A stretch of DNA of 64,000 bases from Amycolatopsis sulphurea (lineage in GTDB: Bacteria; Actinomycetota; Actinomycetes; Mycobacteriales; Pseudonocardiaceae). Below, one piece after another: positions 1-64,000 of the stretch (positions within the stretch are counted from its first letter, which is position 1; each line of letters starts with the position of its first letter). The stretch lies in NCBI RefSeq assembly GCF_002564045.1, contig NZ_PDJK01000002.1, positions 1,178,001 to 1,242,000 of the forward strand, written 5' to 3'. Below the pieces are notes generated by a model. That model did not search any database, was not told the origin of the DNA, and saw only the letters and a list, made by a program, of their open reading frames with translations. The position numbers and the translations under genes are program-made.

Positions 1-2168
1 CGCACCAGGGTCTTGGTGTCCACATCGGACAGGAGGAGCTCCGCGTGCCGGGGGTTGGCACCGCCGTTTCCGCCCACGTAGAGATTCCAGCCGTGCTCGG
101 TGGCGATCACACCGAAGTCCTTACCGCGCGCCTCGGCGCATTCCCTCGCACACCCGGAGACTCCGGCTTTGATCTTGTGCGGTGACCGTAACCCGCGATA
201 GCGCAGCTCCAGTTCGATCGCGAGCGTGACACTGTCCTGCACGCCATAGCGGCACCACGTGGAGCCGACGCAGGATTTGACCGTGCGCAGAGACTTCCCG
301 TAGGCATGACCGGACTCGAACCCGGCGTCGACCAGCCTGCGCCAGATCTCCGGCAGCTGGTCCACAGTGGCCCCGAGCAGATCGATCCGCTGGCCGCCGG
401 TGATCTTCGTGTACAGACCGAATTCCTGCGCGACCTCGGCGATCACCATCAGTTTCTCCGGGGTGATCTCCCCACCGGGAATCCGCGGCACCACCGAGTA
501 ACTGCCGTTGCGCTGGAGGTTGGCGAGGAAACGGTCGTTGGTGTCCTGCAGCGTGGCCTGCTCACCGGCGAGGATGTGCCCGTTGCCCAGCGTCGCCAGG
601 ATGGACGCGACTGCCGGTTTGCACACTGCGCAACCGGTTCCGGTGCCGTACCGGCTGATCACCTCGCTGAACGTGGTCATCCGGGTGGCCCGCACGATCT
701 CGAACAGCTCGGCCCGGGACTGTCCGAAGTGCTCACACACCGCCTTGGACTGTTCGACCCCGCAGGCATTGAGCAGCTTGGTCAGCGTCGGCACGCAGGA
801 GCCACACGAGGTACCAGCACGCGTGCACGCTTTGAGCTTGCCGACCGAATCGCAACCGTTTTCGGTGATGGCGTGCGTCAGCGCGCCCTTGGACACCCCG
901 TTGCAGGAACAGATCTGCGCCTCGGCGGGCAGCGCGTCGACCCCGACAGCCGCGCCGCCACCGGCCGGGGCGAGCAACGCGCCCGGGTCGGCAGGCAGTG
1001 TGCGGCCGACCATGGCACGCAGCGTGTTGTACTCCGCCGCGTCGCCGACGAGAACTCCGCCGAGCAGGGTCTTCCCGTCGTCAGTGACCACAAGCTTCTT
1101 GTAGGTTCCGGCCACGGCGTCGTTCACCGCGACCTCCAGCGCACCCTCGGTGGCCGCGTGCGCGTCACCGAAGCTGGCGACGTCGACCCCCATCAACTTG
1201 AGCTTCGTCGCGGTGTCCGGTTCGGGGAAGGTCGCCGCGCCACCGGTCAGCTGCGCCGCGACCACTTCGGCCATCGCGTAACCCGGTGCCACGATCCCGT
1301 AGACCCGGCCTTCGACAGCGGCACACTCGCCGATCGCATACACCGACGGATCGCTCGTCCGACAGGTCGCGTCGACCAGCACCCCGCCTCGTTCGCCGAG
1401 TTCCAGCCCGGACGAACGTGCCAGCTCGTCGCGCGGACGGACACCCGCGGAGAAGACCACCAGGTCCACATCCAGCTCGGTACCGTTGCCGAGCCGAGCC
1501 AGCAACCGGTCCCCGTCCGGCACGATCGCCTCGGTGGCTGTTCCAGTGTGGACAGTCACGTCGAGACTCGTGATGAGCCGCCGCAGCAGCCCGCCGCCGC
1601 CCTCGTCGACCTGCAACGGCATCAGGCGCGGCGCCATCTCCACGACGTGTGGCGAAAGTCCCATATCCCGTAACGCTTTCGCAGCCTCCAGGCCGAGGAG
1701 ACCACCGCCGACCACCAACGCCGCCCGACGCCCCCGCCCCGGCCGGTGAGCGGCGGCACGGATCGCGTCGAGGTCTTCGATCGTCCGGTACACGAACACG
1801 TCCGCCAGATCGTGCCCGGGTACCGGGGGTACAAACGGACGCGACCCGGTAGCAAGCACGAGCGTGTCATACGGCTGGACGTGCCCAGAGCCGGTCGTGA
1901 CGGTCTTCGCTTCCCGGTCCACCGACACCACCGCGTCGCCGAACCGCAGCTCCACTGCGTCGTCATCGGGATAGTCCGAGCCGGACAGCGCGAGCGCAGC
2001 CGGGTCCCAGCTGTCCACATAGGAGGTCAGCGCCACCCGGTCGTATGCCGGGCGGGATTCCTCGGCCAGCACCACGATCCGCCAGGCACCGGCCGGATCC
2101 GCCGCGCGGACTGATTCCACCAGCCGGTGCGCGACCATCCCGTGCCCGGCGATCACCACCGTGGGCAT
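1..2168 (-). CDS. nirB: Nitrite reductase [NAD(P)H] large subunit, 3' end cut by window edge
   Basis: Reduces nitrite to ammonium with NAD(P)H in the cytoplasm. About 722 residues are visible and the end lies outside the window. The N-terminus has a Rossmann FAD motif (VVIAGHGMVAHR), followed by the second dinucleotide motif VVGGGLLGLEAAK. A Bfd-like [2Fe-2S] segment (CSCNGVSKG, then CGSC) comes next, then a ferredoxin-like half domain. Near the edge are the siroheme/[4Fe-4S] cysteines (KSCVGSTWC and SGCARECAE). The ATG follows GGAGG by 7 nt and sits 2 nt after the narK stop, so the genes are coupled. In Amycolatopsis mediterranei the equivalent gene is, as I recall, called nasB; the small subunit should follow to the left. 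Confidence 0.96.
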   Translation of the reverse strand, partial: MPTVVIAGHGMVAHRLVESVRAADPAGAWRIVVLAEESRPAYDRVALTSYVDSWDPAALALSGSDYPDDDAVELRFGDAVVSVDREAKTVTTGSGHVQPYDTLVLATGSRPFVPPVPGHDLADVFVYRTIEDLDAIRAAAHRPGRGRRAALVVGGGLLGLEAAKALRDMGLSPHVVEMAPRLMPLQVDEGGGGLLRRLITSLDVTVHTGTATEAIVPDGDRLLARLGNGTELDVDLVVFSAGVRPRDELARSSGLELGERGGVLVDATCRTSDPSVYAIGECAAVEGRVYGIVAPGYAMAEVVAAQLTGGAATFPEPDTATKLKLMGVDVASFGDAHAATEGALEVAVNDAVAGTYKKLVVTDDGKTLLGGVLVGDAAEYNTLRAMVGRTLPADPGALLAPAGGGAAVGVDALPAEAQICSCNGVSKGALTHAITENGCDSVGKLKACTRAGTSCGSCVPTLTKLLNACGVEQSKAVCEHFGQSRAELFEIVRATRMTTFSEVISRYGTGTGCAVCKPAVASILATLGNGHILAGEQATLQDTNDRFLANLQRNGSYSVVPRIPGGEITPEKLMVIAEVAQEFGLYTKITGGQRIDLLGATVDQLPEIWRRLVDAGFESGHAYGKSLRTVKSCVGSTWCRYGVQDSVTLAIELELRYRGLRSPHKIKAGVSGCARECAEARGKDFGVIATEHGWNLYVGGNGGANPRHAELLLSDVDTKTLV

Positions 2169-2170
2169 GC

Positions 2171-3526
2171 TCAGACCTCCGCCCCGGCCAGCGCGATCCG
2201 GGCATCAGGAGCCGGCTTGCGCAGGTAGACCGCCCAGGTCACGCCCACGCACACCGCGTAGAAGCCGAGGAACGCGAGGAATGCCGGCACCCCGCTGTGT
2301 GCGCTGGCGAACGACTGCCGGAACGCGAGGTTGATGAACAGCCCGCCGAGCGCACCGAGTGCCCCGGCGAGGCCGATAAGCGCGCCGGACAGCCTGCGTG
2401 CATTGCGCATCTCGGCCGCCTCGTCGGCACCCTCCTCGATCGCTGCTCGCGCCTTTCGCTGGAAGATCGCCGGGATCATCTTGTACGTCGAACCATTGCC
2501 GATTCCTGTGAGTACAAAAAGGACGATGAACGCGACGGTGAACAGCGCAAGCGAGTTGGCCGACGACGCCAGCACCAGCACCACGGTGGCCAGCGCCATC
2601 GCGCCGAACGTGGCGAAAGTGACCCGCGCCCCGCCGATCCGGTCGGAGAGCCGGCCACCGATCGGCCGGGACAGCGAACCGAGCAGTGGCCCGAGGAAGG
2701 TCACCGCCGCGGCCTGCAGTGGTGTCCGGCCGAACTGGTTCTGCAGCACCAGGCCGAACGCGAAGCTGTAACCGATGAACGAGCCGAAGGTGCCGATGTA
2801 CAAAAAGGACATCACCCAGGTGTGTCCATTGCGGACCACCTCGCGCATGGCCTTGGTGTCCCCGCGAACGGTCGCGAGATTGTCCATGAACAGCGCGGCG
2901 CACAGCGCGGCGAGCACGATCAGCGGAAGGTAGATGTAGAGCACGAGCCGGGGCACGGTCGCGCCGGCCAGCCCGATCACGAGCAGCCCGACCAGCTGGA
3001 TGACCGCCACGCCGAGATTACCGCCGCCGGCGTTGAGCCCGAGTGCCCAGCCCTTGTGCCGCTCCGGGTAGAACGTGTTGATGTTCGCCATCGACGAGGC
3101 GAAGTTCCCGCCGCCGACCCCGCCGAGCGCCGCCATCAGCAGAAAGGTGCCGAGCGAGGTCCCGGGATGCAGCACCACCGCGGTGAGCACGACCGGCACC
3201 AGCAGCAGTGCGGCGCTGATGATGGTCCAGTTGCGCCCGCCGAACTTCGCCACCGCGAAGGTGTAGGGCAGCCGCATCAGCGCGCCGATCAGGGTCGGGG
3301 TGGACACCAGCAGGAACTTGTCCGCCGCGGAGAATCCGTAGGACGGCCCCATGAACAGCACGAGGACCGACCACAGTGTCCAGACGGAGAATCCGATGTG
3401 TTCGGCGAGCACGGAGAACCACAGGTTGCGCCGGGCGATCCGCTTCCCGGTCTCCGCCCAGAAGGTCTCGTCCTCGGGGTCCCAATGCTCGATCCAGCGG
3501 GCGCCCCGGTGGGCCGTGGTGGTCAT
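2171..3526 (-). CDS. narK: NarK-type MFS nitrate/nitrite transporter
   Basis: Membrane transporter of 451 residues that should import nitrate and/or exchange nitrite. It carries the nitrate/nitrite porter signature rich in glycine and asparagine (GGVGGGNFASSMANINTFYP) and a second related motif (TGIGNGSTYKMIPAIFQ), with about 12 hydrophobic segments. The ATG at 3526 is chosen because AGGAGG lies 5-6 nt upstream; the frame stays open for 33 more codons without a better site. It lies between the flavoprotein gene (28 nt gap) and nirB (2 nt gap), so import, nitrate reduction and nitrite reduction are encoded in one transcript. The A. mediterranei counterpart is, from memory, nasK. Confidence 0.95.
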   Translation of the reverse strand: MTTTAHRGARWIEHWDPEDETFWAETGKRIARRNLWFSVLAEHIGFSVWTLWSVLVLFMGPSYGFSAADKFLLVSTPTLIGALMRLPYTFAVAKFGGRNWTIISAALLLVPVVLTAVVLHPGTSLGTFLLMAALGGVGGGNFASSMANINTFYPERHKGWALGLNAGGGNLGVAVIQLVGLLVIGLAGATVPRLVLYIYLPLIVLAALCAALFMDNLATVRGDTKAMREVVRNGHTWVMSFLYIGTFGSFIGYSFAFGLVLQNQFGRTPLQAAAVTFLGPLLGSLSRPIGGRLSDRIGGARVTFATFGAMALATVVLVLASSANSLALFTVAFIVLFVLTGIGNGSTYKMIPAIFQRKARAAIEEGADEAAEMRNARRLSGALIGLAGALGALGGLFINLAFRQSFASAHSGVPAFLAFLGFYAVCVGVTWAVYLRKPAPDARIALAGAEV

Positions 3527-3554
3527 GGCGTCCTCCTGTACGGACTGCAGGGAC

Positions 3555-4970
3555 TCATTGCGCGGCCAGCCATTCGGCGACCGCGCCCACTGTGTCGCGG
3601 CAACTGCCGCAACCGGTGGTGGCACGGGTGGTGCGGGCCAGCGCCGCCGCGTCGGCAGCCCCGCCGCGCCAGGCTTCGATCAACCGGCCCTTGGTCACCG
3701 CGTTGCAGCGGCAGATCAGGGCTGACGACGGCAGTTCGGCGGGGCTTGTCGCATTTGGACTGCCCGCGGGCAGCGCACGACCGAGCAGCACGGCGAGTCG
3801 GTCTTCGGGCACCGGGATGCCGCGGTCGTGGAGCTGGGTCACGGTCGCGGCCGCATCCGGCAGGCCGAGCAGGATGGCGCCGGTCACCCGGTTCTCGTGG
3901 ACGACCAGCTTTCCGTAACGGCCACCGGCCGGATCGTCGACGATGAGTACTTCCGCCTCGCCGGTCTCATGCACCTCGCCGAGTGCGGCGAGATCGATGT
4001 CCCTCGCCTTGAGCCGGGTGACCGTCGCAGTGCCGAGATACCGCGCGGCCGGATCGGCACCGGTGAGCAAATCGGCAAGCACCGCGGCCTGCTCCCACGC
4101 GGGCTGCACGAGTCCGGCCGGGGCACCTCGATGTTGCGCACAGTCGCCGAGCGCGTGAATCCGGCCAACGCTGGTACACAGTAGATCGTCGACGAGAATT
4201 CCCCGGTCCACCGCCAATCCCGCGGCACGGGCCAGTCCGGTCTCCGGACGCACCCCGGTGGCGACGACCACCAGATCGGCCGGGACGAAACTGCCGTCGT
4301 CCAGCTTCAGCCCGTCGCCCGGCAGGTGCCGGGCGGCAGTCACCCCGAAGCGGAAGCTCACGCCCAGCTGCGCGAGGCGACGGGCGAGAACCCTGCCGGC
4401 CGCCTCGTCGATCTGCCGTTCCATGACATGCGAACGGGGATGAACGACGGTGACGTTCGCACCTCGCCCGGCAAGGCCACGCGCAGCCTCCAGTCCGAGC
4501 AGCCCACCACCGAGGACCACCACCGGTGCACCAGGACGAGCTGCGTCAAGAATCCGGGTGCAGTCGTCCAGCGTACGGAACGCGACGACCTCCGGCCCCA
4601 GTTCAAGCCCCTCCACAGGCGGAATCCACGGCGTGGCACCAGTGGCAAAAACCAAGGCATCGTAAGAGAAGGACTCCGCAGCAGTCTCGATGCGACGGTG
4701 AGCGTGGTCCGCTCCGATCACCGGGCAATCCAGCCGCAAGTCGACCTTTGCGTGCTCGGCCCACTCTTCGTCATGCAGCCGCACGGTTTCCGGATGCATT
4801 CCCCCAGCGACCACAGTGGACAGCAAAACCCGGTTGTAGGCAGGATGCGGTTCGGCACCGAGCACGGTCAGCCGGACGCGCTCGGCTCCTGGATCCCGGC
4901 GGCGGATCTCGTCCGCCAGCCGGGCACCGGCCATGCCGTACCCCACGATCACCACATGACGCGCGCTCAC
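3555..4970 (-). CDS. nasC: FAD/NAD(P)-dependent oxidoreductase with Bfd-like [2Fe-2S] tail (nitrate reductase electron-transfer subunit)
   Basis: A 471-residue flavoprotein resembling the N-terminal half of NirB. Residues about 1-30 form the FAD Rossmann motif (HVVIVGYGMAGARLADEI), about 150-170 the NAD(P) motif ([19 protein letters not shown]), and ALGDCAQ near residue 280 is the second FAD signature. The last 60 residues have a Bfd-like Cys set (CRCNAVTKG, then CGSC). It lacks siroheme motifs, so it is not itself a nitrite reductase. Its GTG start overlaps the nitrate reductase stop as GTGA, implying translational coupling and a role in passing NAD(P)H electrons to that enzyme. The name nasC follows the A. 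mediterranei nas operon as I recall it; the function is inferred. Confidence 0.85.
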   Translation of the reverse strand: MSARHVVIVGYGMAGARLADEIRRRDPGAERVRLTVLGAEPHPAYNRVLLSTVVAGGMHPETVRLHDEEWAEHAKVDLRLDCPVIGADHAHRRIETAAESFSYDALVFATGATPWIPPVEGLELGPEVVAFRTLDDCTRILDAARPGAPVVVLGGGLLGLEAARGLAGRGANVTVVHPRSHVMERQIDEAAGRVLARRLAQLGVSFRFGVTAARHLPGDGLKLDDGSFVPADLVVVATGVRPETGLARAAGLAVDRGILVDDLLCTSVGRIHALGDCAQHRGAPAGLVQPAWEQAAVLADLLTGADPAARYLGTATVTRLKARDIDLAALGEVHETGEAEVLIVDDPAGGRYGKLVVHENRVTGAILLGLPDAAATVTQLHDRGIPVPEDRLAVLLGRALPAGSPNATSPAELPSSALICRCNAVTKGRLIEAWRGGAADAAALARTTRATTGCGSCRDTVGAVAEWLAAQ

Positions 4971-7009
4971 GCGTCCGCCTTCGCCAGGGAAACCGCGCAC
5001 ACCTTGAATTCCGGCATCCGGCTCACGGGGTCGAGCACCGAGTTGGTCAGCAGGTTCGCACGCGCTTTGCCGGGGAAGTGAAACGGCAGGAAGACCAGAT
5101 CCGGCCGCATCGACGCGACACACCGCACACGCGCGAGAGTCTCCCCGCGCCGCGAGCGCACCACCGCGCGTTCCCCATCGGACAGTCCGGACCGCGCAGC
5201 GGTGTCCGGATGCACCTCCACGAAGACCTCGGGCACCACGGCGTTCAGCTCCGCGATCCGGCGCGTCTGCGCGCCGGACTGATAATGCTGGAGCACCCGG
5301 CCGGTGGTGGCCTGCAGGGGAAACTCGGCGGACGGCGGCTCCGCCGGTCCACTGTGGTCGACGGCGGCGAACCTCGCCCGGCCGCCGGGATGGGCGAACC
5401 GGTCGAGGAACATCCGCGGCGTTCCGGCGTGTTCCTCGGCGGGCACCGGCCAGTGCAATGCTTCTCCCGCACGCAGCCGGGCGTAACTGATCCCGGAGTA
5501 GTCGGCGAGGCCACCCTTCGACGCGATACGCAGCTCGTCGAACACCGTCTCGGCGTCAGCCGGGAAGCGCTCCGCAGGCTGCCCGAGCCGAGTCGCCAGC
5601 CCGTGGATCAGCTCCAGATCGGTCCGCGCCCCGGGTGGCGGGTCGAGAGCTTTGCACCGCAGCAGGATCCGGCCTTCGAGGTTGGTGAGCGTGCCGTCCT
5701 CTTCCGCCCATTGCGTCACCGGGAACACCACGTCGGCCAGCGCCGCGGTCTCCGAAAGAACGAAGTCCGCCACCACCATCAGGTCGAGAGTGGACAGTCG
5801 CTCCTGGACGGACGAAGCGCTGGGCGCGGAGACGACGACGTTGCTGCCGAAGACCAGCAACGCCTTCGGACCACCGTCGCGACCCAGCGAGTCGAGCAAC
5901 TCGACCGCCGAACGTCCCGGTCCGGGCAGGCTTTCCGGCGCCACACCCCAGACTCCGGCCACATGTGCCCGCGCCACCGGGTCGTCGATCTTGCGATACC
6001 CGGGCAGTTGATCGGCTTTCTGCCCGTGCTCCCGGCCACCCTGCCCGTTGCCCTGGCCGGTCAGACAGCCATACCCGGAACCGGTTCGACCCGGCAGGCC
6101 GAGCGAGAGTGCGAGATTGATCCAGGCACCGACCGTGTCCGTCCCGGTGGCGTGCTGTTCGGCACCACGCGCAGTGAGCACGTAGGCATTCCCGGCACGG
6201 GCCAGCAGCTCGGCCGTGCGCCGCTGGTCCACCGCCGCCACTCCAGTCACCCGCTCGACCCGCTCCGGCCACCAGGCCGCGGCGATCCGCCACGCCTCGC
6301 CGAATCCACCAGTTCGAGTATCCACATAGGACTTATCGAGGTGCCCGTCGGCGACCACGGCGTGCAGAATGCCCAGTGCCAGCGCAAGATCCGTGCCCGG
6401 CGCCGGAGCAAGGTGCAGGCTCGCCTGTTCCGCCGTCGGCGTGCGCCGCGGATCGACCACGATCAGGTCGGCGCCCCGCAGGTGCTGCAGGAACGGCGGC
6501 ATCGTCTCGGCCGGATTCGCCCCGGCCAGGAGAACGACCTCCGCCCCCGCCAGATCGGTGACCGGGAACGGCAGCCCACGGTCAAGACCGAACGCGCGGA
6601 TCCCCGCCGCGGCCGCCGAGGACATACAGAACCGGCCGTTGTAGTCGATATTCGGCGTGCCGAGCGCGACCCGGGCGAACTTCCCCAGCAGGTAGGCCTT
6701 TTCGTTGGTGAGCCCGCCACCGCCGAACACCGCCACCGCACCGGCACCGTGCTCCCGGCGCAATCCGGCCAGCCGTCCGGCCACGAAGTCCAGCGCCTCG
6801 TCCCAGCCCACCGGACACAGCACACCGTCCCGGCGGAGCAACGGAGTTCGCAGCCGGTCCCCGGTACGCAACAGCTCACCGGCGGTCCAGCCCTTCTGGC
6901 ACAGCCCACCGGCGTTGACCGGGAAGGCACGCGGGCTGACGCGGGTCCCGTCCAGGCGCATCCCGCACTGCAGAGCGCAATACGGGCAGTGCGTGTCGAC
7001 GTGCGGCAC
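4967..7009 (-). CDS. nasA: Assimilatory nitrate reductase, molybdopterin catalytic subunit
   Basis: A 680-residue molybdopterin oxidoreductase reducing nitrate to nitrite. The N-terminal [4Fe-4S] motif reads CPYCALQCGM with a fourth cysteine in LCQKGW. The Mo-ligand region reads NGRFCMSSAAAA near residue 125. The C-terminal molybdopterin-dinucleotide binding domain contains TTGRVLQHYQSGAQTRR. There is no C-terminal Bfd-like domain, which some NasA proteins have; the next gene supplies one. The GTG start follows GAGGAGC by 4 nt, and translation starts just before the Fe-S motif as expected. First gene of the operon running to the left edge. Homologues are named nasA, nasC or narB in different genera. 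Confidence 0.93.
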   Translation of the reverse strand: MPHVDTHCPYCALQCGMRLDGTRVSPRAFPVNAGGLCQKGWTAGELLRTGDRLRTPLLRRDGVLCPVGWDEALDFVAGRLAGLRREHGAGAVAVFGGGGLTNEKAYLLGKFARVALGTPNIDYNGRFCMSSAAAAGIRAFGLDRGLPFPVTDLAGAEVVLLAGANPAETMPPFLQHLRGADLIVVDPRRTPTAEQASLHLAPAPGTDLALALGILHAVVADGHLDKSYVDTRTGGFGEAWRIAAAWWPERVERVTGVAAVDQRRTAELLARAGNAYVLTARGAEQHATGTDTVGAWINLALSLGLPGRTGSGYGCLTGQGNGQGGREHGQKADQLPGYRKIDDPVARAHVAGVWGVAPESLPGPGRSAVELLDSLGRDGGPKALLVFGSNVVVSAPSASSVQERLSTLDLMVVADFVLSETAALADVVFPVTQWAEEDGTLTNLEGRILLRCKALDPPPGARTDLELIHGLATRLGQPAERFPADAETVFDELRIASKGGLADYSGISYARLRAGEALHWPVPAEEHAGTPRMFLDRFAHPGGRARFAAVDHSGPAEPPSAEFPLQATTGRVLQHYQSGAQTRRIAELNAVVPEVFVEVHPDTAARSGLSDGERAVVRSRRGETLARVRCVASMRPDLVFLPFHFPGKARANLLTNSVLDPVSRMPEFKVCAVSLAKADA

Positions 7010-7076
7010 GAGCGCTCCTCGGGGTCGGCGATGCCCCGACGTTAGGGATTCCGTGTTACCCGGAAAGACGCCGAAT

Positions 7077-7092
7077 GTTTCGTCGAGTTGAC
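7077..7092 (-). promoter_or_regulatory. Candidate GlnR box upstream of the nitrate operon
   Basis: Read towards the operon the site is GTCAA-CTCGAC-GAAAC, matching 9 of 10 fixed positions of the actinobacterial GlnR half-site pair GTNAC-N6-GAAAC. It lies 68 nt upstream of the GTG start. GlnR control of this operon is known in A. mediterranei; binding here is inferred from sequence only. Confidence 0.5.
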
Positions 7093-7126
7093 ATCGTCCG
7101 CCCTGCGCGCCCGATGCGCAGGTGAA

Positions 7127-7924
7127 TCAGAGGACCGCGCTGACCTCACGGGACGCGGCCCGCAGGCCGTCCAGCGCGGAAACCGTGGACCGCGGGTCGA
7201 GCGCGTGCGCGGCCAGCCGGAACAGCACCGCGCGCAACAGCAACTGCGGCCATTCGGGCAGATGCGCCCACCGTTCCAGCAGCGCACCGGTCGCCCCGCC
7301 CCAGGCGAGCGCGTCCACCGCGGCGATCGCCGCACCCCATTCACCGGGCCGGCAATACGGAACGAAGTCGACGACGCCCGGCCCCGCGTCCCCGTCGAAG
7401 AGCAGCCCCGCCAGCAGTTCACCGTGCGCGACCTGAGGTGGCAGCTTCACCGGCCGCCGGGCCGGCGCGAGGATCTCGAACCAGCGCCCGCCTTTGGCCT
7501 CCGGCAGCGGCCGGTCCTGTTCCTCCCAGGCGATCCTGTCGGCCACCGCGTGGAGATCGTCGCGTGCGGCAAGGAAATCCGGGCGGGGCAGCTCCGCGGT
7601 GACGCGGTGCAACCGGACCGCGGCCAGCACCGTTTCCTCACAACGGTGCTCGGTCGCGCCCGCCACGTACCGCCAGGCCGACCAGCCGCCGACGATCCAC
7701 CGGCCGTCCAGCGACCGCACGGGTTTCGCGATCCGCAGCCCCGGATCCTCGGCGTAGTCCAGCGCGCGTGCCGTCCACAGCGCCCGGGACCGGTCGCCGG
7801 CCGGCTTGAACACCAGGTCACCGCACCGCCAGGCCACGGAATCCGGGACTGGCACCACAGCCTCCGGCGCGCCGCCGAAAGCAGCGCGTACCCGCTCGGA
7901 TGGCCGTTCGAGAGTCGAGCGCAC
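7127..7924 (-). CDS. TIGR02569 family protein (phosphotransferase-fold, function unknown)
   Basis: A 265-residue protein of the actinobacterial TIGR02569 family, distantly like aminoglycoside phosphotransferases but without a recognised substrate. Recognisable stretches are WRCGDLVFKPAGD near residue 35, WSAWRYVAGATE near residue 80 and VVDFVPYCRPGEW near residue 190, the last sitting where a kinase-fold metal-binding loop would be. It is the M. tuberculosis Rv3205c neighbour of moeZ and is encoded on the same strand here. A perfect palindrome and about 80 nt separate it from moeZ, so it may be transcribed separately. Confidence 0.75.
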   Translation of the reverse strand: MRSTLERPSERVRAAFGGAPEAVVPVPDSVAWRCGDLVFKPAGDRSRALWTARALDYAEDPGLRIAKPVRSLDGRWIVGGWSAWRYVAGATEHRCEETVLAAVRLHRVTAELPRPDFLAARDDLHAVADRIAWEEQDRPLPEAKGGRWFEILAPARRPVKLPPQVAHGELLAGLLFDGDAGPGVVDFVPYCRPGEWGAAIAAVDALAWGGATGALLERWAHLPEWPQLLLRAVLFRLAAHALDPRSTVSALDGLRAASREVSAVL

Positions 7925-8004
7925 GAGGCGTGACGGTACCCGGCCCTACCCGCCGCCACGCACGGACTCGCTGGCCGAGGCCACTTTGAGACATACGACC
8001 CCAA

Positions 8005-8059
8005 GGCTGTGAAGGGGCCCTTCACGGACTCAGAGTCCGTGAAGGGCCCCTTCACAGCC
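8005..8059. repeat. Palindromic repeat copy 1, perfect 27-bp inverted repeat
   Basis: A perfect inverted repeat with 27-bp arms around a single central A. It contains two GTGAAGGG/CCCTTCAC cores offset by 30 bp and joined by GGACTCAGAGTCC. It sits 9 nt past the moeZ stop and 80 nt before the next start. It could act as a terminator hairpin, although no T-run follows, or as a REP-like element. It is the least degraded member of the family seen throughout this window. Confidence 0.9.
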
Positions 8060-8068
8060 GTCAGGACC

Positions 8069-9250
8069 TCAGTAGGTCGGCAAGCTCGGGTCGATCTGCC
8101 TGGCCCAGGCCAGGACCCCGCCGCCGAGATGCGTGGCGTCCTTGAAACCGGCCGCATGCAAGGCAGCGAGTGCTTCCGCGGACCGCGCGCCGGACTTGCA
8201 GTGCAGCACAATCGGCTTGTCCTGCGGCAATTCGGCCAAGGCCTCGCCGGACAGGATGCGATCCTTCGGGATCAGCGTGGCGCCCTTGATGTTCACGATC
8301 TCGTACTCATGCGGCTCGCGAACATCGATCAGCGCGAAATCGTCGCCCCGGTCGAACTTCGCCTTCAGCTCCGCCGGGGTGATCGTGCTGTCCGCCGCCG
8401 CCGAAGCCGCTTCCTCCGAGACCACGCCGCAGAACGCCTCGTAGTCGATCAGCTCGGTGATCTTGGGTGTCTCCGGATCCTTGCGGATCTTCACCTCGCG
8501 GTACCGCATCTCCAGCGCGTCGTAGCTGATCAGCCTGCCCAGCAACGGATCGCCGATACCCGTGATCAGCTTGATCGCCTCGGTCACCATGATCGAGCCG
8601 ATGGACGCGCACAGCACGCCCAGCACGCCGCCCTCGGCGCAGGAGGGCACCATGCCCGGCGGCGGGGGCTCCGGGTAGAGGTCGCGGTAGTTGAGGCCAC
8701 GGCCGTTCGGCGCGTCCTCCCAGAACACGCTGACCTGGCCCTCGAACCGGAAGATGGAGCCCCATACGTACGGCTTGCCCAGCAGCACCGCGGCGTCGTT
8801 GACCAGGTACCGGGTGGCGAAGTTGTCCGTGCCGTCCAGGATCAGGTCGTACTGGGCGAAGATCTCCAGCGCGTTCGCCGACTCCAGCCGCTCGGTGTGC
8901 AGGTACACCTTGACGAACGGGTTGATCTCGGCGATCGACTCCTGCGCCGAAGCGGCCTTGAGCTTGCCCACGTCGGACTGGCCGTGGATCACCTGGCGCT
9001 GCAGGTTCGACTCGTCGACCACGTCGAAATCGATGATGCCCAGCGAGCCCACCCCCGCCGCGGCGAGGTAGAGCAGCGCCGGGCTGCCCAGCCCGCCGGC
9101 CCCGATCACCAGGACCTTCGCGTTCTTCAGCCGCTTCTGCCCGGCCACCCCGACATCCGGGATGATCAGGTGCCTGCTGTACCGGGCCACCTCTTCCTTG
9201 GTGAGCTCGGCAGCCGGCTCCACCAGCGGGGGCAGTGCCGTGTCTGACAT
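8069..9250 (-). CDS. moeZ: MoeZ: adenylyltransferase/sulfurtransferase
   Basis: A 393-residue two-domain protein that adenylates and then thiolates the C-terminus of small sulfur carriers (MoaD, CysO-like) for molybdopterin and sulfur metabolism. The N-terminal ThiF/MoeB domain has the ATP motif VLVIGAGGLGSPALLYL at about residue 45. The C-terminal rhodanese domain has the active-site loop HCKSGARSAEAL near residue 355. The ATG at 9250 is preceded by GGAGG with 6 nt spacing; upstream in-frame starts lack such a site. Length and domain order match MoeZ (Rv3206c). It lies close to the molybdoenzyme operon, though no shared transcript is implied. Confidence 0.95.
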   Translation of the reverse strand: MSDTALPPLVEPAAELTKEEVARYSRHLIIPDVGVAGQKRLKNAKVLVIGAGGLGSPALLYLAAAGVGSLGIIDFDVVDESNLQRQVIHGQSDVGKLKAASAQESIAEINPFVKVYLHTERLESANALEIFAQYDLILDGTDNFATRYLVNDAAVLLGKPYVWGSIFRFEGQVSVFWEDAPNGRGLNYRDLYPEPPPPGMVPSCAEGGVLGVLCASIGSIMVTEAIKLITGIGDPLLGRLISYDALEMRYREVKIRKDPETPKITELIDYEAFCGVVSEEAASAAADSTITPAELKAKFDRGDDFALIDVREPHEYEIVNIKGATLIPKDRILSGEALAELPQDKPIVLHCKSGARSAEALAALHAAGFKDATHLGGGVLAWARQIDPSLPTY

Positions 9251-9379
9251 CGGGTCCTCCAGCCTCGCGCGGATCGCGTAGTCGATCCCAGTATCCACAA
9301 CGCCCGCGGGCAAGCCCGGCTTCCCGGCGTCCGCATACTGGGACGACGGTTGCTTTGTGCCGGAACTTACGGTGCGGGA

Positions 9380-10567
9380 CTACTGCGCGGGTGGCGTGGG
9401 GTTCGGCCACGCGTTCGGCTTGCACACATGGTGGTCCGCGGCCACCTTGCCCTTGTCTCCGCCCGGGATGTTGTTCAGCTTCGCCACGTAATCGTCCGCG
9501 ACGCCGAAGGACTGCTGCATCATCACCGGCGCGGGCTGGTCGTTGCCGGGACAGCCCACGTGCTGGTTGCCCAGCGCGTGCCCGACCTCGTGGTTGATCG
9601 CGTACTGCCGGTAGCCGGTCATGTCTGCGCCGTAGGCCTTCCCGCCGCGCACCCAGCGGGCCAGGTTGATCAGCACCCGGTCCATGCTGGAGCGGTAGCA
9701 GGAGGCCTCGAACTTGATCTGGAACCCGCAGGCGTCCGGCCGGTGCGTGGTGTTCGGCGTGGTGAGGCTCACCCGGAAACTCGGGTTCGGGTAGCTGGAG
9801 TCGACCCGCTGCAGCCGCAGCTTGCCGTTCCAGGTCCAGCTCCGCGGATCGGACAGGATGCCGGTCACCGCGGTGGCGAAGCTGTCGTCCCCGGCGTAGC
9901 TGGCGGGATCGATGCCGTCCTCGACTTCGACGGTGTAGGTGAACAGCTTGCCGGACTTGCCGATCACGTCACCGGAGCCGGGCACCACGTGCCAGGTGCC
10001 CTTGCCCTCCTCGGTGAACGGCCCGCCGGTCGGCAGATCCGCGGTGGGCACGTTCAGGTTCACCGGCTGCGCCGGGTTCTCCGGGAAGCCGCCACCGCTG
10101 TCGATGGCACCCGCCGTGGCCACGCCGACCGGGGCTTCCCCGGACGCGGTACTGCTGCCGGTCTCGGCCGGGCTGCCCGCGGTGTTCACCAAGGCCAGCA
10201 CGGTGATCACGACGAGCACCGGCAGCGCGTACACCCGCCAGCCGTAGGTCTGCACGAACCGGGCGATCCCGGACTTCTTCGCCGGACGCTTGCGCCGCGC
10301 CGGGCGATCCTCCTCGTCGTGCGGCTGCCACGAGGCCGTCAGCGGTTCCGCGCTGGTCCGGCGCGAACCGGGCCGGTAACGATCTTCGCCGACCCGCTGA
10401 GCGGGCCGTTTGCTGGGCCGGAACTGGCCGACCCGCGGCGATCCGGTGTCGGTGAGCGAGGAATCCCTGACCGGGGAGCGACGGGACGGCCCACCGGCCG
10501 AAGCCCGCCGGTCCTGCGCATCCTGTCTCAGCCGGTCCACCGCCTCAGGGTGCCACACCCGCGGCAC
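9380..10567 (-). CDS. DUF3152 membrane-anchored metalloprotease-like protein
   Basis: A 395-residue protein with a basic, disordered N-terminal 110 residues, one membrane segment (VYALPVLVVITVLALVNTAG) near residue 115, and an exported DUF3152 domain at the C-terminus. That domain contains HEVGHALGNQHVGC, a zinc-protease-like HExxH, in the setting typical of DUF3152. It starts with GTG at 10567. Position next to moeZ matches Rv3207c. Protease activity is inferred from the motif; the substrate is unknown. Confidence 0.85.
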   Translation of the reverse strand: MPRVWHPEAVDRLRQDAQDRRASAGGPSRRSPVRDSSLTDTGSPRVGQFRPSKRPAQRVGEDRYRPGSRRTSAEPLTASWQPHDEEDRPARRKRPAKKSGIARFVQTYGWRVYALPVLVVITVLALVNTAGSPAETGSSTASGEAPVGVATAGAIDSGGGFPENPAQPVNLNVPTADLPTGGPFTEEGKGTWHVVPGSGDVIGKSGKLFTYTVEVEDGIDPASYAGDDSFATAVTGILSDPRSWTWNGKLRLQRVDSSYPNPSFRVSLTTPNTTHRPDACGFQIKFEASCYRSSMDRVLINLARWVRGGKAYGADMTGYRQYAINHEVGHALGNQHVGCPGNDQPAPVMMQQSFGVADDYVAKLNNIPGGDKGKVAADHHVCKPNAWPNPTPPAQ

Positions 10568-10621
10568 GATCCCGGCGGCGACACCGCGCGCATCCGGTGG
10601 ACCGGCCGCCGCCGGACCGGG

Positions 10622-11647
10622 TCACCAGTCGCCCTGCCCAGCCCCCTCCCACAGCCCCAGCACCGCCCTGGCCACCACGTTCGGCCGTTCCATCTGCGCC
10701 ACGTGCCCGGTCCGCGGCAGCACCAGCAGCCGGGCGTTCGGCAGCAGCCGGGCGGTCCGCTCGGCCCGCCGCACCGAGATCACTCGATCGTGCAGTCCCC
10801 AGATCACCAGCGCCGGCACCCGCAGCCGGGCCGCGATGGACCACAGCGAGTCCTCGCCGAACGCGGTCCACTGCCGGAAGATGCCGAGCGTGCTGCGTTC
10901 CATCGCCTGCACGGCCCAGGCGAACCCGGCCCGTGCGCTGTGTTCCACGGTCAGCTCGTCGAGCCGCTGCTCGGGGAAGCGCGCCGGATCGTCGAAGCAG
11001 AGCGCGATCACCTGCGCGGCCCGCTCCCGCGCGGTCAGCCCGGCCATCCGGCGGCGCACCCCGGCGCCGACCACCGGCAGGTAGGCCAGCGCCATCAGCG
11101 GATCGGACAGCCGGCGCGGATCCGGCCGGCGGTCCGGCATCGCGGGCGAGATGAGGGTGAGCGTCTTGACCAGCTCCGGCCGCCGGTCGGCGACCATCAT
11201 CGCGACCGCGCCGCCCATCGAGTTGCCCAGCAGGTGCACCGGCCCGGCGCCCAGCCCGGCGACGTAGCGGGCCACCACCTCGGCGTGCTCGGCGAGGCGG
11301 AAACCGAAGCCCGGTTCGGGTTCGGAGAAGCCGAATCCGGGCAGGTCCAGCGCCCGGCCCGCGGCCACCGGCGACAGCAGCGCGGCGAGATCGGTCCAGT
11401 TGGTGGACGAACCGCCGAGCCCGTGCACGTACACCGCGGTGCCGCCGTCCGGGCCGGGACTGCGCCGCACGTGCAGGGTGGTCCCGCCGCTCCGTTCGAG
11501 ACCGCCGGGCCACGGTGGCAACGCCGGGTCGAGCGGCGGCAGGGGCGTGGTCGACAATGGCACCCGGGTCATCGGCGGTCGCAAGGCCGCGGCCGGAGTG
11601 CCGGAAGACGTGGTCGTCACCTCTCCAGCATGCCCCACCCGTGGCAA
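10622..11647 (-). CDS. Alpha/beta hydrolase
   Basis: An alpha/beta-fold hydrolase of up to 341 residues. The oxyanion loop reads VHGLGGSSTNW, the nucleophile elbow GNSMGG, the acid lies in GLHDRVIS and the histidine in RTGHVAQMERP, giving a complete Ser-Asp-His triad. The start is uncertain: the longest frame begins with TTG at 11647, whereas GTG within AGAGGTGACG (about 11617) or ATG at 11572 would trim 10-25 residues. Divergent from the TetR gene 80 nt away, which may regulate it. The substrate cannot be told from sequence. Confidence 0.88.
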   Translation of the reverse strand: MPRVGHAGEVTTTSSGTPAAALRPPMTRVPLSTTPLPPLDPALPPWPGGLERSGGTTLHVRRSPGPDGGTAVYVHGLGGSSTNWTDLAALLSPVAAGRALDLPGFGFSEPEPGFGFRLAEHAEVVARYVAGLGAGPVHLLGNSMGGAVAMMVADRRPELVKTLTLISPAMPDRRPDPRRLSDPLMALAYLPVVGAGVRRRMAGLTARERAAQVIALCFDDPARFPEQRLDELTVEHSARAGFAWAVQAMERSTLGIFRQWTAFGEDSLWSIAARLRVPALVIWGLHDRVISVRRAERTARLLPNARLLVLPRTGHVAQMERPNVVARAVLGLWEGAGQGDW

Positions 11648-11727
11648 TCCGGGCGTACCGGCGAGTAATGTCGGCTGCGCTTCATGCGGTGGCGACCCCG
11701 CAGGTGGCCGTTGGACGGGAGGAAAGC

Positions 11728-12354
11728 ATGACGGAGATCGCGCGACTGCAAGGACGGGGCGTGCGGTTGCCCCGTACCGAACGCCGCGCCCAGCTGCTCA
11801 CCGCCGCGCAGCGGGTCTTCGCCGAGAACGGGTACCACGCGGCCGCGATGGACGAGATCGCGGAACAGGCCGGGGTCAGCAAGCCGGTGCTCTACCAGCA
11901 CTTCCCCGGGAAGCTGGACCTCTACATCGCGCTGCTGGAGAGCCACGTCGACGACCTGGTCTCCCGGGTGCAGGACGCGCTGGACTCCACGACCGACAAC
12001 CGCCAGCGGGTGCCGGCCACGGTGGGCGCGTTCTTCGACTTCGTGAGCAACGACGCGGGCGCCTTCCGGATGGTCTTCGAATCGGACCTGCGCGGCGAAC
12101 CGTCCGTGCAGGAGGCGGTGGACCGGGCCACCTCGGCCAGCGTCGAGGCGATCACCGAGACCATCACCTCCGACGCCGGGCTGGACGAGGCCAAGGCCCG
12201 CCTGCTGGCCGTCGGGCTGGTCGGCATGAGCCAGGTCAGCGCCCGGTACTGGCTGCAGCACAACCAGGCGATGAGCCGGGAGGAAGCGGTGGACCTGACC
12301 GCCAACCTCGCCTGGCGGGGCATCGGCGGCGGTTTCCCGCTCAAGGACGGCTGA
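11728..12354 (+). CDS. TetR family transcriptional regulator (Rv3208-like)
   Basis: A 208-residue repressor-type protein. The N-terminal helix-turn-helix spans residues about 20-65 with the family signature AEQAGVSKPVLYQHFPGKLDLY. The C-terminal ligand/dimer domain is divergent. The ATG at 11728 follows GGGAGG by 6 nt. Divergent to the hydrolase gene and at the position of Rv3208 next to the moeZ/DUF3152 block. The likely operator lies in the 80-nt divergent region, but I see no clear palindrome there. Confidence 0.92.
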   Translation: MTEIARLQGRGVRLPRTERRAQLLTAAQRVFAENGYHAAAMDEIAEQAGVSKPVLYQHFPGKLDLYIALLESHVDDLVSRVQDALDSTTDNRQRVPATVGAFFDFVSNDAGAFRMVFESDLRGEPSVQEAVDRATSASVEAITETITSDAGLDEAKARLLAVGLVGMSQVSARYWLQHNQAMSREEAVDLTANLAWRGIGGGFPLKDG

Positions 12355-12567
12355 ACGGGTTGCCGGTCGTGGATCCCCGCGCACGTTGTGCGGCCATTAC
12401 CGGCTCGCCGCCGCGCTGCCCGGCAGCCTGGATGACCGCGCCCGTTCCGTCGACACCGCACGGCGCCCGGCCGAGCGCGAACTGACCACAGTGGACACAC
12501 CCCGGTTTCGCCCACTCCCCGGCGGCAAGGTGACCGCTCCGCGCCCCTCCGCCTCCCCCTGCCTGCT

Positions 12568-12999
12568 TCAGCGAAGCAGTGCACCGATTCGCACAGCCAC
12601 CTCCCCCGCGCGCTCCTGCGGCAGCATGTGCCCCGCGCCCGGATAACGGACGAACTCGGCGTCCGGTAGCTCGTCGGCGCTGACTTTCGCGTGTGGCAGC
12701 GGGCAAAGCCGGTCCTTCTCCCCGGCCAGCACCACCGCGGGCGTGCCGCGCAGGGTCGCGAGCGCGACCTTCCGATCGTGGGCGGAGATCGCGTCCTGGA
12801 ACTCGCCGAGGCTCGCCGGATGCGCGCACAACAGCTGGTCGGCAACGGTCTGCACGCTCCGGCAGGAGATAGTGCTTCCCGTCGACCAGCGGAGCCGCCC
12901 AGTCGATGTCCACGTCCGGGTCGTAGAACTTGCCCGCCGCGGACTTCAGCAGCCGCTGGGCGGTGCGTTCCGGCCGGTCCCGCCGAGTGATCGCGTCAT
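12568..12999 (-). pseudogene. Chimeric remnant: N-terminus of an AurF-like diiron oxygenase joined to the C-terminus of an alpha/beta hydrolase
   Basis: An ATG at 12999 with GGAAGGAG upstream opens a frame that stops after 17 codons. One nucleotide out of phase the sequence reads ERTAQRLLKSAAGKFYDPDV then DIDWAAPLVDGKHYLLPE, like the start of AurF/diiron-oxygenase proteins. At about 12855-12865 this changes to VQTVADQLLCAHPASLGEF in another frame, which continues as an alpha/beta hydrolase C-terminus with its acid (GEKDRLCP) and histidine (GAGHMLP) but no nucleophile elbow. The simplest reading is a deletion fusing two neighbouring genes plus an early frameshift. Divergent from a TetR gene, the usual neighbour of such oxygenases. 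Confidence 0.7.
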
Positions 13000-13060
13000 C
13001 GCCGGAGCTCCTTCCCGCACCTGACCCGCCGTCGCCACCCGGTAGCCTTCCGATAAACCT

Positions 13061-13081
13061 GTAACTCCTAGTAACAGTTAC
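13061..13081. promoter_or_regulatory. Candidate TetR operator (GTAAC/GTTAC repeats)
   Basis: The 21-bp site reads GTAAC-tccta-GTAAC-a-GTTAC, with GTAACAGTTAC forming an 11-bp palindrome. It lies 10 nt before the TetR start at 13092 and in the divergent region shared with the chimeric pseudogene. TetR proteins commonly bind such sites in divergent promoters; binding is inferred. Confidence 0.5.
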
Positions 13082-13091
13082 CTCTGGTAGC

Positions 13092-13874
13092 ATGACCGGC
13101 GTGATCGACCGTGTCAAGCGCACCGGCAAGCAGTCCGGCAAGACGTCCCGCCCGGCGAAGAACGCGGATGCCCCGACCGGGGACGCCCGCCGGGACCGCT
13201 GGCGCAAGCACCGGATCGCGCGGCGCGCGGAGTTCGTCGAAGCGGCCCTGCGGGCGCTGGACACCCACGGTCCCGACCTCGGCATGGAGGACGTGGCCGC
13301 CGAGGCAGGCGTCACCAAACCCGTGCTGTACCGGCATTTCGAGGACAAGGCCGACCTGTACCTCGCGCTCGGGCAGCGCGGCACGGAGATCCTCTTCCAG
13401 CGGCTGATCCCGGCGATCAACGCGGAACTCGCGCCGGTACCGCGGATCCGGAGGGCGCTCGACGCGTTCTTCACCGTGATCGAGGAGCACCCGAACCTCT
13501 ACCGCCTGCTCGCCCGCGGCGGGCTGCAGGAAAAGGTGACCTCCGACGTCGTGGCCGAGGACAAGGAGGTCATCGCCACCGCGCTGACCGCGCTGCTCGG
13601 CGACTACCTGCGAATGTTCACAATGGACTCCGGCGCGGCCGAACCGTGGGCGCACGGCATCGTCGGCATGGTGCAGAACGTCGGCGAATGGTGGCTGGAC
13701 CGCCGTTCGATGAGCCGGGACGCGGTGGTCGAGTACCTCACCCAGATCATCTGGGCCGCGATCGACGGGCTCACCCGGCAGCGGGGCGTGGTGATCGATC
13801 CGGACCTGCCACTCGAAGTGAACAAGGTCGTCCAGCTCGGACGCACGGAGGATGCCGAAACCGACGCAGGCTGA
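13092..13874 (+). CDS. TetR family transcriptional regulator
   Basis: A 260-residue regulator with an unusually basic 45-residue N-terminal extension, then the helix-turn-helix (AAEAGVTKPVLYRHFEDKAD at about residues 68-87) and a long C-terminal domain containing NVGEWWLDRRSMSRD. It starts at ATG 13092, directly after the palindromic site. The downstream DUF4873 gene overlaps its 3' end. TetR, DUF4873 and a divergent diiron oxygenase form a known actinobacterial neighbourhood. Both of its presumed partners are damaged here, so this may be a regulator that outlived its targets. Confidence 0.88.
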   Translation: MTGVIDRVKRTGKQSGKTSRPAKNADAPTGDARRDRWRKHRIARRAEFVEAALRALDTHGPDLGMEDVAAEAGVTKPVLYRHFEDKADLYLALGQRGTEILFQRLIPAINAELAPVPRIRRALDAFFTVIEEHPNLYRLLARGGLQEKVTSDVVAEDKEVIATALTALLGDYLRMFTMDSGAAEPWAHGIVGMVQNVGEWWLDRRSMSRDAVVEYLTQIIWAAIDGLTRQRGVVIDPDLPLEVNKVVQLGRTEDAETDAG

Positions 13875-14178
13875 GGAAAGCGAGCACGACGAGGACGGCT
13901 ATCGCGGACAGGCGAGCATCGTGGTCGGCACGGCGGAGCCGCCGGTGGAGGTCGTGCTGCGCGGGCACTTCCAGCCGATCGACGGCTACTACCACTGGTA
14001 CGGCCGGATCGCCGTGAACTCCGCGCTGGCCGAGCAAGTGGGCGGGCGCCGGAAACGTGCGAGATCCGGATCGGTGAACGCACCGCGACCGGCGAAGTGT
14101 CCGATCCGGACCCCTGGCCGCTACCGGATCACCGGCAGGTCGACCCCGCCGTTCCCCATCCCGACCCGAATGCCGTGA
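13852..14178 (+). pseudogene. DUF4873 domain protein with two compensating frameshifts
   Basis: Starts with ATG inside the 3' end of the TetR gene. It begins like DUF4873 (YRGQASIVVGTAEPPVEVVL then GHFQPIDGYYHWYGRIA). After VGGRR the family-like continuation ETCEIRIGERTATGEVSDPD is found in another frame, and RYRITGRSTPPF then returns in the first frame. The pattern fits a loss of 1 nt near 14055 and 2 nt near 14115, net minus three, both at G-rich runs. As read, the middle 20 residues are scrambled. Either a decaying gene or two sequencing indels. The stop lies at the edge of a repeat element. Confidence 0.6.
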
Positions 14179-14430
14179 AGGGCACCTGCACGGACTCAGC
14201 GTCCAGGGTCCCGGCAAAGTCGGTCGGGCACCCGTGATCAGCAGAGAGAGCCGCGGCTGCCGCGTCATCATCGACGACACCTGCCATCTTCGTCGATCAC
14301 GCCCAGCCCGGCAGCAGGCGAAGCGGAGGTGTTCGAGATACGCGACCACCTCGCGCTGTGCGCCGGACCTGTCCCGGGTCCGTGAAGGGGCCCTTCACAG
14401 ACTCAGAGTCCGTGAAGGGCCCCTTCACAG
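14175..14430. repeat. Composite palindromic element, copy A (about 256 bp)
   Basis: Bounded on the left by a degenerate GTGAAGGG palindrome and on the right by a near-perfect two-core palindrome (14380-14430). Between them lies a conserved body with the modules CCAGGGTCCCGGCAAAGTCG, GTGATCAGCAGAGAGAG and CGGAGGTGTTCGAG. Nearly the whole unit recurs in inverted orientation at 46.1-46.37 kb, and an internally deleted version lies at 31.12-31.28 kb. It fills the gap between convergent genes. No transposase is encoded; it looks like a non-autonomous repeat. Confidence 0.8.
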
Positions 14431-14439
14431 CATTGCTGC

Positions 14440-14670
14440 TCAGTCGCTGACGCCGAACCCGACCTTCCGCACGTCGGACGGCGCGATCTCGACGTAGGCG
14501 ATCCGGTCGACCGGGACGAGGTACTTGCGCCCCTTGTCGTCGTCGAGGCGGAAGAGCTTCTCCCCGCCCGCCCACGCTTCGGCGACCAGCTTCTCCACCT
14601 CGTCGGGAGTCTGGCCACTGGACACCACCAGCTCGCGCGGTGTGTCCTTGATGCCGATCTTGACCTCCAC
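14440..14670 (-). CDS. DUF3107 small protein (Rv3208A/TB9.4-like)
   Basis: A 76-residue protein beginning VEVKIGIKDTPRELVV, the characteristic start of DUF3107. The GTG at 14670 follows GGAGG by 6 nt, which decides the start over longer in-frame options. It is acidic and lacks membrane segments. Function unknown; conserved in actinobacteria beside the TetR gene and rhlE, as here. Its stop lies 10 nt from the composite repeat element. Confidence 0.88.
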   Translation of the reverse strand: MEVKIGIKDTPRELVVSSGQTPDEVEKLVAEAWAGGEKLFRLDDDKGRKYLVPVDRIAYVEIAPSDVRKVGFGVSD

Positions 14671-14775
14671 GTGGGACCTCCGCTGGAAATTCGTTGTGGT
14701 TACGCCCGGCAAGGCTAGCCGAAGCACCCCGGCGCGGTGGCGCGCGATCAGGGGATGGCCCATTCGCACCGGCAT

Positions 14776-15447
14776 TCAGCCCAGCCCGAGCGCCTGCATG
14801 CGCTTGGTGTGCCGTTGTTGTAACCGGCGAAACAGCGCGCCGATTCCCGACAGGTCACCGGATCCGGCGATGATCAGCTCGGCCAGCCCGTCGCGTTCGG
14901 CCACCACGTACTGGGCCTGGGTGATCGCCTCGCCGAGCAGCCTGCGGCCCCACAGCGCGAGCTTGTCCCGCGCCTTCGGATCGGCCTGGATGCCGGCCGC
15001 GACCTCGCGCTCGGCGAACGCGGAATGCCCGGTGTCGGCGAGCACGGTCAGGACGAGTTCCTTGGTCTCCGGATCCAGCCAGCTGGCGATCTCGCGGTAG
15101 AGGTCGGCCGCCAGCCCGTCCCCGACGTAGGCCTTGACCAGCGATTCCAGCCAGGAGTTCGGCGGGGTGGAGTCGTGCCACGCGTCCACCTGCGCGACGA
15201 ACGGCGTCATCGCGTCCGACACCGCGACCCCGTGCGCGGACAGGTGCGCCGAGAGCAGGTCGAAGTGCCCGATCTCGGCCGCGGCCATCGAAGCCAGCGC
15301 GGCGCGGCCGGTCAGGGTCGGGGCGCTGCGGGCGTCCTCGGCCATCCGGTCGAAGGCGGACAGTTCGAGGTAGGCGATCACGCCGAGCAGGTCGACGACG
15401 CCTTCGCTGATTTCGGGGAGCTCACTGCGCTCCGAGGGCTCGGTCAC
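14776..15447 (-). CDS. Ferritin-like domain protein (Rv3210c-like)
   Basis: A 223-residue helical protein. Ferritin-like features are acidic/histidine helices such as [20 protein letters not shown] at about residues 20-40, [15 protein letters not shown] near residue 60 and [15 protein letters not shown] near 145. These could place the E/H ligands of a di-metal or tRNA-hydroxylase-like fold. The start GTG at 15447 is favoured by the conserved VTEPSE beginning, although no strong ribosome site is seen. Divergent from rhlE, as in M. tuberculosis. Enzymatic activity not assigned. Confidence 0.82.
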
Positions 15448-15523
15448 GGCGACGAGGGTATCGCCGAACCGCAGGCCGGTGCCGGGAAGAGACCGATGCC
15501 ACCGTCCCCGCTCGCGCCCGGTA

Positions 15524-15552
15524 CTGTCGAAAAACTCCTGACCAGCTACACT
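15524..15552 (+). promoter_or_regulatory. Candidate sigma-A promoter for rhlE
   Basis: CTGTCG, 17 nt spacer, TACACT reads as a housekeeping -35/-10 pair directed at the helicase gene. Transcription would start near 15559, leaving a leader of about 300 nt before CTG 15861. Prediction by eye only. Confidence 0.35.
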
Positions 15553-15860
15553 GCGCATAGATGGACAAAGCTTCCCCTGCTCCGGAGTACTGAATGCACC
15601 GGGGTGGCGGGGAACCCGGCGGACGATCGGCGCCCACGAGGGGTGGCCGGAGTTCGTCACACAGTGTGCGTGCACGCCTCCCAGCGGCATTCCCGGGAGG
15701 GCGGTTGCGCCGCCACCGGTCTCCCTTCGCCGAGACCCAGGTCTTTCCGAAGGCCACGGTCCTCGCGAAGGCCACGGTGTGCCGGCGCGGACCAGGCCCC
15801 CGGTCGAGTGTCGAGTGACAACCGGCCTGTGCGCGCTGGTCACGAGAGAGGCGATCAGTC
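15553..15860 (+). other. Long untranslated leader upstream of rhlE
   Basis: No credible gene is seen on either strand. The stretch holds a direct repeat of CGAAGGCCACGGT at about 15750 and 15767 and several GC-rich stems. A stop codon at 15816 closes the helicase frame upstream, so the coding region cannot begin earlier than this. Confidence 0.4.
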
Positions 15861-15974
15861 CTGAGTACAGAACAGACCACAACCGAAGAGACCACCGCCG
15901 CGGTCGCGCTCGAGCACAGCGAATCCGGCCCGGCCACGATCGACACCTCGCATCCGCTGCAGGCGGGCGCCACG

Positions 15975-17537
15975 GTGACCGAGGAGTCCCCGGCGTTCGC
16001 CGACTTCGGCGTGAAGCCGGAGATCGTGCGCGCGCTGGCCGAGGCGGGCATCGAGCGCACCTTCGCGATCCAGGCGCTGACCCTGCCGCTGGCCATGGCC
16101 GGCGACGACGTGATCGGCCAGGCCCGCACCGGGATGGGCAAGACGCTGGGGTTCGGCGTCCCGCTGCTGCACCGGGTACAGGTGCCCGGCGACGGCACCC
16201 CGCAGGTGCTCGTCGTGGTGCCGACCCGGGAGCTGTGCATCCAGGTGGCCAACGACCTCAAGGGCGCGGGCAAGCACCTGGGCATCCGCACCCTGGCGAT
16301 CTACGGCGGCCGGCCGTACGAGCCGCAGATCGAGGCGCTGCGCAAGGGCGTGGACGTGGTGATCGGCACCCCCGGCCGGCTGCTCGACCTGGCCGAGCAG
16401 CAGCACCTGGTGCTGGGCAAGGTCCGCGGGCTGGTGCTGGACGAGGCCGACGAGATGCTCGACCTCGGCTTCCTGCCCGACATCGAGCGGATCCTGCGGA
16501 TGGTCCCGGACGAGCGGCAGACCATGCTGTTCTCCGCCACCATGCCCGGCCCGATCATCACCCTGGCCCGCACGTTCCTGAACCAGCCCACGCACATCCG
16601 GGCCGAGGAGAACGACGCCGGCGCGATCCACGAGCGCACCGCCCAGTTCGTCTACCGGGCGCACTCGATGGACAAGCCGGAGCTGATCGCCAGGGCGCTG
16701 CAGGCCGAGGGCCGCGGGCTCACGATGATCTTCAGCCGCACCAAGCGCACCGCGCAGAAGGTGGCCGACGAGCTGGTGGAGCGCGGTTTCGCGGCCGCCG
16801 CCGTGCACGGCGATCTCGGCCAGGGCGCGCGGGAGCAGGCGCTGCGGGCGTTCCGCTCGGGCAAGGTGGACGTGCTGGTGGCCACCGACGTGGCCGCGCG
16901 CGGCATCGACATCGACGACGTCACGCACGTGATCAACTACCAGTGCCCGGACGACGAGAAGACCTACGTGCACCGGATCGGCCGGACCGGCCGGGCGGGC
17001 CGCACCGGCGTCGCGATCACCCTCGTCGACTGGGACGAGGAGCCCCGCTGGAAGCTGATCTCCGACACCCTCGGCCTGGACATGCCGGAGCCGATGGAGA
17101 CGTATTCCTCGTCCCCGCACCTGTTCTCCGACCTGGGTATCCCGGAGGGCACCAAGGGCAGGCTCCCGCTGGCGAAGCGGACCCGCGCCGGCCTGGCCGC
17201 CGAAGAGGAAGAGGACCTGGGCGGCAAGCGCCGCGGCCGCGGTCCCGCCGCCACGGAGGACGCCCCGCGCAAACGCAACCGCGCCCCGCGCAAGCGGACC
17301 CGCGGCGCCCGCACCGCCGAGGCCCCGTCCACGGAGCAGGCCGAGCAACCCGCCGCCGAGGACCGCCCCTCCCGCGGACGCCGCCGCACCCGCGCCGGCG
17401 CGGACCCCACCGGCCCGGCAGGCTCGGCCACCCCGGCCACCGCCGAGTCCGGCGAACCCCCCGCCGAACGCCCGGCCCGCCGGCGCCGTCGCCGCCGCCC
17501 GTCCGCGACATCTGATACACCTGCGTCGGCAGACTGA
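15975..17537 (+). CDS. rhlE: DEAD-box ATP-dependent RNA helicase, RhlE type
   Basis: A 520-residue (or longer) helicase that unwinds structured RNA. Motifs in order: ARTGMGKT (Walker A), PTRELCIQV (Ia), VLDEADEML (DEAD, II), SAT (III), [12 protein letters not shown] (V) and [13 protein letters not shown] (VI). The last 110 residues are a basic, low-complexity RNA-binding tail ([18 protein letters not shown]). The first standard start is GTG 15975, but the frame continues upstream as a plausible protein start ([19 protein letters not shown]) to CTG 15861, which follows GAGAGG by 8 nt. No ATG, GTG or TTG lies in that extension before a stop, so a CTG start is possible. Matches Rv3211. Confidence 0.93.
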
Positions 17538-17568
17538 GAAACCACCGCACGCGGGGAGCCAGAACACG

Positions 17569-19146
17569 GTGAACGACCACGAGGACGACACCGGCCACCC
17601 GGCACCATCCGAGCCCGGATCGACCGCAGCGGACGCCCCGCACAACCCGGACCTTCCCCCCGCACCGGACACCGCGAGGGGCCAGAGGTCCGGTGCGGCT
17701 TCCGCCGGGGACGCTGCCGGGGTGGCGGGGCCGGTCGGGTCGGAGCGTGGTCCGGTTGGTCCGGCGGACGCGGACGGCACCCCCGAATCCGCCGCCGACG
17801 GGCTGGCCACGCCAGGCGAGACCACGGCCGTCTCCCATGGACGGCACGCAGCCGATCGGCTTGGCGGGAAGTCCTCGCATCGGATGGGTTCCGGTCGTCT
17901 CCGCACCCCGCCGGGGGCTCCGCCGGGAAGGGCGCGGCGGTCGCCGTGGAATCGGCGGCGGGATTGGGTGGTCGTGGCGGGGATCGCGGTGCTTGTGGCG
18001 GTCCTGTCGACGATCGTGGCGGTCAAGAGCGACAATCTGCACACCAGCCGCGCGCTCGCGGATCCGGCTGCGGCCCTGCCCGCCGCGCCGGACGCGGTGC
18101 CCGGCTCGATGACGCAGCTGTGGCAGGCACCGAGCGCCGCGACGCCGGAGCCGATCGGCCAAGCCGACACGGTGACCACCGCGGACGGCGGCGAAGTGGC
18201 TGGGCGGGACCCGCGCACCGGGCAGATTCGCTGGCACTACACCAGGGAAAACCTCCAACTGTGCACTGTGGACACCGCGTGGGGCCGGATCAACGCGGTC
18301 TACCACAAGTCCATGGGCTGCAGCGAGATCACCCAGCTCGACCCGGCGACCGGCCGGATCACCGCGCAGCGCAACGGGGACGCGGAACTCGGCACCCGGC
18401 TGGTCAGCGACGGCACGCACGTCACCACCACCGGCAAGCACCTGCTCGACACCTGGCGCGACGACCTGGTGAAGAGCATGGAGTACGGCAAGGTCCCGTT
18501 CCTGCAGAACCCGAACAAGCAGCCCCGCACCGGCTGCACCTACGGCACGGTCGCCGCGGCCGCGGAGAAAATCGGCGTGATCGAACGCTGTCCCGGCGAT
18601 CCGCGCGACCGGCTCACCGTCTACCGCGCGACCGCCGAGCACGAGGATGAGCCACAGGTCGTGTTCAGCACCGTGCTGCCGGGTTCGCGCGCGCGCGTGA
18701 TCGCGATGTCCGGCGATCTGACCGCGGTGCTGCTCCCGGACAAGAAGCAGCTGGTCACGTTCACCGGCAACGGTACCGAGAAAACCGCCTACCCGATGGA
18801 CCTTCCGGCCGGCGAGCTCGCCGGCGACCCGGCCGGCGGCACCGAACAGATCAGCCGCACCGCGAGTGCCGTCTACTGGTTCACCGGCACGAAGACCGTC
18901 GCGCTCTCCCGTGACACGCTCGCGCCCCGCTGGATCCTCGAAAGCGCGCTCGGCCCCGGCAGTATTTTCGCGAACCAGCTGGTGATCCCGATCCGCGACG
19001 GACTGGCCGTACTCGACGAAACCACCGGCGCCACCCTCCGCACCGTCGGCGTCGACCGGCACGGCTATTCGGGCCCGGTCCGGCTCACCGCACTGGGCCC
19101 GATCCTGCTGGAACAACGCGGCCCGACGGTCGCCGCCCTGCGCTGA
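17569..19146 (+). CDS. Membrane-anchored beta-propeller-like protein (Rv3212-like)
   Basis: A 525-residue protein. Residues 1-125 are proline/alanine-rich and probably cytoplasmic and disordered. WVVVAGIAVLVAVLSTIVAV at about 137 is the single membrane anchor. The exported remainder shows PQQ-like/propeller repeats such as GGEVAGRDPRTGQIRWHYTR and ITQLDPATGRITAQRNGD. GTG start at 17569, 31 nt after rhlE, so probably co-transcribed, as in M. tuberculosis (Rv3211-Rv3212). The function of the family is not established; a role in the cell envelope is inferred from topology. Confidence 0.8.
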   Translation: MNDHEDDTGHPAPSEPGSTAADAPHNPDLPPAPDTARGQRSGAASAGDAAGVAGPVGSERGPVGPADADGTPESAADGLATPGETTAVSHGRHAADRLGGKSSHRMGSGRLRTPPGAPPGRARRSPWNRRRDWVVVAGIAVLVAVLSTIVAVKSDNLHTSRALADPAAALPAAPDAVPGSMTQLWQAPSAATPEPIGQADTVTTADGGEVAGRDPRTGQIRWHYTRENLQLCTVDTAWGRINAVYHKSMGCSEITQLDPATGRITAQRNGDAELGTRLVSDGTHVTTTGKHLLDTWRDDLVKSMEYGKVPFLQNPNKQPRTGCTYGTVAAAAEKIGVIERCPGDPRDRLTVYRATAEHEDEPQVVFSTVLPGSRARVIAMSGDLTAVLLPDKKQLVTFTGNGTEKTAYPMDLPAGELAGDPAGGTEQISRTASAVYWFTGTKTVALSRDTLAPRWILESALGPGSIFANQLVIPIRDGLAVLDETTGATLRTVGVDRHGYSGPVRLTALGPILLEQRGPTVAALR

Positions 19147-19158
19147 CCCCGGCGCCGC

Positions 19159-20340
19159 TCACACCCACCAGAACACGAGCAACGCCACCACCGCCACGAC
19201 CAGCACACCACCTCCGGCGAGCCCGGCGATCCGCCCGTTGCGCCGATCCGCCACCCGCTGCAACGCCAGCCCGGCGACCGCGGCCACCGGATGCCCGGCC
19301 AGCATCGGCACCCCCGGCCCGGGCGCCCCGGTCACCCAGCACACCACCCAGACCGCCAGCACCCCGACCGCCAGCGCCGCCATCCCCGCGGCGACCGACC
19401 CGGTGAACCCACGCCACCACCGGCCACGCGGCTTCCCCTGACCGGCCCCTGGGGAACCGTCCGCATCGGGCAAAGCCCCCGAAATCGAGCCGGGACCAAC
19501 CCCGGTCGCCGCATCGCCGGACGAGCCCTCCGCCATGGAACCGCCTGGAACACCTTCCGAAGCCGAACTGCCGGATGAACTCGCCGCCTCCGCAGCGCAG
19601 ATCGGACTCTCCACGCCCCCAGGCAAACCCGCCGCACCCACCGCACCGGACAAGGCCGCCACCTCCGCACCGTGGCCCGGATTCATCCCCACCGAACCAC
19701 CGACCACACCGTCCACAACCGAACCGCCGGACACACCCTCGGCAGCCAAGCCACCGGGCAACGCGCCAGCCACCGACCCGCGCACCGAATTCTCCCCAGC
19801 CGCATCGCCCACAACCGAACCGCCGGACAACACCCCCGCGGCCGACCCTGGGCTCTTCCCGACCGACTCACCAGGCAACCCCTCGACCAGACCACCCGGC
19901 GCAATCGCCCCCGCAGAATCCCCGCGCACTCCCTCGCCCGCCGATCGACCGGCCGATCGCTCCCCCGCCCGGCCACCCGGCAACCCCTCGCCTGAACGAC
20001 CGGCCACCGCCGCCCCGGCCGGGCCGCTCGCCGACCACCCCCCGGTCGAGCCGCCGGCCACCCGATCCCCCACTGGAGCACCAAGCAACCCGTCCATCAC
20101 CGAATCACCGCGCGACGCCGCCGCACCGGAATCACCCGGCAGCCTGCCCCCAGCCGAATCCCGAGCCACGTCCCCGCGCCGCCCCGCGCCCGAAACCCCA
20201 GCCCCGCCAACGGAATCCCGCGCACCACCGGACACCCCGGCACGCGCTTGCACCGTGCCCGGGTCCGCGGGGCACGGAACGGCAGAGCACGGAACAACAG
20301 GATGCGGGACGGTCAAGGCCTCGGTGTCGGATGACGCCAC
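19159..20340 (-). CDS. Gly/Ser-rich repetitive protein with C-terminal membrane domain
   Basis: About 393 residues if the GTG at 20340 is used; the true start is uncertain because the repetitive part is open in several frames. Residues about 60-290 are degenerate repeats rich in G, S, V and A (for example LPGGLAAEGVSGGSVVDGVV). The last 90 residues are conserved-looking: a basic turn (GKPRGRWWRGFTGS), then hydrophobic segments (AAGMAALAVGVLAVWVVCWV and GGGVLVVAVVALLVFWWV). It follows the RecB-like gene by 33 nt on the same strand and ends 12 nt from the convergent propeller gene. The repeat region may be variable in length between strains. No family recognised. Confidence 0.5.
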   Translation of the reverse strand: MASSDTEALTVPHPVVPCSAVPCPADPGTVQARAGVSGGARDSVGGAGVSGAGRRGDVARDSAGGRLPGDSGAAASRGDSVMDGLLGAPVGDRVAGGSTGGWSASGPAGAAVAGRSGEGLPGGRAGERSAGRSAGEGVRGDSAGAIAPGGLVEGLPGESVGKSPGSAAGVLSGGSVVGDAAGENSVRGSVAGALPGGLAAEGVSGGSVVDGVVGGSVGMNPGHGAEVAALSGAVGAAGLPGGVESPICAAEAASSSGSSASEGVPGGSMAEGSSGDAATGVGPGSISGALPDADGSPGAGQGKPRGRWWRGFTGSVAAGMAALAVGVLAVWVVCWVTGAPGPGVPMLAGHPVAAVAGLALQRVADRRNGRIAGLAGGGVLVVAVVALLVFWWV

Positions 20341-20372
20341 AGCGGTCGGGTCCAATCGTCGTCGCGGGGTGG

Positions 20373-21233
20373 CTAGGGCGCGAGCAGGTCCCACGGTTGC
20401 GCGGGCGGGCCGTACTCCCGGCCGGCTGCGCAGCTCGGGCGGAAGTCGCACCAGGCGCAGCGGCGTTCGGGACGGGCGGGGAACAGTTCGTCTCGATCGC
20501 CGCCCGCGTCCAGGGTATCCGTCGCGAGCCGGAGATCCCCGGCAGTCTGCTCGGCGCGTACCAGATGCCTGCGCAAAGTTTCCGGCGTGTGCTCGGCCGC
20601 CGCGACGGTGCCGGTAGGCACGTGGTGCAGCTCGACTTTGGTGCACGGCAAGCGAAGCGTGCGCGCCGACGCGACGGCGTACATCACCAGCGCCTGGGAC
20701 GCCCGCGCCTCGTGTTCGTCCGGCGGGCGGCGCCCGGTCTTGTAGTCCACCACCACCAGCTCGCCGCCCCGCTGGTCGATCCGGTCGGCGCGGCCCTCGA
20801 TGATCATCGACGGTGCCGGGCCGGACGTGCTGACCGGCGCGGACACCCACCTTTCGAGGCCGACCGGGTCATGGCTTACGTCGTGGTACTCGACGTACTC
20901 CGCGACCCAGCCCTTCGCCCGCGCCCGGTACCGCGCGGCCTGCTCCTCGTCGGCGAATCCGGCGTCCTTCCAGTGCTCACCGACGAGCGCCATCGCGCGC
21001 TGCGGCGTGCGTTTGCCCACCGGCAGGTCGAACAACGCACGCAAAGCGTTGTGCACCACCGCACCCAGGGTGCTGTGCGCCCATGGCCCGGTGCGCTGCG
21101 GCGACGGCCGGTCCAGATAGCTCAGCCGGTACCGGCGCGGGCAGTCGTCGAACGTGCTCAATCGCGCCGGCGACACCTTGGTCAGCCGCTGTGGTTGTGC
21201 GACCCCGAAATCGAAGCCCAGTTGCTCTTTCAC
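20373..21233 (-). CDS. RecB-family PD-(D/E)XK exonuclease, single domain
   Basis: A 286-residue nuclease resembling the C-terminal nuclease domain of RecB/AddB/Cas4-type enzymes. The start SPARLSTFDDCPRRYRLSYL gives the first cysteine of a likely [4Fe-4S] cluster; the other three lie at the C-terminus (CAWCDFRPSC). The metal-binding core reads EGRADRID, then VVVDYKTG (D...DxK). HSTLGAVVHNALRALF supplies the conserved histidine. It is a stand-alone nuclease with no helicase next to it. Its cellular partner is unknown; a DNA-repair role is the family expectation. Confidence 0.9.
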   Translation of the reverse strand: MKEQLGFDFGVAQPQRLTKVSPARLSTFDDCPRRYRLSYLDRPSPQRTGPWAHSTLGAVVHNALRALFDLPVGKRTPQRAMALVGEHWKDAGFADEEQAARYRARAKGWVAEYVEYHDVSHDPVGLERWVSAPVSTSGPAPSMIIEGRADRIDQRGGELVVVDYKTGRRPPDEHEARASQALVMYAVASARTLRLPCTKVELHHVPTGTVAAAEHTPETLRRHLVRAEQTAGDLRLATDTLDAGGDRDELFPARPERRCAWCDFRPSCAAGREYGPPAQPWDLLAP

Positions 21234-21310
21234 GCCACCTCCGTCCGGTCCGGCCCCACGCTACGCACCACCACCGACACTTTCCGGAGGGGGCTGCCGG
21301 ATCAGCACGG

Positions 21311-21940
21311 CTAACCCGCGCCGGCGATGAAGCCCTTCACCGAATTCGCCACGAGTTCCACCGCGATCGCGGCCAGCAGCAGTCCGGCGATCTTGGCCAG
21401 CAAGGTGATCCCGCTTTCCTTGATCAACCGGATCACCAGACCGGAGAAGCGCATACAGGCGTAGAGCACGAAATGCACCGCCACGATCGCCAGCCCGAGC
21501 GCGACGTAGGCACCGGCGTGCCCGTCGGCCTGCCGGACGAACACGATGGTCGCGGCGATGGCACCCGGACCGGCGAGCAGCGGCGTGCCGAGCGGGACCA
21601 GCGCGACGTTGACGTCCTCGGCCACCTCGGATTCGCCGCCGTCCTTGCCGGTGAGCAGTTGCAGGGCGATGAGCAGCAGGAGCAGGCCGCCCGCACCCTG
21701 CAGCGCCGGGATCCCGATGCCGAGATAGGACAGAATCGCCTGCCCGGCCACCGCGAACAGCGTGATGACCAGCAGCGAGACCAGCACCGCCTGCCGCGCC
21801 GCCCGCGCCCGCACGGCCATCGGCTTGCGCCCGACGAGGCTCAGGAACACCGGCACCGTGCCGGGCGGGTCCATGATGACCACGAGGGTGATGGTCGCGC
21901 TGAGGAACAGCTTCGCGTCGAAGAAGTCCGAGAATGCCAT
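21311..21940 (-). CDS. MarC family integral membrane protein
   Basis: A 209-residue protein with six hydrophobic segments and the MarC signatures IMDPPGTVPVFLSL (first helix) and PLGTPLLAGPGAIAATIVF (fourth). Despite the family name, no role in antibiotic resistance has been shown for MarC; a transporter-like function is likely but undefined. Its start lies 1 nt from the stop of the PHP gene on the same strand, so it is probably co-transcribed with it. Confidence 0.92.
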   Translation of the reverse strand: MAFSDFFDAKLFLSATITLVVIMDPPGTVPVFLSLVGRKPMAVRARAARQAVLVSLLVITLFAVAGQAILSYLGIGIPALQGAGGLLLLLIALQLLTGKDGGESEVAEDVNVALVPLGTPLLAGPGAIAATIVFVRQADGHAGAYVALGLAIVAVHFVLYACMRFSGLVIRLIKESGITLLAKIAGLLLAAIAVELVANSVKGFIAGAG

Positions 21941-21941
21941 C

Positions 21942-22802
21942 TCAGCCCTTGACGACCTGGGAGCCGGTGGCCCGCCCGATCAGGTCCTCGAACTGGTCGG
22001 GCTCGGTGGTCTCCTGGCCGAGCGCGATCGTCTTGTTCGTGCCGTGGTAATCGCTCGATCCGGTGCGCACCAGGCCGAGTTCCAGCGCCAGCTCCCGGGT
22101 GCGCGCCCGGGCCGCCCGCTCGTGGTTCGGGTGGTCGACCTCGATCCCGGTGAGCCCGCGCCGAGCGAGCCCGCGCAGGGTGCCCTCGCTGATCGTGGCG
22201 CCCCGGCTGAAGGCGAACGGGTGCGCGATCACGGTGACCCCACCGGCCGCGGCGATCATGTCGATGGCCTCTTCGACCGGGGTGTCGCGCCGCGCCACGT
22301 AGTAGCCGCTGCGGCCGCTCAGGTACCGCGCGAACGCCTCGTCCACCGACTCGACGAGCCCGGCACGGACGAGCGCCTGCGCGAGATGCGGGCGCCCGGC
22401 CGGGGAATCGGCGGGCAGCAGGCCCATGACCTCGTCCGCGTCCACCGGCAGGCCGTCCGCGGCCATCCGCTCGGCCATCGTGCGCAGCCGGCTGCGCCGT
22501 TCGGCCCGCAGCCGCGCCTGCTCGGCAACCAGCTCGGGGGCCGTCGGATCGAACAGGTAGGCCAGCAGGTGCACGCTGATCGGGTAGCCGGTGTCCGGGT
22601 CGGCGGACACCGTGGACAGCTCCGCGCCGGGGACCAGCGTGAGCCCGGCAGGCAGCGCGGCTGCCGCGGACGCCCAGCCGGCGGTGGTGTCGTGATCGGT
22701 GATCGCGACGACGTCGAGCCCGGCCCGCGCGGCGGCGACCAGCCCGGCGGGGCTGTCGGTACCGTCGGAGGCCGTCGAGTGGGCGTGCAGATCGATGCGC
22801 AT
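21942..22802 (-). CDS. PHP-domain phosphoesterase (TrpH / nucleoside 3',5'-bisphosphate phosphatase type)
   Basis: A 286-residue metal-dependent phosphoesterase. The PHP motifs begin at residue 1: MRIDLHAHSTASDGTDSP (HxH), then AITDHDTTAGW (D-H-D), VTVIAHPFAFSRG and a C-terminal GSSDYHGTNK. These residues bind a tri-metal centre. YciV/TrpH-type proteins of this length hydrolyse nucleoside bisphosphates and trim RNA 5' ends. The ATG at 22802 is fixed by the motif beginning immediately. Confidence 0.9.
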   Translation of the reverse strand: MRIDLHAHSTASDGTDSPAGLVAAARAGLDVVAITDHDTTAGWASAAAALPAGLTLVPGAELSTVSADPDTGYPISVHLLAYLFDPTAPELVAEQARLRAERRSRLRTMAERMAADGLPVDADEVMGLLPADSPAGRPHLAQALVRAGLVESVDEAFARYLSGRSGYYVARRDTPVEEAIDMIAAAGGVTVIAHPFAFSRGATISEGTLRGLARRGLTGIEVDHPNHERAARARTRELALELGLVRTGSSDYHGTNKTIALGQETTEPDQFEDLIGRATGSQVVKG

Positions 22803-22861
22803 CGGACCCATTCTCGATGATGCCCCGGCCCGCACTGCGGCCGGGACCTGGGACGAACGGG

Positions 22862-23422
22862 TCAGCCGACGAGCTTCTTGCCCCTGGCCGCGCGCTGCGC
22901 CTTGATCATCGAGAACCGCTCGGCCTGCTTCTGCTTGTCCCCGAACACCAGTTCGGAGATGGTGTCGTAGAACTCCTCCGGCCGCGGCAGGTAGTCGATC
23001 CGGTTGAGCGCCTGGATCTGCCCGGCGGACTCGACCACCATGGTGCCGTATCCGAGCATCCGGCCCCAGGCCGAGCGCTGGTAGGTGAGGTCGGTGACCT
23101 TGCTGATCGGCATCATCAGCACCTGGGTGGTGAACACACCGGTGGTCATCACGAACCGTTTGTCGGTGACCACCAGCCGCTCGACCCACCACTCGACGAC
23201 CACGTAGGCGAAGCGCAGCACGACCACCAGCGCGACATACCAGAGGACGTTCTGCACCACCCACATCGACGGTGGCAGCAGGTAGGAGATGAGGACACAG
23301 ACCGCGAGCAGCGCGGCCGCCTCGAAGGTGTCCCAGAGCAGCACGGCCCAGTGCCGGCGGATCCGGATGACCCGCCGTTCCGTGTCGAGGAGGTACTCGT
23401 CAGGGTCGCGTGGCGCGAACAT
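22862..23422 (-). CDS. PH-domain (bacterial PH, DUF304-like) membrane protein
   Basis: A 186-residue protein. Two adjacent membrane segments (TFEAAALLAVCVLISYLL and VLWYVALVVVLRFAYVVVEW) are followed by a bacterial PH domain: LVVTDKRFVMTTGVF, then VLMMPISKVTDLTYQRS and YGTMVVESAGQIQALNRIDY. The C-terminal tail is basic. Such proteins are membrane-associated scaffolds of unknown role. It lies 60 nt upstream of the PHP gene on the same strand. Confidence 0.88.
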   Translation of the reverse strand: MFAPRDPDEYLLDTERRVIRIRRHWAVLLWDTFEAAALLAVCVLISYLLPPSMWVVQNVLWYVALVVVLRFAYVVVEWWVERLVVTDKRFVMTTGVFTTQVLMMPISKVTDLTYQRSAWGRMLGYGTMVVESAGQIQALNRIDYLPRPEEFYDTISELVFGDKQKQAERFSMIKAQRAARGKKLVG

Positions 23423-23444
23423 GCTCCGAGGGTATCCCTCTTTG

Positions 23445-23606
23445 TCAGTGGAAGACGTTACTGACGAAGGTGATCACCGATTCGGCCGAGGAGCGAAGGA
23501 AGTCGACGATGTTGCCGACGAGCCCCGCAGCGTGGCTGGGCTGAGCGATCACGAAGAACAGCACCAACGCGATACCTACGAGGCCCGCAAGCTTCTTCAC
23601 GTTCAC
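23445..23606 (-). CDS. Small single-membrane-segment protein, 53 residues
   Basis: Begins with GTG at 23606 and starts VNVKKLAGLVGIALVLFFVI, a basic N-terminus with one hydrophobic segment, followed by AQPSHAAG, which resembles a signal-peptidase site. A short amphipathic tail rich in V, F and S follows (GLVGNIVDFLRSSAESVITF). Either an exported small protein or a membrane microprotein. It ends 22 nt before the PH-domain gene on the same strand. I recognise no named family. Confidence 0.65.
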   Translation of the reverse strand: MNVKKLAGLVGIALVLFFVIAQPSHAAGLVGNIVDFLRSSAESVITFVSNVFH

Positions 23607-23786
23607 AGCGATCAATCCCGCCTCTTACGATGGCACCAGGAAACTGACTTTCTACGTTGTACCGCACTCACCACCTACGCGGGAGCAAAGTCCCGCGCAT
23701 GGGTCAGCAAGGCGCTCGAAGTGTAGCGTATGGCTACTCTCCGTGTACAGGCTCCTCCAGCCCCGGAGGTGGGCTACCGTCGCCGC

Positions 23787-24188
23787 ATGACGCCCCTCGA
23801 ACGCTGCGTCGGCGGCATCGCGTACGACGACCTGGGCAGACTGTTGCTCATCCGGCGCGGGCACGCACCCGGCAAGGGCCTCTGGTCACTCCCCGGCGGA
23901 CGGGTGGAACCGGGTGAAACGGACATCGAGGCGGTCATTCGCGAGCTCCGCGAGGAGACCGGCCTGCACGTGACCCCGCACACACCGATCGGCACCGTAG
24001 TCCGTGGTCACTACGAGATCACCGACTACGAATGCGCAGTCTCGCCCGGCCCACTCACAGCAGGCGACGACGCCGACGACGCCCGCTGGACCGACTCGGC
24101 CGAACTGGTGGCTTTGCACGAGGCAGGACTCCTGACGGACCAACTGTTCGTGACCCTGCGTGATTGGGGTGCCCTGCCTCGAACGTAG
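23787..24188 (+). CDS. NUDIX hydrolase
   Basis: A 133-residue Nudix-fold pyrophosphohydrolase. The Nudix box is intact: GRVEPGETDIEAVIRELREE then TGL, fitting GX5EX7REUXEEXGU with all metal-binding glutamates. WSLPGG precedes it. The ATG at 23787 fits homologues that begin near MTPLERCVGGIAYDD; an in-frame ATG at 23730 would add 19 residues, and neither has a well-spaced ribosome site. The substrate (nucleotide sugar, dNTP or other) cannot be decided from sequence. Confidence 0.88.
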   Translation: MTPLERCVGGIAYDDLGRLLLIRRGHAPGKGLWSLPGGRVEPGETDIEAVIRELREETGLHVTPHTPIGTVVRGHYEITDYECAVSPGPLTAGDDADDARWTDSAELVALHEAGLLTDQLFVTLRDWGALPRT

Positions 24189-24489
24189 CCGTCAGCGGAG
24201 TTCGGATTCCTCCCGGTTGCACTCGTAAAGTCCTGGACTTATTCCGGGGTGACCGAATCCCGGAATACGGGCGGATGAGCACGGAAAATGCGGGCGGTCC
24301 GGTATCGATATCACCGTATGCGCATCCCGTGATCTTACGGTCGCTCCGGCAGGTCTTCGGCGGCGCCGTCGGCGGGTGTGACTGATGGGGTGAATGTGGC
24401 GTGCGCTACAGCAGGGGCCGGTGGGTCGGACAGGACACGGCCGGTCCGGGGTGCGGGGGGGCCGGATGGGTCGCCGATCGGCCCGCAGC
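24189..24489. other. Intergenic region between convergent Nudix and DUF2332 genes
   Basis: About 300 bp with no gene I can support. It is slightly less GC-rich than its surroundings around 24200-24330. It has a 36-codon open frame at 24274 with no ribosome site. No strong terminator hairpin is visible. Confidence 0.4.
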
Positions 24490-25611
24490 TCAGCCCAGCC
24501 AGGTCATCCGCTGGCCGTGCGGAGTGGTCCGGGCCAAGGCCCGGGCGGCCGGGTTCCCGTCGGACCACGTCGTCAGGCCGAGGACGGCCTGCTGCGGCTC
24601 ACCGGCAGCACCCGCCGGGCCGGCGGCCAGGTCCTCCCGGCCCGGCAGGACCAGTTCCAGCCCGGCGCGATAGAACTCCTGGCTCACCCACCACACCGGC
24701 CGTTGCCCGGCCAGGCGGCCGACTTCGGCGACGAAATCCCCGCGGCGGTCGCCGAGATAGGCCAGCGCGTGGCTGGTCAGCACGACGAGGGGCAGCTCCG
24801 CCGGGAGCGCCGCAGCAGCCTCGGCCAGGTCGTCCACGGCGTCGCCGGTGTGCAGGTCGGGCGCGTGTTTGCGTTGTTCGGCGGCCGCGGTGCGGAGCAG
24901 GCGGATGCGGTCCACCTGATCGGCCCAGATGCACGCTTCCAGCCAGGCCAGCTCGTCTTCGTCCGACAGGTCGACGGGGGCTCGGTCCAGGCCGAGGCGC
25001 GCAGCGACGGCCACCTTTTTCGGCAGCTTCGGCAGTACCGCACCGGGTGCCAGGTCGAGCGCGCAGTGCAGGCCGACGGCGGCCTTCGCCGGACCGGCCA
25101 CCAGCTGTTCGCCGCCGTCGCACTGGTAGCGGTAGGCGAAGCGGTCCAGGCCGAGCAGCAGGCCTGCGCTGCAGCCGACCTCCAGCAGGGCGATCTTGCC
25201 GCCCGCTTCCTTCGCCGCCGCGGCCACTGCCGGGTAGACGAGGGCAGCGCGGCGGACTTCGTTGGTCTGGGTGTACCTCGCCGCGATGAGCTCGCGGGCC
25301 TGGTCCGCGCGCTCCAGCAGGAACGCCCGGAACAGCGGCCAGGTCTCCCCGTCGACACCGTCGAACCCGCCGACCGACGGGTAGTACCGCGATAGTGGGT
25401 GGATCGGGTCGGCCTGGACCAGCCGGTGTGCGACGGCGAGCAGGAGAGTGCCGCGCGCTTCGCCGCCGCGGGCGCCGGTGAGCAGGCCGGCGACGTCGTC
25501 GTCCTCCGCCGCGTGGGTGGCGAGGTGGTCGTACAGCGGAGACACGCCGCGCGCTTCCACCTCGGCGAACGTGCGCAGGGTCTGCTTGATCTTCTCCAGG
25601 GCGATGGCCAC
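24490..25611 (-). CDS. DUF2332 domain-containing protein
   Basis: A 373-residue soluble protein of the actinobacterial DUF2332 family. Recognisable stretches are LYDHLATHAAEDDDVAGLL near residue 25, PLSRYYPSVGG near 75, LLEVGCSAGLLLGLDRFAY near 150 (a methyltransferase-like glycine loop) and LTSHALAYLGD near 285. The GTG start at 25611 is set by AGAGGAGC 6 nt upstream. The biochemical role is unknown; a SAM-binding fold is suggested by the VGCSAG loop only. Confidence 0.85.
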   Translation of the reverse strand: MAIALEKIKQTLRTFAEVEARGVSPLYDHLATHAAEDDDVAGLLTGARGGEARGTLLLAVAHRLVQADPIHPLSRYYPSVGGFDGVDGETWPLFRAFLLERADQARELIAARYTQTNEVRRAALVYPAVAAAAKEAGGKIALLEVGCSAGLLLGLDRFAYRYQCDGGEQLVAGPAKAAVGLHCALDLAPGAVLPKLPKKVAVAARLGLDRAPVDLSDEDELAWLEACIWADQVDRIRLLRTAAAEQRKHAPDLHTGDAVDDLAEAAAALPAELPLVVLTSHALAYLGDRRGDFVAEVGRLAGQRPVWWVSQEFYRAGLELVLPGREDLAAGPAGAAGEPQQAVLGLTTWSDGNPAARALARTTPHGQRMTWLG

Positions 25612-25660
25612 CCGTGCTCCTCTTTCCGCTGCGGGCCGAACACTCCGACGGACCTGGGTA

Positions 25661-25707
25661 GTGAGAGGTCCCTTTACGGACTCTGAGTCCGTAAAGGGAC
25701 CCTTCAC
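25661..25707. repeat. Palindromic repeat copy 2 (47 bp, two mismatches)
   Basis: A 23-bp inverted repeat around a single base with the usual 30-bp spacing of the two cores. The cores here are GTGAGAGGTCCCTTTAC and GTAAAGGGACCCTTCAC. Unlike most copies it lies upstream of both flanking genes (divergent DUF2332 and corA), so a purely terminator role does not fit this copy. Confidence 0.85.
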
Positions 25708-25858
25708 GGCGCTGCCGACGGTAACGCCTGGCGAGCCAGGTGCGACACGTATCCGTGGCGAGGAGTACCCTCGGCCATCGGTAGATCGCGCGTCAACGCG
25801 AGCCTAGCCATTTCGCACGCCTCGCGTGCCCCGGCCGAACGGAGGTGAGGAACCGACC

Positions 25859-25936
25859 ATGAGCAGTGGTGATAGTCCGCTCCCTAGTAGTCCCCGCGTT
25901 CCCGCCTCGCCGGCCGTACCGGCTTCCCCCCGGTAG
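25859..25936 (+). CDS. Proline-rich leader peptide (uORF) upstream of corA, 25 residues
   Basis: ATG at 25859 is preceded by GGAGGTGAGG with 8 nt to the start, one of the best ribosome sites in the window. It reads MSSGDSPLPSSPRVP followed by ASPAVPASPR and stops with TAG: 7 prolines and 7 serines in 25 residues. The stop lies inside a hairpin (25917-25935). It ends 92 nt before corA. Proline-rich leader ORFs controlling Mg2+ transporter genes are known in enterobacteria (mgtL before mgtA; corL before corA). This candidate is not obviously homologous, and the functional parallel is inference. Confidence 0.55.
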   Translation: MSSGDSPLPSSPRVPASPAVPASPR

Positions 25937-25980
25937 GCGTTCGTCGGAACGCGGTGATGCCGGACGGACACTTCAGTCCG
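25917..25980 (+). promoter_or_regulatory. Structured mRNA leader of corA: three successive stem-loops
   Basis: Stems by eye: TACCGG/CCGGTA (7-nt loop, overlapping the end and stop of the leader ORF), GCGTTC/GAACGC (GTCG loop, 25937-25952) and CGGAC/GTCCG (6-nt loop, 25965-25980). No T-run follows the last stem. Ribosome movement to the leader stop would open the first hairpin. An M-box riboswitch was considered but not recognised. Confidence 0.45.
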
Positions 25981-26028
25981 CCTGGCCGTCGTCAGTCGCG
26001 TTTCCACGACGTCAGCCCAGGAGAACCC

Positions 26029-27117
26029 ATGCCTGCCATTCCCTCGCTCGGCGGCCTTCGCGGCCGCGGCAACAACCGGGCCAAGGCCACCCCCGAGCGG
26101 CCGATCCCGGTCCCGCTGTCGGCGTACGTGGTCGACTGCGCGGTGTATGTCGAGGGCAAACGGCTGCCCGGCCGCTGGACGCACGCCGAGGCGATCAAGG
26201 AAGTACGCCGGCGCCACGCCGGGTTCGTCTGGATCGGCCTGCACGAACCCGACTCCGAGCAGATCCAGGGCATCGCGGAGACCTTCGGGCTGCACGAGCT
26301 GGCCGTGGAGGACGCGCTCGAAGCCCACCAGCGGCCGAAGCTGGAGCGCTACGACGACACACTGTTCCTGGTGCTCAAGACGGTCCGCTACGTGGAGCAC
26401 GAGTCGCCGACCACGGCCAACGAGATCGTGGAGACCGGCGAGCTGATGGTGTTCCTCGGCCGCGACTTCGCGATCACCGTCCGGCACGGCAACCACTCCG
26501 GGCTGGCCCGGCTGCGCCGTGACCTGGACTCCGACCAGGAGCGGCTGGCACTGGGCCCGGCCGCGGTGGTGCACGCCATCGCCGACCACGTGGTCGACCA
26601 CTACCTGGACGTGACCAGCCGGATCGAATCGGACATCGACGAGATCGAGGCGCAGGTGTTCGCCCCGCGCTCGCAGGTCAGCGCCGAGCAGATCTACCTG
26701 ATGAAGCGGGAGGTGCTGGAGCTGCGCCGCGCGGTGATGCCGCTGGCCACCCCGGTCTCCCGGCTGGCCGAGGGCTACACCCGGCTGGTGCCCGACGAGG
26801 TCCGCTCCTACTTCCGGGACGTGGCCGATCACCACGCGACGGTGTCCGAGCGGGTGGCCGCGTTCGACGAACTGCTGAGCACCCTGGTCGACGCCACGGT
26901 CACGAAGATCTCGCTGCAGCAGAACACCGACATGCGCAAGATCACCTCGTGGGCGGCGATCATCACGGTGCCCACCATGATCGCGGGCATCTACGGCATG
27001 AACTTCGACTACATGCCCGAACTGCACTGGCAGTTCGGCTATCCGATCACGGTCACCGTGATCCTCGGGATCTGCCTGCTGCTGTACCGAATATTCCGGA
27101 AGAACGGCTGGTTGTAG
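26029..27117 (+). CDS. corA: CorA family magnesium/cobalt transporter
   Basis: A 362-residue CorA channel, a pentameric Mg2+ uptake system in the inner membrane. The C-terminal end has the two membrane helices with the diagnostic IYGMNFDYMPEL loop (YGMN selectivity motif) between AAIITVPTMIAGIYGMN and YPITVTVILGICLLLY, and a basic end (RKNGWL). The long cytosolic N-terminal domain (ELAVEDALEAHQRPKLERYD) is typical. The ATG follows AGGAGA by 5 nt. Matches Rv1239c, which lies next to sugC in M. tuberculosis; here the sug genes are 4 kb further on. Confidence 0.95.
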   Translation: MPAIPSLGGLRGRGNNRAKATPERPIPVPLSAYVVDCAVYVEGKRLPGRWTHAEAIKEVRRRHAGFVWIGLHEPDSEQIQGIAETFGLHELAVEDALEAHQRPKLERYDDTLFLVLKTVRYVEHESPTTANEIVETGELMVFLGRDFAITVRHGNHSGLARLRRDLDSDQERLALGPAAVVHAIADHVVDHYLDVTSRIESDIDEIEAQVFAPRSQVSAEQIYLMKREVLELRRAVMPLATPVSRLAEGYTRLVPDEVRSYFRDVADHHATVSERVAAFDELLSTLVDATVTKISLQQNTDMRKITSWAAIITVPTMIAGIYGMNFDYMPELHWQFGYPITVTVILGICLLLYRIFRKNGWL

Positions 27118-27168
27118 CCGCCCCGCGGTCCCCGTTCCCCTCCCCGGTAACCGGACAGGAGTACCCCC

Positions 27169-27276
27169 ATGCTGACCAACCTCAAGTTCTGGGCGTTGAC
27201 GCTCACTCTCGCCTGGATCGTCGGCATCGTCGCCGTGATCGTGGCCAATCCCGGGTTCGCACACGGGATGAACTGA
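27169..27276 (+). CDS. Small single-span membrane protein, 35 residues
   Basis: ATG at 27169 with ACAGGAG 7 nt upstream. It reads MLTNLKFWALTLTLAWIVGI then VAVIVANPGFAHGMN: one strongly hydrophobic helix with a short polar tail. It lies 51 nt downstream of corA on the same strand and before a strong terminator, so it is probably the last gene of the corA transcript. Small membrane proteins often modulate transporters; that link is inference. No family recognised. Confidence 0.6.
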   Translation: MLTNLKFWALTLTLAWIVGIVAVIVANPGFAHGMN

Positions 27277-27363
27277 CGCCACCGGTTCCGGTCGCGCTCG
27301 CCCCAGGACTGTCCACAATAGACGCGTTCGCCAGAGTGGCACGGACCGCTCTGGCGAAACGAG

Positions 27364-27402
27364 AACCGGCCGCCTCCCGCGGACTGCGGAAGGCGGCCGG
27401 TT
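27364..27402. terminator. Strong bidirectional hairpin terminator
   Basis: A perfect 12-bp stem AACCGGCCGCCT/AGGCGGCCGGTT around a 15-nt loop that itself contains a CCGC/GCGG stem. It lies between the convergent small membrane gene and the MFS transporter gene. A second 8-bp hairpin (CGCCAGAG/CTCTGGCG, about 27328-27355) precedes it. Confidence 0.75.
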
Positions 27403-27448
27403 CAGCCCCCGATCGGCCACCACCGCGGCGCGGCGGCAACCCCTGTGG

Positions 27449-28948
27449 TCACATGTGCACGGCGGCCGTGGCCGGCTGCCGGCTCGGCACGCCCGGCCGC
27501 AGCAGCAGACCGGTGATCACCCCGCCGGCGGCGAAGATCCCCGCGGCCCAGGTGAACGCCATGGTGTAGCTGTGCACCGCGGCCTCCGCGGCGAGTTGCG
27601 GGGCAGGCGCCCGACCGACCACAAAGGACGCTGCGGCATTGCTCGCGATCGTGCTCAGCAGCGCGGTACCGATGGAACCGCCGACCTGCTGCATCGTGTT
27701 GACCGCGGCCGAGGCGACCCCGGCGTCCCGCGTCGCCACGCCGAGCGTCGCCACGCTCATCGCCGGCGCCATGGCCAGGCCGATGCCGGCGCCTGTCACC
27801 ATCAGCGGGCCGAGCACGCCCCCGGCGAAGGTGCTGCTCACGTCGATGCCGCTGAGCCAGAACAACCCGGCCGCGGCGACCAGCATGCCGGTCGGCAGCA
27901 GGGGTTTCGGCCCGAACCGGGGCAGCAGCATGCTGGTCGCGGTGGTCGCGGCGATCATCAGCGTGGCCACCATCGGCAGGAAGCCCAGCCCGCTCTGGAT
28001 CGGCGTGAAGTGCAGATTCTGCTGCACATAGAAGGTGAGGAACAGGAAGATCGCGAACATCCCGATCGCGAGCAGGAACATCGCCAGGTAGGAACCGCCG
28101 CGGTCCCGGTCGAGCAGTACCCGCAGCGGCAGCAGCGGATGCCGCACCCGCTGCTGCAGCACCACGAAGGTGGCCAGCAGCAGCACGCCGACGAGCAGGA
28201 AGCCCCACACCGAGGGCGTGCCCCAGGAACCGTGCTCGGCGTTGGAGAATCCGTAGACGAGCGCGAACAATCCGCCCGAGGCGGTGACCGTGCCGGGCAG
28301 GTCCAGCTTCGGCCGCGGGCCGTCGGCCCCCTTGCCGCGCAGCAGCACCATACCGCCGATGAAGGCGATACCGGCGAAGACGATGTTCACGAACATGCAC
28401 CAACGCCAGTCGAGATACTCGGTGAGCACCCCGCCGAGCAGCAGGCCGACCGCGGCTCCCCCGCCACCGATCGCGCCGTACACGCCGAACGCGCGGCCGC
28501 GTTCCTTCGGGTCGGTGAACGTGGTGGTGAGCAAGGACAACGCGGCCGGCGCGAGCAGCGCGCCGAAGACCCCTTGCGCGGCGCGGGCGATCAGCAGCAT
28601 CTCGATGTTGCCCGCGAGGCCGCCGACCGCGGACACCGCGGCGAAGCCGGCCAGCCCCACGAGGAACGCCGGCTTTCGGCCGAACAGGTCCGCGAGACGG
28701 CCGCCGAGCAGCAGCAGGCTGCCGAACGCGAGCGCGTACGCGGTGACCACCCACTGGCGGGCGTCATTGGAGAAGCCGAGGTCGACCTGCGCGGACGGCA
28801 GGGCGATGTTCACGACGGTCGAATCGAGCACGACCATCAGCTGGGCGATCCCGATCATCACCAGGATCATCCAGCGCCGGGAATGATGCGGGTTCGCGGC
28901 CGGATCGCCCTCCCCCGGGCGATCGAGGGTGGCCGTGGGCTCGGTCAT
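27449..28948 (-). CDS. MFS drug-efflux transporter, DHA2 (EmrB/QacA) family
   Basis: A 499-residue, about 14-helix transporter. The DHA2 signatures include LDSTVVNIALP in helix 1, GGRLADLFGRKPAF after helix 2 (motif A) and GAIGGGGAAVGLLLGGVL in helix 5 (motif C, antiporter). It probably exports hydrophobic or cationic toxicants by proton exchange. The ATG at 28948 follows GAGGAAG by 3-4 nt. It is divergent from a TetR gene with an operator-like palindrome between them, the classic self-regulated efflux arrangement. Confidence 0.93.
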   Translation of the reverse strand: MTEPTATLDRPGEGDPAANPHHSRRWMILVMIGIAQLMVVLDSTVVNIALPSAQVDLGFSNDARQWVVTAYALAFGSLLLLGGRLADLFGRKPAFLVGLAGFAAVSAVGGLAGNIEMLLIARAAQGVFGALLAPAALSLLTTTFTDPKERGRAFGVYGAIGGGGAAVGLLLGGVLTEYLDWRWCMFVNIVFAGIAFIGGMVLLRGKGADGPRPKLDLPGTVTASGGLFALVYGFSNAEHGSWGTPSVWGFLLVGVLLLATFVVLQQRVRHPLLPLRVLLDRDRGGSYLAMFLLAIGMFAIFLFLTFYVQQNLHFTPIQSGLGFLPMVATLMIAATTATSMLLPRFGPKPLLPTGMLVAAAGLFWLSGIDVSSTFAGGVLGPLMVTGAGIGLAMAPAMSVATLGVATRDAGVASAAVNTMQQVGGSIGTALLSTIASNAAASFVVGRAPAPQLAAEAAVHSYTMAFTWAAGIFAAGGVITGLLLRPGVPSRQPATAAVHM

Positions 28949-28986
28949 GGGCTTCCTCACGCAGAGTGGTTGCGGTGATATGTGGA

Positions 28987-29004
28987 GTAAGTGCCTCCCC
29001 TTAC
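28987..29004. promoter_or_regulatory. Candidate TetR operator in the efflux/TetR divergent promoter
   Basis: GTAAG-tgcctccc-CTTAC, an 18-bp inverted repeat in the 118-nt gap between the MFS and TetR genes. Its position and symmetry suggest the binding site of the TetR protein encoded at 29067. Confidence 0.5.
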
Positions 29005-29066
29005 CTGAGTCACGGTACACAAGAACCGGAGATGATGTCTCGACTTCTTTTGGTAACCTGGGCGAC

Positions 29067-29750
29067 ATGACAGAGGAAGCGCCGGCCGTCGCGGCGCCGC
29101 GACCGCTGCGCCGCGACGCCGAACGCAACCGGCGGCGGATCCTCGAATCCGCCAGGGTGATCTTCGGCCGTCGCGGCCTGGACGCCACCCTCGACGACAT
29201 CGCCCATCACGCCGGCCTCGGGGTCGGCACCGTCTACCGCCGCTTCCCCAGCAAGGAACACCTGGTCGAGGCCATGTTCGCGGAACGCCTCGACGAGATG
29301 GGCGAGCTCGCCCGGAAGGCGCTGCACGCCACCGATCCGTGGCAGGGCTTCGTCGATTTCCTGTGGCAGGCCGCGGAACTGCACACCGACGACCGCGGGC
29401 TGCGCGACATTCTGCTGTCCAACGCGTTCGGCCATGAGCACGTCGCGGAGGCGAAGGCCCGGATAGTGCCGTTGGTCACGCAGCTGATGGAGCGGGCACA
29501 GGCCGCCGGGCAGCTGCGCGCGGATCTCGTGCCGACCGATCTGCCGTTGCTGAACCAGATGATCGGCGCGGTGACCGAGTACACCGCGCATGCGGAGCCG
29601 CAGGCCTGGCGCCGCTGTATGGCGTTGCTGATCGACGGCCTCCGCGCCGAACCGGGTAGAGCGAGCGAGCTGCCGTGTCCCGGGCTGCCGCTGGACGTGA
29701 TCGATCAGGTGATGTGCACCTGGCGTCAGCCGCGGCATCAGCAGACCTGA
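29067..29750 (+). CDS. TetR family regulator of the adjacent efflux gene
   Basis: A 227-residue TetR protein. The DNA-binding domain is at residues about 20-65: RRDAERNRRRILESARVIFG then AHHAGLGVGTVYRRFPSKEHLV. The C-terminal domain is helical with AEPQAWRRCMALLIDGLRAE. ATG at 29067; in-frame starts further upstream would run through the operator. Divergent from the DHA2 pump, so it is predicted to repress it until a substrate binds. Confidence 0.9.
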   Translation: MTEEAPAVAAPRPLRRDAERNRRRILESARVIFGRRGLDATLDDIAHHAGLGVGTVYRRFPSKEHLVEAMFAERLDEMGELARKALHATDPWQGFVDFLWQAAELHTDDRGLRDILLSNAFGHEHVAEAKARIVPLVTQLMERAQAAGQLRADLVPTDLPLLNQMIGAVTEYTAHAEPQAWRRCMALLIDGLRAEPGRASELPCPGLPLDVIDQVMCTWRQPRHQQT

Positions 29751-29762
29751 CCGAAAGAACGA

Positions 29763-29797
29763 AAGCCGGAGCAGCCCCCGACAGGCCGCTCCGGCTT
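29763..29797. terminator. Bidirectional terminator hairpin
   Basis: A perfect 10-bp stem AAGCCGGAGC/GCTCCGGCTT with a 15-nt loop. It lies 13 nt after the TetR stop and 15 nt before the end of the convergent pspC-like gene, so it can serve both. Confidence 0.75.
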
Positions 29798-29811
29798 CCC
29801 CGCTGGAAAGG

Positions 29812-30009
29812 CTATTCGCTGGGCATGATCGCCCAGAGGATCAGGTAGGCGACGAACTGCGGGCCGGGCAGCACACAGGACAGTACGGCGATAACCCGCA
29901 TCGTGCCCGTCTTGATGCCGAACCGGCGGGCCAGCCCCGCGCACACTCCGCCGATCATGCGATCGCCACGCGGCCGGCTCAGTCTTGGTGTGGTGACAGG
30001 TGCCGTCAT
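29812..30009 (-). CDS. PspC domain-containing small membrane protein
   Basis: A 65-residue protein consisting almost wholly of a PspC domain: RMIGGVCAGLARRFGIKTGT, then a membrane helix (VIAVLSCVLPGPQFVAYLIL) ending AIMPSE. PspC proteins act in envelope-stress signalling in enterobacteria; the short actinobacterial versions are mostly uncharacterised. Transcribed alone, convergent with the TetR gene. Confidence 0.9.
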   Translation of the reverse strand: MTAPVTTPRLSRPRGDRMIGGVCAGLARRFGIKTGTMRVIAVLSCVLPGPQFVAYLILWAIMPSE

Positions 30010-30224
30010 CGTCTTTCCCCTCCCGTTGTTCTGCTACTGCCATGCCATCACGGGGCGGGTGGCCCGCGCATCGCTCCCGGGGCCCATTCGAGCCCCTAGG
30101 GGTCGGGCCGGTGACCCTGGGGCAGGCTCCGGGTTTCCCGCCGACCAGCGATGATGACGTGGCGGAGTATGGGATTTGCCCGTCCAGGCTGGCTTTTGCA
30201 CCGCCGACCGCGATACTGCACCCC

Positions 30225-31118
30225 GTGCGCAACCCCATCGTCGCCTTCGGCGCCCTGCTGATCGCCGCCTGCGCGGCCGGCTGTGCCGCCGAACCCGCCG
30301 TGGCCCCCGACACGCCGGCTCCGCTCACCGCGGTGAGCGCGCTCGGCGACTTCGGCACGCTCGACTACTGCAGCCTGCTCGACACCACGCGGCTGGCCAG
30401 AAGCACCGTCGCCACGCCGGACTCGTCGTTCACCGGCTGTCAGGCGGACTTCGTGCAGAACGGCCGCCAAGGCTCGGTCACCGTCGGGCCGCTGGCCGCC
30501 GACCGCGACCCGAACATCCAGCCGTACGACTATGCGGGCCGGCTCCCGGACGGCATCACTGTGCAGCGGAGCAGCTTCGCACCGGCAGAGACCTGCGCCC
30601 GCACAATCACTTTCGCCGAAGGTATCCGCCTGTCGGTAGCCCTTTCCGGCGGCGACGCCGATCAGCGCTGCGCCCGCACGGATACGGTCGTCGACGGCGT
30701 GATGGCCGCGCTGACCGGCGGCCGGGTGCGGCACGTGCAGTTCCCCGATCAGTCTTGGGGCCGTGTCGACGCTTGCGCCCTGCTGCAATCCCACGACCTG
30801 GACGCGGCCAGCGGCGCGGACACGCAGACCGCCGGCGGGATGACCGGCCACTCGTGCATCCGCGGCAAGGTGAGCGTGGACTTCGCCGTGGTGAAGCAAG
30901 CGCCGACCGGCCCCGTCGAGACCCTCGGCGGCCGCAACGCCCGTGTCGCACCCGACGGCGCTTTCTGCCGAGCCCGTGCGGTTCAGCCCTCCCCCGCGAC
31001 CGCGGAACGCGCGGAACAGATCACCGTCAGCGTCGTCGACACCACCGGATCCAGCGGCGATGCCGCCTGCCCCGCGGCTCGAACCGCCGCCGAGGCCGTG
31101 TTCGCGAAGATCCCCTAA
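30225..31118 (+). CDS. Exported lipoprotein, DUF3558-like
   Basis: A 297-residue protein starting with GTG at 30225. The signal peptide reads VRNPIVAFGALLIAACAAGC with two candidate lipobox cysteines. The mature part appears to contain two related halves, each opening with a D-x-C-x-L-L pattern (GTLDYCSLLDTTRL and GRVDACALLQSHDL) and holding further paired cysteines, as in DUF3558 lipoproteins of ESX-bearing actinobacteria. No partner gene nearby. It ends 5 nt before a repeat element. Confidence 0.65.
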   Translation: MRNPIVAFGALLIAACAAGCAAEPAVAPDTPAPLTAVSALGDFGTLDYCSLLDTTRLARSTVATPDSSFTGCQADFVQNGRQGSVTVGPLAADRDPNIQPYDYAGRLPDGITVQRSSFAPAETCARTITFAEGIRLSVALSGGDADQRCARTDTVVDGVMAALTGGRVRHVQFPDQSWGRVDACALLQSHDLDAASGADTQTAGGMTGHSCIRGKVSVDFAVVKQAPTGPVETLGGRNARVAPDGAFCRARAVQPSPATAERAEQITVSVVDTTGSSGDAACPAARTAAEAVFAKIP

Positions 31119-31122
31119 CGCT

Positions 31123-31275
31123 GTGAAGGGGTCCTTCACAGGCTCTGAGTCCAGGGCCTCGGCAAAGTTGGCCGAGGGCCCGTGATCAGCAGAGAGAGCT
31201 GTGGCTGCCCGACCGGTTTCGGGTCCGTGAAGGTGCCCCTGACGGACTCAGAGTCCGTGAAGGGTCCCTTCACAG
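31123..31275. repeat. Composite palindromic element, internally deleted copy (about 153 bp)
   Basis: Left palindrome, then the modules GAGTCCAGGGCCTCGGCAAA and GTGATCAGCAGAGAGAG seen in the 14.2-kb copy, then a jump straight to CCGGTTTCGGGTCCGTGAAG and the right two-core palindrome. About 100 bp of the body present in the 14.2- and 46.1-kb copies is missing. It fills the gap between convergent genes. Confidence 0.75.
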
Positions 31276-31277
31276 CC

Positions 31278-32453
31278 CTACTCGGTGTAGGTGAAGTTCG
31301 TCCCGCTGCTCGGGTCGAACAGCTTGATCTTGTCCGCGTCGTACCAGAGGGAGACCTCCGCGTTCTCCGTCGCGGGCGACTCGGCGGACAGGCGGGCCAC
31401 GATGAGCGACTCCGCGCCGGGCACGTCGGCCGAACCGCTGTCCGCGGCCAGTTCCCGCAGCTCCGCGGAGCTGGCGACCTCACCCTCGACGGTGAAGTGG
31501 GCGAACTTCTCCGAGCCCATCGACTCCAGCACGTCGATGTGCGCCGTGAACTCCGCACCCTGGCGTGCGGAATCGACCAGCGACGCGTCCTCGAAGTGTT
31601 CCGGGCGGATGCCCATCAGCACCTCGCGGGGCGCGTCGGCCGCCTCGGCCAGCCGGCGGACCGGGTCCGGCAGCGGCGCCGTGCCCAGTGCGCTGCGGAT
31701 CTCTCCGTTCTCCAGGGTCGCGGGGACGAAGTTCATCGACGGTGAACCGATGAAGCCCGCCACGAACAGGTTCGCCGGGTTGTCGTAGAGAAACTGCGGC
31801 GCACCGATCTGCTGCACGTACCCACCGCGCAGCACCACGACCCGGTCGCCGAGGGTCATGGCCTCGGTCTGGTCGTGCGTGACGTACAGCGTCGTCGTGC
31901 CGAGTTGCTTCTGGATCTTCGACACCGAGGTGCGCATCTGGCCGCGCAGCTTTGCGTCCAAATTGGACAGTGGTTCGTCCATCAGGAACGCCTTGGGGCT
32001 GCGCACGATCGCCCGCCCCATCGCCACGCGCTGCCGCTGGCCGCCGGAAAGGTTCGACGGCCTGCGGTCCAGGTGCTGCGTCAGATCCAGGATCTGCGCC
32101 GCCTCCTCCACCTTCGCCCGCACCGTGGCGTCATCCACTTTGGCCAGCCGGAGCGGGAAGGCCATGTTCTCCCGCACGCTCATGTGCGGGTACAGCGCGT
32201 AGGACTGGAACACCATCGCGATGTCCCGGTCCTTCGGCGCCTTCTCGTTGACCCGCTCGCCGTCGATGCGCAGCTCACCGCCGGAGATGTCCTCCAGCCC
32301 GGCCACCATGTTCAGCGTGGTCGACTTCCCGCAGCCGGACGGGCCCACCAGGATGACGAACTCGCCGTCCGCAATGGTGATGTCCACATCGGACACCGCG
32401 AGCGCACCGTCGGGATAACGCTTGGAAACCTTGTCGAGAACGATTTCAGCCAT
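31278..32453 (-). CDS. sugC: Sugar ABC transporter ATP-binding protein (trehalose importer SugC)
   Basis: A 391-residue ATPase of the MsmK/UgpC type. Walker A GPSGCGKST (about residue 38), signature LSGGQRQRVAMGRAI (about 135), Walker B AFLMDEPLSN and the H-loop YVTHDQTEAM are all intact, followed by a C-terminal TOBE/regulatory domain (MGIRPEHFEDASL). It starts 3 nt after the sugB stop. Last gene of a four-gene operon in the order lpqY-sugA-sugB-sugC, the mycobacterial trehalose recycling importer. Substrate assignment rests on that order and lengths; maltose or another disaccharide is possible. Confidence 0.88.
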   Translation of the reverse strand: MAEIVLDKVSKRYPDGALAVSDVDITIADGEFVILVGPSGCGKSTTLNMVAGLEDISGGELRIDGERVNEKAPKDRDIAMVFQSYALYPHMSVRENMAFPLRLAKVDDATVRAKVEEAAQILDLTQHLDRRPSNLSGGQRQRVAMGRAIVRSPKAFLMDEPLSNLDAKLRGQMRTSVSKIQKQLGTTTLYVTHDQTEAMTLGDRVVVLRGGYVQQIGAPQFLYDNPANLFVAGFIGSPSMNFVPATLENGEIRSALGTAPLPDPVRRLAEAADAPREVLMGIRPEHFEDASLVDSARQGAEFTAHIDVLESMGSEKFAHFTVEGEVASSAELRELAADSGSADVPGAESLIVARLSAESPATENAEVSLWYDADKIKLFDPSSGTNFTYTE

Positions 32454-32456
32454 GCC

Positions 32457-33299
32457 TCAGCCCTTCACCGCACCGGACGTCAGCCCCGCCACGATGCGAC
32501 GCTGGAAGAACAACACGAACACAATGATCGGCACGGTGATCACGACCGCGGCCGCGCTCACCTGGCCGGCCGGATCCTCGAACTGCGAGGACCCGGTGAA
32601 GAACGACAACGCCGCGGGCACCGTGCGCGAGGCGTCCGTGGACGTCAGCGAGATGGCGAACAGGAAGTCGTTCCAGCAGAGGATGAACACCAGGATCGCG
32701 GTGGTGAACACGCCCGGCGCGGCCAGCGGCGCGATCACCTTCCGGAACGCCTGCGCCGGCGTCGCCCCGTCCATCTTCGCCGCTTTTTCCAGCTCCCACG
32801 GGATTTCCCGGAAGAAGGCGGACAGCGTGTAGATCGACAACGGCAGCGCGAAAGTGATGTACGGCAGGATCAGCCCCGGCCAGGTGTCGAACAGGCCGAG
32901 CCCGCGTTCGATGTTGAACAGCGGGGTCACCAGCGACACCTGTGGGAACATCGCGATCAGCAGCGAGAGCCCGACCAGCAGCCGCTTGCCGGGGAAATCC
33001 AGCCGCGCGATCGCGTAGGCCGCCATCGTGCCGAGTGTCACGGCGATCACGGTCGAGATCACCGCGATGCCGATCGAGTTCACCAGCGCGCGCAGGAACT
33101 CCGTGGTCCGGAAGATGTCCGCGTAGTTCTTGAGCGTCCATTCCTTCGGGAAGAAACTGCCGTCGCTGAGCGTGGCCTTCGTCTTGAACGAGAGCGACAC
33201 CACCCACAGCACCGGGACCAGCGCGAACACCACGACCAGGAGGTCAACCAGGCCCCAGCGGATCTTGCGGCCGGTCGTGACCGCACCACCCATGACCAT
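32457..33299 (-). CDS. sugB: Sugar ABC transporter permease (SugB/MalG-like)
   Basis: A 280-residue, six-helix permease. The EAA loop that contacts the ATPase reads [20 protein letters not shown] near residue 190. Its ATG overlaps the sugA stop by one base (TGATG), so it is translationally coupled. It pairs with the upstream MalF-like permease. Confidence 0.9.
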
Positions 33300-34246
33300 C
33301 AGCGCTTACCCCCGTCGTCCGAACCCGGTGCCGCGGTGCCGAACACCTTGATGAAAAGGAACGCGATGATCGCCACCGTGAGGAAGATCAGCACCGCCAT
33401 CGTCGAGCCGATGCCGAGGTTGAGGCCCTTCACCAGGTTGTCGTAGGTCTGCATCGAGACCGAACCGGTGTCCTGCGCGCCATTGGTCAGCACGTAGATG
33501 TTGTCGAAGATGCGGAACGCGTCGAGCGTGCGGAACAGCAGCGCGACGAGAATCGCCGGCTTCATCACCGGCAGCATCACCCTGGTGAACCGCTGCCACG
33601 CGGTGGCCCCGTCCATCGCGGCGGCCTTGAGCAGATCTTCGGGCACCAGTGCCAGCCCGGCCATCAGCAGCAGCGCCATGAACGGCGTGGTCTTCCAGAC
33701 CTCGGCGGCCACGATGATGAACAGCGAGGGCCACTGATCGGTCAGTGGCGCCGCGCCGGAGGCCAGCATGTCCGCCAGATACCCGGTTTTCGGCGTCCAC
33801 GCGAAATACCACGAGAACGCCGCGACCACCGTGACGATGCCGTACGGGATCAGCGCGACGGTGCGCACCAGCCCGCGGCCGACGAGCGTGCGGTGCATGA
33901 TCAGCGCGAGCGCCATGCCGAGCACGAACTCGATCACCACCGACACCACGGTGAGGAACATGGTCGTGCCGAACGCGGTCCACCAATAGGAATTCGTGAG
34001 CACCGCGGCGTAGTTGGCGAAGCCGATGAACTCGTGCTGTGCGGGGAAACGCAGGTCGTAACGCTGCAGCGACAGCCAGATCGAGTACCCGATCGGATAG
34101 CCGGTCACCGCGATCATCACCAGGAATGCCGGGGCGCACAGCCACAGCCCCAGCCGCCGTTCGGCTTTCTTCCCTTCCGACAGCGCGGGCTTGCCCTTGC
34201 GATGGGTCGCCGGCGCGGCCCCGGCAGTGGCGTCCTGAACGGTCAC
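33299..34246 (-). CDS. sugA: Sugar ABC transporter permease (SugA/MalF-like)
   Basis: A 315-residue permease with six membrane helices after a basic cytosolic N-terminus. The EAA loop is [20 protein letters not shown] near residue 215. The GTG start overlaps the lpqY stop as GTGA. Forms the heterodimeric channel with SugB. Confidence 0.9.
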
Positions 34247-35553
34247 GGGATCACCCCCTTCGACTGGAGCGCGTCGTCGAGCTGTTCACGCAGTTTGTCC
34301 GCGGTCGCCCGCGGATCGATCTCGGACGGCGGGGAGAGCACCTTCGACATCACCGTGGACGCGTTCTGGTACGCCGGGGAAAGCGGGCGCAGCGCGGCGG
34401 TCCTCAACGCGTCGAGAATGGTCTCGCGCATCGGATATTTCACGGCCATGTTCGGATTGTCCGCGGATGCGGGTTTACCCGGGTCCAGCGGCCGATCGTC
34501 GTGATAGACCGATTCGATGGTCGGGGGCACCCCGTCGTTGATCGCGGAATACTTCTGATTCTCCGCACTGCGCAAGCACAATGCCGCGGCATAGGCCTCC
34601 GGTTTGTGCTTCGAGAGGCTGCTCACCGCCAGATCGTAGCCACCGATCGTGGTCTTGGCCGGGGCACCGGGCTTCGCCTCCGGGTAGACCGCCCATTTGA
34701 AGTGCGCCAGATCCTGCGGCCGCTCCTCGGCGTAGGAGGCGTAGACGAACGGCCAGTTCAGCTCGAAGGCGGCGTCCCCGCGCTGGAAGCTCCGCCGGAC
34801 GTCGTCCTCTTTCTGGTTGGTCAGCGAGGGATCGGTGATCCCGCTCGAAGTGACCTGCTTGAGCAGCTGCAGTGCCTGCACCGCGCCCTCGTCCATCACC
34901 ACGGATTTGCCGTCGTCGGAGAGGATGTGCCCGCCGAGCGATTCGACGAGGGTGTTGTAGACGACCACCAGGCCTTCGTACTGCGCGCCGGTGAAAACAA
35001 TCGAGTACGGCTTGTGCTCACCCTTGAGCTGCTGGGATATCCGCATCATCTCGGCCCAGGTCTTCGGCGGGCGCGGGGTGATCCGGTCGTCGTACCAGAG
35101 CAGCTGGACATTGGTGTTCTTCGGCGCCGCGTAGAGTTTTCCCTGATAGGTGGCGGTCTTCAGCGGACCAGCCAGGACCCCGGCGGAGGCCGCGGCCTGG
35201 TCCGCCCCGGTCCACTCGTCGATCCAGCCCGCTTGGGCGAACTCCGGAACCCAGGTCACGTCGAGACCGAGCACGTCCATCGAGTCGTCGCCGGCGGCCA
35301 GCCTGCGGGCCAGCTGGATCCGCTGATCGTCGGAACCGCGCTGGAGCTTGTTGTAGACGATCTGGTACTGCCCGCCGGCCGCCTTGTTACAGTTGTCCAC
35401 AACCGACTGAAAATGGTCTTCGGGCGAGTAGTAGACGTTGATTTTCAGGCCGGAACTCGATCCGCATCCGGCGATCAGGCCGGATGCCACCAGCGCGGCA
35501 CCCAGCCCTGCCATCGCCCGGGCAGGCGAACGCCCGGACCGGTACTTCCCCAT
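34243..35553 (-). CDS. lpqY: Extracellular sugar-binding lipoprotein (LpqY-like)
   Basis: A 436-residue solute-binding protein. Signal peptide ARAMAGLGAALVASGLIAGC ends with a clear lipobox (LIAGC), so it is anchored to the outer face of the membrane. The mature protein has the family-1 solute-binding fold with LGLDVTWVPEFAQAGWIDEW, the conserved trehalose/maltose-type stretch. First gene of the importer operon. The 197-nt region upstream holds the promoter; I see no certain operator. Confidence 0.88.
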   Translation of the reverse strand: MGKYRSGRSPARAMAGLGAALVASGLIAGCGSSSGLKINVYYSPEDHFQSVVDNCNKAAGGQYQIVYNKLQRGSDDQRIQLARRLAAGDDSMDVLGLDVTWVPEFAQAGWIDEWTGADQAAASAGVLAGPLKTATYQGKLYAAPKNTNVQLLWYDDRITPRPPKTWAEMMRISQQLKGEHKPYSIVFTGAQYEGLVVVYNTLVESLGGHILSDDGKSVVMDEGAVQALQLLKQVTSSGITDPSLTNQKEDDVRRSFQRGDAAFELNWPFVYASYAEERPQDLAHFKWAVYPEAKPGAPAKTTIGGYDLAVSSLSKHKPEAYAAALCLRSAENQKYSAINDGVPPTIESVYHDDRPLDPGKPASADNPNMAVKYPMRETILDALRTAALRPLSPAYQNASTVMSKVLSPPSEIDPRATADKLREQLDDALQSKGVIP

Positions 35554-35750
35554 CGAAGCCTCCTCAGGACCGCATTGCGCGGCGCGTTCTCACCACACCC
35601 CCTGGCTGCACGCCGCCGTCCGACCGGTGCCGGACAACTTATGCCGAGGGTGCACCACCCGCAACAGGTACCGGTTTCGATTCCGCGGTGTTACCGCCGA
35701 ACGGCCTGAATAGCTTCCGCAGGAAGAATTCGAGCTTCCTCCTGGCGTGC

Positions 35751-36266
35751 TCAGGCATCTCCGGCCGACGGCCGCAGGGAGAGTTTGGCCAGCAGTTCCC
35801 GGCCGCGTTCGGCGGTGCGGGGCTGGCAGAGCACGTCGTAGCGGCCCGCGACCAGCTGGCTCGCGGAGGAGAAATCGCGGCGGCCGCGGGACATCCGGTA
35901 GCCGATCGCGGCGAACGCCAGTCCGGACAGGACCCCGAGCACCAGCCCGGTGATCATCTGCAGGGCGAACCCGTGGTTCACGAACAGCCCGAGCAGCAAC
36001 CCGGCGAACAGGCCGAACCAGGCACCGGACATCGCCCCCGCGCCGAGCACCCGGCCCCAGGACAGCCGGCCGAGCACCCGTTCCACCAGCATCAGATCCA
36101 CCCCGACGATGGTCACGTCGCCGACCTCGAACTCGTTCTCCGCGAGGTAGTCCACCGCCTGCTGCGCCTCGCCGTAGGTACCGTACGAGGCGATCGGCCA
36201 GCCGGTGGGCGGCGTCGGGAGCCGCGGCGGCCCGGCCGGCCGCCGGCCACCAAGGGGACTGCTCAC
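35751..36266 (-). CDS. General stress protein 17M-like membrane protein (Rv1234-like)
   Basis: A 171-residue protein. Residues about 25-60 form the general-stress 17M-like fold (IASYGTYGEAQQAVDYLAEN, VGDVTIVGVDLMLVERVLG). Two Gly-rich membrane segments follow (GAGAMSGAWFGLFAGLLLGL and ITGLVLGVLSGLAFAAIGY), and the C-terminal part is soluble. GTG start with CAGGTGA upstream. Position beside lpqY on the opposite side to sugA matches Rv1234. Function unknown. Confidence 0.8.
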   Translation of the reverse strand: MSSPLGGRRPAGPPRLPTPPTGWPIASYGTYGEAQQAVDYLAENEFEVGDVTIVGVDLMLVERVLGRLSWGRVLGAGAMSGAWFGLFAGLLLGLFVNHGFALQMITGLVLGVLSGLAFAAIGYRMSRGRRDFSSASQLVAGRYDVLCQPRTAERGRELLAKLSLRPSAGDA

Positions 36267-36380
36267 ATCATCACCTGCGCACTCGTACCGTCCGAAGGAC
36301 CCATCTTGTCAAGAACCGGCGAACCGTGCGAACCGCCGGCCCGCGGCCTCCGGCGGCCTGGCGGCCCGGCGGCCTGGCGG

Positions 36381-36428
36381 CGTGGCGGCGTGGCGGCGTG
36401 GCGGCGTGGCGGCGTGGCGGCGTGGCGG
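36381..36428. repeat. 8-bp simple sequence repeat, six perfect copies of CGTGGCGG
   Basis: Six uninterrupted tandem copies, preceded by imperfect CCTGGCGG/CCCGGCGG variants from about 36345. It lies in the 268-nt region between the divergent stress-protein and DUF4190 genes, about 110-155 nt upstream of both starts. An 8-bp unit would change promoter spacing by non-helical steps if copy number varies. Confidence 0.95.
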
Positions 36429-36534
36429 CGGGCCAGAATCGATGACGATCTTCCGGGCGGCCGTCCGGGGTACGACGCTGCGCTGTCGTTTCGCCGGTTA
36501 AGGTGCCGTTCGAGGCCGATCCGGGGAGACGACG

Positions 36535-36852
36535 ATGACCGAGGGCGACGACGGTTACGAGCCCCCGTCCTTCGAGCACCAGCCGTACCCACCGCAAGGC
36601 CCGCCGCCCGGACCGGGCCTGGCGATCGCGTCGCTGGTGTGCTCGATCGCCGGGTTCGTGCTGTGCGCGCCGCTGGCCGTGGCGGGAATCGTGATGGGAC
36701 ACATCGCACACGCCAGGGCCCGCCGGGGGCGCGCCCCCGCTGGTGCGGTCGCGGTCGCCGGATTCGTCGTCGGATACGGCGCGCTCGTCGTGTGGGGGAT
36801 CGTGATTGCATGGATCCTGCACGCACTGTCCACGTCCGGGGTCTTCCGCTGA
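36535..36852 (+). CDS. DUF4190 domain-containing membrane protein
   Basis: A 105-residue protein with a proline-rich 25-residue N-terminus and the DUF4190 pair of helices: LAIASLVCSIAGFVLCAPLA then VAGIVMGHIAHARAR, followed by another hydrophobic segment (VAVAGFVVGYGALVVWGIVI). ATG 8 nt after GGGGAGA. A tandem pair with the next gene (32 nt gap). Position matches Rv1233c. Function unknown. Confidence 0.85.
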   Translation: MTEGDDGYEPPSFEHQPYPPQGPPPGPGLAIASLVCSIAGFVLCAPLAVAGIVMGHIAHARARRGRAPAGAVAVAGFVVGYGALVVWGIVIAWILHALSTSGVFR

Positions 36853-36883
36853 GGCCCGCACACCCGCACCCGAGGAATCCCCG

Positions 36884-37624
36884 ATGACGAACCCGCCGAA
36901 CCCGCCCGGCCGCGAAGACCCGCCGGCCACCGCCGAACCGACCGGTTTCGAGCCTCCCGCGACCGCGGAACCGGCCCCGTTCGAGCCACCGGCGACGGCC
37001 GGGCCCGGAGCACCGTCGGCGGGCGAGCCCGTTGTCGTTCCGCCGCCCCTGCCTGGTGAACCCACGCCGTCCGCGAAGCCCGATGCCACGCCGCCTGCCG
37101 CCGAGCCCGCACAGCCCTCCGCCGCCGTTCCGATGCCGCCCTCCGGCTGGACCGCCCCGGAACCCGGCTTCGTCACCCCGGGCAGCACCCCGACCGGTTA
37201 CCACGTGCCCGGATCCGATCCCAGCGGAATACCCGTGTACGGCAGCGTCGGTCAGCCACCGGCGTACGGGCAGCCCGGCTACTCCGCCGTCAGCCCGTAC
37301 CCACCGGCGACTGGCGGCTATCCCGCGTACGGGCAGCCGTACCAGCCCTACGGTCTACCGCCGGAGCAGAACACCGGGCTCGCCATCGGCGCGCTCGTCT
37401 GCTCGCTCGTCGGGATACTGACCTGTCTCCTCGCCCTCCCCGGCGTCATCATGGGCCACATCGCACTGTCCAAAGCCAACCGCGGCGAAGCAGGCGGGCG
37501 CGGCATGGCGCTCGCCGCGATCGCGGTCGGCTACGCGTTCATCGCGCTCTACGTGAGCTTCGGGATCACGGTCGGGATCATGGGCGCAACGGGCTACTTC
37601 GACACGAGCTACTTCGACCGCTAA
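36884..37624 (+). CDS. DUF4190 domain-containing protein with long Pro-rich N-terminus
   Basis: A 246-residue protein. Residues 1-165 are proline/alanine-rich, ending in a G-Y-P-rich stretch (YGQPGYSAVSPYPPATGGYP). The DUF4190 domain follows: LAIGALVCSLVGILTCLLAL then PGVIMGHIALSKANRGEAGG, with a last helix near the C-terminus. ATG at 36884, RBS GAGGAA. Paralogue of the preceding gene. Its TAA overlaps the stop of the convergent SPFH gene (37621-37624). Confidence 0.85.
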   Translation: MTNPPNPPGREDPPATAEPTGFEPPATAEPAPFEPPATAGPGAPSAGEPVVVPPPLPGEPTPSAKPDATPPAAEPAQPSAAVPMPPSGWTAPEPGFVTPGSTPTGYHVPGSDPSGIPVYGSVGQPPAYGQPGYSAVSPYPPATGGYPAYGQPYQPYGLPPEQNTGLAIGALVCSLVGILTCLLALPGVIMGHIALSKANRGEAGGRGMALAAIAVGYAFIALYVSFGITVGIMGATGYFDTSYFDR

Positions 37625-38427
37625 TCACCAGGCAGCGCGTCGCTCTCCGTACGCGGCCTCGGCGTCGCGGTTGCTTCTTCAGTGCGCGCGTCGAGGAAAC
37701 GCAGCAGCTCCACCGGGAATGGCAGCACCAGCGTGGAGTTCTTCTCCGCAGACACCTGGACCACGGTCTCCAGCAGACGCAGCTGCAACGCGGCCGGGGT
37801 CGATTCCATCGTCGCGGCGGCCTGGGCGAGTTTGTGCGAGGCCTGCAGTTCGCCGTCCGCGGAGATCACTCGTGCCCGGCGTTCGCGCTCGGCCTCGGCC
37901 TGGCGGGACATCGACCGTTTCATCGACTCCGGCAGCGCGACGTCCTTGATCTCCACCCGGTCGATGTGGATGCCCCAGCCCAGCGCCGGGCTGTCGATCA
38001 TCAGCTCCAGGCCCTGGTTGAGCCGTTCCCGGTTGGCCAGCAGATCGTCCAGATCGCTCTTGCCGATGATGGAGCGCAGCGAGGTCTGCGCGACCTGCCC
38101 GATCGCGGCGCCGTAGTCCTGCACGTGCACCGCGGCCAGCACCGGGTCGACCACCTTGAAGTACACCACCGCGTCCACCCGCACCGTGACGTTGTCCCGG
38201 GTGATCCCGTCCTGCCCGGGGACCGGCATGGTGACGACCTGCATGTTCACCTTTTGGAGCCGGTCGGCGATCGGCACCAGCATGACCAGGCCCGGTGCCC
38301 GCACCTGCGGACGGACCCGGCCGAACCGGAACACGAGGCCCTGCTCGAACTGCTTCACCACGCGGACCGCGGACGCGAGCCACAGCCCGCCCGCGACGAC
38401 CACTGCGCTGACAATCTCGACGATCAT
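37621..38427 (-). CDS. SPFH/Band 7 (slipin-type) membrane protein
   Basis: A 268-residue stomatin/slipin. One N-terminal membrane segment (MIVEIVSAVVVAGGLWLASA), then the Band 7 domain: GLVFRFGRVRPQVRAPGLVM, VDAVVYFKVVDPVLAAVHV and IHIDRVEIKDVALPESMKRS. A coiled-coil-like A/E/R helix follows (RQAEAERERRARVISADGEL). ATG at 38427 with GGGAG 5 nt upstream. SPFH proteins oligomerise at the membrane and organise proteases or lipids. No NfeD-type partner gene is adjacent. Confidence 0.92.
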   Translation of the reverse strand: MIVEIVSAVVVAGGLWLASAVRVVKQFEQGLVFRFGRVRPQVRAPGLVMLVPIADRLQKVNMQVVTMPVPGQDGITRDNVTVRVDAVVYFKVVDPVLAAVHVQDYGAAIGQVAQTSLRSIIGKSDLDDLLANRERLNQGLELMIDSPALGWGIHIDRVEIKDVALPESMKRSMSRQAEAERERRARVISADGELQASHKLAQAAATMESTPAALQLRLLETVVQVSAEKNSTLVLPFPVELLRFLDARTEEATATPRPRTESDALPGD

Positions 38428-38519
38428 GACAGCTCCCGGGTTCGCGGAACCCCTGTTCACCTACTGTACGCGCGCGAAGCGGACGGGGAAACGGGTTGCG
38501 TGTCCGGCCAACCGGTTTC

Positions 38520-38578
38520 AGGTCTGTGAAGGGGCCCTTCACGGACTCAGAGTCTGTGAAGGGCCCCTTCACAGACCT
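38520..38578. repeat. Palindromic repeat copy 3 (59 bp, one mismatch) with conserved flank
   Basis: 29-bp arms around a single base with one mismatch, two GTGAAGGGGCCCTTCAC-type cores 30 bp apart. The right flank (38576-38606, containing CCGACTTTGCCGACACCCTG) is also found beside the 46.1-kb element, and the left flank CAACCGGTTTCAGGTC matches the 31.1-kb element. It lies directly before the kinase pseudogene, whose start codon is missing. Confidence 0.85.
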
Positions 38579-38605
38579 CCACACCGACTTTGCCGACACC
38601 CTGGC

Positions 38606-39493
38606 GGAATCCCGCCTGCCTTCGCCGCCCGCGTACCCCGCGTACTCGGGCCCGAATCGGCGCCGTGGCTCGCCGAACTGCCCGCGCTCGCCGAGCGGTT
38701 CGCCCGCGAATGGGGGCTGGAGTTCGAGGACCGCGCACGGCACGGATTCGCCGGAGTCGTCCAGCTCGCGCGCCGGGCCGACGGCAGCCGGGTGATGCTC
38801 AAACTCGGCTGGCCGCACGAAGAATCCCGGGACGAGCCGCTCGCACTGTCCACATGGGCCGGCCGGGGTGCGGTGCTGCTCCTGGAATCCGCGCCCGAAC
38901 ACGGAGTGCTGCTGCTGGAACGGCTGGACGATTCCCGCACCCTGCACGGTGAACCGCTGCTGCCCGCGGTCGAGGTGCTCAGCGAGCTGGCCCACCGGCT
39001 CGCGGTACCCGCACCGGCCGCACTGACCCGTTCGGTGGCCGCGGAGGCGGAACGGCTGCAGGCCGAGCTCCCCCGGCGCTGGCAGGACCTCGGCCGCCCG
39101 CTGCCCCGCCGGGAGCTGGACGCGGCGCTCGAAGCCTGCCGCGACCTCGGCCCGACGCCCGCACCGTTGCTGGCCAACGAGGACCTGCACTACGAGAACG
39201 TGCTGGCGGGTACGCGCGAACAGTGGCTGGTGATCGACCCGAAGCCGATCGCCGGCGACCTGGAGTACGGAGCGTTCTCCTTCCTGTGGAACCGGTTCGA
39301 CGAGTCCACATTGGACGACAAACTGGCCGCGAGCAGACTGGACCCGGCCCGTGCGAAGGCCTGAACGCTGGTGCGTGCGGTGCAGAACCGGCTGTGGTTC
39401 GCCGAGGACCTGCGCGACACCGGGGACCTCGGCGACGACGGGCCAGCCGGCGCATACTTGCCCGCTTTGACCCGCTGGGCGCTGAAGTCCTGA
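38606..39493 (+). pseudogene. Aminoglycoside/hydroxyurea resistance kinase-like gene: start lost and in-frame TGA
   Basis: Homology begins at PPAFAARVPRVLG without ATG, GTG or TTG; upstream, the frame runs into the palindromic repeat. The body is like APH(6)/Hur kinases: LMLKLGWPHEE-type ATP region (read as VMLKLGWPHEESRDE), catalytic-loop-like LLANEDLHYENVLAG and metal-binding VIDPKPIAGDLEYGAFSF. TGA at 39362-39364 sits where family members have W (KAWTLVRAV...); beyond it the same frame continues TLVRAVQNRLWFAEDLRDTG and ends at 39493 as a normal C-terminus. Two independent lesions make function unlikely unless TGA is read through and a distant start is used. Confidence 0.7.
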
Positions 39494-39554
39494 CTGAGAG
39501 AACGCCGGGCGCCGTCACGAGCGGACCCGCACGCCAGCCGATAGTGTCGGCGCC

Positions 39555-40895
39555 ATGGCGGGTAACCGGGTCTTCGCAGCTCAGCTGGCAGGTCTGCCGG
39601 TGTTCGGGCCCGATGGCGAGTCCATCGGCAAGGTCCGCGACCTGGTCGCCGGGCTGCGGCTGGACCAGCAGCCGCCCCGGGTGCTCGGGCTGGTGGTCGA
39701 ACTGGCCACCCGGCGCCGGGTGTTCGTGCCGATGCTCCGGGTCACCTCGATCGAGCCGAACGCGGTCACACTCGCCACCGGTTCGGTGAACATGCGCCAC
39801 TTCACCCTGCGGCCCAACGAGGTGCTGGTGTGCGGCCAGCTGCTCGACGCACACGCGATGCGCACCGACGGCACCACCCGGGTGACCATCGCCGATGCCG
39901 CGATGGAGCCCACCCGCACCCGGGACTGGGTGCTGGCGAAGCTCGCCGTACGCGAACGGTCCACCCGGCTGGCACTGGGCCGGCGCCGCGCGGCCATGCA
40001 GGTGCTGGCGTGGAACGAGGTGGCCGGGCTCGGCCTCACCGATCTGACCGGCCAGCCCCAGGGCGCTGGTCAGCTGCTGATGCTGTTCGACACCATGCGG
40101 GCGGTGGATATCGCGGCCACCGTGCGCGATCTGCCGCTCAAACGCCGGCACGAGGTGGCCGAGGCGATGGACGACGAACGCCTCGCCGACGTGATCGAGG
40201 AGCTGCCCGAAGACGACCAGAAGGAGCTGCTCGCCCACCTGCCCGAGGAGCGGGCCGCGGACGTGCTCGAAGCGATGAACCCGGACGACGCCGCGGACCT
40301 GCTCGCGGAACTGGCCCCGGCCGAGCAGAGCCGTCTGCTGGAACTGATGGAGCCCGAAGAGTCCGCGCCGGTCAAGCGGCTGCTCGCGTACTCCTCGGAC
40401 ACCGCAGGCGGGCTGATGACCCCGGAGCCGGTGGTGCTCACCCCGGACGCCACCATCGCCGAAGCGCTGGCGCACATCCGCAACGCGGAACTGCCCTCCG
40501 CGCTGGCGACCCTGATTTTCGTCTGCCGTCCGCCCACCGCGACCCCGACCGGCCGGTTCGTCGGCGTCGTGCACTTCCAGCGGCTGCTGCGCGAACCCCC
40601 GGCCGAGCTGGTCGCGTCCGCGGTGGACACCGACCTCACCGCTCTCCGGCCGGAAGCACCGCTGGCGGAGGTCACCCGCTACTTCGCCGCCTACAACCTC
40701 GCCTGCGCGCCGGTGGTCGATCCGGAGGATCACCTGCTGGGCGCGGTCACCGTGGACGACGTCCTCGACCATCTGCTGCCCGACGACTGGCGCGAGACCG
40801 GGCTGCACGATTTCGGCCTGCCCTCCGCCGTCGATCCGGTCGACCCCGATACCCCCGCCGGACCAGCCGAACCCGAGGAGGCCGACCGTGCCTGA
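39555..40895 (+). CDS. MgtE-like sensor protein: PRC-barrel-like, MgtE N-domain and CBS pair, no channel domain
   Basis: A 446-residue soluble protein. Residues about 1-90 look like a PRC-barrel (GLPVFGPDGESIGKVRDLVA). About 170-290 form the MgtE N superhelix, with repeats LADVIEELPEDDQKELLAHL, AADVLEAMNPDDAADLLAEL and EQSRLLELMEPEESAPVKRL. Residues 290-420 are two CBS domains (GGLMTPEPVVLTPDATIAEA; APVVDPEDHLLGAVTVDDVL). The five-helix MgtE channel is absent. It overlaps the DUF1003 membrane gene by 8 nt. Matches Rv1232c. It may act as a Mg2+/nucleotide sensor for a partner membrane protein. Confidence 0.88.
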   Translation: MAGNRVFAAQLAGLPVFGPDGESIGKVRDLVAGLRLDQQPPRVLGLVVELATRRRVFVPMLRVTSIEPNAVTLATGSVNMRHFTLRPNEVLVCGQLLDAHAMRTDGTTRVTIADAAMEPTRTRDWVLAKLAVRERSTRLALGRRRAAMQVLAWNEVAGLGLTDLTGQPQGAGQLLMLFDTMRAVDIAATVRDLPLKRRHEVAEAMDDERLADVIEELPEDDQKELLAHLPEERAADVLEAMNPDDAADLLAELAPAEQSRLLELMEPEESAPVKRLLAYSSDTAGGLMTPEPVVLTPDATIAEALAHIRNAELPSALATLIFVCRPPTATPTGRFVGVVHFQRLLREPPAELVASAVDTDLTALRPEAPLAEVTRYFAAYNLACAPVVDPEDHLLGAVTVDDVLDHLLPDDWRETGLHDFGLPSAVDPVDPDTPAGPAEPEEADRA

Positions 40896-41385
40896 ACTGT
40901 CCACCGGCCGACGGCTCGACCAGCCGCGCAGCCAGGCCCGCCTGCGGCTGAACATCGATCCGGACACCTTCGGCAGGTTCACCGAACGAGTCGCGCGGTT
41001 CCTCGGCACCGGCAAGTACCTGTTCTGGCAGACGCTGGTCGTCGTGGTCTGGATCATGCTCAACCTGGCCGCGCTGTCACTGCGCTGGGACCCGTACCCG
41101 TTCATCCTGCTCAACCTGGTCTTCTCCACGCAGGCCGCGTACGCCGCGCCGCTGATCCTGCTGGCGCAGAACCGCCAGGACGACCGCGACCGCGTTTCGC
41201 TGGAGGAAGACCGTTCCCGGGCGGCGCAGACCAAGGCGGACACGGAGTATCTGGCGCGGGAGCTGGCCGCGCTGCGGCTGGCCATCGGCGAGGTGGCCAC
41301 CCGCGACTACCTGCGCAGCGAATTGGACCGGCTGCGTGACGACCTGACCGTGAACACGAAGCCGCGCAAGGCGAAACAGGCGTGA
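40888..41385 (+). CDS. DUF1003 membrane protein
   Basis: A 165-residue protein with two membrane segments (FWQTLVVVVWIMLNLAALSL and PFILLNLVFSTQAAYAAPLI) typical of DUF1003, followed by a charged helical tail (LAQNRQDDRDRVSLEEDRSR). The GTG start at 40888 lies inside the end of the MgtE-like gene, so the two are translationally coupled. Matches Rv1231c. Function unknown. Confidence 0.9.
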   Translation: MPELSTGRRLDQPRSQARLRLNIDPDTFGRFTERVARFLGTGKYLFWQTLVVVVWIMLNLAALSLRWDPYPFILLNLVFSTQAAYAAPLILLAQNRQDDRDRVSLEEDRSRAAQTKADTEYLARELAALRLAIGEVATRDYLRSELDRLRDDLTVNTKPRKAKQA

Positions 41386-41413
41386 AAACGGCGGGCGGAT
41401 ACCGGTACGTACC

Positions 41414-42568
41414 ATGGGTTCTGTGACTGGTACACAGCAGCTCCCCAGCGTCGACGACGTCCGCACCGCGCTGAAGGACGTGTACGACCCGGAGATCAAA
41501 AAGCCGATCACCGACCTCGGCATGGTCAAAGACGTGGCGGTCGGCGAAGACGGCGCGGTCACCGTCGGCATCTACCTCACCGTGGCGGGCTGCCCGCTCA
41601 AGGCGACGCTGACCCAGGACACCACCAAGGCGGTCGCGCAGCTCCCCGGCGTCACGGACGTGCGGGTCGAGCTGGACGTGATGAGCGACGAGCAGCGGAC
41701 CGAGCTGCGCAAGTCCCTGCGTGGCGACGCGGCCGAGCCGGTGATCCCGTTCGCGCAACCGGGTTCGCTGACCCGGGTGTACTGCGTGGCCTCGGGCAAG
41801 GGCGGGGTGGGCAAGTCCTCCGTCACGGTGAATCTGGCCGTTGCGATGGCCGAGCGCGGGCTGTCGGTCGGCGTCGTGGACGCGGACATCTACGGGCACT
41901 CGATCCCGCGCATGCTGGGCGCGCGGGAGAAGCCGACCAAGGTCGAGAAGATGATCATGCCGCCACAGGCACACGGCGTGAAGGTGATCTCGATCGGCAT
42001 GTTCACCCCGGGCAACGCGCCGGTGGTGTGGCGCGGCCCGATGCTGCACCGCGCCCTGCAGCAGTTCCTCGCCGACGTGTTCTGGGGCGATCTCGACATC
42101 CTGCTGCTGGACCTGCCGCCGGGCACCGGCGACATCGCGATCTCGGTGGCACAGCTGATCCCGAACGCGGAAATCCTGGTGGTCACCACCCCGCAGCAGG
42201 CCGCGGCCGAAGTGGCCGAGCGCGCCGGGGCGATCGCCATGCAGACCCGGCAGCGAGTGGCCGGCGTGATCGAGAACATGTCCTGGCTGGAGACGCCCTC
42301 GGGCGAACGGATCGAGGTGTTCGGTGCCGGCGGCGGGCAGACCGTGGCCGATTCGCTGTCCAAGTCGGTGGGCTCGAAAGTCCCGCTGCTGGGCCAGGTC
42401 CCGCTCGATCCGCGACTGCGGGAACAGGGCGACGAGGGCACCCCGCTGGTGCTCGCCGAACCGGAGGCGCCCGCCTCGCAGGTCCTCAGGGACGCGGCGA
42501 AGCAGCTCGCGGTCCGGGCCCGTGGGCTGGCGGGGATGATGCTGAACGTGACCCCCGCCGACCGCTGA
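41414..42568 (+). CDS. mrp: Mrp/ApbC-type iron-sulfur carrier P-loop ATPase
   Basis: A 384-residue protein: N-terminal MIP18/DUF59 domain (residues 1-95, VYDPEIKKPITDLGMVKDVA and LTVAGCPLKATL), then the deviant Walker A ASGKGGVGKSSVTVNLAVAM near 118 and DADIYGHSIPRMLG. DLPPGTGDIAISVAQL is the Walker B region. The CxxC found in many ApbC proteins is replaced here by MSWLETPSGERIEVFGAGGG. It probably helps load or transfer Fe-S clusters. ATG at 41414 (start region MGSVTGTQQLPSVDDV). Matches Rv1229c. Confidence 0.93.
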   Translation: MGSVTGTQQLPSVDDVRTALKDVYDPEIKKPITDLGMVKDVAVGEDGAVTVGIYLTVAGCPLKATLTQDTTKAVAQLPGVTDVRVELDVMSDEQRTELRKSLRGDAAEPVIPFAQPGSLTRVYCVASGKGGVGKSSVTVNLAVAMAERGLSVGVVDADIYGHSIPRMLGAREKPTKVEKMIMPPQAHGVKVISIGMFTPGNAPVVWRGPMLHRALQQFLADVFWGDLDILLLDLPPGTGDIAISVAQLIPNAEILVVTTPQQAAAEVAERAGAIAMQTRQRVAGVIENMSWLETPSGERIEVFGAGGGQTVADSLSKSVGSKVPLLGQVPLDPRLREQGDEGTPLVLAEPEAPASQVLRDAAKQLAVRARGLAGMMLNVTPADR

Positions 42569-42608
42569 GCGGTCGCGGTCCGGCTGCTGACGGCCTTGGC
42601 GGTCCAGG

Positions 42609-42913
42609 CGCGTACGCGGCCAGGCTACGTGCATGGTGGTCCGGGCGCGTGTGCGGCGGTCGGGTCGGGTGGACCGTGGTCAACCCGCGTACAGCGGTCC
42701 TGTGGGGTGCACGGTGGTCAGGGCGGTGTGCACCCATGGTCAAGCCCGCGTACGGCGGCCATGCGGTCTGCAAGGTCGCCAGCAGGGTCCATGGTGGTCA
42801 GTCGCGGCAGGCGCGCGCACCGTGGTCAACGGCTGCCCGCCGTCCGGACCGATCGGGCCACGGCCCAGAACACGCTGTGCCCAAGCCGCCTACCCGACCA
42901 GCCGCACCCGGAC
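42609..42913. repeat. Degenerate short-repeat tract related to the 3' end of the lipoprotein gene
   Basis: No gene is seen here. About seven copies of a core like GTGCAYGGTGGTCAR recur every 20-45 bp, alternating with CGCGTACGCGGY-like words (for example near 42629, 42665, 42697, 42735, 42789 and 42822). The last copy, GTGCACAGTGGTCAG, is the final coding sequence of the lipoprotein gene at 42914, so the tract looks like decayed copies of that gene end. Confidence 0.6.
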
Positions 42914-43402
42914 TCAGGCCGCGTGCACAGTGGTCAGCACAGTGCCCGACCCGCTCAGTGTGACGCGGGTGTCCCCGGCCTTGGCCACCTTCCAGTCGAT
43001 GTCCTCGGCTTCGCCGGGCTGCACGGCGATGGTCTTGTCCGGCTGGCCCTGCACGTCGACGGTCTGCGGCTGGTCGACGGTCACCCGGACCTTGACGTGG
43101 TCGCCGACCTGCACGTCGACCGCACCGGCGGGCGGGGTGACCTTGCCGGCGGTGTACTCGACCGTGATCAGCACGTCCACGCCCGGCTGGCCGGTGTTCG
43201 CGCCCCGCTTGACGTTCGCCTGTTCCCCGGAGGCGCTGCCCGCCTCGTTCGAGTGGACCGCGGACGACGGGGCGGCCGGGGCGGGGACCGACGTGTACGT
43301 GGCGGGCGGCGCGGTGCTCGGCTCGTCGTCGGCACTGCACCCGGCCACCACCAGGGCGGCCGCCGCGATCGTCCCGGCCAGCGCAGCCGCACGACGTGAC
43401 AT
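42914..43402 (-). CDS. Exported lipoprotein, function unknown
   Basis: A 162-residue protein with signal peptide MSRRAAALAGTIAAAALVVA followed by the lipobox cysteine (VAGC). After a 45-residue P/A/S linker, a beta-rich domain of about 90 residues (VDVLITVEYTAGKVTPPAGA ... VKVRVTVDQPQTVDV) looks immunoglobulin- or cupredoxin-like, but no metal ligands are evident. ATG start with GGAGG upstream. Stands alone between mrp and tatB. Roughly where lpqX lies in M. tuberculosis, but I cannot claim orthology. Confidence 0.75.
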   Translation of the reverse strand: MSRRAAALAGTIAAAALVVAGCSADDEPSTAPPATYTSVPAPAAPSSAVHSNEAGSASGEQANVKRGANTGQPGVDVLITVEYTAGKVTPPAGAVDVQVGDHVKVRVTVDQPQTVDVQGQPDKTIAVQPGEAEDIDWKVAKAGDTRVTLSGSGTVLTTVHAA

Positions 43403-43491
43403 CTCAGGAACCTCCAGGGTCGGTTGAAGCTTGTGCCCTGAGGCTACCCAGCCTGGTCAGGCGCGCTTCAGCTGCCCGGGAGCACGACTCA

Positions 43492-43899
43492 TCAGGTGGC
43501 GTCCGGGTCGATCGGCGGGCGCTCCCCCGGCTTGAGCGGCTCCGGCTGCGGCACGCTGCTCTGCGGTTTGATCGCGGGGCTGCCGTTCGAGCCGTTCGTG
43601 CCGTTGATCGAGTTCAGGCCGAGCGGATCCGCGTCGCCGTCGAACAGATGCTGGGTGACGACGCGCTTCGGGTCGAAGTTGCGCAGCCCGCGCAGATCCT
43701 CCAGCGGTTTGCGGAGCTGGTCGAACTCCGGGCCCATCTCCTCACGCAGCTGCTCGCGCGCACCGGTGGCGAACTCGCGGACCTTGCGAACGCTGCGGGC
43801 CATCCAGGCGGCCGCCTCGGGCAGCCGCTCGGGACCGAGGATGAAGAGACCGGCGACGATGAGGACGAGAATCTCGCCCCAGCCGATGCTGTCGAACAC
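43492..43899 (-). CDS. tatB: Sec-independent protein translocase subunit TatB
   Basis: A 135-residue TatB. It starts [20 protein letters not shown] with one membrane helix, then the hinge [20 protein letters not shown] and an amphipathic helix; the tail is polar ([18 protein letters not shown]). The GTG at 43899 follows GGAGG by 9 nt. TatB with TatC receives folded twin-arginine substrates. The position after htrA (with a repeat between) matches Rv1224 downstream of Rv1223. Confidence 0.93.
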
Positions 43900-43960
43900 C
43901 CGTGAACCTCCGCTCGGTGCTGGCCTGCCCAGAATACCCGCGCCCGGCCCAGGTCCGGCA

Positions 43961-44014
43961 GGCTGTGAAGGGAACATTCACCGACGTTGAGTCCCTGAAG
44001 ATGCCCTGCACAGC
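43961..44014. repeat. Palindromic repeat copy 4 (degenerate)
   Basis: The outline GGCTGTGAAGGG ... TTCAC ... TTGAGTCC ... CTGAAG ... TGCACAGC retains the 30-bp spacing and the GGCTGTG/CACAGCT ends of copy 1, but with many substitutions. Located between the htrA stop and the tatB start. Confidence 0.7.
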
Positions 44015-44035
44015 TCGTCCGGCCGGCGGAGTGGG

Positions 44036-45568
44036 TCAGTCGCTGCCGAGAGTAACGTCCACGACGAGCAACGCGCCGGAGCGGGCCAGCTGCACCGGCA
44101 CCACCGTGCCGGGGTCGTGGTTGCGCACGGCCACGGTCAGCTCGGCGGAATCGCGCACCAGCCGGTCGCCGACCTTGGTGATCACGTCGCCCTCCTTGAT
44201 CCCGGCCGCGGCCGCCGGGCCGTTCGGGACGACGTTCTGCACCTGGGCGCCCATACTGGTGGATCCGGCCACGCTGGCCGCGTTGATGCCGATGTCGGCG
44301 TGCACGACCTTGCCGTGCGCGATCAGTTCTCTGGCGATCTTGACCGCGTAGTCGCTGGGGATGGCGAAGCCGATGCCGATGCTGCCGCCGTCCGCGCTCG
44401 AGGAGCGGATCGCCGAGTTGATGCCGACCAGCGCCCCGGTCGCATCGACCAGCGCGCCCCCGGAGTTGCCGTGGTTGATCGCCGCGTCGGTCTGGATGGC
44501 CTCGTAGGTGACCGGCGGCGCGCCGTTGTCCCCGCCCGCGGTGACCGGCCGGTCGAGCGCACTGACGATGCCGGAGGTGATCGAGTTCTGCAGGGCCAGC
44601 GGCGAGCCGACCGCGATCACCGCGTCACCGGCCTGCAGGTCGGCCGACTTGCCCAGCTGCATCACCACCGGGTTGGTCACCGCCACCTTGACCACCGCGA
44701 GGTCGGTCTTCTGGTCCGCGCCGACGAGCTTGGCCGCGGTGCGGGTGCCGTCGTTGAAGATCGCGGTGATCTTGACCGAGGAGTCCCCGCTCGCGGAGGA
44801 CACCACGTGTTCGTTGGTGAGGATGTAGCCCTGCGGGTCGATGACCACGCCGGAGCCCTGTTCCCCGGCGTCCGCGCCGGGTTTGACCACTTCGAGCGCC
44901 ACGACCGCGGGCGAGACCCGCTTGGCGATGTCGGCCAGCGAACCGGGCGGGCGTTCCTTGGCCGCCTCCGCCTCGGAGATCGTGGCACTGCCGGTGAGCG
45001 AGGACCCGGTGTCGGCCAGCCACCAGGAGACCAGCCCGCCGACCGCGCCGACGAGCAGCGCCAGCACACCGAGCAGGGCGAGCGCCCGCGGTTTGACCCG
45101 GCGGCCGAACAGCACCTCGGGCAGGCTCAGCAGCGCCCCGCCGGGCCGGGTCCCGGACTCCTCCGCGGAGTCCTCGGCGGTCACCGCCGGACCGGCCAGC
45201 ACCGCCCCGGAACCCGGATCACGCCACGGATCCCGCTGATCGGTCCACAGCGGCTCCTCCGGCTCGGGTGGTTCGCCGGTCGCTTCGAGCGGCCGCTGCA
45301 GCAGCACGTCCTCGGCCCCCGGCGGACGGCGGAACGCCTCGGCGAGCGATTCCGGTGGCGGCGGGGCGAGGCCGAAACCGTTGCCGCCGTTACTGTTCGA
45401 CGGCTGCGTGTAGAGCTTGTCGAACGCGCCCTCGACCCCGTGCGGACGGCCGAACACCGCGGTCTGCGCCGGATCGACCGCGGGCCGCTCGAGCGGCCGC
45501 GGCGCCAGCCGGTCCGCCCCCACGGCGCCGGGCTGGGCTGGGTTCGCGTTCGGCTGGTCGGTCATCAT
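44036..45568 (-). CDS. htrA: HtrA/DegP-like serine protease, membrane-anchored, with PDZ domain
   Basis: A 510-residue protein. Residues 1-165 are cytoplasmic and proline-rich; LALLGVLALLVGAVGGLVSW is the anchor. The trypsin-like domain has its triad in LTNEHVVSS (His), KTDLAVVKV (Asp) and GNSGGALVD (Ser). One PDZ domain follows (MGAQVQNVVPNGPAAAAGIK, EGDVITKVGDRLV). Degrades or refolds damaged exported proteins. ATG at 45568 or 45565. In M. tuberculosis it follows sigE-rseA directly; here a 1.1-kb repeat-filled gap intervenes, so it probably has its own promoter. Confidence 0.95.
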   Translation of the reverse strand: MMTDQPNANPAQPGAVGADRLAPRPLERPAVDPAQTAVFGRPHGVEGAFDKLYTQPSNSNGGNGFGLAPPPPESLAEAFRRPPGAEDVLLQRPLEATGEPPEPEEPLWTDQRDPWRDPGSGAVLAGPAVTAEDSAEESGTRPGGALLSLPEVLFGRRVKPRALALLGVLALLVGAVGGLVSWWLADTGSSLTGSATISEAEAAKERPPGSLADIAKRVSPAVVALEVVKPGADAGEQGSGVVIDPQGYILTNEHVVSSASGDSSVKITAIFNDGTRTAAKLVGADQKTDLAVVKVAVTNPVVMQLGKSADLQAGDAVIAVGSPLALQNSITSGIVSALDRPVTAGGDNGAPPVTYEAIQTDAAINHGNSGGALVDATGALVGINSAIRSSSADGGSIGIGFAIPSDYAVKIARELIAHGKVVHADIGINAASVAGSTSMGAQVQNVVPNGPAAAAGIKEGDVITKVGDRLVRDSAELTVAVRNHDPGTVVPVQLARSGALLVVDVTLGSD

Positions 45569-46069
45569 TCCCCGGGGCTGCGATCAGTGGCTCGGCATCG
45601 ACGATATCTCAAGCCTGGCACACCCGAGTGTGCCCATCGAACGGTGAAATGGCTGTTGCCTGCTCCGTGGCCAGGAGAGCCTCGGCGCTGTGAGACCGGC
45701 TGGTGAGATGGAGATTCGGGCAGCAGATTCGGTGCTGGGCTGGTACTGGTCGCTGTCACCTGCGGCAGGCGGAACGTGCCACGGCTGCATCCGGGCCGAA
45801 CGGCGGTGGGTCAAGGTCGATGCCCGCAGGGTCCGCACCGGCCCCGGGTAACGGCTTCCCGACGTGCCCGGCCGTGGGCTGACCGGTGTCGCCTCCGCGA
45901 TCACCTGCGCCAAGGCAGGGCCTCAGGCGCGCTGGGCACGGGCTGCGCTGCGCCAACCCGATGTCCAGGCAGACCGGCGAAATCGAGATCCGGCACATCC
46001 TCGAGGTCGAGGATTTCGGCGACATGGCGACCTCGGAGGTCCTCGCCATCGCCGCCGTCCGGAAGGGCC

Positions 46070-46368
46070 AGGGTGTCGGCAAAGTCGGTGTGGAGGTCTG
46101 TGAAGGTTTGTGAAGGTTTGTGAAGGGGCCCTTCACAGACTCTGGGTCCGTGAAGGGCCCCTTCACAGACCCCGAGACAGGTCCGGCACACACCACGAGG
46201 TGGTCGCGCGTCTCGAACACCTCCGCATCGCCGCTGCCGGGCGTGATCGACGAAGAGGGCAGGCACCACCGATGATGACGCGGCAGCCACGGCACTCTGC
46301 TGATCACGGATCCTCGACCACCTTTGCCGGGACCCTGGACTCAGCGTCCGTGAAGGGACCCTCCACAG
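46070..46368. repeat. Composite palindromic element, copy B (inverted relative to 14.2 kb)
   Basis: Left end: CCAGGGTGTCGGCAAAGTCG, then three 10-bp steps of GTGAAGGTTT and a two-core palindrome (46120-46168). The body (46170-46310) matches the reverse complement of the 14.2-kb copy over its length, including the CGAACACCTCCGC and TGATCGACGAAGA stretches. Right end: GTGATCAGCAG-type word (as CTGCTGATCACGGATCC), the CGGCAAAG-type word and a palindrome closing at 46368. By eye the copies are roughly 80% identical. Confidence 0.8.
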
Positions 46369-46489
46369 CCTTCCTGCCTGGACGCGGTCTCGCGTTGCTC
46401 CTTGACGCACCGGACGGCGCCGATGGCCGGGTCATCGAGATCCAGGCAGGCATCAGAACCGCACTCCGCCGAGCCGACCACCGACCGCC

Positions 46490-46620
46490 AAGCACCGGCC
46501 TCACTGCGGCGGTCAGGACTCGACAGCGCCGGAGTCTCCGGCACCGACAACAGCGGCGCCTGCCAGGTCGTCGGCACCGACAGCTGCGCGAGCATCAGAC
46601 GCACCTTGAGCCAGGCCGGA
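46490..46620. repeat. Degenerate direct duplication of the rseA 3' end
   Basis: Aligns with 46700-46830, the last coding part of rseA, at an offset of about 212 bp. GCCTGCCAGGTCGTCGGCAC here matches GCCTGCCGAGTCGTCGGCAC there, with AGTCTCCGGCACCGAC and CTGCGCGAGCATCAGA also shared. Read in the rseA direction it gives LAQLSVPTTWQAP beside the real [13 protein letters not shown]. Confidence 0.7.
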
Positions 46621-46662
46621 ACCCTCACTCCGCTAAGACACACGCCCTGGACCGGGCGGAAC

Positions 46663-47367
46663 TCACCGAGCCGGAGCCGAGGGCACCCGATCATCCACCG
46701 GCCGCACCGCCGAACTCGACGACGCAGGATTCGACGACGCCGACGTCTCCGTCACCGCCGTCTCCGGTGCCTGCCGAGTCGTCGGCACCGACATCTGCGC
46801 GGGCAGCAGATTCGCATTGCGCTGGGCCGGGCTCTGGTCCCCGGTGCCGTCCCCGCTGTCACCCGCGGTGCCGACGAGCGCGAGCGCGCTCAGCACGAGA
46901 CCGGAGACCACCACCCCCGCGCCCTGTGCCGCCCGCTTGCGGCTGAATCCGAACCGGCCGCCACCGAGCAGGTTCGCGGACTGCCCAAGCGGCGCGGTCG
47001 TGCCCAACGGCGCGGTACCCCCGAGGACGCTGGCGCCGTCCCGCAGCCCGGCCACGCGGTCCGGCCGCTGGATGGCCACGAGCTGCCCGTCCGCGGTCAC
47101 CGCGAGGTTGTCCGGGGAACCAGGCAGGTCGGTGTGTTCCGGAATGGAGCGGAGGCTGGCCAGGAAACCGGCCGACATGGTCGGCTCGCCGGCCTGCTTG
47201 ACCGCCGCGCCCGCCTGCCGCTGCGCACGCACCTCGCCGGCGCAGCCGGGGCAGCACGCGAGATGCGCGGCGGCCCGGTCCCGCGCGCCCGGGGTCAGTT
47301 CGCCGTCGACGAAGGCGACCACCACGTCGGGCAGCAGATGGGATTCGCGCAGGCCCCAGCCGGTCAT
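46663..47367 (-). CDS. rseA: Anti-sigma factor RseA (zinc-finger ZAS family) for SigE
   Basis: A 234-residue protein. The zinc-associated anti-sigma motif H-x3-C-x2-C is present ([13 protein letters not shown], about residues 36-48). [20 protein letters not shown] near residue 165 may be a weak membrane segment; the tail is S/T/P-rich. ATG at 47367 overlaps the sigE stop as ATGA, as expected for a sigma/anti-sigma pair made in fixed ratio. It should hold SigE inactive until envelope stress. Matches Rv1222. The stop is followed by a decayed copy of its own 3' end. Confidence 0.9.
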
Positions 47368-47978
47368 ACCGACACCTTGACAGACTCGCCTCGTTCGGCA
47401 CGACGGCGCTCCAGCGAGGCACGCAGCGCGGAACGGCCGCGGTGGATCCGGCTGCGCACGGTGCCCAGCTTGACGCCCAGCGTGGTGCCGATCTCCTCGT
47501 AGGACAGGCCTTCCACGTCGCACAGCACGACCGCGGCGCGGAACTCCGGCGGCAGCTCGTCGAGCGCGGCGTCGAGGTCCGGGTCCAGGTGGGTGTCGCT
47601 GTAGTGCTGCTCCGGGCTCGGGTCGTCGCCGACGATCCGGTCGGTGTCCTCGGGCAGCCCCTCCATGCGCACGCGCTGGCGGCGGCGGGCCAGGTCGAGG
47701 AAGAGGTTCGTGGTGATCCGGTGCAGCCAGCCCTCGAAGGTGCCGGGCTTGTACGACGCGAGCGAGCGGAACACCCGGATGAAGGTCTCCTGGGTGAGGT
47801 CCTCGGCGTCGTGGGTGTTGCCGGTCAGGCGGTAGGCCAGCCGGTAGACCCGGTCGGCGTGCTCGCGCACCACCTCGTCCCAGGACGGCGGCGTCCACGC
47901 CGCGGCCGCGGGTTCCACGGCCACCGGCTCGGCGACGGTCATATCGGCGTTCTGCATCGGGGGAGCAGGCACCTCCAT
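47364..47978 (-). CDS. sigE: ECF RNA polymerase sigma factor SigE
   Basis: A 204-residue extracytoplasmic-function sigma factor. Region 2 reads [40 protein letters not shown] and [20 protein letters not shown]; region 4 reads [20 protein letters not shown] and [23 protein letters not shown] at 47978 preceded by AGAGGAG. With RseA and HtrA/TatB nearby, this is the conserved actinobacterial envelope-stress locus. No clear SigE-type autoregulatory promoter was found upstream. Confidence 0.95.
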
Positions 47979-48167
47979 CTGCGTAACTCCTCTTCTGCTC
48001 TGCCAACGCGGCGCGGGGGCACGGTGTTCCCGTGCGATCGGATCGAGTGTGTCCGGTCTTCCCGTGGTTCTAGTGAGACGCGACTGAGAGCAGCCTGAGA
48101 ACTTTCTTCGGGAGGCTTATCCGGGAGCCTTCGCGGTTTTGTCGACAACCAGCGCTAACCTTCGCGC

Positions 48168-48821
48168 GTGAGTTCCGGGACGCAGGCGGCGTCGGAAGCC
48201 GAGCCGGTGGGTGCCGAGCACGTCGACGGGTACCTGCCCGACGACGACGTGCTGACCATGGCGCGGGCCCGCGCGGACGAGCTCGGCTGCCCCCCGCTGG
48301 CGCCTGGAGCAGGCACGACGCTGCGGTTCCTCGCCGCGACGCTCGGCGCCCGCGCGGTGGTGGAGGTCGGCACGGGCTGCGGCGTGAGCGGGCTGTACCT
48401 GCTGCGCGGGATGGCCGCGGCCGGCGTGCTCACCTCGATCGACATCGAGCCGGAATTCCAGCGTGCGGCCCGCCGGACGTTCCTCGACGCCGGGTACCCG
48501 CCGGGGCGGATGAGACTCATCACAGGCCGCGCGCTCGACGTGCTTTCCCGGCTCACCCCGGGCGGCTACGACCTGGTGTTCGTGGACGCCGCGCGGATCG
48601 AGTACCCGGGCTACTACGAGCAGGGCGTGGCCCTGCTTCGCCGCGGCGGGATCATCGCCTTCCACAACGTGCTCGCCGGCGGCCACGTGGTCGACCCTTC
48701 CCGACGCGACCCGGAAACGCTTGCTCTGCGTGAGGTGGCACGGGCCGTCCGAGAGGACGAACGGCTGGTCCCGGCGTTGCTGCCGGTGGGTGGCGGGCTG
48801 CTTCTCGCGACCGTGGGCTGA
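48168..48821 (+). CDS. O-methyltransferase (class I SAM-dependent, Rv1220c-like)
   Basis: A 217-residue enzyme of the caffeoyl-CoA/catechol O-methyltransferase type. SAM motif I VVEVGTGCGVSGLYLLRGMA near residue 65, acidic end of strand 2 in LTSIDIEPEFQRAAR, and metal-binding-type LVFVDAARIEYPGYYEQG near 145. The usual D in VFVDA is present. GTG start. Divergent from sigE, exactly as Rv1220c/Rv1221. Substrate unknown. Confidence 0.92.
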   Translation: MSSGTQAASEAEPVGAEHVDGYLPDDDVLTMARARADELGCPPLAPGAGTTLRFLAATLGARAVVEVGTGCGVSGLYLLRGMAAAGVLTSIDIEPEFQRAARRTFLDAGYPPGRMRLITGRALDVLSRLTPGGYDLVFVDAARIEYPGYYEQGVALLRRGGIIAFHNVLAGGHVVDPSRRDPETLALREVARAVREDERLVPALLPVGGGLLLATVG

Positions 48822-48823
48822 TG

Positions 48824-50026
48824 TCAGGAGTGAGCCAGCACACGGCGTTCAACCCGGGTTGCCGTGCCGGCTACGACGGCCGTTGCCGCCAGCGCGAGCC
48901 ACACCACAACGGCGCCGATCAGCCAGCTCCAGCCTGCTTCGCCGTAGACGACGCTGCCGATTGCTCCGCCGACGCTGCTGCCGAGGTAGTACATGAGCGT
49001 GTAGAGGCCGCCGACCTGACCGCGCGCGTTCTCCGGCGCTTCAGCCGCGGCCCAGCTGTTCGCGATCGAGTGGGCAGCGAAGAACGCGGCAGTAAGGACC
49101 ACAAAGCCGATCACGATCAACGGCAGCGAGTCGGGAATCGTCAGGACGCCGCCGATCGCCATTGCCAGCAGTACGCCGAGAAGCGCGCGCCGTCGTCCGG
49201 TCCGGGCAGTGAGACGGCTAGCAGTGGCCGAAGAGACCGACCCGAGCGCGTACGCGAGGAACACGAGCGAAGCGAGCGCAGGCGTGAGATTCAGCGGCGC
49301 GCCGGTCAGACGGAAGCCTGCGGCGTTGTACATCGCGACGAAGGCTCCCATAGCCAGCAACGCGACCGCGTACTGCGCAAGCAGTACCGGACGACGTACG
49401 GCAGCAAGCAGCCCGACAGCGACGTCGCGGGCCGTCTGCCGCCCCTCCCCCGGCTGTCGCTGCGACGGCGGCAACGCGAGCACAGTCACCACCGCGCAGA
49501 CCAACGAGACCCCCGCGACCACGTACAGCGCACCTCGCCAGCCGACAGGACCCGCGGTGAATCCCGTGGCCAACCGACCGGTCATGCCACCGATCGAATT
49601 GCCCGCAATCATCGCGCCGACCGCTGCCGCCACCCCGACCTTGCCCAGCCGTTCCACCAGGTATGCCGTCGCCACACCGGGGAACCCGGCGATCGCGACG
49701 CCCTGTACGGCGCGAAGCACGAGCAGCAGCGAGTAGTTCGGCATAAGCGGCAGCAGCAGCCCGAGAATGGTGGAAATCACCACAGACGCGACGATCACCG
49801 GCCGTCGTCCGACCACTTCGGACAGTGCGGCGATCGGCAGCACCGAGATGGCGAGCGCACCCGTGGCGACGCTCACCGCGAGCGAAGCGCCGCCGGGGTC
49901 GAGGTGGTACTGCGCGGCGAGCTGCGGCAGCACCGGCTGTGGGGCGTAGAGCAGGGCGAACGAGGTGAAACCGGCGGCGGCCACGGCGACCTTGACGCGG
50001 CGGGTCGGGCTGGCGGGAAAGGTCAC
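48824..50026 (-). CDS. MFS transporter (YnfM-like, 12 helices)
   Basis: A 400-residue major-facilitator protein beginning RRVKVAVAAAGFTSFALLYA, with LYAPQPVLPQLAAQYHLDPG in the first loop, typical of the YnfM/AraJ-like subgroup. Motif A-like ALSEVVGRRPVIVAS follows helix 2. The start is ATG 50026. Divergent from a LysR gene with 63 nt between, suggesting the regulator controls it. Substrate unknown. Confidence 0.9.
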   Translation of the reverse strand: MTFPASPTRRVKVAVAAAGFTSFALLYAPQPVLPQLAAQYHLDPGGASLAVSVATGALAISVLPIAALSEVVGRRPVIVASVVISTILGLLLPLMPNYSLLLVLRAVQGVAIAGFPGVATAYLVERLGKVGVAAAVGAMIAGNSIGGMTGRLATGFTAGPVGWRGALYVVAGVSLVCAVVTVLALPPSQRQPGEGRQTARDVAVGLLAAVRRPVLLAQYAVALLAMGAFVAMYNAAGFRLTGAPLNLTPALASLVFLAYALGSVSSATASRLTARTGRRRALLGVLLAMAIGGVLTIPDSLPLIVIGFVVLTAAFFAAHSIANSWAAAEAPENARGQVGGLYTLMYYLGSSVGGAIGSVVYGEAGWSWLIGAVVVWLALAATAVVAGTATRVERRVLAHS

Positions 50027-50089
50027 GAGGCCGAAAGTAAGCCTCGCTAATCAATACGTCCAATACGTCTATCCGCGATAATCCATACC
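50027..50089. promoter_or_regulatory. Divergent MFS/LysR promoter region
   Basis: Only 63 nt separate the two starts. The region contains a direct repeat AATACGTC at an 11-bp spacing (about 50054 and 50064) and GATAAT (50077), and is clearly AT-richer than its surroundings. LysR proteins usually bind such overlapping divergent promoters. Confidence 0.4.
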
Positions 50090-51013
50090 GTGACGGATGA
50101 GAAGCTGACAGCCCAGCTAGCCCCGCATCTGCAGTTGCTCGCCGTGCTGCGGAATACCGGGAATGTCACACGGACAGCCGAGCTGCTGGGGATACCGCAG
50201 CCCACCGTCAGCAGGCGGCTGGCGGCGCTGAGCCGGGCGCTGGGCGCCCCGCTGACCGTGTCGGCCGGCCGGGGCGTGCGGCTGACCCGGGCCGCTGAAC
50301 TGCTCGCCGAGGCTGCCGAACGAGCGCTGACGGCCGTCGACGCCGGCGTCCGGCTGGCCCGCGAGGAGATCGAGCCTGGCAGCGGCCGCGTCGTGCTCGG
50401 GTTCCTGCACCTGCTGGGCCGGGCGCTGGTGCCGGAGCTGCTGCGGGACTATCGCGCGCAGGTGCCGGGCGCCCGGTTCACCCTCGTCCAGGGCTCCCGT
50501 CAGGACATGCTGGACCGGCTCGCCGCGGGTGAACTGGACCTCGCGCTGCTCGCCCCGGTGCCGGAGGAGGACGAACGGCTGGGGTCGGTCGTGCTCGACG
50601 AGCAGCCGATCCTGCTGTCCGTACCGGCCGGGCACCGCCTGGCCGGCCGATCCGCGGTGCGGGTCGCGGAACTGGCGGACGAGCCGTTTGTGCTCCTGGA
50701 GCCGGGCTACGGCCTCCGCCGCATCACCGACGACCTGTGCGCCGCCGCGGGTTTCACCCCGAAGGTCGCGTTCGAGGGACAGGAATCGGACACCGTACGC
50801 GGTCTGGTCGCCGCGGGGCTGGGGGTCGCACTGCTGCCGCTGTTCGAACCGGGCGCACCGGCCGGGGTCGCCGAAGTGGCCCTTACGCCGCCGGTGACCC
50901 GGACGATCGGCCTGGCCTGGCGCGCAGGCGAACCGCAGCCGCCCGCCGTACGCAGCTTCCGCGACCACGTGGTGACCGCGTACCCGCGCCGGATCAACCG
51001 GCGTACGAAGTAG
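50090..51013 (+). CDS. LysR family transcriptional regulator
   Basis: A 307-residue LysR protein. The N-terminal winged helix-turn-helix reads AVLRNTGNVTRTAELLGIPQ then PTVSRRLAALSRALGAPL at residues 18-55. The C-terminal co-inducer domain is the periplasmic-binding-like fold (GSRQDMLDRLAAGELDLALL; VAAGLGVALLPLFEPG). Its end overlaps the 3' end of the convergent aminopeptidase gene by 20 nt. Probably regulates the divergent MFS gene. Confidence 0.92.
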   Translation: MTDEKLTAQLAPHLQLLAVLRNTGNVTRTAELLGIPQPTVSRRLAALSRALGAPLTVSAGRGVRLTRAAELLAEAAERALTAVDAGVRLAREEIEPGSGRVVLGFLHLLGRALVPELLRDYRAQVPGARFTLVQGSRQDMLDRLAAGELDLALLAPVPEEDERLGSVVLDEQPILLSVPAGHRLAGRSAVRVAELADEPFVLLEPGYGLRRITDDLCAAAGFTPKVAFEGQESDTVRGLVAAGLGVALLPLFEPGAPAGVAEVALTPPVTRTIGLAWRAGEPQPPAVRSFRDHVVTAYPRRINRRTK

Positions 51014-52430
51014 CCAGCTCTATCAGAGTCCGCGCGGCGAAGCCGGAGGCGCCGGGAACGACTTCGTCGTACGCCTTGTCCGCACGAGCCGGACCTGCGA
51101 TGTCCAGATGCGCCCACGGGCGGCCCGCGGTGAACTCACGCAGGAACAGCGCCGCCATGATGCCGCCAGGGCCACCCGGCGCCTGACGTACGTCGCCCAG
51201 GGTGCCTTCCACGTCGCTCGCGTAGTCCTCGATCAGTGGCATTCGCCACCACGCCTCACCCGCCCGGACACCCGCTTCGACTATGCGTTCGGCAAGTTCG
51301 TCCTCGGTCGCGAAGAGCCCCCCGGTGCGCAACCCGAGTGAGACCTTCATCGCACCGGTCAGAGTGGCCACGTCGACGACCAGGTCGGGCTTGAAGCGCT
51401 CAATGCCGTACGCCAGTGCGTCGGCCATCACCATCCGGCCTTCGGCGTCGGTGTTGCCGACCTCGGTCGTACGGCCGCCATAGTGCCGCACGATGTCGCC
51501 GGGGCGGTAGGAACCACCGGACACATGGTTCTCCGCGGCCGGAACCAGCGCGGTCACCCGCACCGGCAGGCCGAGCGCCGCGATCCCGCGCACCGCGGCG
51601 AGCACGGCCGCGCCGCCCGCCATGTCGGTGCGCATCAGGTGCATCCCCGCGTTCGGCTTCAGCGACAGGCCACCGGTGTCGAACGTGATGCCCTTGCCGA
51701 CGAACAGCAGATGCTTCGCCGCGCCCCGCGGTCGATACTCGAGTTCGATCAGCCGCGGCGCGGAGGCGGACCCGCCGCCGACCGCGAGGACACCGCCGAA
51801 ACCCTTCTCCGCCAGCCACTTCTCGTCCCGCACCGTGACCCGTACCGGTTCGCCGACGACCTTCGCGGCGGTGTTCGCCAGCCAGGCGGGGTTCTTCACG
51901 TTCGACGGGGCGTTCGCGAGATCCCGGGCGAACGCGGCGGCCGCGGCCAGCGTCCGTACCCGCGCCACCGTCTCGGCGAACTCCGACACCGCACCTTCTT
52001 CGGCGACCAGCCGTACGGCCGGTACCGGCGGCTTCGGCTCGCTCGTGGTGACCATGAAGCGGTAGCCGCCGAGCGACAGCCCCTTCGCCAACTCGCCCAC
52101 CTCGGCCGCGGTGACCTCTTCGGACAGCAACACCTGCACTGTCCGGATCGGACTCTTCGCCGCCGCGTCGCGCATCGCGCGGGCCAACGCCGCGCCGGCA
52201 CGGCGAAAGTCCTTCGGCGTGGCTTCGCCGACTCCCACGACCCAACGCGGCGTGTCACCGTCTTCGGCGAACTCGCGTACGTCGCCGGTGCGCCCACTCG
52301 CGCCGTATGCCGCTTCGTCACCTTCGGCGTGAGCGGCGGCGAAGACCGCCCGCGGAATCCCTCGCCGCGCCGTGGAGACGACTTCGATTTCGGGGAGTTT
52401 GGTGGGGACGGGTGGTAGTGGGTTACGCAC
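50994..52430 (-). CDS. pepA: Leucyl aminopeptidase (M17)
   Basis: A 478-residue cytosolic metallo-aminopeptidase. The M17 signature NTDAEGRMVMADAL (residues about 325-338) is intact. Other di-zinc and catalytic residues lie in VGKGITFDTGGLSLKPNAGM (K and D) and MRTDMAGGAAVL. The N-terminal domain is shorter and divergent, as usual. It starts GTG (VRNPLPPVPTKLPEI). 20-nt convergent overlap with the LysR gene. It removes N-terminal amino acids in protein turnover. Confidence 0.95.
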   Translation of the reverse strand: MRNPLPPVPTKLPEIEVVSTARRGIPRAVFAAAHAEGDEAAYGASGRTGDVREFAEDGDTPRWVVGVGEATPKDFRRAGAALARAMRDAAAKSPIRTVQVLLSEEVTAAEVGELAKGLSLGGYRFMVTTSEPKPPVPAVRLVAEEGAVSEFAETVARVRTLAAAAAFARDLANAPSNVKNPAWLANTAAKVVGEPVRVTVRDEKWLAEKGFGGVLAVGGGSASAPRLIELEYRPRGAAKHLLFVGKGITFDTGGLSLKPNAGMHLMRTDMAGGAAVLAAVRGIAALGLPVRVTALVPAAENHVSGGSYRPGDIVRHYGGRTTEVGNTDAEGRMVMADALAYGIERFKPDLVVDVATLTGAMKVSLGLRTGGLFATEDELAERIVEAGVRAGEAWWRMPLIEDYASDVEGTLGDVRQAPGGPGGIMAALFLREFTAGRPWAHLDIAGPARADKAYDEVVPGASGFAARTLIELATSYAG

Positions 52431-52520
52431 AGCGAGCTACCTTCGGGCGCAGACGAACCGCGACCCCGGCCTCCGCTGGGAGACCGGGGTGCACAGTGGA
52501 CAGAGTCGGTCGAGCCGGAA

Positions 52521-52688
52521 TCAGCCGGTGACCTCCTGCAATGCCACGCCGAGGTCCTTCGCTTCCTCCGCGGAGAGCTCCACGACCAACCGGCCGCCAC
52601 CCTCCAGTGGCACCCGCATCACGAGGCCCCGCCCCTCCTTGGTCACTTCGAGGGGACCATCTCCGGTCCGGGGCTTCATGGCCGCCAT
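52521..52688 (-). CDS. DUF3117 small protein (Rv1211-like)
   Basis: A 55-residue protein: MAAMKPRTGDGPLEVTKEGR then GLVMRVPLEGGGRLVVELSA. It is a single beta-rich DUF3117 domain with no membrane segment. ATG at 52688 with AGGGAG upstream; a longer open frame exists, but conservation starts here. In M. tuberculosis the homologue is next to tag; here it is 7 kb away. Function unknown. Confidence 0.88.
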   Translation of the reverse strand: MAAMKPRTGDGPLEVTKEGRGLVMRVPLEGGGRLVVELSAEEAKDLGVALQEVTG

Positions 52689-52920
52689 AGCGTGCTCCCT
52701 CCGTCTCAACCGGCGCGCCCGGGTCGCGCACTCCCATGCCAGCCGGGTCCAGGACCCCATTGTCCCTCATCAGCGGCCGGGCGCGAACGCGGACCGATCA
52801 TTTGGGCACGTATCCGTGCTGGTATGCCGCCCGCCGTGGCCTGGAACGGGTCACCCGCCCGGCCAAAAGCACTGTCCGCAGCGGCTTTACCCGTGCCGGC
52901 CACGCTTTGCCACCCTCGTC

Positions 52921-53670
52921 TCACGAACCGAGCTGCGAGCGAAGCCCAGTCACCCGCTGGGCCAGCAGGTCCGGCGTACCGGGCACCACGGTCAAGTACC
53001 GGTTGCCGACCGGACCGGACACGGCGCAGGCGACCCGGCCGCTGGCGAGATCCAGATAGCCCAGCCGATCGCCCGAAACGCGCCGCCGGCAGCCGGGCTC
53101 ACGCATGGCGACCGTGATCTCCCCGGCCCCACAGCAGGACTCACGAAACAACGCGTCGACGGCGCGAGCGGCTTCAGAGCGTTCCGCTACGGCGCCGTAC
53201 AGTCCGTCGTCGCCTTCGCGGAACTCGTCCTGCGGCAGGGAGAACGTGGGCATCTCGGCGGGCGCGTACTGCGGCAAAGCGCTTACCAGCTCGTGTGCCA
53301 GCGAATGCGTACCAGCCGCCAACCGCAGCCGCACTCGCTCGCCCGAGCACACCGCCCGGACCGCGGTCCTGCCACGTACGGCGACCAGGACGCCGTAGTG
53401 CCCTGCCCCGTCCTCGACATAGGCGACGTACTCCGTCTCGGCCCGCGCAAGCGCGTACAGGACGTCTTCGAACTCGTCGGTGAGCCGGTCACCGCGATCC
53501 AGCAACCGTTGTTCGGCAAGCTCGTCCCGCACTGTCGGGTCCAGCTCGCGGTCAGGCGGCGGGTAACGCAGCCCACCGGCGAATACTGGATGCGGCTCGC
53601 CCAGGCCGGCGTTCCGGAGCGCGCCCAGGAGGGCACTCAGCGTCAGTTCGACTGCGCATGCCGGTACCAC
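52921..53670 (-). CDS. EspG family ESX (type VII) secretion-associated chaperone
   Basis: A 249-residue soluble protein of the EspG family. Features: N-terminal LTLSALLGALRNAGLGEPHP, central EDGAGHYGVLVAVRGRTAVR, and GYLDLASGRVACAVSGPVGN then RYLTVVPGTPDLLAQRVTGL at the end, the typical C-terminal EspG pattern. EspG proteins bind PE/PPE-type substrates in the cytosol and deliver them to the ESX machine. Start near GTG/ATG 53670. Last gene of a four-gene operon; 15 nt after a PPE-like gene. Confidence 0.8.
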   Translation of the reverse strand: MVPACAVELTLSALLGALRNAGLGEPHPVFAGGLRYPPPDRELDPTVRDELAEQRLLDRGDRLTDEFEDVLYALARAETEYVAYVEDGAGHYGVLVAVRGRTAVRAVCSGERVRLRLAAGTHSLAHELVSALPQYAPAEMPTFSLPQDEFREGDDGLYGAVAERSEAARAVDALFRESCCGAGEITVAMREPGCRRRVSGDRLGYLDLASGRVACAVSGPVGNRYLTVVPGTPDLLAQRVTGLRSQLGS

Positions 53671-53685
53671 TCTCGGCCCCCTCAG

Positions 53686-54978
53686 TTATTCCTGCTGGCG
53701 TGATTCCGTCCGCTGGCGCGGCATCTCCCCGAGCACCGGCGGCACCGGCCGCACGTCGCTGCCCCCGAACAGCCCGTCCGAATCGGCTTCCCGCAGATAC
53801 GCCGGGGACTTCTTCTCCTTGTCATCGTCCTTCTTTCGCCCAGCCATCCCAGGACCGGCCATGGCACCGTTCTTCTCGCCTTCGGTCGCGCGGGGCGGGG
53901 CTCCACGGGCGCTCGCGGACTCGGCCGCTTTGCCCGCACCGGAGCCTGGTCCGCCGCGCGGGCTTCCCGCCCTGCCGGAGCCACCGTCCACTCCGTCTCC
54001 CGGTGATCCCCCGCCCGCGCTCTGACCATCCGAGCCGATCGGATTGACCGATTGCCCGGTCGGCCCGAACCGATACGGCTCGTCCGGCGAGGAGACCACC
54101 GGCGGCGCCGGGTCGGGTTGGTACGCGCTCACGCGGGTCGACGGACTCTGCCGCGGTCCAGGCAGCGATGGAGCGTCCGGATGGACACCGTCTCCGCTCG
54201 GCGCGGGGGAGCTAGTGCTTTTGCGCTGTGTCGGCCCGTGGCCGTCGCCCTGGCCATCACCTGGGCCGCCTGGGCCGTCACCGTCCGGGATCCACTGGTC
54301 TCCGCTCGATACCGGCCCGCTTGGCACCTGCCCACCGCTTGGCGTCCGCCGGACTTCCCCCGGATACCCGGACGGCACCAAGCCGTCACCATGACCGGGC
54401 TTCCCCACGGCCGGCCCGTGCTGCCCGCCATTGCCGGCCAACCGCACCACCGCACCCGTATCGTCCAGCGTGGAATACTGCGCGGGAATCCGCGCAGTAT
54501 TCGCCCCCGTCGCCGTGTGGTAACCGCCGAAAACGTCGATATTGTGCTGCACGTCATCCTGCCACCGCGCAACCTTCGTGAAATAGTTTTCCCCTTGCCC
54601 GCCGAACATGATGCGCACATCTTGCGCGGTCAATTCAGGCTGATGCGGAGCCACCGGCCGCACACTGTTCTTCACGGCCTGAAACGCCGATATCTGGTCA
54701 TTCGCAGCCGCCCGCGCGAGCGCGAGGTGCACACCGTCGTCCGCCGCGGCAGCCATCAGCGGCATACAGGAATTGGCCAGCGCCTCATCCGCTGCGGCAC
54801 CCTGCCACGCCCCACGCAGAAATCCGGCCAGATCGGCGATCCGAGCGGCGCGCGCTTCCAGATTCCGGCTGAGGCGATCCGCCGCCTGATGCGTGTCACT
54901 CAGCGATCCGGGCCCGGCCCCACCGGTGAGCTGCCGGTAGATGTCTGCGGCGCTCAAGGAATCACCGGTCATCATCAT
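53686..54978 (-). CDS. PPE-like ESX substrate candidate with long Gly/Pro-rich tail
   Basis: A 430-residue protein. The helical N-terminal 170 residues contain AGFLRGAWQGAAADEALANS, a WxG turn, and resemble the N-domain of PPE/WXG-like substrates in Pseudonocardiaceae. Residues 175-380 are G/P/S/D-rich and disordered; the C-terminal 50 are charged (GRKKDDDKEKKSPAYLREAD). The ATG overlaps the preceding stop as ATGA. The gene order lipoprotein, PPE-like, EspG suggests this is the protein EspG handles. Substrate status is inferred. Confidence 0.65.
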   Translation of the reverse strand: MMMTGDSLSAADIYRQLTGGAGPGSLSDTHQAADRLSRNLEARAARIADLAGFLRGAWQGAAADEALANSCMPLMAAAADDGVHLALARAAANDQISAFQAVKNSVRPVAPHQPELTAQDVRIMFGGQGENYFTKVARWQDDVQHNIDVFGGYHTATGANTARIPAQYSTLDDTGAVVRLAGNGGQHGPAVGKPGHGDGLVPSGYPGEVRRTPSGGQVPSGPVSSGDQWIPDGDGPGGPGDGQGDGHGPTQRKSTSSPAPSGDGVHPDAPSLPGPRQSPSTRVSAYQPDPAPPVVSSPDEPYRFGPTGQSVNPIGSDGQSAGGGSPGDGVDGGSGRAGSPRGGPGSGAGKAAESASARGAPPRATEGEKNGAMAGPGMAGRKKDDDKEKKSPAYLREADSDGLFGGSDVRPVPPVLGEMPRQRTESRQQE

Positions 54979-55619
54979 CCCTCTCGAATATTACTCAGCA
55001 CCATTTCCGCAATACCGCGGGCAGAATCACAAGGATCTTTCTTGCCGATATTCTTCTGAGACTGACGAGCCGAGATGTCCACAGTCTGCTGATCACTCAC
55101 GCCAAGCGCGACGTGACATTCACCGATACTGCGGGTGTCCCGGTCGCCATAGGCGGCGATCGGATATCCGTTCACCGGATCGAGTGGTCGGAAGAACCCG
55201 TAGGCACCACCCGCCGCCTGGTAGACCGAGGTCAGCCCAAGCTTGTCGATATCCGGGAATTTCACGTCGACGCTCGCGTTGCCGTGTGCCGCATCGCCAC
55301 CCCAATAGCAAGCCGGCCCTCCAGGACGGTCCAGCCCTGGCGTCGCAGGTGCGGCATCCCCCAGAAGGTTGGTGATCTGCCGCGCGGTGAGCGCGGTGCA
55401 CGGCAGCCGACTCGACCGTGTGGTGTCGATCGGGTGCTCGACCTTCGGCACGCCTTCTCCGGGAACCTGCTGCTCGGACGGATTCTCCGGCACTGCCGAA
55501 CCGGACGGTAACGCCGAACCGGTCTGCGCGACCGGCTCGGCCTTACCGAGCACCATGCCGGAACACCCGGCCAGCGCGAAGAACGCAGCCCCGGCCAGCA
55601 CCGCGGCGACCCGTTTCAC
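54975..55619 (-). CDS. DUF3558 lipoprotein
   Basis: A 214-residue lipoprotein. Signal peptide VKRVAAVLAGAAFFALAGC-type with lipobox ALAGC (GTG start). Mature DUF3558 domain: LPCTALTARQITNLLGDAAP, then PACYWGG, ECHVALGVSDQQTVDISA and KDPCDSARGIAEMVL, the four conserved cysteines of the family. GTGA overlap with the preceding gene and ATGA overlap with the next. DUF3558 lipoproteins often accompany ESX-substrate genes in Amycolatopsis-type genomes. Confidence 0.85.
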   Translation of the reverse strand: MKRVAAVLAGAAFFALAGCSGMVLGKAEPVAQTGSALPSGSAVPENPSEQQVPGEGVPKVEHPIDTTRSSRLPCTALTARQITNLLGDAAPATPGLDRPGGPACYWGGDAAHGNASVDVKFPDIDKLGLTSVYQAAGGAYGFFRPLDPVNGYPIAAYGDRDTRSIGECHVALGVSDQQTVDISARQSQKNIGKKDPCDSARGIAEMVLSNIREG

Positions 55620-56038
55620 AGACTCCCTCCAGCCCGCTTGACCTCGGCCGCATAAGCGTCCTCGACTGTCGCGTAAACGCCCAGCGCCACCTGGAACTTC
55701 GCCGCCTGGACCCGGCAGTACCGAGCGCGCTGCCGCAGTGATTCGACCAGCGCCTCGCCTGACCGCCGGAACACCTCTGCGTTCCCGCCACTCACGAAAT
55801 CCCTCCCCGGCGGCTGCGTACGGGCAATGGTGGCCGCATCGTCGATGTCATGATCGAACTCTTTCGCCAACGATTCGAACTCGCTGGCGACGCGTTCGAG
55901 TAAGCCTCGATCACAGGAATAACCGGGCGCTTGCCCGAAGGCACCGGAGATGATCGAGCCGAACGACTGTCCTCCATACCTGTTTCCAGGTGTAGACACC
56001 TGGTCAGCAGCCTGCGAACCCGGCGGGTCATCGGTCAT
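55616..56038 (-). CDS. Small helical ESX-substrate-like protein
   Basis: A 140-residue, mostly helical protein: LLERVASEFESLAKEFDHDI near residue 45 and SLRQRARYCRVQAAKFQVAL near 105, ending AEVKRAGGSL. There is no classical WXG, but size, helical make-up and position (first gene of a coupled operon with a PPE-like protein and EspG) fit a PE/EsxA-like partner. ATG at 56038 with GGGGAGG 9 nt upstream; the stop overlaps the next start as GTGA. Family not firmly recognised. Confidence 0.6.
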   Translation of the reverse strand: MTDDPPGSQAADQVSTPGNRYGGQSFGSIISGAFGQAPGYSCDRGLLERVASEFESLAKEFDHDIDDAATIARTQPPGRDFVSGGNAEVFRRSGEALVESLRQRARYCRVQAAKFQVALGVYATVEDAYAAEVKRAGGSL

Positions 56039-56360
56039 GACGTACGCCCTCCCCTGCGTAAATCCTGCCCTGCGGTACACCCCACTCGCGATCACGTACC
56101 GTGATGAGCCCACTACGTTAGACCCGGGAATGGGCATTCGCCACCCGTTCCTGCCAGGGTGGACCCGAATGCCACACGCAGATGTCACCGGAGAAGGTCA
56201 CGCAGGCCTGCTCCCCGGCCGCCGCCGCGGAGCCGAGGTGCTCGACGTCTCGATACAGCCCGGCGCCACATTGTCTCGGGCTACGCTGCCGTCCGGAGCG
56301 ATCGACGGCGACGCGAAGGTCGGCGTCGACTACCTGGAGTTGCAGCACCTGGAGGCATGC
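56039..56360. other. Divergent intergenic region before the enoyl-CoA hydratase gene
   Basis: 322 nt holding the promoters of the ESX-like operon and the hydratase gene. Open frames exist on both strands, but none has a convincing ribosome site. No palindrome of the common family is present. Confidence 0.4.
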
Positions 56361-57155
56361 GTGACCACATCCGACGTCCTGCTGACCGCCGATGCCGACG
56401 GCGTGCGCACGCTGACCTTGAACCGGCCGCAGGCGTACAACTCGCTGACGGTCGAACTCAAGGAACGGCTGCTCGCCGAACTGCAGGCAGCCGCCGACGA
56501 CGCGGACGTGCGGGCGGTCGTGCTCACCGGTTCGGGGAAGGCATTCTGCGCCGGCCAGGACCTCAAGGAGCACGTCGGACTGCTGCAATCGGGCGATCCG
56601 GCACCACTGAACACCGTGCGCCACCACTACAACCCGATCGCCCGCGCGATCGTCGGGATGTCGAAGCCGGTCATCGCCGCCGTCAACGGCACCGCGGCCG
56701 GCGCCGGGGCCGCCTTCGCCTACGCGAGTGACCTGCGGATCGCGGCGGAATCGTCGTCGTTCCTGATGGCCTTCGCCAACGTCGGCCTCGGCCCCGACTC
56801 GGGCGCGTCGTGGACACTGCAGCGGCTGATCGGCTACGGCCGCGCCGCCGAGCTGATGCTGCTGGCCCGCACCGTCGACTCCGCCGAGGCGCTGCGTATC
56901 GGCCTGGTCGGCGAGGTCGTACCGGACGAGGACCTGGCCGCCCGAGCCCACGCGATCGCCGCGAAACTCGCCGCCGGCCCGACGGTGGCCTACACGAAGA
57001 TCAAGCAGGTTTTGAACGTTTCCGCGCAGTCGTCCTTGGAGGAGGCTCTCGAAGCGGAAAACGCCGCCCAGACCATCCTGGGCAAAACCGCCGACCACGC
57101 TGAAGCCGTCGAAGCCTTCGTCACCAAACGCAAACCGGCCTTCCGTGGCGAATAA
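56361..57155 (+). CDS. Enoyl-CoA hydratase/isomerase family protein
   Basis: A 264-residue crotonase-fold enzyme. The CoA/oxyanion-hole segments are SGKAFCAGQDLKEHVGLLQS (about residues 60-80) and VNGTAAGAGAAFAYASDLRI (105-125); the second acid region reads NVGLGPDSGASWTL, with D where PaaG-type isomerases have it. PaaG-like 1,2-epoxyphenylacetyl-CoA isomerase or a fatty-acid/phenylacetate pathway hydratase are both possible. GTG at 56361 with GGAGG 6 nt upstream. It stands alone. Confidence 0.85.
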   Translation: MTTSDVLLTADADGVRTLTLNRPQAYNSLTVELKERLLAELQAAADDADVRAVVLTGSGKAFCAGQDLKEHVGLLQSGDPAPLNTVRHHYNPIARAIVGMSKPVIAAVNGTAAGAGAAFAYASDLRIAAESSSFLMAFANVGLGPDSGASWTLQRLIGYGRAAELMLLARTVDSAEALRIGLVGEVVPDEDLAARAHAIAAKLAAGPTVAYTKIKQVLNVSAQSSLEEALEAENAAQTILGKTADHAEAVEAFVTKRKPAFRGE

Positions 57156-57651
57156 GTCGTGAAGGTCCCCTTCACTACGCGAAATGTGGCCGCGGCGCGA
57201 CGGGGACCTTCAGTGCATTCCCCGGCATGAACGGGACCTTCACAGCCGACCCGCGGGGCGAAAGTGACTCTCACTCCACCCCACGGAGCGAGAGCGACTT
57301 TCGCCCCCGGCCCACCTTTCGCCCCCGGCCCATGGAGCGGGAGCGACTTTCGCGCCACGTTCGTTCTCCGCGATACGAAAGGCACTCTCGCCGCCTGATC
57401 GGTGATGCGAAAGTCGCTATCGTTGCGTTCCCGGCGATGCGAAAGGCACCACCAACGCGTTCTCATTGAGCTGAGAATCGCCATTCCCGCATTCCAGGTG
57501 ACGCGAAGGCGTTTTCGCTACGTTCTTGGTGGCGTGAAGGGCACCATCGCAGCGCACTGGCGGCGTGAAAGGCACCATCGCAACACACCGAGTGGCGCGA
57601 AAGGCACCATCGCAACACACCGAGTGGCGTGAAGGGAATCTTCACGGACTC
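57156..57651. repeat. Degenerate tandem array of 30-33-bp palindrome-like units, left part
   Basis: About 15 units, each opening with a GTGAAGG/GCGAAAG-type word followed about 5 nt later by its partial complement (CTTTCGC, CCTTCAC, CACCATCGC). Two adjacent units are nearly identical over 32 bp (GGCACCATCGCAACACACCG in both, near 57570 and 57602). The last unit before the insertion, GTGAAGGGAATCTTCACGG, is a typical family core. It starts right after the hydratase stop; no gene is present. Confidence 0.75.
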
Positions 57652-57706
57652 TGAGCTTGTTGTTTAACCCGGTTGCGTTGTCGCGCTACCCCGGTTGATC
57701 GTGGGT

Positions 57707-57764
57707 GAGGCCCTTGGTTGATCATTCTTCTTGCGACAGAAGGAAGATCACAACCAGGGGCCTC
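57707..57764 (+). promoter_or_regulatory. Hairpin covering the transposase translation start region
   Basis: GAGGCCCTTGGTTG(ATC) at 57707-57723 pairs with (GAT)CACAACCAGGGGCCTC at 57746-57764 (14 pairs including one U-G), with a smaller inner stem. The right arm contains AGGGG just before the TTG at 57767. Transcripts entering from outside would form it and hide the ribosome site, a known way for insertion sequences to silence themselves. Confidence 0.5.
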
Positions 57765-57766
57765 AG

Positions 57767-59206
57767 TTGATCAGTGTGCACGACGCCGGCCGTGCCGGTG
57801 CACTCGGGGAGTTGTCCGCGTTCCGGGAGCGGTTCCACCAGTGCCTGACCAGTCGGGCGGACGCCTTGTCCGACCTGGCCGACGCGGTGCTGTGCGCCGA
57901 CGGGCCGGTCGCCAGCCTGGCCGAACTGTCGCTGGTCCCGGAGCATCGGCGCGGGCACGGCGCCGGCTACGACGCGATCAACCACGGCACGATCGAGGTC
58001 GGCCGGTTACGCACCACCCTGGCACGCCTGCCCCTGCCTCGTGCCGCGGGCGGGCGGATCGCATTGGGCGTGGACGTGTCGCACTGGCTGCGCCCGGACG
58101 CCGCGTGCAGCCCCGAGCGGCTGTTCTGCCACACCTACGCCCGCGGCAAGGGCCAGGCCCAGATGATCCCCGGCTGGCCCTACTCGTTCGTCGCGGCGCT
58201 GGAGACCGGGCGCACCTCGTGGACAGCGGTCCTGGACGCGGTCCGGCTGGGACCCGCCGACGACGCCACCGCGGTCACCGCCGCCCAGCTACGCGCGGTC
58301 GTGGGCCGGATTATCGACGCCGGCCATTGGCAGCCCGCCGATCCGAGCATTCTGATCGTGGCCGATGCCGGCTACGACCTGCCCCGGCTGGCGTTCGTGC
58401 TGGCTGATCTGCCCGTCGAGGTGGTGGGCAGGATCCGTTCCGGCCGGGTGATGCTGCGGCCCGCACCGCCCCGGCGGCCGGGCGCGCCCGGCCGCCGGGC
58501 CAAGCACGGTGGGGTGTTCACGTTGGCCGATCCCGCCAGTTGGCACACCCCCGAGCACACCACCGGCACCGACACCACCCGCTATGGACACGCCCAGGCC
58601 CAGGCATGGGACCGGCTGCACCCACGCCTGACCCGTCGCGGCCCCTGGCTGGACCACGACGGTGAGCTTCCCCTGGTGGAGGGCACCGTGATCCGCCTGC
58701 AGGTCGAGCATCTGCCCGGTGATCGCGACCCCAAACCGGTCTGGCTGTGGTCCTCGGTCACCGGCGCCAGTGCCGAACTGGTCGACCTGCTCTGGCAGGT
58801 GTTCCTGCGCCGCTTCGACCTGGAGCACACCTTCCGGCTGTTCAAGCAGACCCTCGGGTGGACCCGTCCCAAGCTGCGCGCCCCGGAATCGGCTGACCGC
58901 TGGACCTGGCTGATCCTGACCGTCCACACGCAACTGCGACTGGCCCGCCCGCTGGCCGAGGATCACCGCCGCCCGTGGGAGAAACCAGTCACCGAGCCCC
59001 GCCGGTTGACTCCGGCTCGGGTTCGGCGGGGGTTTCGCAACCTGCACGCGACGACAACCCGCCCCGCAGCCGCACCGAAACCCTCCCGGCCTGGTCCTGG
59101 ACGCCCAGCCGGCTCGACCAACCACCACCCCGCAACCCGCTACAACGTCGGCAAAACCGTCAAACGCGACCTCACCCTCGCGCAGCACCGCAACCACACA
59201 GGTTAA
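57767..59206 (+). CDS. DDE transposase of the insertion sequence
   Basis: 479 residues from TTG 57767; an in-frame TTG at 57731 would add 12. RNase-H-like catalytic residues: D in GVDVSHWLRPDA (about 103), D in IVADAGYDLPRL (about 200) and E in RRFDLEHTFRLFKQTLGWTR (about 353). The DLEHTFRLFKQ box resembles DDE transposases of actinobacterial IS elements with a single ORF. The C-terminus is basic with P-rich turns. Intact reading frame; codon use like the host. Confidence 0.88.
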   Translation: MISVHDAGRAGALGELSAFRERFHQCLTSRADALSDLADAVLCADGPVASLAELSLVPEHRRGHGAGYDAINHGTIEVGRLRTTLARLPLPRAAGGRIALGVDVSHWLRPDAACSPERLFCHTYARGKGQAQMIPGWPYSFVAALETGRTSWTAVLDAVRLGPADDATAVTAAQLRAVVGRIIDAGHWQPADPSILIVADAGYDLPRLAFVLADLPVEVVGRIRSGRVMLRPAPPRRPGAPGRRAKHGGVFTLADPASWHTPEHTTGTDTTRYGHAQAQAWDRLHPRLTRRGPWLDHDGELPLVEGTVIRLQVEHLPGDRDPKPVWLWSSVTGASAELVDLLWQVFLRRFDLEHTFRLFKQTLGWTRPKLRAPESADRWTWLILTVHTQLRLARPLAEDHRRPWEKPVTEPRRLTPARVRRGFRNLHATTTRPAAAPKPSRPGPGRPAGSTNHHPATRYNVGKTVKRDLTLAQHRNHTG

Positions 59207-59218
59207 ACAACAAGCTCA

Positions 59219-59381
59219 GAGTCTGTGAAGGGACCCTTCACACCAGCGGCCGCGGGGCGACGGGGACCGTCACGCCTGGTTCCGCGGAGTGAAGGGGACC
59301 TTCATGCCAAGGCCCGCGAAGCGATGGCGACTTTCGCGCCGAGGTTCACGCTGTGAGTGGGACTCTCGCGACGCGGGAACA
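59219..59381. repeat. Degenerate tandem array of palindrome-like units, right part
   Basis: Continuation of the array beyond the insertion sequence: GTGAAGGGACCCTTCAC, ACGGGGACCGTCAC, TGAAGGGGACCTTCA, CGATGGCGACTTTCGCG and TGAGTGGGACTCTCGCG at about 30-32-bp steps. Joined to the left part it makes about 20 units, interrupted once. Confidence 0.7.
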
Positions 59382-59409
59382 GCAACGATGGCCGTCCGCC
59401 GAACCGCGA

Positions 59410-59860
59410 GCCGTACGAAGGAAGCAGCCGCAAAGGTGGTCGGGCAGAAGGCGAACGCACAGAAGCAGCTCCGAAGACGCTCAGTTAAAGCACACAGCGG
59501 AAGCAGCCCGAAGCCCTCCGCCAGTGCGCACAGCGCGGAAACGCCCGGAGGCCGTGAGCCAGCACGCGAAGCGCGGAAACAGCCCCGAATCAGCAAGAGC
59601 GCGCAGTGCAGAACGAGCCTCCGAAAGCCGTCAGCAAGAGCGCGCAGCGCAGAAACAACCCCAAAGGACATCATCAGCCAGAGCGCACAGCGCGGAAGCA
59701 GCAGACCGAAGGGTCAGCAAGAACGCACAGCGCGGAACAGGCCCCGAAGACAGTCAGCCAGGCGGTACTACCCCGCAGCCCTCAGAGCGCACAGCATGGG
59801 AGCCCCGAAGACCCGTCAGCCGGCACGCGCAGCGCGGAAGCAACCCCGAAGGTGGTCGTC
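59410..59860. repeat. Minisatellite of about 10 units derived from the 3' end of tag
   Basis: Degenerate 35-64-bp steps of a unit like GAGCGCACAGCGCGGAAGCA + RCCCCGAAG, clearest at about 59525, 59560, 59600, 59640, 59682, 59722, 59786 and 59826. The last unit is the coding end of tag itself: on the minus strand CTTCGGGGTTGCTTCCGCGC spells LRGCFRA before the stop. Several units keep the TGA. No gene is supported within 59382-59815. Confidence 0.75.
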
Positions 59861-60388
59861 AACCATGCCAGTCGCCTGCATGAGGGCGTAGCAGGTGGTC
59901 GGGCCGAGGAAGGAGAAGCCGCGCTTCTTCAGGTCCTTCGCCATCGCCGTTGACTCGTCCGTGACGGCGGGAACGTCGGCCAGTGTGCGGGGGCGGCGGT
60001 GTTTCTTCGGGGCGAAAGACCACAGCAGCTCGTCCAGCGGACGATCCAGGTCGGCGATGGCGCGTGCGTTGCTGACCGCCGCCTCGATCTTCGCGCGGTT
60101 GCGGACGATGGACGCGTCCTGCATCAGTCTCGTCACGTCCGCCTCGGTGAAGCGGGCCACTTTCGCCGGGGCGAAGCCGCGAAACGCCTTCCGGAAGTTC
60201 TCGCGTTTGCGGAGGATGGTGATCCACGACAGGCCGGACTGGAACGATTCCAGGCACAGCCGCTCGTACAACTCCGGCTCACCGTGCAGCGGGACGCCCC
60301 ACTCCTCATCGTGGTAGGCCGCGTAATCCGGCGTGGAGTTGCCCCACGGGCAGCGCGCCACGCCGTCGTCGCCGAGCAGGTCATTCAT
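59816..60388 (-). CDS. tag: DNA-3-methyladenine glycosylase I
   Basis: A 190-residue base-excision repair enzyme removing 3-methyladenine. It begins with the family zinc-snap region ARCPWGNSTPDYAAYHDEEW and has LCLESFQSGLSWITILRKRE (HhH-like catalytic region with the conserved E/S/W) and GFSFLGPTTCYALMQATGMV followed by DDHLRGCF (His and Cys of the zinc snap). It overlaps the next upstream gene (ATGA). The final codons are also the first unit of the downstream repeat array. Matches Rv1210. Confidence 0.95.
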   Translation of the reverse strand: MNDLLGDDGVARCPWGNSTPDYAAYHDEEWGVPLHGEPELYERLCLESFQSGLSWITILRKRENFRKAFRGFAPAKVARFTEADVTRLMQDASIVRNRAKIEAAVSNARAIADLDRPLDELLWSFAPKKHRRPRTLADVPAVTDESTAMAKDLKKRGFSFLGPTTCYALMQATGMVDDHLRGCFRAARAG

Positions 60389-60843
60389 CGTTGCTCACCC
60401 ATCGAGTAGTTCTCCGCGAACCGGGCGAACTGCCGCAACGACTGCCGCACCCCGAGCGCGAACGCCGGCCGCACGACCGGCCAGCCTGCCCGGCCGACGA
60501 CCCCGAACGGCAGCGTCAGATGCTCCGCCCAGACGAACGTGCACTGCGCGGCCCCCTTCGCCACCACCTGGAAGGTTCCGGTACCCCGCACAATCCTGCC
60601 GAGGTGACGCACGGTGCACCGCAGCGGCGGCTCCCACGAGGTGATCTCCATCGTGTCGGTGAACCCGACACCGGCGATCCCGGTGAACGCGGCGAGCTTC
60701 GAGCCCACGCTGCGCCCGTTGCCCGCCAGCACCCGCACCGACGTGCCGAGCATCCACTCGCCTTGGCGGGCCCAATCGGTCAGGGCCAGCCAGGTGGTAC
60801 CGGCCGGCGCCGCGACGTCGACCGACAGAACCAGGTCACTCAC
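60385..60843 (-). CDS. SRPBCC (polyketide cyclase/START-like) family protein
   Basis: A 152-residue helix-grip protein: VSDLVLSVDVAAPAGTTWLA (GTG start), WARQGEWMLGTSVRVLAGNG, then a central strand region and a long C-terminal helix (GVRQSLRQFARFAENYSMGE). Such folds bind lipids or hydrophobic ligands. 8-nt overlap with the DivIVA-like gene and 4-nt overlap with tag, so the three are one operon. Confidence 0.85.
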   Translation of the reverse strand: MSDLVLSVDVAAPAGTTWLALTDWARQGEWMLGTSVRVLAGNGRSVGSKLAAFTGIAGVGFTDTMEITSWEPPLRCTVRHLGRIVRGTGTFQVVAKGAAQCTFVWAEHLTLPFGVVGRAGWPVVRPAFALGVRQSLRQFARFAENYSMGEQR

Positions 60844-61159
60844 CCGCGGGCCTCCGGTGCGCTCCCTCGGGCCGCGCCGCCTCCAGCCGGGCGACCTGCG
60901 CGCGCAGTTCGTCCAGTTCACCGCCGAGCCTGCGCAGCACCCAGTCCACTTCGGACATCTTGTAGCCGCGCAGCACCAGCTGAAACCGCACCTGGCGCAC
61001 GTCGTCACCATTGATGTCCTCGGCGGGCAGCCGGGTCGGCGAACTGCCGGGCGGCAGCGGGGCCAGCTCCTCGCCCCGGCCGAACACCACCGCGGCCAGC
61101 AGGAACACGACGGCGGCCACCAGCAGCATGACTACGAGGTAGATCAGCGCGGTCGTCAC
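60836..61159 (-). CDS. DivIVA-domain small membrane protein (Rv1209-like)
   Basis: A 107-residue protein. N-terminal membrane helix ALIYLVVMLLVAAVVFLLAA, then a linker and the DivIVA-like motif VRFQLVLRGYKMSEVDWVLR followed by a coiled coil (RLGGELDELRAQVARLEAAR). GTG at 61159; upstream in-frame starts lie in unconserved sequence. In M. tuberculosis Rv1209 lies between gpgS and tag, as here. It may localise to membrane or cell poles; the role is unknown. Confidence 0.82.
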   Translation of the reverse strand: MTTALIYLVVMLLVAAVVFLLAAVVFGRGEELAPLPPGSSPTRLPAEDINGDDVRQVRFQLVLRGYKMSEVDWVLRRLGGELDELRAQVARLEAARPEGAHRRPAGE

Positions 61160-61299
61160 CGCACGATCGTGGCACACGACCCCGTCCGCCGTCGCACGCG
61201 CACGCCCGGTCGGTGTCGCGTACGGCTGCTCGATCGGCGTCGCGCACACGGCGAGCACGCTGCGCGCCCGGGTGCCATGAGGTTCACCCGCCGGACGCT

Positions 61300-61362
61300 C
61301 AGAGTCTGTGAAGGGACCCTTCACAGACTCTGAGTCCGTCAAGGGACCCTTCACGGACTCTG
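61300..61362. repeat. Palindromic repeat copy 5 (63 bp)
   Basis: CTCAGAGTCTGTGAAGGGAC, CCTTCACAGACTCTGAGTCC, then GTCAAGGGACCCTTCACGGA and CTCTGG. Two cores 30 bp apart with three GACTC/GAGTC linkers, i.e. about two and a half units of the periodic family. It lies in the 366-nt region between gpgS and the DivIVA-like gene, the rest of which holds no gene I can support. Confidence 0.85.
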
Positions 61363-61525
61363 GTCCTCCTCACCACGTGCGTGCGTATAACGGGTCCGGA
61401 TCGGGTGCGAACACTGTCGCCACGCGCTCGCGGTCCTCAAAGAGCCCACACACCGCGCATCCCGCACCGACGCATGAACGCACCCGCCCGGAACGCACAC
61501 CGGGTCGGTCCACATCGGACCCGCC

Positions 61526-62434
61526 TCACCCGTGTGGTCGTGTGGCGCGCACCTCCCGCATCGGGGGTCGGTCGGCCAGCGGCACCTCGGTCACGTCCGG
61601 TAGCCATTCGCCGGACACCTGCACGAACTGGGTGAACCGGGCGCTGTCGGTATCCGCCATCCCGGAGCGGGCCAGCGCGGTGCCGAGGATCTGCCGTGCC
61701 ATCACGCCCAGTTGCAGCAGGGAGCGGTTGCGGTGCTTGCGCACGCCGAGGTTGACCTGCGCGAGCGCGTCCAGGCCGTAGCGGGCTTCGGCGTCCAGTA
61801 GCAGGCCGATCTCCACGCCGTAACCGCCGGCGAAGGGCACCGACTCGAAAAACTCCCTGGTGCCGGCGTACTCCCCGCCCAATGGCTGCACCAGCTCGGC
61901 CAGCGCTGGGCGCAGCGCCGACAGCGCCGGGCGGGCCAGCAGCTCGGTCACCCGGCCGCCGCCGGTGCTCTCCAGCCGCAGCGGGCGACGGTAGAAACCC
62001 TTCACCAGGTGCACGCCCGGTTCGGTGAGCACCGGCCCGAGCAGCGAGGGCACGAAGGACGGGTCGGGGTCGACCAGGTCGGAGTCCAGGAACACCAGCA
62101 CGTCCCCGGTGGTCGCGGCCAGGGAGCGCCACAGCACCTCGCCCTTGCCCGGCCGTGGCGGCAGTTCCGGCAGGACGTCCTCGCGCCGCACCACCCGCGC
62201 GCCCGCGGCGGCGGCCACTTCGACGGTGGCGTCGGTCGAGCCCGAGTCGGCCACCACGATCTCGTCGATGGCGGTGCCGAGCAGCGGGCGCACCGAACCG
62301 ACCACCTCGGCAACGGTCCGCTCCTCGTTCAACGCCGGCAGCACCACCGAAACCGTGCGGCCACGCTTGGCCGCCACGATGTCGGCGATGCTCCATCCGG
62401 GTTCCTGCCAAGTACGGCGGTCAAACCAGTTCAT
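61526..62434 (-). CDS. gpgS: Glucosyl-3-phosphoglycerate synthase
   Basis: A 302-residue GT-A glycosyltransferase (GT81) that transfers glucose from a nucleotide sugar to 3-phosphoglycerate, the first step of (methyl)glucosylglycerate or methylglucose lipopolysaccharide synthesis. Motifs: VSVVLPALNEERTVAEVV, IVVADSGSTDATVEVA, GKGEVLWRSL, VFLDSDLVDPDPSFV (DxD), GGEYAGTREFFESVPFAGGY then GVEIGLL. ATG at 62434. Matches Rv1208. Confidence 0.93.
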   Translation of the reverse strand: MNWFDRRTWQEPGWSIADIVAAKRGRTVSVVLPALNEERTVAEVVGSVRPLLGTAIDEIVVADSGSTDATVEVAAAAGARVVRREDVLPELPPRPGKGEVLWRSLAATTGDVLVFLDSDLVDPDPSFVPSLLGPVLTEPGVHLVKGFYRRPLRLESTGGGRVTELLARPALSALRPALAELVQPLGGEYAGTREFFESVPFAGGYGVEIGLLLDAEARYGLDALAQVNLGVRKHRNRSLLQLGVMARQILGTALARSGMADTDSARFTQFVQVSGEWLPDVTEVPLADRPPMREVRATRPHG

Positions 62435-62488
62435 GCCGGCGATCGTGCCATGCTGGACGCAGTGCCCGGCCCACCGGAAGGAGACCCC

Positions 62489-63163
62489 TTGCTGTCCCTG
62501 CTCGTCCGCTTCGTGCTCGGCCCGCTGGTCCGGCTGCTGTACCGGCCACGCGTCGAGGGCGTGGAGAACGTGCCCGGGCACGGCCCGGTCCTGATCGCGG
62601 CCAATCACCGCGCGGCGCTGGACACCGGCGTGATCACGTTCACCACTCCGCGGAAGGTGCGGTTCCTCGGCAAGGCGGAGTACTTCACCGGCAAGGGCCT
62701 GAAGGGCCGGTTCATCGCGAAGTCGCTCGACGCGCTCGGGTACGTGCCGGTGGAGCGCGGCAACGCGCAGGCCGGGCTGGCCGCGCTGGAGGCCGGCCGC
62801 AAGGTGCTGGACGACGGCGGCGTCTTCGCGATCTACCCGGAGGGCACCCGTTCGCTGGACGGCAGGCTGCACCGCGGCCACACGGGCGTCGCGGCGCTCG
62901 CCCTGTCCACCGGTGCGAGAGTGGTCCCGGTCGCGCTCTCGGGCACCGAAGGCATCCAGCCCAACGGCGCCCGGATCCCGCGGCTGGCGAAGATCCGCGT
63001 GCAGTTCGGGGCCCCGCTCGACTTTTCGCGCTACGAAGGACAGGACGCCTCGTCGGCGATCCGCCGTTCGGTGACCGACGAGATCATGTACGCGATTCTC
63101 GAGCTGTCGGGCCAGGAGTACGTGGACACCTATCACCAGCGGCCGGACGAGAAGTCCGCCTGA
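62489..63163 (+). CDS. 1-acylglycerol-3-phosphate O-acyltransferase (PlsC family)
   Basis: A 224-residue membrane-associated acyltransferase of phospholipid synthesis. Catalytic NHRAALD (NHx4D, residue about 43), glycerol-phosphate-binding-type AKSLDALGYVPVERG near 80 and FAIYPEGTRS (EGTR) near 113 are intact. TTG at 62489 is preferred because AAGGAG precedes it by 5 nt; ATG 62450 in the same frame is the alternative. Followed after 14 nt by a reductase-like gene on the same strand. Confidence 0.92.
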   Translation: MLSLLVRFVLGPLVRLLYRPRVEGVENVPGHGPVLIAANHRAALDTGVITFTTPRKVRFLGKAEYFTGKGLKGRFIAKSLDALGYVPVERGNAQAGLAALEAGRKVLDDGGVFAIYPEGTRSLDGRLHRGHTGVAALALSTGARVVPVALSGTEGIQPNGARIPRLAKIRVQFGAPLDFSRYEGQDASSAIRRSVTDEIMYAILELSGQEYVDTYHQRPDEKSA

Positions 63164-63177
63164 CCCGAGGAGTATCC

Positions 63178-63792
63178 GTGGGCGCGGTCATCCTGCACAG
63201 TGTGGTGTCGGTGGACGGCTTCATCGCCGATGAGAACGACGCCGTCGGGCCGCTCCACGAGTGGTATTTCGCCGGGGACACCCCGATCATTCCGCCGCCG
63301 GACGATCAGCGGTACGACCATTCCGGCACCGGGAGCGGTTTCCGGGTGTCGAGCGCGTCGGCCGGGTACGTCCGGGAGATGTGGGAGTCGATCGGCACGA
63401 TCGTCATGGGCCGCACCCTGTTCGACCTGGTGAACGGCTGGGAGGGACAGCCGCCTGCCGGAGACCACGTCGTAGTGGTGTCGCACCGGCCCAAGCCGGC
63501 GGGCTGGCACCCGGAGGCGTCGTACCACTTCGTCGACGGGGTACCCGCAGCGCTCGCCATGGCCGAAGAACTCGCCGGGGAACGCACCGTCGCGGTGAAT
63601 GCCGGAGAGGTGGGCGGCCAGGCTCTCGCGGCCGGATTCGTCGACGAAGTGGCGATGGACGTGGTGCCCGTGGTCTTCGGGTCGGGCAAACGCTATTTCG
63701 GCGGCATCCAGGGGCAGCACCTGCTGGCCGGCCCGCATGTGGTCATCCAGGGCGAAGGCGTGCTGCACCTGAAGTTCAAGGTGCGGCGCTGA
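63178..63792 (+). CDS. Dihydrofolate reductase-like (RibD C-terminal family) protein
   Basis: A 204-residue NADPH-dependent reductase-fold protein. Features: VILHSVVSVDGFIADENDAV (substrate region), GTIVMGRTLFDLVNGWEGQP (cofactor motif), VAVNAGEVGGQALAAGFVDE and VPVVFGSGKRYF. The GTG at 63178 follows GAGGAGT by 4 nt. Such stand-alone proteins are not folate DHFRs and their substrates are mostly unknown. Probably co-transcribed with the acyltransferase. Confidence 0.88.
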   Translation: MGAVILHSVVSVDGFIADENDAVGPLHEWYFAGDTPIIPPPDDQRYDHSGTGSGFRVSSASAGYVREMWESIGTIVMGRTLFDLVNGWEGQPPAGDHVVVVSHRPKPAGWHPEASYHFVDGVPAALAMAEELAGERTVAVNAGEVGGQALAAGFVDEVAMDVVPVVFGSGKRYFGGIQGQHLLAGPHVVIQGEGVLHLKFKVRR

Positions 63793-64000
63793 TCACTGCG
63801 CGACGAGCTGGTCCAGCAGCTTCACCGCGTCCGCGCCCACCGCCAGCAGGTCGCGGGTTTCCGTGCGCAGGAAGCCTTCCTCGACCATGTGATCGGCGAA
63901 CGCGACCAGCTGCCCGTAGTACCCGCCGACGTCCAGCAGCCCGATCGGCTTGCGGTGCAACCCGAGCTGCGCCCAGGTCCACACCTCGAACAGCTCCTCC
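63793..64000 (-). CDS. LOG family (TIGR00730) Rossmann-fold protein, 5' part outside window
   Basis: The C-terminal 68 residues only: EELFEVWTWAQLGLHRKPIG (following the PGGxGTxxE motif that lies beyond the edge), LLDVGGYYGQLVAFADHMVE and EGFLRTETRDLLAVGADAV. This is the characteristic tail of LOG-type cytokinin riboside 5'-monophosphate phosphoribohydrolases. It begins 1 nt after the convergent reductase stop. Matches Rv1205, consistent with gpgS nearby. Confidence 0.88.
   Translation of the reverse strand, partial: EELFEVWTWAQLGLHRKPIGLLDVGGYYGQLVAFADHMVEEGFLRTETRDLLAVGADAVKLLDQLVAQ

What the first reader, a model, noticed from the sequence alone, without database searches (positions are those of the whole stretch)
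25859..25980. Proline-rich leader ORF with overlapping hairpins before the Mg2+ transporter gene corA
A 25-codon ORF with a near-ideal ribosome site encodes 7 Pro and 7 Ser residues and ends inside the first of three hairpins, 92 nt before corA. In enterobacteria, proline-rich leader peptides (MgtL, CorL) couple Mg2+ and proline availability, through ribosome stalling or destabilisation, to expression of Mg2+ transporters. A comparable actinobacterial arrangement has not, to my knowledge, been described; it would be an independent solution to the same problem.
Basis: partly seen in the sequence, partly recalled or inferred. Interest (0 to 1): 0.75.

Follow-up and report, generated by a model that had tools for sequence, protein, structure and literature searches.

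The report
Conserved leader ORF switch before corA
Soil actinobacteria carry, just ahead of the gene for the magnesium channel CorA, a tiny conserved gene whose own start site can apparently be hidden or freed by two competing RNA folds, and its peptide resembles one that sits behind magnesium-sensing RNA switches in mycobacteria.

Summary
A 25-codon uORF (25859-25936) with an SD lies 92 nt before corA. Of 140 corA-bearing Pseudonocardiaceae genomes, 122 have the leader by model R1 and 11 more have a divergent uORF; 7 show none. The frame is kept; what is conserved is the start (MSSGDSPLP), not proline-richness. uORF codons at 25893-25908 (region 2) can pair with the uORF's own SD/spacer (region 1) or with a segment after its stop (region 3). 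Both pairings co-vary over 33 hand-picked clade representatives (0 of 20000 permutations each). So the leader looks like a two-state gate on uORF initiation. It is not an M-box. A model trained only on corA leaders still found uORFs behind M-boxes in another family, taken to be Mycobacteriaceae, where 33 of 41 copies have an M-box upstream. They match in position the uORF2/Rv1805A peptide described in 2026 as mycobacteria-specific. Best reading: an M-box-free variant of that Mg2+-linked leader-peptide module, attached to corA. Translation, Mg2+ response, sign of control and sensor are inferred, not shown.

The parts
25766..25771 (+). -10-like TACCCT, conserved across Amycolatopsis leaders
   Evidence: alignment of 34 representatives, by eye; the sigma-70 consensus scan finds no promoter in 25700-26060
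25775..25811 (+). 5' hairpin region with near-invariant GUCAAC loop (limits approximate)
   Evidence: by eye; not tested statistically
25841..25855 (+). Region 1: uORF SD plus spacer (translation initiation region), can pair with region 2
   Evidence: duplex -16.8 kcal/mol in the window; permutation over 33 representatives 0 of 20000
25859..25936 (+). uORF, 25 aa MSSGDSPLPSSPRVPASPAVPASPR
25865..25881 (+). candidate small hairpin P0 (AGUGG/CCGCU, loop UGAUAGU) over uORF codons 3-8
   Evidence: helix 1: 72.9% of cells paired, 3 of 5 pairs with two-sided change; middle pairs broken in L154, L157, L158, so only suggestive
25893..25908 (+). Region 2 (anti-TIR): CCCGCGTTCCCGCCTC inside the uORF; pairs with region 1 or region 3
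25946..25954 (+). Region 3 (anti-anti-TIR): GGAACGCGG after the uORF stop, pairs with region 2
   Evidence: searches (-18.3 kcal/mol; -23.3 with extension), covariation
25959..25986 (+). second stem GCCGGACGGAC/GTCCGCCTGGC
   Evidence: and alignment, by eye
25987..26011 (+). third stem CGTCGT/ACGACG next to the corA SD
   Evidence: and alignment, by eye
26029..27117 (+). corA, CorA-type Mg2+ channel (362 aa), SD AGGAG 26019-26023
   Evidence: PF01544 E 9.2e-64

Best explanation
The corA leader holds a cis-acting leader-peptide switch. Shown by comparison: a uORF whose frame and N-terminus are conserved; its stop lies in the loop between regions 2 and 3; region 2, inside the uORF, can pair either with region 1 (which would hide the uORF SD) or with region 3 (which would free it). 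Inferred: the uORF is translated; while 1:2 holds it is shut; formation of 2:3 or an engaged ribosome opens it. A ribosome on codons 5-16 blocks both stems, so where and how long it sits (Asp5/Pro7 and rare AGT codons) decides which fold follows. That in turn sets corA output, probably by exposing or shielding the leader for Rho, since no intrinsic terminator was found. By kinship with the M-box uORF2 of mycobacteria I take the input to be Mg2+ shortage and the open uORF to be the ON state. The sign is the weakest step (about 0.5), the Mg2+ link about 0.7, the existence of the switch about 0.85.
For: uORF: SD plus ATG/GTG start, 98 ATG and 24 GTG in 122 leaders picked by rule from 163 loci, two of the picks wrong. 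The start-to-region-2 distance takes the values 24, 30, 33, 36, 39, 42, 45, 48 and 60 nt; 121 of 123 leaders are in frame (of the two exceptions L046 is an anchor mis-pick and L056 is real). Ser codon 2 is AGT/AGC in 69 and TCC/TCG in 18 of 87. Synonymous share 44.5% in frame 0 against 12.0% and 8.5% in frames 1 and 2 (set chosen by peptide motif, which favours frame 0). Two leaders, L010 and L011, carry 18 extra codons in frame. Structure: 2:3 together with P0 has 32 cells changed on both sides against 15.5 in shuffles, 0 of 500 reach it; slid controls 3-11. Permutation of partners among 33 clades: 1:2 z -5.8, 2:3 z -8.4, 0 of 20000 each; an earlier set of 16 gave 20 and 0 of 20000. Context: 122 of 123 R1 hits lie before corA. 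Mg2+ link: M-box before 33 of 41 copies in the second family.
Against: No expression, Mg2+ or ribosome data for this leader. No conserved partner hides the corA SD (38 leaders), so the output step is not visible in sequence. MFE folds differ between species; for the window's leader the MFE shows 1:2 with region 3 paired into the third stem's loop, although as separate duplexes 2:3 is stronger. In one search two of five measures are weak: further pair types 17 against 17.0 (308 of 500) and pairs with two-sided change 8 against 5.7 (18 of 500). L056 has the stem in another frame. Seven of 140 corA leaders show no such uORF. Of 33 representatives 5 lack an acidic residue in the first ten and 7 lack Asp/Glu followed by Pro within 5. 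In the mycobacterial uORFs an internal anti-TIR was mostly no better than in shuffled sequence.
Confidence: 0.68

Rival explanations
1. CorL/MgtL-like control with the opposite sign: completing the uORF represses corA (Rho gains access), and failure of the ribosome at the early Asp/Pro stretch when Mg2+ is low turns corA on.
For: In E. coli corL translation and corA output are inversely related (PMC11552253, sections 8 and 9 read). 28 of 33 representatives have Asp/Glu in the first 10 residues and 26 of 33 have Asp/Glu followed by Pro within 5; EPDP is the destabilising motif of MgtL (PMC11282234, passages). No intrinsic terminator found.
Against: Mostly a single acidic residue, whereas in the E. 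coli cases pairs of acidic residues mattered. The mycobacterial relative is presented as the first ORF of the regulated operon (PMC12810186).
Confidence: 0.3
2. A structured RNA alone: the leader is a metal- or metabolite-binding RNA and the ORF is incidental.
For: Nucleotides are conserved beyond the peptide: serine 6 is AGT in 87 of 87, GC3 0.43 in codons 2-15 against 0.95 in corA, AGT 0 of 363 in corA and 0 of 375 in the neighbour gene. Candidate hairpin P0 and a near-invariant AGUA.
Against: Frame kept over nine start-to-stem distances, Ser codon switching, ATG/GTG exchange, stop in the loop in 122 of 123. No Rfam match at gathering and only chance-level ones at E up to 10.
Confidence: 0.08
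3. The uORF encodes a small protein that acts in trans on CorA or another Mg2+ transporter.
For: Same N-terminus in several Mg2+-linked loci; this is a hypothesis of PMC12810186 (Discussion).
Against: In the Amycolatopsis form only about nine N-terminal residues are conserved; the rest varies in sequence and length (18-43 aa over the credible picks) and doubles as stem region 2.
Confidence: 0.12
4. Classical proline-tRNA attenuation or EF-P dependent stalling reporting proline supply.
For: 7 Pro codons in the window's uORF.
Against: Proline number is not conserved (0 to 7 in 33 representatives) and consecutive prolines are rare there.
Confidence: 0.04
5. A constitutive leader: the uORF merely protects or stabilises the mRNA and does not respond to any signal.
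For: E. coli corA has been considered constitutive (stated as the earlier view in the PMC11552253 abstract).
Against: Two mutually exclusive, co-varying pairings are hard to explain without a switch; shared module with M-box leaders.
Confidence: 0.12

Closest known systems
uORF2 / Rv1805A-Rv1535A-Rv0115A behind mycobacterial M-boxes (PMC12810186)
   Same: GGAGGTGAGG-type SD, M-S-x-[SG]-D-S-P start with Pro7, Mg2+-linked operon, initiation region masked by an anti-TIR that an anti-anti-TIR can free
   Different: No M-box here; host gene is corA; order is TIR, anti-TIR (inside the uORF), anti-anti-TIR (after the stop), against anti-anti-TIR, anti-TIR, TIR in pe20; family Pseudonocardiaceae, whereas the paper calls the peptide mycobacteria-specific. 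I saw no peptide sequence in the parts of the paper's text that I read, so identity rests on position, SD and Pro7.
CorL/MgtL leader peptides of enterobacteria (PMC11552253, PMC11282234)
   Same: Short uORF (Asp/Pro-containing in MgtL) overlapping alternative stems before corA or mgtA
   Different: No sequence relation was looked for beyond the short Asp/Pro likeness; Rho and Mg2+ dependence not shown here
mgtQ of Salmonella (PMC8092293)
   Same: uORF overlapping mutually exclusive stems 1:2 and 2:3; acidic residues early
   Different: In mgtQ stem 3:4 hides the mgtB RBS; no conserved 3:4 or corA RBS masking found here
M-box riboswitch RF00380
   Same: Mg2+-transporter leaders in actinobacteria
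   Different: No match in the window; found in 2 of 100 Pseudonocardiaceae genomes
corA motif of Gammaproteobacteria (PMC6429828)
   Same: Candidate RNA directly before corA
   Different: Reported only from Gammaproteobacteria and metagenomes (passages)

Membership tests
Rv1805A/uORF2 leader peptide family | Conserved N-terminus with Pro at position 7 | tested here: met
   Window MSSGDSP. Pro7 in 15 of 33 clade representatives (counted by eye), so met for the window, the Amycolatopsis form and some others, not for the other 18
Rv1805A/uORF2 leader peptide family | Strong SD with the same context, recognised by one model | tested here: met
   R1, trained without mycobacterial rows, gives 8 hits outside the family; of the 6 scanned with Rfam 5 lie behind an M-box; L201 and L202 were not scanned
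Rv1805A/uORF2 leader peptide family | Located downstream of an M-box (except the Rv0115A type) | tested here: not met
   No RF00380 in the window; 33 of 41 copies in the second family have it
Rv1805A/uORF2 leader peptide family | Initiation region masked by an anti-TIR | tested here: met
   1:2 pairing, permutation 0 of 20000; computational only, and the anti-TIR lies elsewhere than in pe20
M-box riboswitch | RF00380 covariance match | tested here: not met
CorL/MgtL leader control | uORF overlapping alternative stems before an Mg2+ transporter | tested here: met
CorL/MgtL leader control | Mg2+-dependent expression and Rho-dependent termination | not testable with these tools
   needs experiments
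CorL/MgtL leader control | Ribosome-destabilising acidic/proline start | tested here: inconclusive
   26 of 33 have Asp/Glu then Pro within 5 residues, mostly with one acidic residue
Intrinsic-terminator attenuator | GC stem followed by U run | tested here: not met
   0 found in 25700-26060

The most novel reading that the evidence does not exclude
The MSSxDSP uORF is itself a general actinobacterial Mg2+ gauge read by the translating ribosome: mycobacteria place it behind an M-box, whereas Pseudonocardiaceae use it without any aptamer, gated by an anti-initiation segment written inside its own codons, to control corA.
Probability: 0.35. Interest if true: 0.9.

Novelty: new variant of a known kind. 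Interest (0 to 1): 0.72.

Why it matters
It links an unexplained conserved peptide of mycobacterial Mg2+ operons to a CorA Mg2+ channel gene across a family rich in antibiotic producers, contradicts the view that the peptide is mycobacteria-specific, and offers non-pathogenic hosts in which its role can be tested without a riboswitch in the way. It also suggests a leader ORF whose codons serve as the mask of its own start site, kept over 40 genera.

Tried and rejected
M-box or any other Rfam family in the window: none at gathering, only microRNA/VA-like chance matches at E up to 10. Sequestration of the corA SD by one conserved partner (a region 4): no common partner in 38 leaders; an anti-SD-like UCUCCUGG at the uORF end occurs in part of Amycolatopsis only (by eye). 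RNAalifold on the MAFFT alignment of 34 leaders did not give the 2:3 stem, probably because the arms were misaligned. An internal anti-TIR in mycobacterial uORFs: z between -2.6 and +2.4 against mononucleotide shuffles in 37 loci, mixed. Second R1 hit in G189 (L203): not beside corA, lies antisense to a long open frame, taken as chance. Proline attenuation: proline number not conserved. Phylum-wide search with R2 beyond the two families: only matches with E above 0.001.

Weak points of the counts: region 2 was picked by pattern and energy. A looser pattern put the anchor 2 nt off in L043, L052, L065, L070 and L071; searches use stricter ones. The 'stop in loop' test restricted the search for region 3 to after the stop; one search removed that restriction. 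Representatives were chosen by hand (33 of about 130 leaders). L302, L010 and L011 gave no region 2 by the rule. The picks for L077 and L086 are wrong (the proper uORF of L077 is), L073 is doubtful and was left out, and L105 (Streptomyces, not a credible uORF) was dropped as a duplicate by the script. In one search the 123 RNA places were all pasted, the corA places only in part.

Full report
1. What is there. The window lies in a genome (G000, contig C2) whose genus set of 80 genomes all carry a match to its CorA. The closest named relatives in genome contigs, at 93% identity and below, are Amycolatopsis, so the genus is taken to be Amycolatopsis and its family Pseudonocardiaceae. corA spans 26029-27117 (PF01544, E 9.2e-64). 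Upstream, 25859-25936 reads MSSGDSPLPSSPRVPASPAVPASPR behind GGAGGTGAGG, with the stop 92 nt before corA.

2. Is the ORF a gene? 163 corA loci were compared (80 named from genome contigs, 83 by handle, partly the same species). By a simple rule (GAGGTG, then ATG/GTG 8-19 nt on, 10-60 codons) 122 distinct leaders have such an ORF, 98 with ATG and 24 with GTG. 34 loci have none: mostly Mycobacterium and kin, Rhodococcus, Nocardia, Millisia and Streptomyces, further two Actinophytocola MAGs, a locus masked by N (L059), L075, and three extra corA copies in Amycolatopsis genomes (mis-picks are listed in Tried and rejected). In the 87 Amycolatopsis-type leaders codon 2 is AGT/AGC in 69 and TCC/TCG in 18, all serine, although AGT and TCC share no base; codons 5, 6 and 7 are Asp, Ser, Pro in all 87, but the set was chosen by that motif. 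Among 30 distinct 33-nt stretches the synonymous share of differing codons is 735 of 1653 in frame 0, 170 of 1419 in frame 1 and 135 of 1589 in frame 2 (the motif-based choice favours frame 0). Less biased is the frame test: the distance from start codon to the stem arm inside the ORF differs between clades (24, 30, 33, 36, 39, 42, 45, 48, 60 nt), yet 121 of 123 leaders keep it a multiple of three, 83 of them sharing 36. Of the two exceptions L046 is a wrong anchor (33) and L056 is real. The stop falls between the two arms in 122 of 123, the exception being the same mis-anchored L046. Two leaders, L010 and L011, have 43 codons where their kin have 25, that is about 54 extra nt in frame.

3. 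The two pairings. Region 2 (25893-25908, inside the uORF) pairs with region 3 (25946-25954, after the stop): CCGCGTTCC/GGAACGCGG here, AGCGTTCCC/GGGAACGCT, CGCATCCCC/GGGGATGCG and CGCCTCCCG/CGGGAGGCG elsewhere. On a 32-leader alignment this stem plus the small candidate hairpin P0 has 80.2% of cells paired against 74.5% in shuffles, 32 cells with two-sided change against 15.5 (0 of 500 shuffles reach it), and slid controls of 3-11. Two measures of that call are weak: pairs with two-sided change 8 against 5.7 (18 of 500) and further pair types 17 against 17.0 (308 of 500). Region 2 also pairs with region 1, the uORF's own SD and spacer: GGTGAGGAAC/GTTCCCGCC here, GGGAT/ATCCC in Saccharopolyspora, GGTACGC/GCGTCC in L154. 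Exchanging partners among 33 hand-picked clade representatives gives -603.8 kcal/mol observed against -532.6 +/- 12.3 for 1:2 and -695.0 against -580.4 +/- 13.6 for 2:3, 0 of 20000 permutations each; an earlier set of 16 gave 20 and 0 of 20000. The two pairings exclude each other. As separate duplexes 2:3 is the stronger in the window (-23.3 against -16.8 kcal/mol), but the minimum-energy fold of the whole leader shows 1:2, with region 3 paired into the loop of the third stem. No conserved partner of region 3 or of the corA SD was found further down, no intrinsic terminator was found, and single-sequence folds vary between species.

4. Distribution. A covariance model of the element (R1, built from 32 Pseudonocardiaceae-type leaders including the window's) hits 122 of 150 genomes of the family in 40 of 46 genera, once per genome except for G189 with two. 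122 of the 123 hits lie directly before corA, from -11 to 251 nt from the matched start, median 65. 140 of the 150 genomes have corA at E 1e-60 or better. Of the 18 with corA but no R1 hit, 11 have a divergent uORF of the same plan (for example MDPAPGSSTKRVP, MSSEPQTPVSSTCRLP) and 7 show none by the SD words used. In Amycolatopsis an exact pattern occurs once in 56 of 80 genomes and never twice.

5. The link to M-boxes. Over 249 genomes of the order, R1, which contains no mycobacterial row, gives 8 weak hits outside the family (E 7e-5 to 0.009). Six of these loci were scanned with Rfam and five lie behind an M-box, RF00380 at 140-155 bits; L199 does not, and L201 and L202 were not scanned. A sequence-only model that does include five mycobacterial rows (R2) finds the element in 49 of 298 genomes of the order: 29 of the window's family, 18 of one second family (f8) with 1-4 copies each, and two weak ones in other families. 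In the phylum it finds 9 of 296 genomes, six of them at E above 0.001. Family f8 is taken to be Mycobacteriaceae. All 41 copies listed there were fetched; 33 have an M-box upstream on the same strand; of the other eight L282 looks like a chance match. Their peptides read MSSSDSPDRSP.., MSSGDSPSRYL.., MSPGDSPYPYS... Three loci (L195-L197) precede an isoleucyl-tRNA-synthetase-like frame, recognised by eye, which fits the rv1535 type of PMC12810186. That paper (abstract, Results and Discussion read, passages searched) reports translation of uORF2, masking of its initiation region by an anti-TIR, Rho-dependent termination, a Pro at position 7 conserved in most peptides, and states that the peptide is specific for mycobacteria with unclear role. 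I saw no peptide sequence in what I read, so I equate the two by position, SD and Pro7. M-boxes themselves are rare in Pseudonocardiaceae, 2 of 100 genomes, none in the 4 of this genus tested. One of these M-boxes (L284) is followed by MSPGDSRSPKPVRVPELARQH, read by eye.

6. Mechanism. Shown by comparison: a conserved uORF, two exclusive pairings, near-exclusive association with corA, and likeness to M-box uORFs. Inferred: that the uORF is translated, that the folds gate its start, and that this sets corA output. The codons at the start are odd: third-position GC is 0.43 in codons 2-15 against 0.95 in corA, and AGT appears four times in the first 11 codons but 0 of 363 times in corA and 0 of 375 in the neighbouring gene. 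So slow decoding, or an RNA role of these bases, is likely. 28 of 33 representatives have an acidic residue within the first ten and 26 have one followed by proline within five, which recalls MgtL (PMC11282234, passages) but is weaker. Enterobacterial CorL lowers corA when translated (PMC11552253, abstract and two sections), mgtQ uses alternative stems and acidic residues (PMC8092293, two sections), and mycobacterial uORF2 is presented as the first regulated ORF of its operon; these point to different signs. I commit, with about even odds, to the open uORF as the ON state.

7. Novelty. Full-text searches for corA with leader peptide in actinobacteria, MgtL/CorL, uORF with magnesium and M-box, Rv1805A and kin, upstream ORF with corA, corA RNA motifs, and ribosome destabilisation with magnesium listed no paper that by title or abstract describes this leader; the listings are capped, the library is open-licence only, and subscription papers are not covered. 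The gammaproteobacterial corA motif (PMC6429828, passages) is reported from other organisms.

Noticed in passing
window 25775-25811: A 5' hairpin with near-invariant GUCAAC loop and changing stem between the -10-like TACCCT and the uORF SD in Amycolatopsis; could be a stabiliser, a protein site or part of the switch (by eye).
   Followed up: no
window 25667-25701 and other places in the window: REP-like palindromes GGTCCCTTTACGGACTC / GAGTCCGTAAAGGGACC: 18 matches to one arm with up to 3 mismatches against 0.09 expected.
   Followed up: partly
window 27169-27276: Small hydrophobic ORF (35 aa) just after corA with an SD; tblastn hits at E up to 0.01 in 57 of 110 corA loci.
   Followed up: partly
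L045: A contig labelled Rhodococcus rhodnii (JOAA01000016) carries a corA and uORF almost like Kibdelosporangium (L060); contamination or transfer.
   Followed up: no
L010, L011: About 54 extra nt in frame inside the uORF, between the conserved N-terminus and the usual stem arm.
   Followed up: no
L261, L274, L276-L278, L280: Copies of the uORF in the second family without an M-box, several reading MS[SP]SDGP..; possibly the Mbox-independent type.
   Followed up: partly
L284, L287: Rare Pseudonocardiaceae M-boxes are themselves followed by MSPGD- and MSTDD-type uORFs, read by eye.
   Followed up: partly
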